DNA of 37,893 nt from Nitrospirota bacterium (GCA_029261155.1 JAJDBW010000032.1:1-37893); one strand, 5' to 3'; positions 1 to 37,893 are shown, numbered from the stretch's first letter. Numbers and translations are program-made. The notes: generated by a model from the letters alone, not told the origin.

Positions 1-2
1 AG

Positions 3-119
3 ATCAGCCTGTTGCGTTTCATTAACTTTTATAATACCGTCAAACCCCATAAGGGCATTGGCGACATGACCCCTTATGAAAAGCTATTTGAACACTTTCA
101 TGGATCAACAAATGTGTAA
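3..119 (+). CDS. IS481-like transposase, C-terminal 38 codons (partial)
   Basis: An open frame enters from the left edge and stops with TAA at 117-119. The last residues contain FYNTVKPHKGIGDMTPYEKL, the pattern that closes the integrase core of IS481-type (and related IS3-type) DDE transposases, where YN..RPH and TP follow the catalytic Glu helix. The catalytic residues lie outside the window. A terminal inverted repeat overlaps the stop codon, as expected at the right end of an IS. The family assignment rests on this motif plus a terminus beginning TGT. The other end of what seems to be the same element is at the right edge of the window. Confidence 0.8.
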   Translation: MSLLRFINFYNTVKPHKGIGDMTPYEKLFEHFHGSTNV

Positions 120-140
120 ACAACGCGATGTTTTCTAACA
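115..140 (-). repeat. Right terminal inverted repeat of the IS481-like element
   Basis: Read on the minus strand, these 26 bases begin TGTTAG and end CGCGTTGTTTACA. They match the left terminus at 37756-37781 at 22 of 26 positions, and the 13 bases CGCGTTGTTTACA are identical. Beginning with TGT is typical of IS481 termini. Base 141 is the first base outside the element. Confidence 0.82.
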
Positions 141-1283
141 TATAATATATTTAATTAGTTCTTTAGGTTTTGGGTATTTGAAAGTCAATCCCATCGCTTC
201 TATTTCTGATCGCATCTGTTCTGTGGTGCTAAAGTTTCGCAATACGGTCACGATATTGGATGCTTCTTTTCTGTGCCGTATGTAGTAGATTACCCCTTTC
301 CCTTTCAAGAAAAATTCGAGTTTTACACCATCGCCCTCATCTAAAGGAGCAAACTTGTTTTCAATAAATGTCCGAAGCTTTTTTACATTCGCCCATCCTG
401 AGTATACTGTGCATGGTCTCAATAGTTTTCCGTCTCTCACGACCAATTCTGACATTCTTATAGGGAACTCTATATTGTGTTTTCTCTTCAGGCCGCTGCT
501 GGTGAGTCGGCAAGATGTCATATCCTCAATGAGTTCACGAGTATATAATGTGGCTGGCAAATCTGTATCAGGCATATGTGCAGGGAATCCTGCCGGAAGA
601 GTTACTTTACTTGGGGGATTTACAGGCCCATTTTTCGTTATCGAATTTTCTGCATACCCTTTCCAAAGGTTACTTTCTTCTCTCGTATTTGGGTCTACAA
701 CAGATCCCAACGAAAGAATGCCTTCCTTTTTTGCATAAACAATAATGTATTCATGGTTCACTTTTACATGAAACTGATTGTCTGTATGTCCCTCGGTATT
801 CCAAACAAATGATGTTATAAAGTTTCTTTTTCCAAACACCTCATCCATCAGCAGCCGTAAATTCGCCACTTCATTGTCATCTATCGAAACAAAAATCGCG
901 CCGTCTTCCCGCAAAAACTGCTTGAGCAAGACCAGCCTTGGATACATCATACAGAGCCAGCGGTCGTGGCGGTCGAGGGTTTCGCCTTCCTTCCCGACAA
1001 CTTCCCCCAGCCACTTCTTAATTTCAGGACTGTTGACGTTGTCGTTGTAGGTCCAGCCTTCATTGCCCGTATTGTAGGGCGGATCAATGTAGATGCACTT
1101 CACCTGTCCGGCGTAACGCGGCAAGAGGGCCTTGAGCGCATGCAGATTATCGCCCTGCACAATAATGTTGCCGCTTTCAGCATCCCCGACGGAAAGTCCC
1201 GGCACGGGTTCCAGCAAACGAAAAGGCACATCCTTGTGATGCGTGACGACGGCAGCTTTGCCGATCCAATTAAGTGTGGGCAT
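135..1283 (-). pseudogene. Type III restriction-modification methyltransferase Mod, truncated by IS
   Basis: This is an adenine-specific DNA methyltransferase of the beta class, the Mod subunit of type III systems. The catalytic DPPY motif is at residues 67-70 (YIDPPYNTGNEGW), and the EDGAIFVSIDDNE segment follows. The family is usually about 550-680 residues, with DPPY first, then the target recognition region, then the SAM-binding FxGxG motif near the C-terminus. Here the frame ends at residue 382 with KPKELIKYIIC, just before the expected FxGxG. The final Cys codon and the TAG stop are supplied by the IS tip (135-140). The product lacks SAM binding and should be inactive. The partner res gene would lie downstream, beyond the IS, and is not visible. 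No strong ribosome-binding site is seen before the ATG. Confidence 0.88.
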
Positions 1284-1303
1284 GGATATTCCGAATCAAG
1301 AAC

Positions 1304-1420
1304 TTATTTCTCAGCAAGCTTCTTCCGTCCCTTCCAGCCTATCCAAAGCAACAGCCCCCCCATCACCATATGCAGCGTCGCCAAATGGAAACGGGCCCTG
1401 GGCTTGAGCTTGTTCTCCAT
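1304..1420 (-). pseudogene. Decayed copy of the C-terminus of the membrane protein at 1782-2183
   Basis: A 38-codon frame reads RFHLATLHMVMGGLLLW followed by IGWKGRKK. It matches the last 35 or so residues (HLHLATLYLVMGALLLLVGW) of the intact neighbour. The DNA is clearly similar too, for example CAGCGTCGCCAAATG in both. The frame stays open upstream for about 30 codons to a TAG, but that part no longer resembles the neighbour's other helices. It is probably a duplicated 3' end rather than a working gene. A very small membrane peptide cannot be excluded. Confidence 0.6.
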
Positions 1421-1536
1421 TCTTTTGTTAAGGAATTTCCGGCTGAGTTTACTGCTTAAAGGAAGGAAGATCAAGAAGAGATGGCGAGGGGGAAGGCGGT
1501 TCTATCTTTACGGCACTAAATGTCTTTCAACAGAGG

Positions 1537-1758
1537 CTAAGGCGCAGTCTGGTAGATCACCGGACGATAGCGGGGCGGGGGGATGGGCTTTCCTTCTTGA
1601 CGGGCGGCTTCAAGCCATGCCGCCTTGGCTTTCTCCAACTCCGCCAGCGCCTGCTCGGGCGTCGCGCCAAAGGCGGAGCAGGATGCCAAGTCGGGGATAT
1701 CGGCAATGTAGCCCTCGTCTTCCTCGCTATAGAAGATGTTAATGTGATAATCGCTCAT
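1537..1758 (-). CDS. Orphan HicB-type antitoxin-like protein
   Basis: The 73-residue protein has the HicB partial RNase H-like fold: IFYSEEDEGYIADIPDLAS, then G-TPEQALAELEKA, then a helix (AAWLEAARQEGKPIPPP). HicB proteins bind and neutralise HicA mRNA interferases, usually encoded just upstream. No HicA-like frame is present on either side, and the C-terminal DNA-binding domain of longer HicB proteins is absent, so this is a solitary short HicB. The start at 1758 (MSDYHINIFY) was chosen over a longer frame because homology begins there. The gene lies between the small membrane protein gene and that gene's decayed C-terminal copy. Confidence 0.8.
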   Translation of the reverse strand: MSDYHINIFYSEEDEGYIADIPDLASCSAFGATPEQALAELEKAKAAWLEAARQEGKPIPPPRYRPVIYQTAP

Positions 1759-1781
1759 GCGCCGTGTTCTACTTTTCGTAT

Positions 1782-2183
1782 TTAGTTCGCTCGTCTTAGA
1801 TTCTTCTTCCTTCCCTTCCAGCCCACCAGCAACAACAGCGCCCCCATCACCAAATACAGCGTCGCCAAATGCAAATGGGCCCTGGGGTTCGGGTCGTTTT
1901 CCGGGTGGAGGGTGACACGGATCCAGCGATTGGCCCACCAGAGGATGTTGAAGATGGAGGCGGCGATTAAAATGGTGTAATCACGGAGGATGCACTTGGG
2001 GCCTTGCTTGGCCATGTAAAGGATGAAGGTGCCGATGCTGAAAGAGAGGGTGACGATGAAGAGATCGACATAGGAAAAGCGGTCCGAGCCCCATCGGGTG
2101 TAAAGCACATAAAGCCTGAAGCCCCAAGAGAAGAAAATAATGAGCCCAGAAAGAACAAGAACGGTGCGTACCTTTTTAGTCAT
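1782..2183 (-). CDS. Small four-helix membrane protein of unknown function
   Basis: A 133-residue protein starts at MTKKVRTVLVLSG. A longer reading would begin inside the adjacent REP palindrome and is rejected. Four hydrophobic segments are visible at about residues 8-28, 40-60, 67-87 and 109-126, the last followed by the basic tail GWKGRKKNLRRAN. The loop before the last helix carries HPENDPNPRAHLH. I do not recognise the family with certainty. Its C-terminal coding sequence is duplicated and decayed at 1304-1420. Confidence 0.65.
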   Translation of the reverse strand: MTKKVRTVLVLSGLIIFFSWGFRLYVLYTRWGSDRFSYVDLFIVTLSFSIGTFILYMAKQGPKCILRDYTILIAASIFNILWWANRWIRVTLHPENDPNPRAHLHLATLYLVMGALLLLVGWKGRKKNLRRAN

Positions 2184-2217
2184 AAGCAATTTCCCTAATG
2201 TTGGTGTTTGTTTACCC

Positions 2218-2299
2218 GTAGGGGCGGGTTTCAAACCCGCCCTGGTTTTGATTATTACAAAACCCGAAACATTGGGCAGGTTTGAAACCCACCCCTACG
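2218..2299. repeat. REPIN: two inverted REP palindromes upstream of the small membrane protein gene
   Basis: Two palindromes face each other. The first (2218-2243) begins GTAG and has arms GGGCGGGTTT and AAACCCGCCC. The second (2271-2299) reads TTGGGCAGGTTT with a degenerate right arm and ends CTACG. A GTAG foot followed by a palindrome is the standard form of RAYT-linked REPs. The 82-base unit recurs at 2919-3000 with only about two differences, so near-identical copies flank the RAYT gene. Confidence 0.85.
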
Positions 2300-2327
2300 A
2301 GAAACAAATATATTACGAAACCGAAAC

Positions 2328-2357
2328 CATTGGGCAGGTTTGAAACCTGCCCCTACG
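2328..2357. repeat. REP palindrome
   Basis: A single REP reads ATTGGGCAGGTTTG then AAACCTGCCCCTACG, a near-perfect inverted repeat with the CTAC/GTAG foot. It lies 20 bases beyond the RAYT stop codon on the left side. Confidence 0.85.
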
Positions 2358-2376
2358 TTTGGCAAACCAAAACATT

Positions 2377-2907
2377 TTACGAAATGACATTCGGGTTTTC
2401 TTGATCGTATGCCCATTTTGTTGGGTTGTCCATGATGTATTGCCGGGTTTGGTTCAATTCGGTTTGGTTTCGTATTACGCGTTCGTAATAATTGCGTTGC
2501 CAGACGGGCGCTCCAGTTGTGTTGCGATAGGCATTGATTGAACGGGATGAAAACGTTTTGAACCCCCGTATTATTTCAGACAGCCCATGCCGTTTTGTTT
2601 TTATTGTCGGGGCGGGTTTAAAACCAGCCCAATCCGAATCCGACAACACGATAATCCCATGAATGTGATTGGGCATGACCACGAATGCGTCCAATGCGAT
2701 ATCCCCGTAATGATCGATGAGTTCATTCCAAACCGATTCGACGATTTCACCGATTGGATTCACAATCATCCGTCCATCCGTGATTTCACCAAACAAGGGT
2801 TCACGTTCCTTCGCGCAGATCGTCACAAAATAGGCCCCGTTCCGTGCATAGTCGTAATTCTTTAAGCGAATGGTTTCACGATGATGAATGTCAGGGTTAT
2901 AGGCCAT
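2377..2907 (-). CDS. REP-associated tyrosine transposase (RAYT, IS200/Y1 family)
   Basis: This single-strand HUH endonuclease is predicted to nick and mobilise REP palindromes. The metal-binding HxH is at residues 81-83 (VMPNHIHGIIV), and the catalytic Tyr is in QRNYYERVIRNQTEL (Tyr140 or 141). The N-terminal RLKNYDYARNGAYFVTICA is typical of the family, as is the length of 176 residues. It has REPs on both sides at 2218-2357 and 2919-3253. Residues 92-102 (DWAGFKPAPTI) are encoded by a REP-like palindrome inside the gene itself, between the HUH core and the Tyr helix. The frame is intact, so the gene may be active. The DNA of its central part is otherwise ordinary coding sequence. Confidence 0.92.
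   Translation of the reverse strand: MAYNPDIHHRETIRLKNYDYARNGAYFVTICAKEREPLFGEITDGRMIVNPIGEIVESVWNELIDHYGDIALDAFVVMPNHIHGIIVLSDSDWAGFKPAPTIKTKRHGLSEIIRGFKTFSSRSINAYRNTTGAPVWQRNYYERVIRNQTELNQTRQYIMDNPTKWAYDQENPNVIS
2608..2633. repeat. REP-like palindrome inside the RAYT coding sequence
   Basis: The plus strand reads GGGGCGGGTTTAAAACCAGC and continues CCAAT. It matches the external REPs in both arms except for a few changes, and lacks the complete GTAG foot. It is read through in frame as AGFKPAPT, so it must have arrived, or evolved, without a frameshift. Confidence 0.7.
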
Positions 2908-2918
2908 TGCATTTAAAT

Positions 2919-3000
2919 GTAGGGGCGGGTTTCAAACCCGCCCTGGTTTTGATTATTACAAAACCCGAAACATTGGGCAGGTTTGAAACCTGCCCCTACG
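2919..3000. repeat. REPIN: second near-identical copy, upstream of the RAYT gene
   Basis: The same 82-base arrangement as 2218-2299 occurs here, in the same orientation and without indels. Two REPs face each other, with spacer GGTTTTGATTATTACAAAAC between them. It starts 12 bases upstream of the RAYT ATG, so it may also influence expression of that gene. Confidence 0.87.
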
Positions 3001-3052
3001 AAAGGCAAACATAATTTTGATCGCAACCTATTTGTTTTTTTTGATTTACCCC

Positions 3053-3120
3053 TAGGGGCGGGTTTCAAACCCGCCCTGATTTTAACGAACCCGCCCTGGT
3101 TTTGAAACACCCGCCCTGGT
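3053..3120. repeat. REP palindrome followed by two half-REPs
   Basis: A full REP (TAGGGGCGGGTTTC then AAACCCGCCCTG, 3053-3078) is followed by two repeats of only the right arm, AACCCGCCCTGGTTTT and CACCCGCCCTGGTTTT. The half units look like decay or local duplication products. Confidence 0.75.
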
Positions 3121-3159
3121 TTTAATATTTGTTCGACCGGGTTATTTGTGTCGTCCGAG

Positions 3160-3188
3160 ATTGGGCAGGTTTGAAACCTGCCCCTACG
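3160..3188. repeat. REP palindrome
   Basis: Reads ATTGGGCAGGTTTG then AAACCTGCCCCTACG. It has the same orientation and foot as the unit at 2328-2357. Confidence 0.85.
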
Positions 3189-3224
3189 AAAAATAAATCC
3201 AAATTCAAATTCAAATTCTAAGAC

Positions 3225-3253
3225 ATTGGGCGGGTTTGAAACCCGCCCCTACG
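3225..3253. repeat. REP palindrome at the polA 3' end
   Basis: Reads ATTGGGCGGGTTTG then AAACCCGCCCCTACG, a perfect palindrome in its arms. It lies 18 bases past the polA stop codon, where its hairpin could protect the transcript end or help terminate it. A short AAATTC tandem (about 3201-3220) precedes it. Confidence 0.85.
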
Positions 3254-3271
3254 AAAGACAAATTCAATCCC

Positions 3272-5941
3272 TCAATGCGCATCGCTCCAATTCTTTCCGA
3301 TGCCGACATCGACGGTGAGGGGCACCTTTAAGTCGGCCACCGTGCCCATGCGTTCGGCGACTTCCTTTTTCATGAGATCGACCTCATCCTCCGGGACTTC
3401 GAAAAGCAATTCGTCGTGGATCTGCAGGGTCATTTTGCTTTTGCACTTTTTCGTTTGCATCCATTGCCAGATGGAGATCATGGCCAGTTTAATGATGTCG
3501 GCGGCGCTGCCCTGGACGGGGGTGTTGATAGCCAGGCGTTCGCCGATGCCACGGGTAAAGCTGTTGCTGCTGGCCAATTCGGGAATTTGACGGCGGCGGT
3601 CGAAGAGGGTGGTGACATAGCCCTTTTCGGTGGCCTCTTTCAGGCTTCGCTCGATGTAGTTCTTCACGCCTTTATAGTGTTCGAAATAGAGTTCGATGTA
3701 GCGCTTCGATTCCTGTAAGGAGACGCCGATGTTGTTCGAGAGACCGAAGGCGCTCATGCCGTAGAGGATGCCGAAGTTAACGGCCTTGGCCGCGCGCCGC
3801 ATCTCTGCGGTGATGTCATCTTTGCCGAGGCCGAAGATCTCGATGGCCGTGCGGCTGTGGATGTCTTCGCCAGTGCGGAAGCTTTCGATCAGTTTCGGGT
3901 CATCCGAGAGATGGGCGAGGATGCGTAGTTCGACCTGATTGTAATCTGCGGAAAGCAGCACGTGGCCCGGCGGGGCGATGAAGGCCTCGCGGATGCGGCG
4001 GCCCAGGTCGCCCCGGATGGGGATATTCTGCAGATTCGGGTTTTTCGAAGACAAGCGGCCGGTGGCGGCGACGGTTTGATTCAGCTGGGTGTGCACGCGC
4101 CCGGTCTTCGGGTTTACCAGTTTAGGCAGGGCGTCGACGTAGGTGGATTTTAATTTGCTTAGCTGGCGGCTGTTTAATATTTCGGCGGGCAGGGGATGCT
4201 CGGCGGCCAGCTGCTTTAAGACTTCTTCGTTGGTGGAATAGCCGGTCTTGGTTTTTTTGATGGGCGTGAGTTCCAAGCGCTCGAAGAGGATCTCGGCCAG
4301 CTGCTTGGGAGAGTTAATATTGAACTCGCCCTTGGCCAGGGTGTAGATGGTTTTTTCCAGCGCGGCGAGCCTTTCCTCCAGTTCCTTCGACATCTCGGCC
4401 AGCGCTTTCAAATCAATGAGGACGCCGCATTCCTCGATGTCGGCGAGCACGGCCACCAGGGGCATTTCCATATCCTCAAAAAGTGTGGTCAGGGACTGAG
4501 CGGCCATGCCCTCCGAGAGCTGCTTCGCCAGCCGGAAGAGGGCCTCGGCGCGGCGGGCCAGGGCCTCAGCCAACGCATGGGCAGCGGCGCTGATTTCTTC
4601 AGCGGAAGGCGGCGCGGCATCGGCTTTCGCTTTTTTCGTTTTCGCTGTTTCCTTCTCGGTCCCAGGAAGGGGCGGTAGCTGTTCCTGCAGGCTGTCGAGG
4701 GCGATGGCTTCGAGGCTCTGGTCGCGTCGTCCGGGATTAAGCAGGTAAGCGGCGATCATGGTGTCGAGGTAAGTCCCTTGGAGCGCGATGCCGCCCCGAT
4801 GCAGAAGGAGAGCGGCATTTTTAAGATCGTGGCCGATTTTGAGAATGGCCTCCGAGGCGAAGAGCGCGCTGAGGTCTTCGGGCATCTTCGTCCCCTCCGA
4901 CAGCGGAAGATAATAGCCAAACTCAGGCGCGGCGCTGAGGGCCAAGCCGAGGGTGGTCGCCGTCATGGGATCCCCATCGTCCGTAAAAAAATGAAAGGCA
5001 AGGGCCCCTTCGGCCTGGATGCGCTGAACGAGGGCCGGGATCGCGTCCTCGCTGAGAAGCGTGTAGAGGCCTTCGGACTGATTGTGGTTTGCCGGGCTGA
5101 ATGTCTTGAGCAGGGATGGAAACTCCAATTCTTTTAAGAGGGGGATGAGCTGGTCTAAGTCGGGGTCCTGTGTTTCCAATTTTTCAAGGTCGAATGGAAC
5201 AGGGCAGTCCACCTGAATGGTGGCCAGTTCTCGGCTGAGCCGAGCCTTGTCCTGCTCTGTTTCGAGCGACTGGCGGAGCTTCGGCTTTTTAACTTGGTCG
5301 AGATGTTCCAGCAGGTTCTCGATCGTTCCGTATTCTTTGATGAGGGCCACCGCCGTCTTTTCGCCGATACCCGCGACACCGGGGATGTTGTCGACCTTGT
5401 CGCCCATGAGACCCATCATCTCGATAATTTGATTCGGCGCAATCCCGAAGCGTTCCTGAATACTCGCTTCGGTGTGCAGTTTGTCCTTCATCGAATCGTA
5501 GACCGTGACATGAGGGGTGATGAGTTGGTACATGTCTTTGTCGCCCGTGACGATGACGACCTCCAGACCCGCCGCTTCGCCTTTTTTGGCGAGCGCGCCG
5601 ATGAGGTCGTCGGCCTCAAGTCCGGCGTCTTTTAAAAGGGGAATGCGGAAGGCCTCAACCATCTTATGAATATAGGGGACTTGTTGGGAGAGGGGATCGG
5701 GCATAGAGGGTCGGTCGACTTTATAATCCGCATATTGCTCGTGTCTAAAGGTGGGCCCGCGTTCGTCGAAGGCGATGGCCAGGTAGTCGGGTTTTTTGTC
5801 CTTGATAATCTTCAGTAGCATCTGGGTGAAGCCGTAGGTGGCATTGGTCGGGAGCCCGGCCGAGTTGCTCAACTCGCGAATGGCGTAAAAAGCGCGATAA
5901 ATATAGCCACTGCCATCGATAATGTAGAATTGTTTTGCCAT
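3272..5941 (-). CDS. polA: DNA polymerase I
   Basis: This 889-residue family A polymerase acts in Okazaki fragment processing and repair. The N-terminal 5'-3' exonuclease domain (about 1-290) shows YIIDGSGYIYRAFYA, FDERGPTFRHEQYADYK, LEADDLIGALAKK and VTGDKDMYQLI. The C-terminal polymerase domain shows motif A (LLSADYNQVELRILAHLS), motif B (RRAAKAVNFGILYG) and motif C (LQIHDELLFEV). The central 3'-5' exonuclease-like domain has lost the first acidic pair: where active enzymes have FDTET this one reads ALAFHFFTDDG, and the late YxxxD motif is also missing. Proofreading is therefore probably absent. The start is ATG 5941, because homology begins at MAKQFYIIDG; the frame runs 14 codons further upstream without homology. 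It is divergent from def. Confidence 0.97.
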   Translation of the reverse strand: MAKQFYIIDGSGYIYRAFYAIRELSNSAGLPTNATYGFTQMLLKIIKDKKPDYLAIAFDERGPTFRHEQYADYKVDRPSMPDPLSQQVPYIHKMVEAFRIPLLKDAGLEADDLIGALAKKGEAAGLEVVIVTGDKDMYQLITPHVTVYDSMKDKLHTEASIQERFGIAPNQIIEMMGLMGDKVDNIPGVAGIGEKTAVALIKEYGTIENLLEHLDQVKKPKLRQSLETEQDKARLSRELATIQVDCPVPFDLEKLETQDPDLDQLIPLLKELEFPSLLKTFSPANHNQSEGLYTLLSEDAIPALVQRIQAEGALAFHFFTDDGDPMTATTLGLALSAAPEFGYYLPLSEGTKMPEDLSALFASEAILKIGHDLKNAALLLHRGGIALQGTYLDTMIAAYLLNPGRRDQSLEAIALDSLQEQLPPLPGTEKETAKTKKAKADAAPPSAEEISAAAHALAEALARRAEALFRLAKQLSEGMAAQSLTTLFEDMEMPLVAVLADIEECGVLIDLKALAEMSKELEERLAALEKTIYTLAKGEFNINSPKQLAEILFERLELTPIKKTKTGYSTNEEVLKQLAAEHPLPAEILNSRQLSKLKSTYVDALPKLVNPKTGRVHTQLNQTVAATGRLSSKNPNLQNIPIRGDLGRRIREAFIAPPGHVLLSADYNQVELRILAHLSDDPKLIESFRTGEDIHSRTAIEIFGLGKDDITAEMRRAAKAVNFGILYGMSAFGLSNNIGVSLQESKRYIELYFEHYKGVKNYIERSLKEATEKGYVTTLFDRRRQIPELASSNSFTRGIGERLAINTPVQGSAADIIKLAMISIWQWMQTKKCKSKMTLQIHDELLFEVPEDEVDLMKKEVAERMGTVADLKVPLTVDVGIGKNWSDAH

Positions 5942-5981
5942 GATTGCGCGATTCCAATATTCCAATAAAAAAATTTGGATC

Positions 5982-6010
5982 ATATTACCTTGGGTATGCT
6001 AGGCTGTCAA
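5982..6010 (-). promoter_or_regulatory. Sigma-70 type promoter of polA
   Basis: On the minus strand a perfect -35 TTGACA (6005-6010) is separated by 17 bases from TAATAT (5982-5987, 4 of 6 to TATAAT). The start codon follows about 40 bases downstream of the -10. This is prediction from sequence only. Confidence 0.65.
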
Positions 6011-6044
6011 TTTGAAGGTCTTGAACTTGTGGTTGAATCCGACG

Positions 6045-6073
6045 TGGACATCGACTGGAACATATTATATAAT
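6045..6073 (+). promoter_or_regulatory. Sigma-70 type promoter of def-fixX
   Basis: TGGACA (6045-6050, 5 of 6), a 17-base spacer, and a perfect TATAAT (6068-6073). A GGAG ribosome-binding site follows at 6091-6094, nine bases before the def ATG. It is back-to-back with the polA promoter. Confidence 0.72.
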
Positions 6074-6103
6074 GGTATAAAGTGCTTACTGGAGTATAAG
6101 TAG

Positions 6104-6649
6104 ATGGCGATCTTAGATGTGGCGAAACTGGGTCATCCGATATTAAGGCAAGTGGCCGAAGCGGTGAGCCTGGATGAAGCGCAGTCTTCGGGCTTTCAAA
6201 ACTTTATCGACGACATGGTTGAAACCATGCGGAAATTGGATGGCGTGGGTCTGGCCGCACCGCAGGTAAGTTGTTCGAAACAGGTGGTGGTTATCGCATC
6301 CGAGGCGAACCCCCGTTACCCCGATGAATCGGATTTGCCTTTGATGGTGCTCATTAATCCGCGATTGACCGAGCGCTCCGATGAGCGCATCGAAGGCTGG
6401 GAGGCCTGCTTGAGCGTTAAAGATCTTCGCGGAAAAGTCAGGCGTCATCGAAAAGTGCGCGTGGAGGCCTTTGATCGTCATATGAATCCTCTGTCTTTCG
6501 AGACCGAGGGCTTCCTCTCTATTGTGCTTCAGCACGAAATTGATCACCTCAATGGTAAGGTTTTTCTCGATCGCATGGAAGATTTTTCGACCTTGACCCA
6601 CTTGGAAGAGTTCGATCGCTTTTGGATGTCGCAGGCCACTAAGGTTTAA
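6104..6649 (+). CDS. def: Peptide deformylase
   Basis: This enzyme removes the formyl group from the initiator Met of nascent proteins. All three metal-site motifs are present: GVGLAAPQ (residues 47-54), EACLS with metal ligand Cys102, and HEIDH (144-148). The second motif is EACLS rather than the commoner EGCLS, a conservative change. At 181 residues the length is normal. It has a good promoter and ribosome-binding site, and its stop codon is one base from the fixX ATG, so the two are probably co-transcribed. Confidence 0.96.
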   Translation: MAILDVAKLGHPILRQVAEAVSLDEAQSSGFQNFIDDMVETMRKLDGVGLAAPQVSCSKQVVVIASEANPRYPDESDLPLMVLINPRLTERSDERIEGWEACLSVKDLRGKVRRHRKVRVEAFDRHMNPLSFETEGFLSIVLQHEIDHLNGKVFLDRMEDFSTLTHLEEFDRFWMSQATKV

Positions 6650-6650
6650 G

Positions 6651-6932
6651 ATGAAGCTTGAAGACAAACTCTTTCTCGATCAATATAAAGTCGATACCGA
6701 AGCCCACCTCAAAATTAAAGACCCCACGGTTTGTCTGAAATGTGAAAACCAGCAATGTACTTGGGTGTGTCCCGCCGGGGTTTATAAGTGGGACGAGGCG
6801 GGCAAAAAAATTGTCGTCGGCTGGGAAAATTGCATGGAAATGGGCGCCTGCGTCGTCGCCTGCAATGAATTCGACAATATCGAAATGCACTACCCCAAAG
6901 GGGGCTATGGCATTAGTTACAAGTACGGATAA
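6651..6932 (+). CDS. fixX: FixX-type ferredoxin-like protein
   Basis: The 93-residue iron-sulfur protein has the FixX ending YPKGGYGISYKYG. FixX proteins work with FixABC or ETF:quinone oxidoreductase to pass electrons from electron-transfer flavoproteins towards quinone. Cys28, 31, 36 and 40 form the first motif (CLKC, then QQCTWVCPAGVY). The second motif reads CMEMGACVVACN, with Cys61, 67 and 71 but Met64 where the usual CxxCxxC has Cys. Loss of that middle ligand is what makes one cluster [3Fe-4S] in 7Fe ferredoxins, so the same may hold here. No fixABC genes are adjacent; it directly follows def. Confidence 0.85.
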   Translation: MKLEDKLFLDQYKVDTEAHLKIKDPTVCLKCENQQCTWVCPAGVYKWDEAGKKIVVGWENCMEMGACVVACNEFDNIEMHYPKGGYGISYKYG

Positions 6933-7010
6933 GTGGACCTCTTTTTCTTAATACTTTAGGCGCCTCTGGCGAAATCAGAGCGTCCTTCATGTAGCCCCAC
7001 CCTCTGCAGT

Positions 7011-7952
7011 ATGCGTGTTGAGATCACCATTCAACGATACAATGTCGAAACGGATGTAAAGCCCCGTTTTGTTGACTACTGCCTTGAAGCGGGACGCGAA
7101 ACCACCGTCTTGCTGGCCTTGCTGAAAATTAAATCCGAAATGGATGGCAGCCTCAGCTTTCGGGCCTCATGCCGCGCGGCGATCTGCGGGTCATGTAACA
7201 TGCAGATTAATGGCGTGCAAAAGCTGGCCTGTAATACCTCGGTGTTCGACGAGCTGGACCGCCACGGAAAAATTGTGATCGGTCCTATGGCCAACATGCC
7301 GGTGATTAAAGACATGGTCGTCGATATGGCGCCTTTTTGGGATAAGATCCGGCAGGTGAAACCCTACGTTGTATCACACAATGAGCATAGCCCGGTTCCG
7401 ACCGCAGCACTGAAAACCATTCAAGACGATCTCCATAATGCCGATGCCTGTATTATGTGTGGGGCTTGTCTCTCGGCCTGCAATAGCTTCGAGGTTTCTC
7501 CCGAATTTGTGGGGCCGGCCGCTTTGGCCAAGGCCTATCGTTTTCAGGTGGATCCTCGGGATGAGATCGGCACAAACCGTTTGGCCCAATTACAAGAGGA
7601 CGGCGGCATTTGGGATTGCGTCCGTTGTGTCTATTGTGTTCAGGTTTGCCCCAAGGAGGTTGCCCCGATGGAACAGATTGTCCGTTTGCGGCGGATGTCG
7701 ATTCAATCGGGGATGGACACGACTATTGGGGCCCGGCACATTACCCAGTTTGTCAAAGTGGTCGGAGAAGAGGGGCGCTTGAACGAATCGCGCCTTCCGC
7801 TCTTAATGTTGTTGAAGCATTTAGGCAAACTTATACAAACGCTACCCCTGGCGATAAAAATGTTGTTTCGGGGAAAGGCGGTGATGCCTTTTGGCACGCC
7901 TCCGCAGGGCCACGAGGTGGTTCGGGCAATCTTTAAAGGGAGAAAAAAGTGA
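7011..7952 (+). CDS. sdhB: Succinate dehydrogenase/fumarate reductase iron-sulfur subunit
   Basis: This 313-residue electron-transfer subunit links the flavoprotein to the quinone-side subunit. The N-terminal [2Fe-2S] ligands are Cys54, 59, 62 and 74 (CRAAICGSC, then C). The C-terminal part has [11 protein letters not shown] (Cys147-157) and [12 protein letters not shown] (Cys203, 206, 209, 213). Classical SdhB binds a [3Fe-4S] cluster at the last site with Cx5Cx3CP; the complete CxxCxxCxxxCP here predicts a [4Fe-4S] instead, as known for enzymes that use SdhE-type partners. Residues 225-313 form a longer C-terminal extension than usual. It overlaps the next gene by 4 bases (GTGA). No sdhA is present in the window. 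No strong ribosome-binding site is visible. Confidence 0.93.
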
Positions 7953-8848
7953 AATACGCCTATTATCCCGGTTGCGCCGCCAAAGGCGCGACCCCAGAAC
8001 TCCACCAATCAACGATGAAAGTGGTCGATCGCCTGGGCATTGAAGTGGTTGAATTGGAGGCTTTTAATTGCTGCGGTGCCGGGGTGATAAGCGAGGCAGA
8101 TCCTGATCTGGCGTATCTACTGAATGCACGTACCCTCGCGACGGCCGAGGTGCTTCAACTCGATATCATGACAGTCTGCGGAACCTGCCAGGGCGTATTG
8201 GGGGGGGCGAATAAGGCCCTGCAAAAAGACGAGGACTTGCGCAAGCGCATTAACTTGGAGTTGAAGAAAACAACGGGGCTCTCCTATAATGGTGGCGTAA
8301 AGGTCAAGCATCTTCAGTGGATTTTGGTGAAAGACCTGGGTCTAGAGGCCTTGAAAAAACACGTTTCTCATCCTTTAACCGATATTTCGATCGCCCCTTT
8401 TTATGGCTGTTATATCTTGCGCCCCGATTCGGCGACAGGTTTTGACGATTGGGAGAATCCGGTTTCCCTGGAAAAAATTATTAAAGCCTTAGGCGCCTTT
8501 CCAGTGGAGTACGACAGCCGGACCAAGTGTTGTGGCTTTCCAGTTTTCCTTGAGAAGGAAGAGATCGCCACGGAGATGGTTGAGAAGCGCATCAGCGATG
8601 CCAAGGATCAGGGAGGAGATGCCATGGTGACCCCTTGCCCCCTGTGCCATATGGGACTCGATTTCAATCAGGAACGTGCCGAAGAAAAGCACCAAGCGAA
8701 GATGGGCGCGAGTCACAAACTTGAGATGCCCATTCTTCATTTGCCGCAGTTGGTAGGCCTGGCCATGGGATTTTCTTCGGAAGAACTCGGAATGAAACGG
8801 CATTTGGTCAACCCCGCGCCGCTGATCCAAAAAATAGACGTCATGTAA
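7949..8848 (+). CDS. HdrB/SdhE-like CCG-domain subunit of succinate:quinone oxidoreductase
   Basis: The 299-residue protein has two CCG domains like heterodisulfide reductase subunit B and the SdhE (SdhC-type) subunit of non-classical succinate:quinone oxidoreductases. The first has Cys9, CysCys41-42, and Cys77/Cys80 (VCGTC). The second has Cys154, CysCys194-195 (KCCGFP) and Cys230/Cys233 (PCPLC). Each set can bind a noncubane or zinc centre. The start is GTG, overlapping the sdhB stop by 4 bases, which implies coupled translation. With sdhB this gives two of the three core subunits; it likely replaces the haem b membrane anchor, attaching to the membrane without transmembrane helices. Confidence 0.9.
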
Positions 8849-8909
8849 AGACAGAAGTGGCCTGAATCCAAAGAGAAATTGGGCTTCTTATCCCCCTATG
8901 AGGAGAAAG

Positions 8910-9416
8910 ATGGTAGAATTAAAGGCCGGAGACAAAGCGCCCTTATTTACCCTTCCCGCATCCGATGGGAAGTCGCTTCGTCTGGGCTCATTATTGGGAA
9001 AAAAAGAGGTCATCCTCTATTTTTATCCCAAAGATAATACCCCCGGCTGTACGCGGGAGGCCTGTGGTTTTCAAGAGGCCTTAGCGGGCTTTAAAAAGGC
9101 CAAGGCCGTGGTCTTGGGCCTTAGCAAAGATTCAGTGGCCTCTCACCAGCGTTTTGCAGAGAAATTCAATCTGAGCTTTCCTTTGCTGAGCGATCTGGAT
9201 ACGGAAGTTTGCAAGGCCTATGGCGTCTATCAGCTAAAAAAGAATTATGGTCGAGAATATTGGGGGATCGTACGCTCCACCTTTATTATCGGCCTAGACG
9301 GCCGTATCATCGCGTGTTTTTACGGCGTAAAAGTCAATGGGCATGTGGAGGCTGTCCTCGCGACCTTAAAGGAGGCCCAGACGGCTCGGAAACGAAAAAA
9401 ACCGCAATCAAAATAA
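8910..9416 (+). CDS. bcp: Peroxiredoxin, Bcp/PrxQ type
   Basis: A thiol peroxidase that reduces H2O2 and organic peroxides. The peroxidatic Cys47 lies in NTPGCTREACGF and the resolving Cys52 five residues later, the atypical 2-Cys arrangement of PrxQ. The first ATG (8898) gives MRRK before MVELK. The ATG at 8910 is preferred because AGGAG at 8901-8905 is correctly spaced for it. From that start the length is 168 residues, slightly long because of a basic tail (ARKRKKPQSK). Confidence 0.93.
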   Translation: MVELKAGDKAPLFTLPASDGKSLRLGSLLGKKEVILYFYPKDNTPGCTREACGFQEALAGFKKAKAVVLGLSKDSVASHQRFAEKFNLSFPLLSDLDTEVCKAYGVYQLKKNYGREYWGIVRSTFIIGLDGRIIACFYGVKVNGHVEAVLATLKEAQTARKRKKPQSK

Positions 9417-9417
9417 A

Positions 9418-9447
9418 TTGACATGCCCAAAATGGCCGTGTTATATA
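9418..9447 (+). promoter_or_regulatory. Promoter of the ferredoxin gene
   Basis: A perfect -35 TTGACA (9418-9423) overlaps the bcp stop region. TATATA (9442-9447) lies 18 bases downstream as a partial -10. A strong AAGGAGG follows at 9474-9480 before the ATG at 9491. Confidence 0.6.
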
Positions 9448-9490
9448 GGTAAACCTAGTTTTAAACAATATTTAAGGAGGAAAAAGAGAT

Positions 9491-9871
9491 ATGGCGCTAT
9501 TGATTACGGACGAATGCATTGCATGTGCCGCATGTCTGCCCGAATGTCCGAATGAGGCGATTTTCGAGAATTTGGGCGATTGCGAGACTGAAGGCTTAAA
9601 GGTGACCGGGGAAGAAGAAGGCGAAGAGACCGAAACCCAAATGTCCTATATCGATGGGGATAACATTTATGTGATCACCTACGAGCGATGTACGGAATGT
9701 GTCGGCCACTTTGATGAACCCCAGTGCGCGGCTGTTTGCCCGGTCTCGGATTGCTGTATCTCCGATCCGACTTACCCCGAGACAACCGATGTGCTCTTGG
9801 CCAAGGCGCGGGAATTGAATCCCGATAAAGAAATTGACGACGCCAAGGTTTGGAGCGGCGTTCGAAACTAG
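9491..9871 (+). CDS. 2[4Fe-4S] ferredoxin, Alvin/YfhL type with extended insert
   Basis: A 126-residue acidic electron carrier. The first motif is CIACAACLPECP (Cys9, 12, 15, 19). The second is CTECVGHFDEPQCAAVCP (Cys67, 70, 79, 83), with the long loop between second and third Cys that defines the Allochromatium-type ferredoxins. Between the motifs lies a long acidic stretch (EEEGEETETQ), larger than in standard members. It is monocistronic by structure: own promoter, strong ribosome-binding site and a terminator 20 bases after the stop. Confidence 0.93.
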   Translation: MALLITDECIACAACLPECPNEAIFENLGDCETEGLKVTGEEEGEETETQMSYIDGDNIYVITYERCTECVGHFDEPQCAAVCPVSDCCISDPTYPETTDVLLAKARELNPDKEIDDAKVWSGVRN

Positions 9872-9890
9872 AACTGCGCTGGCGGATAGA

Positions 9891-9932
9891 AAAAAACCGA
9901 AGATCCCTCAAGGGGGACTTCGGTTTTTTTTT
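9891..9932 (+). terminator. Rho-independent terminator after the ferredoxin gene
   Basis: The stem AAAAACCGAAG pairs with CTTCGGTTTTT, extended by CCC/GGG pairs around a TCAA loop and followed by a run of nine T. The A-run on the left makes it usable in both directions, serving also the convergent CBS gene. Confidence 0.9.
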
Positions 9933-10002
9933 GTCTGAGCGTCTATTTCAAATCGGCGGGATAGTAGGCGGGTGCGTTTTTAATGCATTGATTAAAAGCC
10001 GA

Positions 10003-10386
10003 TTACAATCTGTTTTTAAAACAGATCACCAGGTCTCTCACCGAGATGATGCCGACGATTTTTTCGCGATCGGTGACGGCGAGGTGACGAATACCTTTTC
10101 CGGCCATCATGTCGTTGGCTTCTCGCGCGGTTTCATCGATATCGATGGTGATGATCGGCGTGCTCATCACCGATTCGACGGGCGTCTTATCGGGATCGAG
10201 GCCTTCCGCGATGCCTTTGCGGACGAGATCCGTTTCGCTGAGAAAACCGACTTTCTCTTCTCCTTTGCCCACCAACAAAGATCCGATGCGCTGGTCCCGC
10301 ATCAACTGCGCGGCCTCTCTGAGACTTGCTTTCGGCGAAATATCTTTGATTTCACGTTGCATCAATAGCGCCAATGGTGTAATCAT
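10003..10386 (-). CDS. Tandem CBS-domain protein
   Basis: A 127-residue protein made of two CBS motifs: KDISPKASLREAAQLMRDQR with GFLSETDLVRK, then TPIITIDIDETAREANDMM with GIISVRDLVI. Such stand-alone pairs bind adenine nucleotides and act as energy sensors, but the partner is unknown. The start MITPLALLM (10386) is chosen because AGGGAGG lies six bases upstream; the two ATGs further out are on top of, or beyond, that site. It is convergent with the ferredoxin gene. Confidence 0.88.
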   Translation of the reverse strand: MITPLALLMQREIKDISPKASLREAAQLMRDQRIGSLLVGKGEEKVGFLSETDLVRKGIAEGLDPDKTPVESVMSTPIITIDIDETAREANDMMAGKGIRHLAVTDREKIVGIISVRDLVICFKNRL

Positions 10387-10596
10387 GACCATCCTCCCTG
10401 AACCCTTAACACGGGTCATTTTGAAATACTCCCAAGACTATAATCAAAAAAGTCGTAAAGAATCAAATTTTCTCAGCCCCTAATCTAGTGAACTTGCTAT
10501 TTTCCTAAGTCACGAGGGCATTCCCCTCAAAAGCGGCTTGATTTTGAAACGCGCTTTCGGCAAGATTTCGGACCATATCATGAAGGAGAAACCTCA

Positions 10597-11016
10597 ATGA
10601 AAAGCCATCGCGAAGAACTCTGGTTTAATATTAAAACCCGCCGAGACTATATCAATATCAGCGAAGACGTCCAGGCGGTTATCGATAAAAGCGGTATTCA
10701 AGATGGGCTGTGCCTGGTGAACGCCATGCACATTACCGCCTCCGTCTACATCAATGACGACGAGCCGGGCTTACTGAAAGATTACGACGATTTTCTGGAA
10801 AGAATGGCGCCACATGAGCCGATCTCCCAATATCGCCATAATCAAACCGGAGAAGACAACGGCGATGCCCATATTAAACGGCAACTCATGGGGCGGGAGG
10901 TGGTGGTTGCCGTGACCGGAGGCCAGCTTGACTTTGGGCCCTGGGAGCAAATCTTTTACGCGGAATTCGACGGCAAACGCCGAAAACGGGTCCTAGTGAA
11001 AGTGATCGGAGAATAA
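10597..11016 (+). CDS. YjbQ family (UPF0047) protein
   Basis: A 139-residue protein with the family's conserved segments [29 protein letters not shown], and the C-terminal [19 protein letters not shown]. Members complement thiamine phosphate synthase at low level and are called secondary thiamine-phosphate synthases; the true role is not settled. AAGGAG lies 10 bases before the ATG. Neighbours give no clue to function. Confidence 0.93.
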
Positions 11017-11157
11017 AGTGCGTCTTCGGTCCTTTTCATAATCGAGGTTCTCATATCCCTGTACAAAGGCTGCTGGGATGCTATAAGCTGATAAAAGGAT
11101 TCAAGCGCTTTGAATCGAAGCGCGCTGGTTTTTATATATAATTTTGAGAGGGTAGAG

Positions 11158-13041
11158 ATGCAATATATTCAATCGCTGTGTTCAAATATTACGCAATGTC
11201 GCAGGGTCTTACGAAGTGGGCTGATGTTATTTCTTCTTGTCGTTTTCACGGGCCTGGCGATGGGCGGCTGTGGGTCTTCTTCGGATCTCTCCGCCGGGGC
11301 TGGCGGGCCGGGTGACGGATCGATTGGTGGACCCGGAGGCGGTAAGAATACGGGAGCCCTAGCGCTTCTGCTTACGGACGATCCCAGTGAAGGTTTTTCG
11401 AAGGTCATCGTCACGGTTAAATCCATCGTCTTGCTTTCGGAAGATAAGGAGGCAGTTGAGGTTTTTGAGGGCAGCCGTCGCATAGATCTACTTTCATTAG
11501 ATGAAGTCGAAGACCTTTTTCTGCTCGACGATGGCATCCCTGTCGGAAACTATACAAAAATCCGCTTAAAAGTCGAAGACCCGCTCTTCGTTAAAAAAGA
11601 TGGCACCGAAATATCATCCGATCAAATTCAATTGGTTGCCAATGGGAAAATCGACTTAATTCCAAAAGAAGGGATTCGAATTGTCTCCGGAGGCACCTTG
11701 GTGGTCCGTATCGACTTTGATGCCAAAAAGTCTATTCACATTCATTCCGCCTCATCAAAATACAAATTACGACCGGTCATTTTCGTCACCATTATAAACG
11801 ATTTTAAAGACCACCTGCTGTCGGTGAAAGGGCGTATTGAATCGATTCGCCCCGATGACCGTTCCTTTCTCCTGAAGCGGACCCGGCATCACCTTGCACA
11901 TCTGGATGACGATGACCAGGAGCGTCCCTACCGCATACGGGTTTTTGTTTCTGAAAACACTCGAATTTTTGATGAATCGGGGAGTCCATCCGATTTTTCG
12001 GCCCTTGCCCTTGAGCAGTTCGTCCATGTGAAAGGGATTCTTTCCAGGGAACCGCTTCTCTCGCTGAAGGCGCGCCTGATCGAAATCGGCGAGCCCCTTC
12101 GTTTACAGGGCACCATTAAAAAAGGCGTCGAAGCCTTTGGCGATGACGAAGACCAGCGCTTCATCTTTCTACCCGACCCTGGCCAAGGTTTTATCGGCGA
12201 AGTCCTGGTCTTTTTTAATGAAACAAGCTTGATCCTCGAAGGTGGTAGCCACAAAGAAGTGGACCCTTCGCTTTTGACAACAGGACGGCGGGTGATCATT
12301 AAAGGGGTTCTGGATCTAAGCGATGCGACGGCCCAGTTTAAGGCCGCGGTCATTGTCATCAAAACGGGGGGCAGTCTACAGGAAAGACTTGAAGGACGTG
12401 TTTCAGAAATCGATCGTAATCGACGTACATTTCGACTCATAAGAGATGTGGGCGACCCGGTGTGGGTCCATGTTCCGGCGGATGCCTTTATTCTTCGCGT
12501 CCACCAAGAAGAAGGCGATGCCTCCTTGGAGGCAGAACGGGTGGAATTCGACGCTTTGGAAAACGGCCAGGAAGTGGTGATCTTCGGAGTCCCTCGTCCA
12601 GCCCTCTTTTCAGGCGATCCTGAATTCGAGGCCGCAGTGGTCTTGATTGATGCCGCAGCTGAAGGCTTCAAAACCATTGCCCAAGGCGAAAGTTCAGGGA
12701 TCACGACGCCGCGCTTGGAGACCATTGGCAATCAAACGGATTGGGATCGCTTTTGGGGGGCGCATTCTGGCGGATCTTCCTCGGTGCCTACGGTGGATTT
12801 TAACTTGCATCAGGTCCTCGTCGTCCATCTCGGGAACCGTGCTACGACCGGCTATCGTATCGATATTACCCGGGTGGATGATTCTGCAGGGAATCTGGAC
12901 GTCCATTACACCGAGACCGTTCCCGGAGTAAATTGTCTGGTCAACCCCGTCCTGACCCAGCCCCATCACATTGTTTTGCTAGAGAAGACGACAAGCCTTC
13001 TTCGCTTTGCCGAAACGAAGGTCGTCTCGAACTGTCGCTGA
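11158..13041 (+). CDS. Multi-domain lipoprotein with DUF4382-like N-terminus and PrcB-like C-terminus
   Basis: A 627-residue exported protein. Its signal peptide ends with LAMGGC, giving lipidated Cys38, followed by a Gly-rich linker. Residues about 55-200 resemble DUF4382 (GALALLLTDDPSEGF, then VIVTVKSIVLL). The middle (about 200-500) consists of repeated beta-rich units similar to DUF5666 (for example LQGTIKKGVEAFGDD and LEGRVSEIDRNRRTFRL). The last 100 residues resemble the PrcB C-terminal domain (NQTDWDRFWGAHSGG, then TTGYRIDITRV). The ATG at 11158 has GAGAGGG just upstream and gives a proper signal peptide. Function is unknown; a surface or periplasmic binding role is likely. Confidence 0.8.
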   Translation: MQYIQSLCSNITQCRRVLRSGLMLFLLVVFTGLAMGGCGSSSDLSAGAGGPGDGSIGGPGGGKNTGALALLLTDDPSEGFSKVIVTVKSIVLLSEDKEAVEVFEGSRRIDLLSLDEVEDLFLLDDGIPVGNYTKIRLKVEDPLFVKKDGTEISSDQIQLVANGKIDLIPKEGIRIVSGGTLVVRIDFDAKKSIHIHSASSKYKLRPVIFVTIINDFKDHLLSVKGRIESIRPDDRSFLLKRTRHHLAHLDDDDQERPYRIRVFVSENTRIFDESGSPSDFSALALEQFVHVKGILSREPLLSLKARLIEIGEPLRLQGTIKKGVEAFGDDEDQRFIFLPDPGQGFIGEVLVFFNETSLILEGGSHKEVDPSLLTTGRRVIIKGVLDLSDATAQFKAAVIVIKTGGSLQERLEGRVSEIDRNRRTFRLIRDVGDPVWVHVPADAFILRVHQEEGDASLEAERVEFDALENGQEVVIFGVPRPALFSGDPEFEAAVVLIDAAAEGFKTIAQGESSGITTPRLETIGNQTDWDRFWGAHSGGSSSVPTVDFNLHQVLVVHLGNRATTGYRIDITRVDDSAGNLDVHYTETVPGVNCLVNPVLTQPHHIVLLEKTTSLLRFAETKVVSNCR

Positions 13042-13082
13042 GTCGCAGCTGTTTTTTGGGGAGGTTTTGAGAAGGCTTTAGG

Positions 13083-14150
13083 CTAAACCAGACCGAGGCG
13101 TCTTTTACCTTGTTCGGGTTTGACGTGGGCGTAGGCCGCGCGGGGCCGGCCATTTTTATGGTGGATGAAGGAATACTTTTTCGAGGCAAGGTGGATTTTC
13201 GCCATCTCTGCGGGTTTAAGCCAGGGCAGGAGCCTTTCGTTTTCTTTATTTTGACTGGTCCCCGAAACCGTGGTGTTGTCGGTACAGATTGAAACCGGAA
13301 TGCCATATTCCAAAAAGGTGAGAATGGGATGCGGATCGCCTATCCTGACCGCGCCGGTCTGGTAGTTTGAGGTCGGGCAGCATTCAATCATCACCTTGTC
13401 CCGCGCCAACCTTTTCAATAAAGCCTTGTCCTGAATCGCAGAACAGCCGTGGCCGATGCGCGTGACGCCGAGGATGTCAATGGCCTCCCATATGGCTTGC
13501 GGGCCTTCGTCTTCTCCCGCATGGATGGTGAGGTGGAGTCCGCCGCGCCGCGCGATTTCGTAGCTTTCCCCAAAGAGCCGTGCCGGGTTCCCCCGTTCTG
13601 CCCCCGCGATATCGAAGCCGATAACGCCGGTGCGATCGTGGAGCGATTGCGCTTCGGAGATGGCCTGCCGCGCCAATATTTTTGCGATGTGCGGGCCTTG
13701 ATGCCGCATGGCGATTACGATCAATCCCACCTCCATCGTTGGATACTTATCCTTGGCCTTGTTGATGCCGGTGAGCACCGAGCTGATGGCTTGCCGAAGC
13801 GTCAAGCCCGCGAAGGTGTGGATGATGGGTGCATAGCGGAGTTCTAGAAGCCGCACATTATTTTCGTAGGCCTCATCGACGATGGTCTCGACCACATGCG
13901 AGATGTTGCCGTAAAACTGGGTGATCCATTGCGGGTAGTGAAACTTATCGAGATACTTCAGTAGGGCACCCTCTTCTCCCGCTTGCAGGACCAACAGTTT
14001 TTCCATTTCTCTTTTCGTTGCGACCGGATTGAGGCCGTGTTTGCGCATGAGCTTCCAAGTGACATCGACGGGGATGGAGCCATCGACATGCTGGTGGAGT
14101 TCCACTTTTTCGATTTGGGCGATTTCCTTATTTTTGCCTTGGGTCTTCAT
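13083..14150 (-). CDS. add: Adenosine deaminase family protein
   Basis: A 355-residue metal-dependent hydrolase that converts adenosine (or a related aminopurine nucleoside) to inosine. Zinc ligands are visible: His19 and His21 (ELHQHVDGS), His210 in IHAGED, and Asp291 in ICTDN. Glu213 and His234 (RIGHG) complete the active site, and CPTSN is present. HQHVDG replaces the usual HxHLDG, a mild change. The start at MKTQGKNK (14150) overlaps the pyrD-like stop by 4 bases (ATGA), so it is the second gene of a nucleotide-metabolism operon. The substrate could be another adenine derivative. Confidence 0.92.
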   Translation of the reverse strand: MKTQGKNKEIAQIEKVELHQHVDGSIPVDVTWKLMRKHGLNPVATKREMEKLLVLQAGEEGALLKYLDKFHYPQWITQFYGNISHVVETIVDEAYENNVRLLELRYAPIIHTFAGLTLRQAISSVLTGINKAKDKYPTMEVGLIVIAMRHQGPHIAKILARQAISEAQSLHDRTGVIGFDIAGAERGNPARLFGESYEIARRGGLHLTIHAGEDEGPQAIWEAIDILGVTRIGHGCSAIQDKALLKRLARDKVMIECCPTSNYQTGAVRIGDPHPILTFLEYGIPVSICTDNTTVSGTSQNKENERLLPWLKPAEMAKIHLASKKYSFIHHKNGRPRAAYAHVKPEQGKRRLGLV

Positions 14151-15223
14151 GCGCCTTCCTGCCCTTCCTTCCAGAATCGATAGGCCAGCAGCGGATCCCA
14201 CATCGCACCCGTTGCGCTCATGACGGCATCGACGCCCAGGGAAAAATAGTCTCGAATATCTTGGGGGCTCATTGCGCCACCGACACCCACCACCACAAAA
14301 TCGTAACCGCCCATCTGCCGAATTTTTATAAGGCGAGAAGCCTGACTCATGGCGCAGTTTTTAATGGCGGCCCCGCAGACACCCGATCGCAGTCGTCCCT
14401 CGCCGGGGAGCGCGGGCGAACCATCCGGCGCGACCACTTCAAAGGGGAGGGTGTTCACAGAGGCCACGCCTTCGATGTGTGGGGCGTTGGCCAAGATGAC
14501 TTGTGTGAGGCGCGACGGGTCCGAGATGTAGCCCATTTTAATTAAAAGCGGTGTTTCGCCGATGGCTCTCTTTACTTTCGCCGAGATCCGCGAGGAGGCA
14601 TTGGGATCGGTGAAGAGGCTGCCTTCTCCGCTAATCACATTGGGGCACGACAAATTGATTTCGACAATTTCGGCACCGGCCTCCACCGCCATGCGCGCGC
14701 CCAGGGCATAGTCTTCCGCTAAATCTACGCCTTCGCCGGGTGTGCCGACCACACTCACAATCAGCACCTGTCCTTCGCCCATTCCGGCTTTGGCCTTTTC
14801 TACATCCGCCTGCCATTCCTTTGGATCGCGCGAGGGCATGCCAAAGGAGTTGGTGATGCTAATGTCTCCGGTCCAATCCGCTCCGGCATTGGGGGCCACT
14901 TTGAGTTGTCCGCCGATTTCCTTTTCTTTAATTGCCTCTTGTAAATCGAGAATCATGCAATTGGGCGCGGGATGGCTGGGTGCAAAATGGGTGCGCACGG
15001 TTTTGTACACCGGCAAATCAAAACCCAGGGCCGCATAGGTCAAGACCCAATTGGCATTGAGCAAGGGACCCGCCGGGATGCCGAGGCGGGAGTTAACCTC
15101 AAAACCTAAAAAGTTTTCTCGCCGGGTGATTTTACGTTTCGGGATCTCGTCCTTGAAAAAAGGACCTTGTTTATAGTTGTCTTCGTAGGAGAGATCGATG
15201 CGATATGTGGGCTGGGAAGGCAT
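14147..15223 (-). CDS. pyrD: Dihydroorotate dehydrogenase-like flavoprotein
   Basis: A 358-residue FMN TIM-barrel enzyme. Family segments include LGIPAGPLLNANWVLTYAALGF, VEINLSCPNV, LLIKMGYISDP and VVVGVGGAMSPQDIRDYFSLG. The reaction would be oxidation of dihydroorotate to orotate in pyrimidine synthesis. A dihydropyrimidine dehydrogenase-like role is possible because the N-terminal 60 residues (YKQGPFFKDEIPKRKITRR) differ from classical PyrD. It is the first gene of the pair with the adenosine deaminase. The start has only a poor ribosome-binding site. Confidence 0.85.
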   Translation of the reverse strand: MPSQPTYRIDLSYEDNYKQGPFFKDEIPKRKITRRENFLGFEVNSRLGIPAGPLLNANWVLTYAALGFDLPVYKTVRTHFAPSHPAPNCMILDLQEAIKEKEIGGQLKVAPNAGADWTGDISITNSFGMPSRDPKEWQADVEKAKAGMGEGQVLIVSVVGTPGEGVDLAEDYALGARMAVEAGAEIVEINLSCPNVISGEGSLFTDPNASSRISAKVKRAIGETPLLIKMGYISDPSRLTQVILANAPHIEGVASVNTLPFEVVAPDGSPALPGEGRLRSGVCGAAIKNCAMSQASRLIKIRQMGGYDFVVVGVGGAMSPQDIRDYFSLGVDAVMSATGAMWDPLLAYRFWKEGQEGA

Positions 15224-15321
15224 TAATAAAAGTGTATAACAAGCAAGGGTTTAGGTCAAGGACTCGCGTGTTTCTAAGCCCTGTTGCTGTAAGAATAGGG
15301 CGATTTTTCCTTCATTTCATC

Positions 15322-15783
15322 TCAAACCCGGAGCAAGAGCATCATTAGGATGAGGCCGCTGGTCACGAGGGCGACAATGGAAACGACCAGGTCTTGGTCG
15401 AAATTGGGCCGCTGTGTCCATTCGGAGGGATAGAGCTGTTCCTTGGGCAGGTAGCGGCCTTCCTCGAAAAATCCGAAACCGCGTTCCAGGCGAATCAGTT
15501 GAAGCTTGGCTTTTTCGTGGCGTGATTTTTCCTGGATCAATTGAAAGATCAACAAGAGCATGGCCAGGGCGACGCTGCCCGCACAAAGGAATTTGAAGAT
15601 CGGAGGGGAAGGACTATTTTCAGGAATAAATAGGCTCAGGATTGAAAGCGTCGTAAATGCAAAAATGCCGCGTCGGCTCATTTGGGCCATCGCCGCTCGG
15701 CGGCGATAGACCTCTTCCTTAAAAATGGGATACAGCAAGCGGAGGGTTTCGAGGGACTCGGTGTTGGGCGGGTGTTCACTCAT
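15322..15783 (-). CDS. Three-helix membrane protein coupled to an ATPase gene
   Basis: A 153-residue protein starting at MSEHPPNTESLETLRLLYP. The N-terminal 35 residues are soluble and charged (KEEVYRRRAAMAQMSRR). Hydrophobic helices lie at about 40-53, 62-84 and 133-152. Between the second and third is a charged cytoplasmic segment (QEKSRHEKAKLQLIRLERGFGFFEEGRYL). I do not recognise the family. Its ATG overlaps the stop of the upstream ATPase by 4 bases, so the two are translated together and probably act together. The longer frame through the ATPase gene has no support. Confidence 0.78.
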   Translation of the reverse strand: MSEHPPNTESLETLRLLYPIFKEEVYRRRAAMAQMSRRGIFAFTTLSILSLFIPENSPSPPIFKFLCAGSVALAMLLLIFQLIQEKSRHEKAKLQLIRLERGFGFFEEGRYLPKEQLYPSEWTQRPNFDQDLVVSIVALVTSGLILMMLLLRV

Positions 15784-16712
15784 CCGCTCACCTTGGGTAT
15801 AAAAAGCGGGGAGGCCCTGCGGACCACGGCTGTGCCGTGATCCAAGGTCCTCACCACCATGCCCGCCATGCATAAGCGGTCGAGAAGGCGTTTCGCCGGA
15901 CGGTGACCCTCTCCGTCTTTCAGGCGGTCTAAAATCATCCAGTCGCCCTTCGGATTGATCTGTTCCAATAAGCCCTCTTCTTCGGGGGACAGTTCCGCGT
16001 ACATGCGCTTGACGAGATTGTCTGTTTTCAGTTCAGTTTTTTTTGCAAAGGCTTGTTCCATTAAGTAGGGGTGGCCGCCCGTCTCGTTCCAAACCCGCTC
16101 TACCGCGTCCGGTCCCAGATGCTCCAAGATAATTTTTCGGGCCTCCCGGATAGGGACGACAGAAAGGGGATAGAAGCGGAGGGGAAGGATAAATGCCGCC
16201 CTGTGGGCTTCGGCCCAGGCGTCCCAGTTTAGACCGCCTATCCAGCAGATCGAATGAATGGCGGGCGTGGTAAGCTCCATGGCCATGTTGACGATTTGTG
16301 GAACTAAATTTTGCGATTGCTGGAGAAATCGCTCGCAACCGTCGATCAGCAGGACGATTTTTTTTGACCGTTGTTGCGGAGCCGTTTTTTCGGCGATGTG
16401 ATGAATCTGCGACATGAACTCGGAGAGCGAGCCCGGATTTTTTCGATAAGGATTTTTGGCGTCCCAGTCCATGCCCTCGCGAATGAGGGCCTCGAAGGTA
16501 AGGGACCAGAATCCGGCATCCGAATCGGCATCCTTCAGAGAAATCAGAATGGCCTGGTGTTGATCATCGCTAAGCCCTTCGGCCAGGTGCGCGGCCAAGG
16601 TGCTCTTGCCGATCATCGGGCCGCCGGACATTACAGCCCACTTGCCCTTCAGGAGGTGTTTGCGTAGATTTTCAATCAGCCCAAGACGGCTGGTAAAAGG
16701 CACATTCGACAT
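15780..16712 (-). CDS. AAA/STAND-like P-loop ATPase with C-terminal winged-helix-like region
   Basis: A 310-residue protein beginning VPFTSRLGLIENLRKHLLKG, the usual entry to AAA_16/Orc-Cdc6-like NTPases. Walker A is GGPMIGKST (residues 30-38) and Walker B is VLLIDGCERF, with Asp124. After the NTPase core comes ETGGHPYLMEQAF, a motif of the STAND/archaeal-ATPase helical lid. The end (ILDRLKDGEGHRPAKRLLDRLCMAGMVVR, then LFIPKVSG) resembles a winged helix. Proteins of this type switch on nucleotide binding and control partner proteins. The overlapping gene codes for a membrane protein, so a sensor-effector pair is plausible. This is inference; no known system is recognised. Confidence 0.82.
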   Translation of the reverse strand: MSNVPFTSRLGLIENLRKHLLKGKWAVMSGGPMIGKSTLAAHLAEGLSDDQHQAILISLKDADSDAGFWSLTFEALIREGMDWDAKNPYRKNPGSLSEFMSQIHHIAEKTAPQQRSKKIVLLIDGCERFLQQSQNLVPQIVNMAMELTTPAIHSICWIGGLNWDAWAEAHRAAFILPLRFYPLSVVPIREARKIILEHLGPDAVERVWNETGGHPYLMEQAFAKKTELKTDNLVKRMYAELSPEEEGLLEQINPKGDWMILDRLKDGEGHRPAKRLLDRLCMAGMVVRTLDHGTAVVRRASPLFIPKVSG

Positions 16713-16849
16713 GGCGAAACCTTAACATAGAAAATGGGTGGCGACAACGGGAAAGGCATGTCAATTCAACGACGATATTTTGGATTTAAATCGTTAAGGA
16801 GCCGTGGAAGTTCTGGCCGACTAGAGATTTATTAGGAGTACGTTAAGTT

Positions 16850-17134
16850 CTAGGCTGCGACGGGGTTAATTTTCTTATAATCGACTTCATTCAATTGGCT
16901 GAGTTCCCAATTGTTTTGCAGATTGAGCCAGAACTGAGGGCTTCCGCCCAGCGCCTTCGATAGTTTCATCGCCATATCCGCGCTGATACCCCGCTTTCCG
17001 CGACATATTTCATTAATCGTTTTTGCCAACACGCCGATGTGTTTGGCTAGGCGGCTCTGGGACAGTTCAATTTCCTCCAGCTCGTCTTGCAGGACTTTGC
17101 CCGGATGGATGGGGGTAATATGCAATTTACTCAT
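16850..17134 (-). CDS. higA: HigA antitoxin
   Basis: A 94-residue XRE-type helix-turn-helix antitoxin of the HigA/VapI family. It reads IHPGKVLQDELEEIELSQSRLAKHIGV, then NEICRGKRGISADMAMKLSKALG and PQFWLNLQNNWELS, all typical. It binds HigB and represses its own operon. The start at 17134 has GGAGGAATCG immediately upstream. It follows higB by 19 bases in the toxin-first order characteristic of this family. A decayed fragment of a second higA lies at 19276-19350. Confidence 0.95.
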   Translation of the reverse strand: MSKLHITPIHPGKVLQDELEEIELSQSRLAKHIGVLAKTINEICRGKRGISADMAMKLSKALGGSPQFWLNLQNNWELSQLNEVDYKKINPVAA

Positions 17135-17153
17135 CGATTCCTCCTTGTGTCGG

Positions 17154-17450
17154 CTAATGGTAATCGACAATTTCGACATCAAAGGCCATTTCTTTCTGCC
17201 AGGTGAAACATATCCGATTTTGGTCGTTTATACGAATACTATATTGTCCTTTTCGATTGCCCTTCAATATTTCGAAGCGATTTCCACGAAGTTCACGAAG
17301 ATCCTGAACAGAAGTCGCTGCACCAAGTCGTGCCAACTTGATTTGGGCTTTTGGGTGCAGCTCTTTGGGCAAAGTTCTTAGGGCCTCTTTTGAAACCTTT
17401 CCATCATTAATGTCTTCACTGCCCCGATTTTTAAAACCTCTGATGCCCAT
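17154..17450 (-). CDS. higB: HigB mRNA interferase toxin
   Basis: A 98-residue RelE-fold toxin that cleaves mRNA on the ribosome. The sequence is close to the family pattern along its whole length: FKNRGSEDINDGK, AQIKLARLGAATSVQDLR, GNRFEILKGNRKGQYSIRI, and RICFTWQKE, ending VEIVDYH. It appears intact. It has its own promoter at 17475-17503 and is followed by higA, so the module should be functional. Confidence 0.95.
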   Translation of the reverse strand: MGIRGFKNRGSEDINDGKVSKEALRTLPKELHPKAQIKLARLGAATSVQDLRELRGNRFEILKGNRKGQYSIRINDQNRICFTWQKEMAFDVEIVDYH

Positions 17451-17474
17451 TCTGCTTTGATATCCTTTTATCCG

Positions 17475-17503
17475 ACTATACCGGAGTCCGGGATAGGAAT
17501 CAA
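17475..17503 (-). promoter_or_regulatory. higBA promoter with a palindromic candidate operator
   Basis: On the minus strand TTGATT (17498-17503) and TATAGT (17475-17480) are 17 bases apart. The spacer contains the perfect palindrome CCGGACTCCGG (17481-17491), placed exactly where a repressor would block polymerase. HigA-type proteins bind short inverted repeats in their promoters, so this is the likely HigA operator. Confidence 0.65.
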
Positions 17504-18017
17504 GGAGGAAGAGGGCTTATTTTATATCCATGGCAGGAAAAATGATTGCAATCTTATTTTGGCTTCTGAATAATATGGCTTCTGTAATGTCCAAAAGGTA
17601 TCGTCCGGTTTCAGCAAAGAAGGTTAAGTCAACTATCGAAAAATAATTGCCAATTTGCAAGAAAATTCGTTACTATCCATAAACCAGTTAATGCGCTGAT
17701 CGGCCCTAGGCGATCGGAGCGACTCAGCACGTGAGCCTTATCGTTGATAGTGCCTTTTTAATCCTCTTTCTGTCGTCCGGCGATGGTTGATCTTTTCCTT
17801 ACTCTGGAGATTATCCGTAGCTGACTTCGAGGACCCATAGAAAATACGACAAGTTAAAAAATTTCTTAAGGCGTGGTGAAGGCATGTCATCATCTTTTAT
17901 GTGTTGCGCGGGCATTTTTACCATTGGCAATGATAACGGATTGGGTAAAAAACGGCACCCCATTCGACTCTACTTTTTATCACTTCATGACAAAGCTCAA
18001 GTCTGAATAGGAGTTCT
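17504..18017. other. Gene-poor stretch between higBA and the TIR gene, with two doubtful small frames
   Basis: No recognisable gene is present. Two plus-strand frames are open. One covers 17530-17646 (38 residues, MAGKMIAILFWLLNNM at the start, weakly placed AAGGAGG about 20 bases upstream). The other covers 17884-18006 (40 residues, MSSSFMCCAGIFTIGND at the start), ending 11 bases before the TIR start. Neither has enough support to be called a gene. The stretch is AT-richer than its neighbours, and promoter elements for the TIR gene should lie here. Confidence 0.4.
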
Positions 18018-19118
18018 ATGAAAACGAAACCGACGGTCTTTATTTCTCACGCATCTGAGGACGAGCATCTTGGCCGGGCTTGGATGGAGCTCATCCAGTC
18101 CATTCCCGGAAAGGCGGAAGTGCCTTATCTCGCCGAGGATATGCGGCGGGGGATCGGCTCTGGAGAGAAGTGGGCGGAGAATATCGATCAGGCGCTCAGC
18201 GATGCAGAGGTGACCATTGCCATTTTAACCCCCAGTTCCAACAACCGCCCTTGGATCTTGTGGGAATCTGGCGTGGCCTATGGCCGTGACAAAGTTTTTG
18301 TGCCCATCTCCTGTTATCTCGATAAGGATAAAATCAATCCCATCTTCCAACGCTTTCAAGCGCGCAATGTCACTACGAAAGAAGCGGCGGGCGAATTGTG
18401 TAAAGAGCTGTTTTTCCCCAATGAGCAACTTTCCGATTTTCAGCAGACCGTGTTCGACGCGGCGCTTCAACAATATGAGGATATGGTCAGCAAGCACAAG
18501 GTCATTGCTCAAACACACGGCTTGTTTAACGACCATTTTCATAATCACGACCGTGCGAAAAAACTCGATGGTTATTGGCTGGCAGACTGGGATTTTTACG
18601 ATGAAAAGGGCAAATTAAAAGCCTATGAAAGAGACGAACTCTGTATTTGGACAACCGACGATCGCCTGCGGGCGGTGGGCTACAATACCAAAACGGGGAT
18701 CGACCGGCTGGGCGAAATCGCAAAGTTTTATCCGATTGAAGGCGTGGTTTCGTCGAGCGGATGGATTGCCTTATCCTTTTGGAGCGCGGCGGAAATCCAG
18801 TATTGCGGCGCGATTTTGCTCCAAGACGATGGCACGGGTCTTTGTTTTAAGGGGACTTGGGAAGGATACAGTACGCAAGAATTCGGTATTGAAGCCAGCT
18901 TAAAAAAAGGAAAAGTGACTTTAAAAAAGATATTGAAGGCGGATATTAACCCCGCTTTGGATTTCATGAATCAAGAAAACAGATCGGTCACCTGCGCGGA
19001 GTTGGCGTCTGCGATTAGCAAGAACGAAGAAATCACCCTGCGTATCCTCAATCATTTAACGATCATCAACAAGGTTCAAAAGCGCGGTGAGAGTGAATGG
19101 GTAATCGGTAGTGATTAA
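18018..19118 (+). CDS. TIR-domain protein with beta-rich middle and winged-helix-like C-terminus
   Basis: A 366-residue protein. Residues 1-130 form a TIR domain: TVFISHASEDEHLG, then EVTIAILTPSSNNRPWILWESG. Glu83 sits at the position of the catalytic Glu of NAD-cleaving TIR domains. Residues about 190-305 form a beta-rich region with repeated GYW/GTW turns (LDGYWLADWDFYDEKGKL, FKGTWEGYSTQE), resembling a calycin-like barrel that might bind a ligand. Residues about 322-366 (TCAELASAISKNEEITLRILNHL) resemble a winged helix. AGGAG precedes the ATG. It stands alone, without Thoeris or other known TIR partners. A role as an immune NADase is an inference from family knowledge. Confidence 0.82.
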   Translation: MKTKPTVFISHASEDEHLGRAWMELIQSIPGKAEVPYLAEDMRRGIGSGEKWAENIDQALSDAEVTIAILTPSSNNRPWILWESGVAYGRDKVFVPISCYLDKDKINPIFQRFQARNVTTKEAAGELCKELFFPNEQLSDFQQTVFDAALQQYEDMVSKHKVIAQTHGLFNDHFHNHDRAKKLDGYWLADWDFYDEKGKLKAYERDELCIWTTDDRLRAVGYNTKTGIDRLGEIAKFYPIEGVVSSSGWIALSFWSAAEIQYCGAILLQDDGTGLCFKGTWEGYSTQEFGIEASLKKGKVTLKKILKADINPALDFMNQENRSVTCAELASAISKNEEITLRILNHLTIINKVQKRGESEWVIGSD

Positions 19119-19275
19119 TTATTCGAAGCTTAAGATGTTAATGAGTGTATTTTAGGATAAGAAATAATACAAAGAGATAAAAGGGTAGCATCCCCATTAT
19201 CCGATCGAAAACTTTGAGAATTGAGATTCCCTCCGCAGCCTTATTGGAGATATACGTGTAGAATCCGCTTTGCAT

Positions 19276-19350
19276 CAATTCAAGTTCCGCTCATTCTTTT
19301 TGTAGGACTTTCTTCGGATGAATGAGGCTAAAGGGTAATTTACTTATTCA
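19276..19350 (-). pseudogene. Decayed N-terminal fragment of a second higA
   Basis: Read on the minus strand with one stop, this gives KLPFSLIHPKKVLQKE, a stop, then AELEL. It aligns with residues 3-24 of the intact HigA (KLHITPIHPGKVLQDELEEIEL). The ATG-like start also persists but is out of frame, so at least one frameshift and one stop are present. No HigB remnant is visible upstream. The rest of the 19119-19647 interval shows no gene. Confidence 0.6.
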
Positions 19351-19647
19351 TTTGTTCTTGCCGCGATGAGTGTATTGTTGTTTTCTGATAATTGAAAACA
19401 ACATTGCGTTCTTATCTTGTTTTTCTGTATAACACGACATATTGAAGGTCATCCAGGTAGGATCATCTCTTCATATATTTTGGTATGATCAGGAAGCGAG
19501 ACATTCGTTTGTTTCAATGGATGTTGTACGACTGGGGGAACGTGACAGGTAAGTCGTAATCTCTTTCCCGTCGCCCCGGTTCTATAGAACAAGGAACTTA
19601 AGCTCGATCCTTTGGAGCGACTACTTATAGCCAACAATAGGGTGCCC

Positions 19648-20094
19648 ATGAAACGTCCATATCCCGACGGATGGTGTAAAACCATTGAAGCGCTCTTCAA
19701 AGAGCGTCGCAAGCACTCCGGTCAAGAGATTGAATGGGCTCGCGCATATGAAAGAGAGCAACTCAAGGAAAAAGGAGCGCGCTTTCCTATGTCTGGAGAA
19801 ATCTATGAAGCGGTTCATGACGTCGAAGTTTCCTGCATGACACATTGGCGCGCACCGTTCACCGGCGGTAAAAAAGTGATACTTCCCGCAGGTACGAAGA
19901 TTAAGGTGGAGGGGCATCCCCTTGTTCCGGAACCCATCAGTGTTTATACCTCGCCGCTTGACTCCGAACGTTTAGAGGTAATATTTGTTAACCAGTCGGA
20001 TCGCGAGAGCGAACAATACGCGGGCTACAGCATTTCGGTTAAGACCGCTCAACTCAACAGCGACTTTCGGCTTGTGCCGGAACAGGTAACTTAA
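19648..20094 (+). CDS. Hypothetical protein
   Basis: A 148-residue protein starting MKRPYPDGWCKTIEALFKER. A TTG start 12 codons earlier is possible but has no better ribosome-binding site. The first 40 residues are charged and helical (KERRKHSGQEIEWARAYERE); the rest looks beta-rich (KKVILPAGTKIKVEGHPLVP, then RLEVIFVNQSDRE). No signal peptide, membrane segment or known domain is seen. I do not recognise it. It is bordered by the decayed higA and by the decayed gene end at 20244-20347, in accessory DNA. Confidence 0.55.
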   Translation: MKRPYPDGWCKTIEALFKERRKHSGQEIEWARAYEREQLKEKGARFPMSGEIYEAVHDVEVSCMTHWRAPFTGGKKVILPAGTKIKVEGHPLVPEPISVYTSPLDSERLEVIFVNQSDRESEQYAGYSISVKTAQLNSDFRLVPEQVT

Positions 20095-20243
20095 CCCGAT
20101 GCTCCAATGGAACCAAAAGAGTCAGATCTTGACTTTATACTTTCCTCATCACTCAGCTTGTATTACCGACAAAGAAGGTGCCTACAAAGAGGATGTTACC
20201 CTTTAAGGACATCTTTAAAAGAAACCCACCTGACCCAACCATC

Positions 20244-20347
20244 CTATGCCTCGGTATTCATGGGAGTTTACCTAAGGAATCGGCTGCCTTCTCGTGCCAA
20301 GGCCTTATTTAATTCCTTCGTGCAGGACTCCGACACGGTGCAGGAAA
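20244..20347 (-). pseudogene. Decayed duplicate of the 3' end of the gene at 24332-24643
   Basis: The minus-strand frame reads FSCTVSESCTKELNKALARE, then GSRFLR, a stop codon, TPMNTEA and stop. It aligns residue for residue with the C-terminus of the intact gene (FATCSEACTQELNQALAKEN, then GRFLRQTPMIAEA and stop). The stop replaces the Gln codon. Similarity ends 8 bases before the mscS stop codon. The copy is in the same orientation as the intact gene, so the two form direct repeats bracketing the mscS-ATPase unit. Confidence 0.72.
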
Positions 20348-20354
20348 ACCTTCT

Positions 20355-21281
20355 CTAAGGCGCTTTAGCAAAAAATAAATCTTCTGCTGAAACGACTCCT
20401 TCCTTTAAATATGCCGACATGACGATTTCCGTGAGCTCTGTCGAAAAAGCGAATTCGTATTTTAGATCGAGCACATAGGCCTTGAGGCGCATTTTAAGCC
20501 AGGAGCGGCCTTCGTGGATTTCGTTCTTTAGGACGATGGCGATGGGTTTATTCAAATACACATAGCGCGACACCGCAGCGGCACGATGGGCGATCTTTTT
20601 CGCCTTGATTAAGTCGACATGGGGCGGTAGATAAAACTCCGTGGCCACTTGGCAATTGTTTTCACCGGCATTGGCGTTGGAGACGGAGGTGCTCACAATT
20701 TCGCTGTTCGGGATGGACACCAAGCTGTCGTCGGGCGTCACAATGCGAACGGTGCGCAGACCAATGTGCGTGACCTCGCCGTAATATTTTCCCACCTCGA
20801 CCTTGTCGCCAATTTGGAAAGGGCGGTCAAAAAGAATAATGATTCCGCCAAAGATGTTTTTAAGGATGTCCTGCGAGGCGAAGCCCACGGCGATACCGGC
20901 GGAGGCCGTGAGGGCGACCAAGGTTTGGATCGGCGGCGCGAGCACTTCGGCGACGATGAAGTAGATGACGAGGGTCCAGCCCGCCACGCGCAAGACCGGG
21001 ATACTTCGCTTGATAAAAAGGCGAAAATAGATCCAGTGTTCGGCGACGACTTCAAGGAGTTTCGCGAGGTAGGTGATCGCGATCCACCCGATAATAAAAA
21101 CGACTAAGGACCAGCCGACCTTTCCCATGGAAAGCGACCAGGCCTTCGCTGCGCCCTGAACGGCGTCGGAGGCAAGCGCCTCGGCATTTTGGCCCCAGGC
21201 CATTTGTTCAACGCCAAAAAACAAGGCCCAGAAACCCAGCGCAAGAAAGGTAGATTGTTTTATAAGGTCTTTTATTTTCAA
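20355..21281 (-). CDS. MscS-family channel, coupled to the large coiled-coil ATPase
   Basis: A 308-residue small-conductance mechanosensitive channel homologue. After a signal-like first hydrophobic segment (FLALGFWALFFGVEQMAWG) come helices at about 55-75 and 95-115. The pore-lining helix follows (LVALTASAGIAVGFASQDIL) and then the beta domain (GGIIILFDRPFQIGDKVEV, RTVRIVTPDDSLVSIPNSEI). The C-terminal alpha-beta domain is present. Its ATG overlaps the stop of the upstream 986-residue ATPase by 4 bases, so the channel is translated from the same message. That pairing suggests the ATPase controls channel opening or assembly; this is inference. A second, separate MscS homologue lies at 33703-34611. 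Confidence 0.92.
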   Translation of the reverse strand: MKIKDLIKQSTFLALGFWALFFGVEQMAWGQNAEALASDAVQGAAKAWSLSMGKVGWSLVVFIIGWIAITYLAKLLEVVAEHWIYFRLFIKRSIPVLRVAGWTLVIYFIVAEVLAPPIQTLVALTASAGIAVGFASQDILKNIFGGIIILFDRPFQIGDKVEVGKYYGEVTHIGLRTVRIVTPDDSLVSIPNSEIVSTSVSNANAGENNCQVATEFYLPPHVDLIKAKKIAHRAAAVSRYVYLNKPIAIVLKNEIHEGRSWLKMRLKAYVLDLKYEFAFSTELTEIVMSAYLKEGVVSAEDLFFAKAP

Positions 21282-24238
21282 TGGAGGATGTTCCTCATTT
21301 TAAGGGCATGCACAATGGGCCGGTAAAGAATGGGGTTAATTTGAAAATAGGCATCCGTCTTACGCACTACTATGCCTTTTTTCTCCATTCGGCCCAGGAG
21401 GATTAGGCTCTTTTGTTTCTCAAACCGGAAAATCGCGAGGTGCTCTTCGACATTCAGGCCTTCATGGTGGAGCAGGGCAGCGAGTGTGAAGAGTTCGTCG
21501 TTTGCTATGCGAAAGAGACTTGAGGGGTCCATCTTTATTTCGGGCGAAAGGGTTAAGGTGTGATCTTCTATCTTTTGAATAGCCGCCAGCCAAAAGTGCA
21601 GCGCGACGGAGATGTTTCCGTCGGCCAAGGTGGCGAGGCGATTAAAAAAAGCGCTTTTGAGTGTGTCTTGAAGATCGTCACCTTTAGTCTCTTTTTTTGA
21701 GTTAGAATCCTTTGCGGCTGCATCAAAGACGAGTCCGTATCCGCTGACGCGGTGGCGTTTTAATATAATGGTTTCGATTTCCTCACGGCTTAATCGATCT
21801 AAAAAATGAGGGGGTTCAAAAAACGTTGCGATATTGAGGGTTTTATCGAGATAGCGCCAGCTATAGAGCGTGCAGGTGTTCAGCCAATAAATGGTGTCGC
21901 AGGTCCGAGACATAAAAAGGAGAAAGCGTTCTAGCGCTTCAAAACCATCGACCGTTCGTAGAAACAGGTTTTGGATGTCTTCGACGCAAACGATTTTCCT
22001 TTCTTTCCCGGATAAGATCTGTTCTTCGAGATCGTAAAGCGTGGCGGCCTCTGGCATTTTCAAGCCCTCGCCGAGTGCCTGGAGCAGGGCGTCTTCGGAA
22101 ACGGGGCGCTGCATGTGCAGGCTGATTTTTAAAAAAGGGACTTGGTGGTAGAGTTTGGGTACCGCGGCGTTGATGAGGCTTGTGCGGCCGCTCCCTTTTT
22201 CCCCCACAATCATGGTCATGCCCGCCTCACCGTTTCTCCAAGCCTCAAAGCTCGTCTTTAGCGCGGCCAAATGTGTTTGCTGTCCTTCGAAAAATCGCGA
22301 GTCGGCTAGGGCTTCGACACGAAAAAGACGTTGATACACATAGGGGAGTTCTGCAAATTTTTTCCGGGTTTCGAGCACGAACCGGGACAGGCTTTCCTCC
22401 CCCGTAGTGCTTGTGCTGGGCAGCCCGGCGAATCCCCTCGCCCTTGCGTAGAGTGCCTTGAGCTTGTCCCATTGTTTTGTGGCGAGGCTGCGCGCGGAGG
22501 AAAGGGTTTCTTCACTTTGGTCTAAAAGTTTCTCTTGGTAGCTACGCGCCTGTTCTACGGTTTTAGCTTTGGCCAGCCGAACCTTGAGTTCCAAAATCTT
22601 TTCGTTTTGACCCAAGGCTCTAATTTGGTCTTGAAAGGATGCGAATCCGCTTTCGCGGTTTTCCTCGATGATCCTTGCGATCGCCCGGCTTCGCACCATG
22701 AGTGTTTCTAGTTGCCTTAGCGCGCGTTCCAAACCCTCAATGATTTCATTTCGAACCGGCTCCGCGTTTTGAAGGGCTTCGTCACTCGCGAGCAGGTCGA
22801 GGCCCGATTCCAGGTTATATTCAACCAAAGCGTCGAATTCCGACACGTTCTGATCGATGAGACTGAGCTCGGCCTCCACCTGTGTAAGCAAGGCCCGATG
22901 TGCGGTCTCCAGTTCTTGGCAGGCTTCTTCCTGGACCAAGGTCTTAAGATGAATCTCCGAGACCTTTGGGTTTGGCACCGGGGTATCCCAATCCGCTTTC
23001 ACGAGAAGCCAGTGAGTTTCCGATAGTTTTTCGACGGCGTGGAGAATCCTTGAATGACAATTTTCTAGGTTTTTCAGCAAGGGCCCCTGATCGAGAAGCG
23101 CGGAAATTTGAGGGAGGACTTCCCGCCGAAGGCTGCGCAACATGGAGCGGCTTTCAGAAAGGATCATCGATTTTAATTGGGCGTTTCCAGCGTCTCCCGC
23201 TTCCGATTCATTGAACTTTTTTAATGAGCGCGTGATCAGATCGCTGGCTTCCTGAAATTTTGGTGCGAGGACTTTTTCAATTTTTGCCTGAATGGCCTGT
23301 TTCGATTCCATATGGGCCTGCCGAACACGCACCAGCAGTAAGGCCAGTTCCAGATCCTTTCTCCAATCGTCCTGCTCGGCTTCGAAGTGCCGATGCCAAC
23401 CCTCTTTAAGTTTTTTGGCCTCTGCCTCTAGGCGAAGCCGATGGGCTTCAAAATCAGAAAGTCCTTCTTTTTTCTCAATCGGGTCTGTCTGGTTTTCCTT
23501 GGCGACCTCGATGAGGAGCTGTTGTGCTTCCTCAAGGGCCTTTCGGCAATCCGCTTCAAAGGCGTCTAGGGCCTCTTTTTCAATGCGATCCAGTTGAGCC
23601 ACATGTTTGTCTATCGCCGGGCTGGCGGTTTGAAGGATTTCGATGGCGGATGGCTTTTCGTCGCCTGCATCGGATTTCCCCGCATCCAGTGAAGATTCAA
23701 TCCAGTCTTCACCCTCGCGATGCAGTTGATGAAAAATTTTCGCTGTGCCAGGCAAAAGGTGAGTGCTTAACTTGAGGAAGGCTTCCGATATGGGCGCTTC
23801 CAGATGAAGACGAAGGAAGGCTTCGATCTCTTCTTCCGCGCCATTTTTCGACTCATTTTCGGGATGTTTATCCGTCGGATTGGGATCGACATTTTTTCTA
23901 CAGACTGAGCGGATTTGATCATCAATCTCATTTTGATATTGCCTGATCCGATCGTTTGCTGGGATATCCTGAACTGTTGAATAAAAGGATTGAAGCCAGT
24001 CGATCTGTTTCTGAATGACGTCTTCCAAAAGAGTAGGGTGCTGCTCTAGGCGGGGATTGGCCTTTGCGAGGGCATCGCATGTTTTTAAAAAATGGCGATG
24101 AATCGACGAGAGGTTTTGGAGGGACTCCTTCAGCCCTTTCTTCCAGTCCGACAGAAATGCCTGACCCTGGGAAAGGTGAATGGACGCGCATTGCTTAAGG
24201 CCTTGTTCAATGATTTCGTGTTTCATCGTGGTGATCAT
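21278..24238 (-). CDS. Large coiled-coil P-loop ATPase (AAA/STAND-like)
   Basis: A 986-residue protein. Residues about 1-620 are almost all charged helix with heptad character (for example KALEEAQQLLIEVAKENQ and RQLETLMVRSRAIARIIEEN), with no membrane segment. A short linker leads to FRVEALADSRFFEGQQTHLA and a P-loop, IVGEKGSGRTSLINA (near residue 676). Walker B is KIVCVEDIQNLFL (near 750). A helical lid and a winged-helix-like end follow (RMEKKGIVVRKTDAYFQINP). Proteins with this C-terminal layout act as nucleotide switches; the long N-terminal rod may sense or scaffold. The start at 24238 has no clear ribosome-binding site, and ATG 24226 is an alternative. I know no named family for the whole protein. 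Confidence 0.85.
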   Translation of the reverse strand: MITTMKHEIIEQGLKQCASIHLSQGQAFLSDWKKGLKESLQNLSSIHRHFLKTCDALAKANPRLEQHPTLLEDVIQKQIDWLQSFYSTVQDIPANDRIRQYQNEIDDQIRSVCRKNVDPNPTDKHPENESKNGAEEEIEAFLRLHLEAPISEAFLKLSTHLLPGTAKIFHQLHREGEDWIESSLDAGKSDAGDEKPSAIEILQTASPAIDKHVAQLDRIEKEALDAFEADCRKALEEAQQLLIEVAKENQTDPIEKKEGLSDFEAHRLRLEAEAKKLKEGWHRHFEAEQDDWRKDLELALLLVRVRQAHMESKQAIQAKIEKVLAPKFQEASDLITRSLKKFNESEAGDAGNAQLKSMILSESRSMLRSLRREVLPQISALLDQGPLLKNLENCHSRILHAVEKLSETHWLLVKADWDTPVPNPKVSEIHLKTLVQEEACQELETAHRALLTQVEAELSLIDQNVSEFDALVEYNLESGLDLLASDEALQNAEPVRNEIIEGLERALRQLETLMVRSRAIARIIEENRESGFASFQDQIRALGQNEKILELKVRLAKAKTVEQARSYQEKLLDQSEETLSSARSLATKQWDKLKALYARARGFAGLPSTSTTGEESLSRFVLETRKKFAELPYVYQRLFRVEALADSRFFEGQQTHLAALKTSFEAWRNGEAGMTMIVGEKGSGRTSLINAAVPKLYHQVPFLKISLHMQRPVSEDALLQALGEGLKMPEAATLYDLEEQILSGKERKIVCVEDIQNLFLRTVDGFEALERFLLFMSRTCDTIYWLNTCTLYSWRYLDKTLNIATFFEPPHFLDRLSREEIETIILKRHRVSGYGLVFDAAAKDSNSKKETKGDDLQDTLKSAFFNRLATLADGNISVALHFWLAAIQKIEDHTLTLSPEIKMDPSSLFRIANDELFTLAALLHHEGLNVEEHLAIFRFEKQKSLILLGRMEKKGIVVRKTDAYFQINPILYRPIVHALKMRNILH

Positions 24239-24331
24239 TATACTCGATAGGCTTCAATGCAATACGATTATTCAAAGGCCGATTACACACTGAGGTTTTA
24301 ACGCCGCTCGCTTTTGGCGCGCAGTATTGCC

Positions 24332-24643
24332 CTAGGCTTCGGCAATCATCGGCGTCTGCCTAAGGAATCGGCCGTTTTCTTTTGCCAAGGCCTGATTCAA
24401 TTCCTGCGTGCAGGCCTCGGAGCATGTGGCGAACATTAGGTGAAAGCCTTCGGTGAGGGCACGTGAGCCCTTTTTGATAATGGCGCCATAAATCGTCCGC
24501 TCCGATTTCGGAAGCGGAACGGCTTGAAATGTTTCCTCAGGTGAAATCGATTCCGAATAGCTGGAGCCGATGCCCTGAATTTTTGCGCTCAGTTCACCCT
24601 CGCACCAGCAACATTGCCCTGCAATTTGTTCGTCTGTTTTCAT
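24332..24643 (-). CDS. Small Cys-containing protein of unknown function
   Basis: A 103-residue protein, MKTDEQIAGQCCWCEGELS at the start, with CCWC near the N-terminus and FATCSEACTQEL near the C-terminus. The paired Cys sets could bind zinc as a split treble-clef or MYM-like ribbon; in such ribbons the second pair often reads F.S..C...F. The start at 24643 is preferred because GGGAGA lies upstream; the longer frame has no site. Its 3' end is duplicated and decayed at 20244-20347. It lies 94 bases upstream of the ATPase gene and 30 bases downstream of the M3 peptidase gene. Confidence 0.65.
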   Translation of the reverse strand: MKTDEQIAGQCCWCEGELSAKIQGIGSSYSESISPEETFQAVPLPKSERTIYGAIIKKGSRALTEGFHLMFATCSEACTQELNQALAKENGRFLRQTPMIAEA

Positions 24644-24673
24644 TCCGATCTTTTCTCCCATTATGCCAAATCG

Positions 24674-26710
24674 TTAGTTTAAGCCGCTGTGCTTCAACAA
24701 GGCGTCGATGCTGGGTTCGCGCCCTCTGAATTCAACGAAGAGTTCCATGGGTTCGCGGGAGCCGCCCTGTTCGAGTATCGTTGTCATAAAATGCAGACCG
24801 GTTTCTCGGTCAAAAATACCGTTCTCTTCAAATTTCGAAAAGGCGTCGGCGGAAAGCACCTCGGCCCACTTGTAGCTGTAATAGCCAGCCGCATAGCCCC
24901 CGGCGAAGATGTGTGAGAAGCTGTGCGGGAAACGGTTGAAGGAGGGGGGATGCATGACCGCCACTTCCTTTCTCACCTCATCCAAAATTTCGTAAACGCG
25001 ACCCCCTTTTTTCGGATCGTATTCTCCATGAATGCGGAAGTCGAAAATGGCGAATTCCAGCTGCCGCACCATTTGCATGCCCGATTGAAAATTCTTCGCC
25101 GCGATCATCCGTTGAAACGTTTCTTCCGGCAAGGCCTCGCCCGTTTGATAATGGCTCGCGATGAGGTCGAGGGCTTTGCGTTGCCAGCACCAGTTTTCCA
25201 TAAATTGGCTGGGGAGCTCGACCGCATCCCAGGGGACGCCGCTTATGCCCGCGACGCTGAGGTGATCCACCTGCGTCAACATGTGGTGCAGGCCATGGCC
25301 GAACTCATGAAAAAGCGTGAGGACCTCGTCATGCGTGAAGAGGGCGGGATTGTTGCCCACGGGTGGGGAGAAGTTGCACACGAGGAAGGCCACGGGTGTT
25401 TGCACGCCTTCGGCGCTGCGCTTGCGCGTGATGCAATCGCCCATCCAGGCCCCACCGCGTTTGTGGGGCCGTGCATAGAGATCGAGATAAAACTGCCCGC
25501 GCACCTCGCCATCGTGATCGCGGATTTCATAAAAGCGAACATCCTCGTGCCAGACCTCAATGCCTTCAAGGCGCGAGATAGACAAACCATAAAGCCGTTC
25601 CACCACGGCAAACAGGCCTTTGAGTGCATTTTCAACCGAGAAATAAGGTTTGAGTTCTTCCTGCGTAATGGCGTATTTATGCTGCCGGAGCTTTTCGGAA
25701 AAATAAGGGACATCCCAAGCCTCCAGTTCATCTAACTGATATTCTGATTTCGCGAAGGCGCGGACTTCGTCCAACTCTTGCCGCGCCATGGGCAGAGAGC
25801 GTCCGGCGAGTTCTTTTAAAAAGGACAGGACTTGATCTGCAGAGGTCGCCATCTTTGTGGCGAGGGAATAGGCGCTGTAGTTTTCGAAACCGAGTAATTG
25901 TGCCGTTTCGTGACGCAGGGCAAGAATGGCTTCCATGTGGGGTGTGTTGTCCCATTGGCCTGCGTGCGGACCTTCGTCGGAGGCGCGTGTCACATAGGCC
26001 GTGTAAACCTCTTGGCGCAGGGCGCGATCATCGGCATAGGTCATTATCGGCAGGTAGGAAGGGAATTCCAGATTCACCACCCACCCCTTCACTTTTTCCC
26101 GCTCGGCAATCTGTTTGGCCATGGCCAGGGCCGATTCCGGCAGCCCGGACAACTGGGCCGGGTCCGTGATTTCCTTTTTCCAGGCGTTGGTGGCATCCAA
26201 TAAATTGTCGGAAAAAAGGCTGGTGAGGGCGGAAAGCTTCTCCATGATTTCTTTGTAACGCGCCTTGTCCTTGTTGGCGAGATCGATGCCGGAGAGACGG
26301 AAATCGCGCAGGGCGTTGTCGATAATTTTTTTCTGCGCGATGTCTAGGGTCTCGTAAACGGGCCCCTCGGCGATCTGTTGATAGGCCCGGAATAGGTCTT
26401 GGTTCTGTCCCATTTCGGTTGCGTAGTGGCTCAATTTGGGAAGGCAAGCGTTGTAGGCCTCGCGCAAGGCATCGCTGTTGAGCACGGCATTCAGGTGCGA
26501 TACGGGCGACCATGCTCGGTCGAGGTGCTCCGCGATTTCCTCCAAAGGATGAATTAAATTCTCCCAGGTATAGCTGTCGTTGGCGGAGAGCAAAGCGGCC
26601 ACGTCGCGGCGGCTCTTGTCCAAGATCTGCTCGATGGCGGGGAGGACATGTTCCGGTTTAATTTGTGTAAAGGGCGGCAAGCCCTTGATTTTTAATAGGG
26701 GGTTATCCAT
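24674..26710 (-). CDS. prlC: M3 family oligopeptidase A
   Basis: A 678-residue cytoplasmic zinc metallopeptidase that degrades short peptides, including cleaved signal peptides. The zinc motif HEFGH lies near residue 465 in LFHEFGHGLHHMLTQV, with the downstream SVAGISGVPWDAVELPSQF and FRIHGEYDP conserved. Length is as expected for oligopeptidase A. The start at MDNPLLKIKGLPPFTQIKPE has AAAGGA just upstream. It is complete with no odd features. Confidence 0.96.
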   Translation of the reverse strand: MDNPLLKIKGLPPFTQIKPEHVLPAIEQILDKSRRDVAALLSANDSYTWENLIHPLEEIAEHLDRAWSPVSHLNAVLNSDALREAYNACLPKLSHYATEMGQNQDLFRAYQQIAEGPVYETLDIAQKKIIDNALRDFRLSGIDLANKDKARYKEIMEKLSALTSLFSDNLLDATNAWKKEITDPAQLSGLPESALAMAKQIAEREKVKGWVVNLEFPSYLPIMTYADDRALRQEVYTAYVTRASDEGPHAGQWDNTPHMEAILALRHETAQLLGFENYSAYSLATKMATSADQVLSFLKELAGRSLPMARQELDEVRAFAKSEYQLDELEAWDVPYFSEKLRQHKYAITQEELKPYFSVENALKGLFAVVERLYGLSISRLEGIEVWHEDVRFYEIRDHDGEVRGQFYLDLYARPHKRGGAWMGDCITRKRSAEGVQTPVAFLVCNFSPPVGNNPALFTHDEVLTLFHEFGHGLHHMLTQVDHLSVAGISGVPWDAVELPSQFMENWCWQRKALDLIASHYQTGEALPEETFQRMIAAKNFQSGMQMVRQLEFAIFDFRIHGEYDPKKGGRVYEILDEVRKEVAVMHPPSFNRFPHSFSHIFAGGYAAGYYSYKWAEVLSADAFSKFEENGIFDRETGLHFMTTILEQGGSREPMELFVEFRGREPSIDALLKHSGLN

Positions 26711-26944
26711 AGGGTCCTTTCATTCGTGTCCCTTGTCAAAAGTGGCCGAGATCCTATATAACAACAATGCGACGTCTGCATTTTGAAGGCAAGAATACAC
26801 GATTCTAGACCCTGACAGGACTCCAGTCAATCCGATACGGAAAATCATGGTCTTTACGCAATGGGCACAATGGTTTATCAGGGTCAAAAAGGCTAAACTG
26901 ACGAAATTGACACGTATTAAATTTCTTCCCCAAGGCGGGTGCTT

Positions 26945-27721
26945 ATGAATCCCTATCAATTGATGCAAAAAGGCAACGGGGCGTTTTCTCAGAAAGATTA
27001 CGCCCAGGCCTTGCTTTGTTATTCAAAGGCCTTGGAAGGTATCCGTAGCGACGACAGCCCTTTGGCGGATCTGTATGGCAATATCGGCAACGTTTATGCC
27101 GCCACAGGCAAAATCGAAGAAGCGGTCGGGGCCTATAAAGAGGCCTTGGCGATTTTGCGTCGCCTCGAAGATTATGACCGGCTCGGAATGACCTATGCCA
27201 ATATCGGAAATCTGTATACGGACCATGGCGATCCGAAGCAAGGCATCGACTACTACATGCAGGGCGTCCTCCTTTTGGAACGCTCCCGCCAAGGGGAGGC
27301 TCTGGTTGTACTGTATGGAAACCTCACCCTTGCCCAAATTCAAGTTGGCGATAGTACAAAGGCGCTCGAATATGCCGAAAAGGCGATCACGCTGGCCTGT
27401 GAATTAAGCCGACCGCAGTTGATTGCGGAGGCCACGCATCGATTGGCCAAGGCCCATGGCGCGTCCGGAAATCTTCAAGATGCCCTCCGCGTGAGCGAAT
27501 CGGCTTTTGCGCTTTTTCGGCGATTGAAAGACGAATCGGGCTGTGCCGGTGCCCGCTATCATCAAGTCGCCTTACACGAGCAGGCTGGAGATTTGGATGC
27601 GGCGATTCGCTTACTCAAAGAGGTGGTTGCCTTTGACGAGCGCTATCAGCTCCCCAAGCTCGAAGAAAATAAGCGGCGTTTAAAACGGCTTGAGGCAAAA
27701 AAGACCGCTTCTAGCCCCTAA
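26945..27721 (+). CDS. TPR-repeat protein
   Basis: A 258-residue soluble protein built from about five tetratricopeptide repeats, for example FSQKDYAQALLCYSKALEGI, LYGNIGNVYAATGKIEEAVG, and GMTYANIGNLYTDHGDPKQG. Such repeats bind protein partners; no catalytic domain or export signal is present. ATG 26945 was chosen over the GTG six bases upstream because AAGGCGGG lies in front of it. The gene is divergent from prlC. The partner cannot be deduced from the neighbours. Confidence 0.85.
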   Translation: MNPYQLMQKGNGAFSQKDYAQALLCYSKALEGIRSDDSPLADLYGNIGNVYAATGKIEEAVGAYKEALAILRRLEDYDRLGMTYANIGNLYTDHGDPKQGIDYYMQGVLLLERSRQGEALVVLYGNLTLAQIQVGDSTKALEYAEKAITLACELSRPQLIAEATHRLAKAHGASGNLQDALRVSESAFALFRRLKDESGCAGARYHQVALHEQAGDLDAAIRLLKEVVAFDERYQLPKLEENKRRLKRLEAKKTASSP

Positions 27722-27883
27722 AGACGGGCGCAGTTCTGGGACTCAGACGGCTTGCTTTTCGCATCGCTATCGAGTAAAACAGGGCTTGCCTAAAATGAGT
27801 CTTGTAGAGCTTCCCCTTTGATCTCTTCGCCAAGTGATCGAATGCGAAGCTTTTTTTACCCAACTGAATCGAAAGGAGATTGG

Positions 27884-28579
27884 ATGTTATTTCGTGTAAT
27901 GGTCATTGTCGTTATGGGGTTGTTTGCGAATGTCGCCGCGGCCGAAGAAGCGGTTTCGCTTAAAACACAAAAAGAAAAAGTCAGTTATGGCATCGGCCTG
28001 GACATCGGAAACACCTTGACGCGCCAATCGCTGGACCTTGATCCAAAGGCCCTGGCTGCGGGGATTTCAGATGTGATGGCAGGAAAAGAACCGCGCCTGA
28101 CGATGGAAGAGGTCCAGAAAGTCATGAGTGCCTTTCAGGAAGAGATGCGCGCCAAGGCGGAACTGGAAGGCAAAAAAGTCGCCGATAAAAATCAGCAAGA
28201 AGGCATGAAATTCTTAGAAGAGAATAAGAAAAAGAAAGGGATTGTGACCCTGCCGAGCGGTTTACAATATAAAGTCATTAAAGAAGGCGATGGGAAAATG
28301 CCCTCGAAGGAGGACACGGTCAAGACCAATTACCGGGGTACCTTGGTTGACGGGACGGAATTCGACAGTTCCTATAAACGCGGGGAGCCGACAACCTTTC
28401 CTGTCGGCGCAGTCATTCCAGGTTGGACAGAGGCCTTACAATTAATGAAGGTCGGTTCCAAGTGGGAACTCTACGTGCCTGCAGATCTCGCCTATGGCCC
28501 ACGCGGCGCCGGGCAAGCCATCGGTCCGAACGCCACCTTGATTTTCGAAATCGAACTCCTCGACATCGAGAAAAAGTAA
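27884..28579 (+). CDS. fkpA: Exported FKBP-type peptidyl-prolyl isomerase, Mip/FkpA type
   Basis: A 231-residue periplasmic folding factor. The signal peptide VMVIVVMGLFANVAAAEEA suggests cleavage after AAA. An N-terminal dimerisation region (VSYGIGLDIGNTLTRQSLDL) and long helix (residues about 80-120) are followed by the FKBP domain: VKTNYRGTLVDGTEFDSSY, VIPGWTEALQLMKVGSKWEL and AYGPRGAGQAIGPNATLIFE. AAAGGAG lies upstream of the ATG at 27884, which also gives the proper signal; the longer frame does not. A strong hairpin follows the stop. Confidence 0.95.
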   Translation: MLFRVMVIVVMGLFANVAAAEEAVSLKTQKEKVSYGIGLDIGNTLTRQSLDLDPKALAAGISDVMAGKEPRLTMEEVQKVMSAFQEEMRAKAELEGKKVADKNQQEGMKFLEENKKKKGIVTLPSGLQYKVIKEGDGKMPSKEDTVKTNYRGTLVDGTEFDSSYKRGEPTTFPVGAVIPGWTEALQLMKVGSKWELYVPADLAYGPRGAGQAIGPNATLIFEIELLDIEKK

Positions 28580-28583
28580 ACCG

Positions 28584-28615
28584 AACCGGGTGGGTCCTTC
28601 GGGGCCCATCCGGTT
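28584..28615 (+). terminator. Hairpin after fkpA, probable terminator
   Basis: A 14-base stem, AACCGGGTGGGTCC pairing with GGGCCCATCCGGTT (two G-U pairs), closes on a TTCG tetraloop. Only TTTAGG follows, so the T-run is weak. It may terminate or stabilise the fkpA message. Confidence 0.65.
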
Positions 28616-28676
28616 TAGGTCTCGCCTTAAATTCAAAGAATACCTCAATGATTTCCTCACTGAAGACCTTTGGTCT

Positions 28677-29324
28677 TTATTTCCCCTGAACCAAGTCCGA
28701 AAGGCCTTTTCTAAACTGAGTCGCACCGCCATAGGCGGGATGCCGAATTTGCCTGTGCGGAATGTCTAAAGCGGTCAGGGTGGAACTCGCCGTATTGCCG
28801 AGGGCGGCAACCGGAATACCGGGAAATAGAGACATAAATTGTTTCAGGTAGGGTGCGCCTTCTCTTTTTTCCGAGAGGGTGGGCGTGCGGTTGGAGAGGG
28901 CACCCTTTTTCCCTTCGGGATGCCAGGGAACGGCGTTGAAGAGGAGAGCTTCGTTCTCCAGGCCCAAGGCATGGAGTGTGCCCCAGACGATGGTTGCCGA
29001 GGGTTCGCTCCATGGGCGTGTTCGAGAGGTGAGTCGCTTTCCTTTTAAATCGGGCATTCGTGGAATCTGGCCTTCCAAGAGCAGCCGCTCCGAGGTAAAA
29101 GGGATGCCGCTAAAGCGGCATCCTTGGTATCCGGCCGCTTCACCAATCAAGATAATACGGGGGTTAGGGCAGTTCAGATGATGGTGCAAGCGCTTTCTGC
29201 GGGCTAAATAGGCGATGGGCTTTAACTCCGAGGGCGACTGTTGCGACCAAGGGTTAAACATGCCCGAGGGATGCGGTTGTGCAATGGCGCGGATGAATTG
29301 ATCGATTTCTTTATCTGTCGGCAT
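28677..29324 (-). CDS. Uracil-DNA glycosylase superfamily protein
   Basis: A 215-residue protein of the UDG fold. The first active-site motif is ILIGEAAGYQGCRFSGIPFT, where family 4/5-type members have GEAPG.. with bound flavin or cluster contacts. The second motif is RHPAYGG. The segment LLFNAVPWHPEG matches the N-x-VPWHP pattern of a UDG-like subgroup. The Cys pattern of iron-sulfur UDGs is not complete. It should remove uracil or act on a related base, but the exact substrate is not provable. It is last of three closely spaced genes. Confidence 0.82.
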   Translation of the reverse strand: MPTDKEIDQFIRAIAQPHPSGMFNPWSQQSPSELKPIAYLARRKRLHHHLNCPNPRIILIGEAAGYQGCRFSGIPFTSERLLLEGQIPRMPDLKGKRLTSRTRPWSEPSATIVWGTLHALGLENEALLFNAVPWHPEGKKGALSNRTPTLSEKREGAPYLKQFMSLFPGIPVAALGNTASSTLTALDIPHRQIRHPAYGGATQFRKGLSDLVQGK

Positions 29325-29325
29325 A

Positions 29326-29688
29326 TTACAAGGCGAATCGTTGTTTTAAATAAAGGTAGCCCAAAGAGATTAGGCTCATCAGGATTACGGCAATGAGGGT
29401 ATAGATTAAAACACGCAGTTTGTTGCGCACTTCGTTTTCGATCTGCGCATCTATTTTTTGTTCAATCTCGATAATTTTTGCATCGATCTTCATTTCGATG
29501 AGGGCCATCTGCTTCACCATAAACTGTTCCGCTTCTGTTCTGGCTTGGGTGACGAACTCATCGCGTTTTTTTCCGATGTATGCATCCGTTTTTTGTTGAA
29601 CCGTACGGGTGGCTTCACCTACGGCCTTAGCCGTGAGTAGGGGAGAAAAGGCCTTGCCCATGCGAAGCAACCATCCCTGCCAGGCCAT
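29326..29688 (-). CDS. Coiled-coil protein with C-terminal membrane anchor
   Basis: A 120-residue protein with a charged helical body (KTDAYIGKKRDEFVTQARTE, then KIDAKIIEIEQKIDAQIENE) and one strongly hydrophobic segment, VLIYTLIAVILMSLISLGYLYL, near the C-terminus. It could be a tail-anchored scaffold. It starts 1 base from the upstream membrane-protein stop and ends 1 base from the UDG start, so all three form one operon. No family recognised. Confidence 0.72.
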   Translation of the reverse strand: MAWQGWLLRMGKAFSPLLTAKAVGEATRTVQQKTDAYIGKKRDEFVTQARTEAEQFMVKQMALIEMKIDAKIIEIEQKIDAQIENEVRNKLRVLIYTLIAVILMSLISLGYLYLKQRFAL

Positions 29689-29689
29689 G

Positions 29690-29935
29690 TTAGATTCCTT
29701 TCATCAACAAAAACATCAGCCATACTTGAACGGAGGCGAGAACGAGCATAATCGAAAGTTCAAATTTGATCCGACCCGAGCGTAATTGCAAGAGCTTTAA
29801 AAGGACCATCCGTTTGACAAGCCGAGGCAGCGCACGGTACCAGAGAACCATCCCAATCAGATCGTACAAGATATAGGCAGAAAAAAAAAGAGTCATCAGC
29901 AAGCGGAAGACGAAGTACGGTTCGAAGTTTGTCAT
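29690..29935 (-). CDS. Small two-helix membrane protein
   Basis: An 81-residue protein with hydrophobic segments at about 8-32 (FRLLMTLFFSAYILYDLIGM) and 58-78 (IMLVLASVQVWLMFLLM), and a basic loop between (RALPRLVKRMVLLKLLQLRSGRIK). It is first in a three-gene operon with the coiled-coil and UDG-like genes. No family recognised. Confidence 0.65.
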   Translation of the reverse strand: MTNFEPYFVFRLLMTLFFSAYILYDLIGMVLWYRALPRLVKRMVLLKLLQLRSGRIKFELSIMLVLASVQVWLMFLLMKGI

Positions 29936-30042
29936 TGCGATGCACTAGACCTCATTCATCCTATAATAAAGCCTCTGAACTTGTGAGCCCCTTATCCGCA
30001 CTTGTTCTTTTTCGTCGCATCTTGTCCGCTTCATTTATTCTC

Positions 30043-30591
30043 TTATGGAAGGAATTTTTTTTCAATCAATAAAGCGACGATCTTTTCCGCTGCATCTTCC
30101 GGTCCTTCTTTTTCGCCGTCAATGACCAGATCTGGAAACTCCGGCGCTTCGTAGGGCGATTGAAGGCCAGGTACGTTTGAGGCTTTGCCTTCTTGTCCTT
30201 TTTTGTAGATGCCTTTGGGGTCGCGCGCCATACAGGTTTCCAATGCGGTATCGACATAAATCTCGAGAAAGTGCGGAATCTGAGCGCGTGCGGCATCGCG
30301 ATAGGCACGGCGATTTGCCGTTGCATCGAAAATGACCGGTACACCGTGTTCCGCGAGCAGACGCCCGATATAGAGCATCACCGCGTAAAAGGCTTGCCGT
30401 TCTTCTTCCGTATAGCGGGGATGTGGGGTCAAAACCTTGCGCAGCGCATCCGATTCGAGCACGGCGGCCTTGAGGCCGCGTTGGGCCAAGTGGGCGACGA
30501 GGGCCTTGGCGATTGTCGATTTTCCACAAGCGGGCAAGCCCGTCAGCCAAAGAGCAAAACCGTTTTCTATTTTACGCGCCGCAGTAGGCAT
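30043..30591 (-). CDS. cysC: Adenylylsulfate (APS) kinase
   Basis: A 182-residue P-loop kinase that makes PAPS from APS and ATP. Walker A is GLPACGKS (residues 18-25). The family's C-terminal stretch is clear: ARDPKGIYKKGQEGKASNVP, then YEAPEFPDLVIDG. The substrate loop reads LESDALRKVLTPHPRYTEEE rather than the usual DGDNxRxGL form, as in a divergent CysC subgroup. No sulfate adenylyltransferase is adjacent. It overlaps the APH-fold gene by 20 bases. The product might modify something other than APS, but APS kinase is the best call. Confidence 0.85.
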   Translation of the reverse strand: MPTAARKIENGFALWLTGLPACGKSTIAKALVAHLAQRGLKAAVLESDALRKVLTPHPRYTEEERQAFYAVMLYIGRLLAEHGVPVIFDATANRRAYRDAARAQIPHFLEIYVDTALETCMARDPKGIYKKGQEGKASNVPGLQSPYEAPEFPDLVIDGEKEGPEDAAEKIVALLIEKKFLP

Positions 30592-31660
30592 TGGCCTTTT
30601 CGGGATTAAAGCTTTTTTCGTCTAAAACCGCAGTCATAAAATTGAAAAGCTTCCGGCGGACTGGGTCCTCTAGATGGGGGTACCAAATGGGGCTGGCCAT
30701 AACCAAGGCGCGAAAGACAAGAAAGGGCGCGGCGACTTCCAAAATTTCAGCATCGCCACTTTGTTCGAGATAGCGCCGCCAGAAGCCTTGAAAAATGGTT
30801 TCCAGGTTACCGTCCAAACGTCCGCTGCGTTGCAGCGAAGAGAAGAGATAGTTCATAGTAAGGCTACAGATGTCGTCCGCCGGATCGCCCCATTCGCCGC
30901 GTGAACGGTCGAGCACGCTGAAATCAGTTCCCGAACGAAAAAGGATATTCCAGGGGTGAAAATCACCGTGGCGCTGCCGGAGCCGATGCGTCCGCGATTT
31001 AATCCGCCATCGCCAGGAGAGGCAAAGTTGCTCGATCTCTTCGAGCAGCGCGGCGGTGATAAAACCGTGCGGTGTTGGGTAGCTGTCCATTAAGCCCATG
31101 ATGCATTCCCCATGACCAAGCAGTTCGCGAATGTGGCGGACGTAGAGACCGGGGTCGGGTCCCGGCTTGCGGTGAATTTCGACGAGGTAGTCGCAGAGGG
31201 CATCGGCGCGGGCGATATCCAATTCGCTTAATTCGGGCTGATCGCGCAGGCGGTCAAGATCTTCGAAGTAGCCCCGGCCTTCGACAAATTCCATAAGCAC
31301 GAAGCATTCTTCGATCCGGCGCAAAGAGCGGAGATGTTTTCCTTTTTCGAATCCCCCGACATCCATGGCCCGGGCATGCCGGGGCAGACGTTTAAATGTT
31401 TCATAATTCCAAAGCTGAACCTGTGCGCGGTCGGCCATGCCTTCGTGTCCGAAGGGGCCCGGTTTCATGGTTTCCAGCACGGCCCGCTTTGCCTGGCCGC
31501 CGACTTTATAATCGATAAGCACCGGCAGACCATAGCCATAGGCCTTGTCTGCGCCAGACTCCACAGGTTCTCCCAAAGGTCCGAAGCCGACAATCTCGAC
31601 CCTTTTATCCAGCAGCGATTCAAGGTAAGTGTGAAGGACTTTTTCGTTTAATTCAAGCAT
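30572..31660 (-). CDS. Aminoglycoside phosphotransferase (APH) fold kinase
   Basis: A 362-residue small-molecule kinase. The catalytic loop is RHGDFHPWNIL (residues 230-240) and the metal-binding Asp is in VLDRSRGEWGDPADD (Asp251). The N-lobe shows AVLETMKPGPFGHEG. This fold phosphorylates hydroxyls of sugars, amino acids or antibiotics; the substrate here is unknown. The start MLELNEKVLH (31660) is chosen because homology and an AAGG site fit it. The stop overlaps the cysC start by 20 bases, so the two kinases are co-expressed and may act in one pathway. Confidence 0.87.
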   Translation of the reverse strand: MLELNEKVLHTYLESLLDKRVEIVGFGPLGEPVESGADKAYGYGLPVLIDYKVGGQAKRAVLETMKPGPFGHEGMADRAQVQLWNYETFKRLPRHARAMDVGGFEKGKHLRSLRRIEECFVLMEFVEGRGYFEDLDRLRDQPELSELDIARADALCDYLVEIHRKPGPDPGLYVRHIRELLGHGECIMGLMDSYPTPHGFITAALLEEIEQLCLSWRWRIKSRTHRLRQRHGDFHPWNILFRSGTDFSVLDRSRGEWGDPADDICSLTMNYLFSSLQRSGRLDGNLETIFQGFWRRYLEQSGDAEILEVAAPFLVFRALVMASPIWYPHLEDPVRRKLFNFMTAVLDEKSFNPEKANAYCGA

Positions 31661-31807
31661 CGATTTGCCTTCGATTCTAAAATGCAAAGCAAAGCGCAAA
31701 GCCGCTACACTTACTATACGCTTTTTGTTCCGGGCAGGCCAAGCCCCAAGGGGAAATCGGCAAAGGGGCGCTTTATTCGGTGGGTCGATCCGGCGGGTCG
31801 CGCGGGT

Positions 31808-32452
31808 TTAATTGAGGTCGAATTCTGCGAAAACGGGGAGGTGGTCGGAATACAAAAAATTCAAACGTTCGAACTGTTTCATTTGAAAATGCTCCGAATA
31901 AAAAACATGGTCGATGCACCAGAAGCTTCCGAACATCGGCCACGAGGCCAGCCTTTGTAAGCCGCCGCGGCATTCCGACATGCTCGCCTTGAGCGTCTTC
32001 AGTTCTTTTCTTCGATGCGATGCGTTAAAATCGCCGATCATGAGTAAGGGGTCGTCAAGGGTATTGGCGAGCTGGGCCAAGGCCGACAATTGGCGGTTTC
32101 TTTTTCGATAACGCGGGTAGGTCCAAGGCGCGGAGGCGTGTACAATCATGAGTTTGAAACCGGAGCGATAATCGATGTGCATTATCCCTTGCGGCCGGCC
32201 GGCAAAGGCCCCCTGGTTCAATTCCTCGAAATCGGAAATTGGATGCTTGCTGAAAACGGCCAAGCTGCCCACCGGACTGGGAGAAACCACTTCTTGATAG
32301 GGGTAGTCCTGTAAGCGCAGGCTGATGGCTGCGATCTGAGTGCTGGGCAATTCGGAGAGTACGATAATATCCGCCGCTTGGGCCTTTAAGCGTTCCACCG
32401 CCCAATGCATGCGGGGATTTTTAAAATAAATATTTGAAAAGAGGATTTTCAT
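31808..32452 (-). CDS. Endonuclease/exonuclease/phosphatase (EEP) family protein
   Basis: A 214-residue metal-dependent phosphoesterase of the DNase I-like fold. Catalytic positions are visible: Glu34 in VLSELPS, GDFNAS with Asp141 and Asn143, DHVFYS, and YSDHLPVFAEF with Asp203 and His204. The early part (VERLKAQAADIIVLSEL) is typical. It is shorter than full-length members (about 250-300) and has no signal or membrane segment. The substrate could be DNA, a lipid phosphate or another phosphodiester. The opposite strand has an open frame over its 3' end that I reject as coding. Confidence 0.82.
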   Translation of the reverse strand: MKILFSNIYFKNPRMHWAVERLKAQAADIIVLSELPSTQIAAISLRLQDYPYQEVVSPSPVGSLAVFSKHPISDFEELNQGAFAGRPQGIMHIDYRSGFKLMIVHASAPWTYPRYRKRNRQLSALAQLANTLDDPLLMIGDFNASHRRKELKTLKASMSECRGGLQRLASWPMFGSFWCIDHVFYSEHFQMKQFERLNFLYSDHLPVFAEFDLN

Positions 32453-32643
32453 TCGAATTGGTCCTTGCTTATTTTACATGCCCATTCGACAGATCACAAG
32501 CGGGAACTCAAAAAAATGAGATAGAAAGGCCCGCGCGGCCCTGAGAAAATCAGTCCCTCAGATCCGGCTAAATTCTATTTTTTCTTTCTCCACGGTAATA
32601 AGGATGAAGGGCCTGGGTCTAAGGATTTTGCTTCGTAATCGCC

Positions 32644-33543
32644 TTAGCGGGAGGCCCATAGGCCATTTTTAGATTTTCGGCCGGATGCAGCCTCTTGCTC
32701 AACGATGAGGTCCGATCTATTTACCAGTGTTTCTATCTCGCCGATGAGTTCGATGAGCACCGGCCATGAAGCGCCTTGAACAAGATCGTGTTGACTGTGA
32801 ACCAGCCGGTCCCTAAGGTCTTCCGCTGCCCCCAGCATGCTCTTTGCCTGGGACTCGTTCTCTAAGCCAAGCTTCGTTCGCAATGCCTTTTTACCGAGGA
32901 CCAATTCTCGCTTGTCGCAGAACTGCAGGCAATCCAGCAGCGTGATTTGTTCATTGCGTCCGCGACGATTTTCCTGGAGGGTGTTGGCGGCCTTTATTCG
33001 GGATTTTTTGAGTTTGTTTTTCCAGGCCTCATCGCCATAGGACTTCCATATCCAGAAACCCAAATGCATTTCCAAGAGGGACATGAGCCCAAAAATATAA
33101 ACACGAACCGGAGGTTTGTTCAGGTCGGCCCGCGTGACAATGCCATTAACCGCCGTTCCAGAAAGCACAAAAACGCGTTCTTTTTCGTGCAAAACGCTGA
33201 AGAGATCGCCAAGTGGTGTGGTGTCGGCGATGAGATGCTCGGCCCTTATCGGCTGGGTGTGCTCTTTTATGCTGCCGCGATCTAGATTCACTTTTTCGGC
33301 GAAGCCGATGAGGGGCCCCTTCTGATGGGTTTGTACGCCCACAACATCAAACCCTCTTTCTTCGAGTCTGTGTTTTATTTCCGGAGCCGATGCATCTAGG
33401 GCGCAACACTGAAGCGGCTCAAAGATGGTCCGCGCCAGAATGCCGGCGCTAAGGACAGCGCGGAGCTCGGTGAGGCGAGTGCCTTTGCGTCTATAGCCTG
33501 TAACCGTCGAAGTGTAAAGCTGTGTTTCCATTTTTAAATTCAT
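32644..33543 (-). CDS. CBS pair with C-terminal HEPN-like domain
   Basis: A 299-residue protein. Residues about 35-145 look like two CBS motifs: ARTIFEPLQCCALDASAPEI with VVGV, then PIRAEHLIADTTPLGDLFSV with GIVTRADLNKP. Residues about 150-270 are helical and contain LRDRLVHSQHDL, where Arg244 and His249 form the Rx4H signature of HEPN RNases. A CBS pair joined to HEPN suggests nucleotide-regulated RNA cleavage, which is inference. AAGGGATCGG precedes the ATG. It is monocistronic, with about 190 bases to the next gene that hold only weak hairpins. Confidence 0.72.
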   Translation of the reverse strand: MNLKMETQLYTSTVTGYRRKGTRLTELRAVLSAGILARTIFEPLQCCALDASAPEIKHRLEERGFDVVGVQTHQKGPLIGFAEKVNLDRGSIKEHTQPIRAEHLIADTTPLGDLFSVLHEKERVFVLSGTAVNGIVTRADLNKPPVRVYIFGLMSLLEMHLGFWIWKSYGDEAWKNKLKKSRIKAANTLQENRRGRNEQITLLDCLQFCDKRELVLGKKALRTKLGLENESQAKSMLGAAEDLRDRLVHSQHDLVQGASWPVLIELIGEIETLVNRSDLIVEQEAASGRKSKNGLWASR

Positions 33544-33702
33544 CCGATCCCTTACTTTATTTGGATGGAATCCCTTCAGCCGTTTTACTGGTCCGGCATT
33601 GGATCACCGGATGGGCGCAAATGACAAGGCTGGATTTAAAACTTGAACGCCTTGCTTAATGACGAAGCGGGTAAATTGGCACCTGTGGTGCGCCGCGCCC
33701 TT

Positions 33703-34611
33703 TTATTGAGGCTTTTTAGAGGCCTTCCCTTCTTCGACGCGATGGACCAGCAGTTTTTCGACTGCGGGTGTTAATTGCAAGTGCATGTCGAGTTGTGGAA
33801 AGGGGATGGCGAGGCCGTGTTCGCGAAAGGCGGCTGCAATGGCAAAATTCATTTCACTGCGTAAGGTTTTTTGATTTTCGGGGTTGGCGGTCCAGACCAA
33901 TAAATCAAAATTCAAAGACGAATCGCCAAATTCTAAAAATCGGACATCCGGTCCAGGCTGCTCCAAGACTTTAGGGTTTTGCCGGGCGATGGCGATTAAG
34001 ACCTCACGCACCTTCTTTTCGTCGGAGCCATAGGCCACGCCCACCGGACAATGAATCCTGATTTTGGGATCGCCCACCGTCCAATTAATAATTTCCCCTT
34101 CGATGAATTTTGTATTGGGCAGGATAATCGTTACATTATCGAAGGTCCGCACCGTCGTCGAACGTAAATTAATACTCACCACTTCCGCCGTGCGCTCATC
34201 GACGGTGACATAATCGCCCACGCCAATGGGCCGCTCGACTAAGAGGATGATGCCCGAGATAAAATTGGAGGTTAGGTTTTGGAGTCCAAAGCCGATGCCG
34301 ACGCCTAAAAAACCAAAGATCAGGGTCAAACTACTGAGCTTCAGCCCCATCGATTCGGAGGCGATAATAACGCCAAGAATAATGAAGACATAGTTGATGA
34401 TTCGGTTGAAGGCGTAGATGACCGATTTAGAGAGTTGTTCTTTTTTCGAAAGCTGCCGGTAAACAAGCCGCTGTATAAACTTCGAAAACAGCAGGGAAAG
34501 GATAATAATTAAAATCGCGGTGCCGATGCCGCCCAAAGTGATGGCCGTTCCGCCGATGTGCAAAAGCGGCATATTAACCCAATCAATAATCTTGTTCCCG
34601 TCCATGTTCAT
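33703..34611 (-). CDS. MscS-family mechanosensitive channel
   Basis: A 302-residue channel starting MNMDGNKIIDWVN. Transmembrane segments lie at about 17-37, 63-82 and the pore helix FGFLGVGIGFGLQNLTSNFI. The beta domain has LLVERPIGVGDYVTVDERTA and TFDNVTIILPNTKFIEGEII. It is a standard osmotic-shock release channel by family. Unlike the MscS at 20355-21281 it has no ATPase partner; it follows the transglutaminase-like gene by 34 bases in the same direction. Confidence 0.93.
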   Translation of the reverse strand: MNMDGNKIIDWVNMPLLHIGGTAITLGGIGTAILIIILSLLFSKFIQRLVYRQLSKKEQLSKSVIYAFNRIINYVFIILGVIIASESMGLKLSSLTLIFGFLGVGIGFGLQNLTSNFISGIILLVERPIGVGDYVTVDERTAEVVSINLRSTTVRTFDNVTIILPNTKFIEGEIINWTVGDPKIRIHCPVGVAYGSDEKKVREVLIAIARQNPKVLEQPGPDVRFLEFGDSSLNFDLLVWTANPENQKTLRSEMNFAIAAAFREHGLAIPFPQLDMHLQLTPAVEKLLVHRVEEGKASKKPQ

Positions 34612-34645
34612 GTGCCGTGTCGTATCCTTTTTATATGCCGGTGAA

Positions 34646-35470
34646 TCATTCGGGTGAGGGGCTCTTGACCTCATCGGCCGTCACTTTGAAGTGCTTGAGG
34701 GTGTTGAGTCCGAAGGTGGTGCTAATGGGCACATCCGCGGCATCACGCCCGCGCGCAATTAACACTCTGCCGATCCGCGCTTCGTTGTTTCGGGGGTCAA
34801 AAATGTACCATTGTCCGTCAAGGTAGGCCTCGAACCAGGCGGCGAAATCCATGGTGCCGTAGGGCGGTGGAATGCCGATGTCGCTCAGGTAGCCCGTGCA
34901 GTAGCGGGCGGGGATGTTCATGCAGCGGCAAAAGGCGATGGCCAAATGCGTGTAATCCCGGCAGACGCCGTTTCGTTCGTTGAAGGCCTCCCAGGCCGTT
35001 TTCGTGTTGCGGGCGTTTCCGTAATGAAAGGCGATATGGCGATGCACAAAATCGCAGATGGCCTGCACGCGTCCCCATCCTGTGGGCGAATTGCCGAATA
35101 AATTCCAAGCCGCCTGGGAAAGCAGGTCGGTTTCGCAATATCGGCTTCCCATGAGAAACACCAGCGTTTCCTGGGCAAGATTTTGCACGGGGTGCTGTTG
35201 GGCATTTGGGGCCGTCACATCGGGCAGGCCGTTATCGTTAATCAGGGCCTCGGTCGAAAGCCGAATTTCCCCCTTGGGGGCGACGATCCGGCTGCACCAG
35301 TTTCCAAAGCCATCGCGATAGGCCGTGGTCGGAATAGAGGGCTTGGTGATGAGGTGATCGGGAATCACGATATCGGAGACCCGGGTGGAATGGATGTGTA
35401 AAGTGAGAATCATCGGCGTCGGCTGAGGACAATCGTAGATCAATTCGTAACCGACTTTCATTTGTAACAT
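34646..35470 (-). CDS. Transglutaminase-like protein lacking the canonical His
   Basis: A 274-residue cytoplasmic protein of the transglutaminase/cysteine protease fold. Its N-terminal beta domain (MKVGYELIYDCPQPTPMILTL) is typical of the bacterial group. The nucleophile is Cys170 in ERNGVCRDYTHLAIAF, and Asp225 lies in WYIFDPRNN. The segment that normally carries the catalytic His reads MDFAAWFEAYLDGQ, with Ala where many relatives have His. Either another His serves or the reaction differs. AAGGA precedes the first ATG. It is probably co-transcribed with mscS. Confidence 0.87.
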   Translation of the reverse strand: MLQMKVGYELIYDCPQPTPMILTLHIHSTRVSDIVIPDHLITKPSIPTTAYRDGFGNWCSRIVAPKGEIRLSTEALINDNGLPDVTAPNAQQHPVQNLAQETLVFLMGSRYCETDLLSQAAWNLFGNSPTGWGRVQAICDFVHRHIAFHYGNARNTKTAWEAFNERNGVCRDYTHLAIAFCRCMNIPARYCTGYLSDIGIPPPYGTMDFAAWFEAYLDGQWYIFDPRNNEARIGRVLIARGRDAADVPISTTFGLNTLKHFKVTADEVKSPSPE

Positions 35471-35776
35471 GGTGTTCCTTCTTTCGCTTTAAAGCATTGG
35501 GGGAGAAGCATGCGCATCGGTTGATGCGGTAACAGGAAGGCATCAGTGTACCTGGTCTCGATTTAAAACACAATTTCGAGGGTTGGGGATTTTCGGTAAT
35601 GGCGATTTCGGAATTATTTTATGGACAAAGAATCAGGCTTCAACCTGTCCGAGACGGGTTCTTGAGGAACTTGGTCACATTAAAAATGGAAATAGCCATT
35701 AAGCCAATCCTGGGCTTGTTCTCGGTTGAAGAAACCGGGATGCGTTAAGTGTTGAGACAAAAGCATCTTTATTCGG

Positions 35777-35840
35777 ACCTAACGTTCTGCTTGAGGGCGC
35801 GGCGATTTTTTCTGTGTTCCTCTCGAAGCGGTTGTTAGGC
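35777..35840 (-). other. Integron-type attC recombination site
   Basis: On the minus strand the site opens with GCCTAAC, matching R'' (RYYYAAC), and closes with GTTAGGT, matching R' (GTTRRRY). Its arms are imperfectly complementary with unpaired bases: GCCTAACAACCGCTTCGAG pairs with CTTGAGCAGAACGTTAGGT apart from extra-helical bases, the hallmark of attC hairpins. At 64 bases it is in the usual size range. It lies 70 bases past the lipase stop codon, where the attC of that cassette should be. The rest of 35471-35910 shows no gene. Confidence 0.72.
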
Positions 35841-35910
35841 AACGTCGTCCCCTAATCGTGTAATCGTTTCCGACCTCATTAACTTTCATTATATTAGATA
35901 AAAGGAGGGA

Positions 35911-36837
35911 TCAAATAACCGGAAACCCATTTAGGCCAATATCCCCCTTCACCAGATAGGCTGGGTTACTCGTGCTCTGCCGCGCTTTGCTCGATAGGCG
36001 GCTCTGCATTGTGAATATATAGCGTTTAATATTGTGGTCGGCTATGCTGCTTGCATCAAACCCGGCAGGTGTATCCACGTGATCCATTTCAATATTACCG
36101 TTCGGTCGTACAAAGTTCAGAACCCCAGAGTGAATATACTGAGGCGCGAGTGGTCCCACCCCTGCGCGAATGGGCAACTGGGGACCAAAATCGTTCTTAT
36201 ACACCCAGCGAAAAGTTTTAGACTTCAGAATGTCATTATATTCGTTCGCGAAGTTTAAGTCGCCGACACGGGGAGCGCCAAAAGTATAAACGCCGTTTAC
36301 GTCAACATCGCCCACTTTCTGAAATCGAAAGGCGCATAGCGTCGCCAGTGCTCCACCGAGACTGTGCCCGGTGAGGAATACCTTTTGATTATTTGTCCGT
36401 GTTGAACGCACTTTATTACGCACACTTTGATAGACCGTGCTGAGGGCGCTATAGAATCCTTTATGAACGTTAAGGTTCGTGCCCCAACTGTCGGGGGCTT
36501 TCCGCATCAAGTGCTTAATGTTTGTTAACCAATCTCGAAACCCTGTCGGCCCCTCCGTGCCACGGAATGCGACAATAATCATTTTAGAGTTGGAGAGCAC
36601 GCCGACTTCCGTATCGTATGGAAAGGCCTCCGGCGGGGAGTCAGCATATATCTGTACCATAAAGGGATCAGTTTTGCTGAGCGTTGTGAAAAGGTTTTCG
36701 AAACGACCCTCGAAGGTCTCGCCATCGCCTCCTGGCGGCCCGTTGTTATAGATGTAGTGGCTCGTAATGGCCAGAAGATAGGCCGAGCTTTTTGAATGCC
36801 CGTCGTAATCCTCTCTAAAATAGCGAAAAATATCCAT
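35911..36837 (-). CDS. Class 3 (fungal-type) lipase in an integron cassette
   Basis: A 308-residue alpha/beta hydrolase that would cleave acylglycerols or other esters. The nucleophile Ser159 lies in VFLTGHSLGGALATL; FRGTEG and TFGAPRVGD are typical of Lipase_3. The start MDIFRYFRED (36837) has AAAGGAGG upstream. A longer frame reads through the attC as LNTPNNSLQPTSALTRR, the usual spurious attC translation, and is rejected. No signal peptide is seen. The gene is bracketed by two attC sites in the expected orientation, so it is a mobile cassette gene. Confidence 0.88.
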   Translation of the reverse strand: MDIFRYFREDYDGHSKSSAYLLAITSHYIYNNGPPGGDGETFEGRFENLFTTLSKTDPFMVQIYADSPPEAFPYDTEVGVLSNSKMIIVAFRGTEGPTGFRDWLTNIKHLMRKAPDSWGTNLNVHKGFYSALSTVYQSVRNKVRSTRTNNQKVFLTGHSLGGALATLCAFRFQKVGDVDVNGVYTFGAPRVGDLNFANEYNDILKSKTFRWVYKNDFGPQLPIRAGVGPLAPQYIHSGVLNFVRPNGNIEMDHVDTPAGFDASSIADHNIKRYIFTMQSRLSSKARQSTSNPAYLVKGDIGLNGFPVI

Positions 36838-36869
36838 ATATCCTCCTTTGCGGTTTTGGACTATCGAGT

Positions 36870-36934
36870 GGATAACACTTCGCTTAGCCGGGCGGCGCGT
36901 TAGCGCCGACGTCGGCTGGAGCGAGTTGTTGGGC
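36870..36934 (-). other. Integron-type attC recombination site
   Basis: On the minus strand it opens GCCCAACAACTCGCTCCAGC and closes with GGCTAAGCGAAGTGTTATCC. The arms pair (CTCGCT/AGCGAA, CAGCCG/CGGCT) with an extra-helical base, as in attC. R'' GCCCAAC fits the consensus; R' GTTATCC keeps the GTT but not the full RRRY. The site begins 4 bases after the stop codon of the HEPN-like cassette gene. It is 65 bases long, like the site at 35777-35840. Confidence 0.72.
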
Positions 36935-36938
36935 GTGT

Positions 36939-37532
36939 TCAACGCTTTATCTCTTTTAGGTCTTTGACTAGCCACTCAGTCAGGGCAATAAATTCTCTTG
37001 CGTCATCCACACTGACAGACCCTAATCCTTTGTGTCCATGTACTGCGATATTTCGTAGATTTACCATTCTTTTTATTAGATCGATTTTGTCCTCGCCTAG
37101 ATATCTCGCTTCTTTTAGATACATTGCGTTCTTAAGTGCTGAATTGTGAGGCGGATAATCAAGTGAACTTGCTGTCCGCAATATTGCATCCATCAGTTCG
37201 ACCTCGACTGCGGACCAAGCTAACGCAACAGCAGGTTCTGGAAATCCCTCGAATAGCCTTTCTGCTTCTTTAATGATTTTGTATGAATCTCTCTCCTTGG
37301 GTTGCTTTGTAATTGCTTTTGGTTTTGTTGCAGCGGGGAGGACTTGCTTCGCCTTTTCTTCCGCTTTTTTCAGTTCCTTACCAAAATCTAACTCCAGATC
37401 CTTGTATTTCAGATTCCTTAGATTCGCCAGCAAAGCGTCAAGTGGCTTCTTTAGCAGGAAGATAACGGTAATTGCTGCAACCGGCCACGCGAGCGACCCT
37501 ACAACCGATGAAATGAATGTGAGCCAGTCCAT
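36939..37532 (-). CDS. Membrane-anchored HEPN/DUF4145-like protein in an integron cassette
   Basis: A 197-residue protein. One membrane helix lies at the N-terminus (SLAWPVAAITVIFLLKKP), followed by a charged coiled stretch (LELDFGKELKKAEEKAKQVL). A helical C-terminal domain contains VNLRNIAVHGHKG, with Arg160 and His165 in the Rx4H HEPN arrangement, and EPAVALAWSAVEVELMDAIL typical of DUF4145. HEPN domains often cut RNA in toxin or defence roles, but catalysis is unproven here. An attC site follows the stop directly, so it is a gene cassette. The 223 bases upstream show no attC and no gene. Confidence 0.78.
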   Translation of the reverse strand: MDWLTFISSVVGSLAWPVAAITVIFLLKKPLDALLANLRNLKYKDLELDFGKELKKAEEKAKQVLPAATKPKAITKQPKERDSYKIIKEAERLFEGFPEPAVALAWSAVEVELMDAILRTASSLDYPPHNSALKNAMYLKEARYLGEDKIDLIKRMVNLRNIAVHGHKGLGSVSVDDAREFIALTEWLVKDLKEIKR

Positions 37533-37755
37533 TGTTACCCTATAAGTTCAAGACGCCCAAAGATATTAGATTACATGTGGCATATGAATAGGTAAACATC
37601 CGCTAATATGGGGTAGGCAACATTCAATCTCGTACGGTGCATCGTTTTTATGAATCATTGATAGCTGCCTCGTCACATCCCTGTATAGTCTGGGGTGAAA
37701 ACAAAGTCAAATAAAATCATGCCTCTATATAATCTTCAGCAAAAGGTATCTTATG

Positions 37756-37781
37756 TGTAAGAAATAAGCGCGTTGTTTACA
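37756..37781 (+). repeat. Left terminal inverted repeat of the IS481-like element
   Basis: Begins TGTAAG and ends GCGCGTTGTTTACA. It matches the reverse complement of 115-140 at 22 of 26 positions. It lies 39 bases before a transposase start codon, the usual position for an IS left end. Confidence 0.8.
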
Positions 37782-37820
37782 GAATTTCGTGTAATTTAAC
37801 GAAGAGGAGGTTCTGTAGAC

Positions 37821-37893
37821 ATGGTGATGCACAAGCGGATCAGGTTAACGCCCCTAGATCGACAGGAGATCTGGCGTTTGTGGAAAACAGGGC
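37821..37893 (+). CDS. IS481-like transposase, N-terminal 24 codons (partial)
   Basis: An ATG at 37821, preceded by GAGGAGG, opens a frame MVMHKRIRLTPLDRQEIWRL that runs off the window. RLTP..R.EIW followed by a basic-helical turn is the start of the N-terminal HTH in IS481-type transposases. Together with the left repeat this is the beginning of an element whose right end matches the one at 115-140. The HTH alone could also suit an IS30-type protein. Confidence 0.7.
   Translation, partial: MVMHKRIRLTPLDRQEIWRLWKTG

Follow-up and report, generated by a model that had tools for sequence, protein, structure and literature searches.

The MscS-family channel considered here is encoded next to a protein that joins a helical rod to an AAA+ domain (hereafter the rod-AAA protein), and its closest described counterparts are two channels of E. 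coli. It has the three-helix channel, the beta domain and the alpha-beta cage in common with E. coli MscS; however, the cage of the latter is closed by a barrel strand, whereas the paired channel lacks the motif of this strand and is genetically bound to the rod-AAA protein. E. coli MscS deprived of the barrel (residues 266–286) opens and inactivates, and can then not be reactivated (PMC4440785). The closest solved relative of the paired channel is E. coli MscK, which is like it in both sequence (E 9.1e-16) and structure (Z 15.2), and whose gating depends on K+ and pressure (PMC1890815). Unlike MscK, which has a large N-terminal extension, the paired channel is short (308 aa) and lacks both this extension and the C-terminal IPFP motif; further, no AAA partner of MscK is described in the sources that we consulted, whereas the paired channel is linked to the rod-AAA protein.

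A parallel of a different kind is offered by the Kef and Ktr/Trk K+ systems, in which a cytosolic subunit or tail that binds nucleotide governs a membrane ion-transport protein. The regulatory-subunit logic is alike, and some relatives of the locus described here, the antiporter-type fusions, sit in operons with TrkH and TrkA; however, the regulator in Kef and Ktr/Trk is an RCK (TrkA_N) or quinone-reductase-like subunit, whereas the one considered here joins a helical rod to AAA+ and winged-helix domains. Orc1/Cdc6, TnsC and the STAND-type AAA+ proteins resemble residues 629–986 of the rod-AAA protein in fold only, at about 8–16% identity, and differ from it in that the latter has degenerate Walker motifs, an N-terminal rod or transporter domain and a channel partner. 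The earlier note on this DNA knew of no named system with this pair, and we likewise found no counterpart and no paper describing it in the open-access literature, to which our search was limited. The domains themselves are familiar, but we found no named system that corresponds to the rod-AAA family, to its dedicated type of MscS or to its sharing with SLC12-type and antiporter domains.

The pair was studied in a stretch of 37,893 nucleotides from a Nitrospirota bacterium (GCA_029261155.1, JAJDBW010000032.1:1-37893; hereafter the window), whose genome assembly comprises 90 contigs. The rod-AAA gene (986 aa; 21278..24238, minus strand, as are all domain and motif coordinates below) is followed by the MscS-family gene (308 aa, TTG start; 20355..21281, minus strand), and, in confirmation of what had been noticed from the sequence, the two reading frames overlap by 4 bp (21278..21281): the overlap TTGA comprises the MscS start TTG and the rod protein stop TGA. 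This pair is of the standalone type, in which the rod-AAA protein is not fused to a transporter, and no K+ transporter gene adjoins it in the window.

To establish how constant the pairing is, the search for homologues used the sequence of the rod-AAA protein alone and took no account of the channel. The family is sparse in Nitrospirota (3/270 genomes of the class and 3/396 drawn from the phylum) and is found in 7/82 genomes of the KSB1-type phylum and in 72 of 395 sampled Bacteroidota genomes (~18%); in the Cytophagales, 22/291 genomes matched at a loose threshold, some of these matches being unrelated. A genome-wide contig scan with a profile made from the C-terminal alignment of the family returned 11 loci, from Nitrospirota, KSB1, Cytophagales and one bin labelled Rickettsiales, while a tblastn search of plasmids gave only two weak Novosphingobium matches. 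Several matches (L041–L047; E ~1e-4, frames of 1,350–2,300 aa) were set aside as having only the P-loop in common with the family: of four such frames scanned, three are Ser/Thr-kinase/AAA_16/GAF proteins and one (L062) is a TPR/AAA protein.

We examined 83 distinct loci from Nitrospirota, the KSB1-type phylum and Bacteroidota, 82 of them evaluable for an MscS neighbour, and in 79 of these 82 an MscS gene adjoins the rod-AAA gene. The association is complete in the standalone type (65/65) and in the antiporter-type fusions (6/6), and is seen in 8/11 evaluable loci of the SLC12 type. The 12 SLC12-type loci comprise eight with MscS directly downstream (in L124 by a weak match only), one with an intervening gene, one at a contig edge and two (L025 and L059) without a downstream MscS. 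Where MscS lies downstream, its start is mostly -4 to +12 nt from the stop of the rod-AAA gene; the order is the opposite, with MscS first, in a deep branch (L118–L120 and L125–L130), whose two genes are still neighbours. As the window genome has eight places with an MscS domain, adjacency would be expected by chance in well under 1% of cases. The number of independent cases is effectively smaller than 82, since several loci are near-duplicates (L112/L113, L055/L056, L024/L058, L016/L068 and L017/L019).

The association also holds in reverse. Among 291 Cytophagales genomes, an MscS of the paired type (E<1e-50) occurs in nine (G504, G507, G508, G582, G609, G704, G763, G784 and G796), which are exactly the nine with a standalone rod protein; in Nitrospirota, the paired channel (E<1e-30) is found in 3/98 genomes, the same three that have the rod-AAA protein. 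The earlier note would have given up its reading had homologues rarely been next to MscS, and they nearly always are next to it; we consider it almost certain that the pair functions as a single unit. As a separate observation, the divergence matrices of the two proteins correlate (r 0.68 versus a maximum of 0.18 in 2,000 permutations), although such a mirror-tree correlation is also expected from shared ancestry and is by itself no proof of contact.

The rod-AAA protein contains a single recognized domain, AAA_22 (E 5.5e-07, residues 671–777). Its AlphaFold2 model, made as a monomer, like that of the channel, from 20 homologous sequences (mean pLDDT 78.9), displays three parts: a helical rod (residues 1–628; 22355..24238), an AAA+ domain with an Orc1/Cdc6-like fold (residues 629–906; 21521..22354) and a C-terminal winged-helix-like domain (residues 907–986; 21281..21520), the last of which is supported by the order of elements in the model and by a structural alignment with 1w5t that extends to residue 986. 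This domain ends in the conserved motif K-x-[RK]-N-[IL]-[LI]-H. The first ~640 residues have no match in Pfam, NCBIfam or the PDB sequences, and a PDB profile search with the family recovered only secretion ATPases at chance level; hence the rod, for which a known unrelated family had been a possibility, matched none of the families searched. A scan for transmembrane-like segments predicted none in the standalone protein, its rod included. Residues 1–628 are 83% helix in the model, but, as the longest helix spans 87 residues and a small beta hairpin interrupts at 408–430, the rod is modeled as a long, broken helical arrangement rather than one continuous coiled coil. Some Bacteroidota encode frames of 433–448 aa that have lost most of the rod and still adjoin an MscS gene; therefore, the rod is dispensable for the pairing, and the AAA and winged-helix parts constitute the essential core.

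Structural comparisons of residues 629–986 (Foldseek/VIA-align) recovered 1fnn (Z 15.9), 2qby (Z 15.7) and 7jgr_G (Z 16.1), the best fold matches being Orc1/Cdc6 and TnsC, with NSF and CED-4 also matched. Such a ranking could be taken to mean that the protein is a DNA-linked regulator, whose Orc1/Cdc6-like AAA and winged-helix domains bind DNA and couple membrane stress to transcription or replication. However, winged helices of AAA+ proteins are common in proteins that do not act on DNA, CED-4 being an example among the matches themselves, and in two clades the module forms the tail of a transporter with 9–14 transmembrane segments; we regard this reading as very improbable.

The AAA+ fold of the window protein is clear (AAA_22 as above; Orc1/Cdc6 Z 15–16), but two catalytic residues of active AAA+ ATPases are replaced in it. 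The alignment and the family table place an Arg at the position of the catalytic Lys in its degenerate Walker A motif, GEKGSGRTS (residues 679–687; 22178..22204); of 82 family members, 48 have Lys at this position, 14, with the window protein among them, have Arg, and 20 have another residue. In its Walker B-like motif, KIVCVEDIQN (residues 748–757; 21968..21997), an Asp takes the position of the catalytic Glu, and most relatives have Asn, Asp, Gly or Ser there, giving the motif hhhhE[N/D/G/S]. Other positions, namely Arg828, Asn875, Trp883 and Gly765, are kept in 81–83 of the 83 members. Because the Walker A Lys and the Walker B Glu are poorly conserved, ATP hydrolysis by the rod-AAA protein appears doubtful from its sequence, and the P-loop ATPase proposed earlier is right as a description of the fold; for many members at least, a switch that binds nucleotide or is a pseudo-enzyme is more likely than a motor.

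The same residues bear on the proposal that the AAA protein does not gate the channel but, in the manner of NSF or a chaperone, sees to its assembly, its placement or its removal. The AAA+ fold, the presence of NSF among the structural matches and long helices that would fit a scaffold are all compatible with such a role in assembly, placement or turnover, as is the finding that other proteins of the cell, FtsZ for example, can attach to MscS cages (PMC4440785). Nevertheless, a motor for unfolding or remodeling would need the catalytic Lys and Glu that are poorly conserved here, and the transporter fusions point to regulation of transport; we accordingly view this role as unlikely. The reading that we prefer is a switch that regulates the channel, and it draws on the channel itself.

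The paired protein belongs to the MscS family by score (PF00924, E 1.7e-23, 82.9 bits against a cut-off of 20.2). Its AlphaFold2 model (pLDDT 87.3) consists of an N-terminal helix, three transmembrane helices predicted to form the pore (TM1–TM3, residues 52–82, 87–114 and 118–152; 20826..21128), the beta domain (20670..20870, from PF00924) and the alpha-beta cage with the C-terminus (20355..20654). It matches E. coli MscS with Z ~14 (VIA-align) and corresponds to residues 832–1066, in the C-terminal part, of the 1120-aa MscK chain of 7uw5. A motif survey located no IPFP/SFPYP-like motif at the C-terminus of any of the 77 complete paired MscS proteins (L007 is a fragment), although most unpaired MscS proteins within the same loci keep a C-terminal IPFP-like motif. 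In the window genome, the IPFP motif is present in four of the seven other MscS places and is C-terminal in three of these, three of the better-matching MscS proteins of this genome having it near the C-terminus. The channel model ends in helices (273–293 and 299–302) with no later strand; as the VIA-align match extends to residue 275 of E. coli MscS, the absence of the barrel strand is read from the motif and the predicted secondary structure. Given that barrel-less E. coli MscS cannot be reactivated (PMC4440785), it is plausible by analogy that the partner substitutes for the missing barrel. The premise that MscS channels normally open by membrane tension alone is too simple, since E. coli MscK requires high external K+ besides pressure (PMC1890815). 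Of the earlier reading, a dedicated and translationally linked pair of MscS and AAA genes is nonetheless supported, as is the idea that the paired channel probably does not respond to tension alone.

The biological setting of the pair emerges from its fusions and operon partners. One clade of 12 tips, monophyletic in the AAA tree (support 1.0), has the rod-AAA part behind an SLC12/amino-acid-permease domain (PF00324) with 9–11 transmembrane segments; PF00324 was detected at E 3e-39 to 1e-49 in the seven proteins tested, and the SLC12-specific PF03522 scores above or near the cut-off in three. In a second monophyletic clade (6 tips, support 0.96), it lies behind a Na+/H+ exchanger domain (PF00999; three were tested, with E 7e-19 to 4e-21), one member (L121) having transmembrane segments at that position without a Pfam match. 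The operons of this antiporter type run either antiporter-rod-AAA, MscS, TrkH, TrkA or TrkA, TrkH, antiporter-rod-AAA, MscS, with TrkH identified by PF02386 (E 2.9e-59, 3.1e-53 and 8.3e-59), and one standalone pair (L014) continues into a Na+/H+ exchanger gene. The common thread is that the fusion and operon partners are, without exception, proteins of turgor and of the balance of K+, Na+ and Cl-. These fusions to SLC12 and antiporter domains and the operons with TrkH and TrkA indicate control of K+ or turgor, and we regard a K+/turgor role of the pair as likely.

Phylogenetically, the Nitrospirota members, including that of the window, nest inside the KSB1-phylum branch, which suggests from tree topology that they were acquired horizontally. 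This patchy Nitrospirota distribution, with transfer from a KSB1-like source, could be cited for a role in defense, in which the rod-AAA protein would detect an infection and respond by opening the MscS channel, so that the cell leaks or dies. Switches of the AAA/STAND type are frequent in defense systems, and a gene with a TIR domain is found 1.2 kb past that of the channel, in the window only. However, 90 flanking proteins from 17 loci gave only scattered weak or single PADLOC matches with no recurrent defense family, neither protein of the pair matches PADLOC credibly (best E 0.023), and in Bacteroidota the family follows broad clades. On these grounds, and because the fusion and operon partners are ion transporters, we reject the infection-triggered leak that had been entertained for this locus, and consider it very unlikely.

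Hence, we return to the regulatory reading and propose that the rod-AAA protein and its MscS form one unit that controls K+ or turgor, with the former regulating its channel via the cage, a proposal that we hold with reasonable if far from full confidence. It builds on the pairing, the reciprocal co-occurrence, the fusions, the operon partners, the degenerate residues and the missing motif; against it count the Bacteroidota frames that have lost most of the rod, the window pair with no K+ transporter beside it and the two SLC12-type loci with no downstream MscS. The rod-AAA protein, a soluble subunit with a regulatory task or, in the fusion clades, the cytosolic tail of a transporter, would bind to the cytosolic cage of the MscS-type channel that belongs to it, and would thereby keep this channel shut, license its opening or reset it once it has opened. 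As signal, the degenerate AAA+ domain would probably use its ligand state, be it ATP/ADP or ionic, which the helical rod would pass on, with little or no hydrolysis in many members. In fusions with an SLC12-type cotransporter or with a Na+/H+ antiporter that sit with TrkH/TrkA, one hub would set both ion uptake and release. We offer the detail of docking and gating only tentatively, the contact, its site, the direction of gating and the signal being what we infer. More broadly, there may be an even chance that these loci represent a hitherto undescribed class of osmotic/K+ hubs, in which a degenerate Orc/Cdc6-like AAA+ rod gates or resets its own barrel-less MscS and, through the fusions to SLC12-type cotransporters and Na+/H+ antiporters, one nucleotide-responsive switch sets both the uptake and the release of solutes.

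Most likely, then, the pair is an undescribed device that controls the salt and water balance of the cell, from a family that is present in nearly a fifth of the sampled Bacteroidota and yet has no described function that we found. A natural channel without the barrel motif and with a partner of its own provides a direct handle on the role of the MscS cage in gating. In animals, the cell-volume cotransporters are SLC12 proteins; with SLC12-type domains linked to MscS via one regulatory module, the coordination of ion uptake and release would become testable. If the proposed mechanism is right, the MscS-type channels of these organisms would be parts of a controlled ion-balance machine and not only passive safety valves.

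In the loci L112, L113 and L114 of the family, the rod-AAA protein is shortened to open frames of 440-448 aa, in which the rod is almost gone, with the MscS gene still immediately downstream. In L131, the pair occurs a second time at 4791-6261, as a broken copy that comprises a rod fragment of 228 aa and an MscS split in two; it precedes an intact TrkA-TrkH-antiporter-rod-AAA-MscS operon on the upstream side. The homologous pair of the Nitrospirota-class genome G019 is divided by contig ends (L006 and L007) and displays one in-frame TAG per gene; the split and these TAGs could reflect either decay or an assembly error. Immediately 5′ of the antiporter-type fusion, a membrane-protein-like gene of 414-422 aa recurs in L115 (10688-11956), L116 (10380-11624), L117 (11548-12792) and L122 (2021-3265), and its L115 copy, the one tested, had no Pfam match.

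Within 33703-35470 (minus strand), the window codes for another MscS, of the ordinary type with the IPFP motif, whose gene overlaps the end of one that by eye looks transglutaminase-like. What looks like a compact operon with a link to nucleotides occupies 13083-17182 (minus strand): its run of genes encodes an HTH protein, an AAA_22 ATPase, a protein of 183 aa that matched no Pfam family, a dihydroorotate-dehydrogenase-like protein and an adenosine deaminase. Near the pair, a TIR-domain protein (18018-19118, plus strand; PF13676, E 4.2e-10), for which a PADLOC search at 1e-5 gave no match, is possibly the product of a defence gene.
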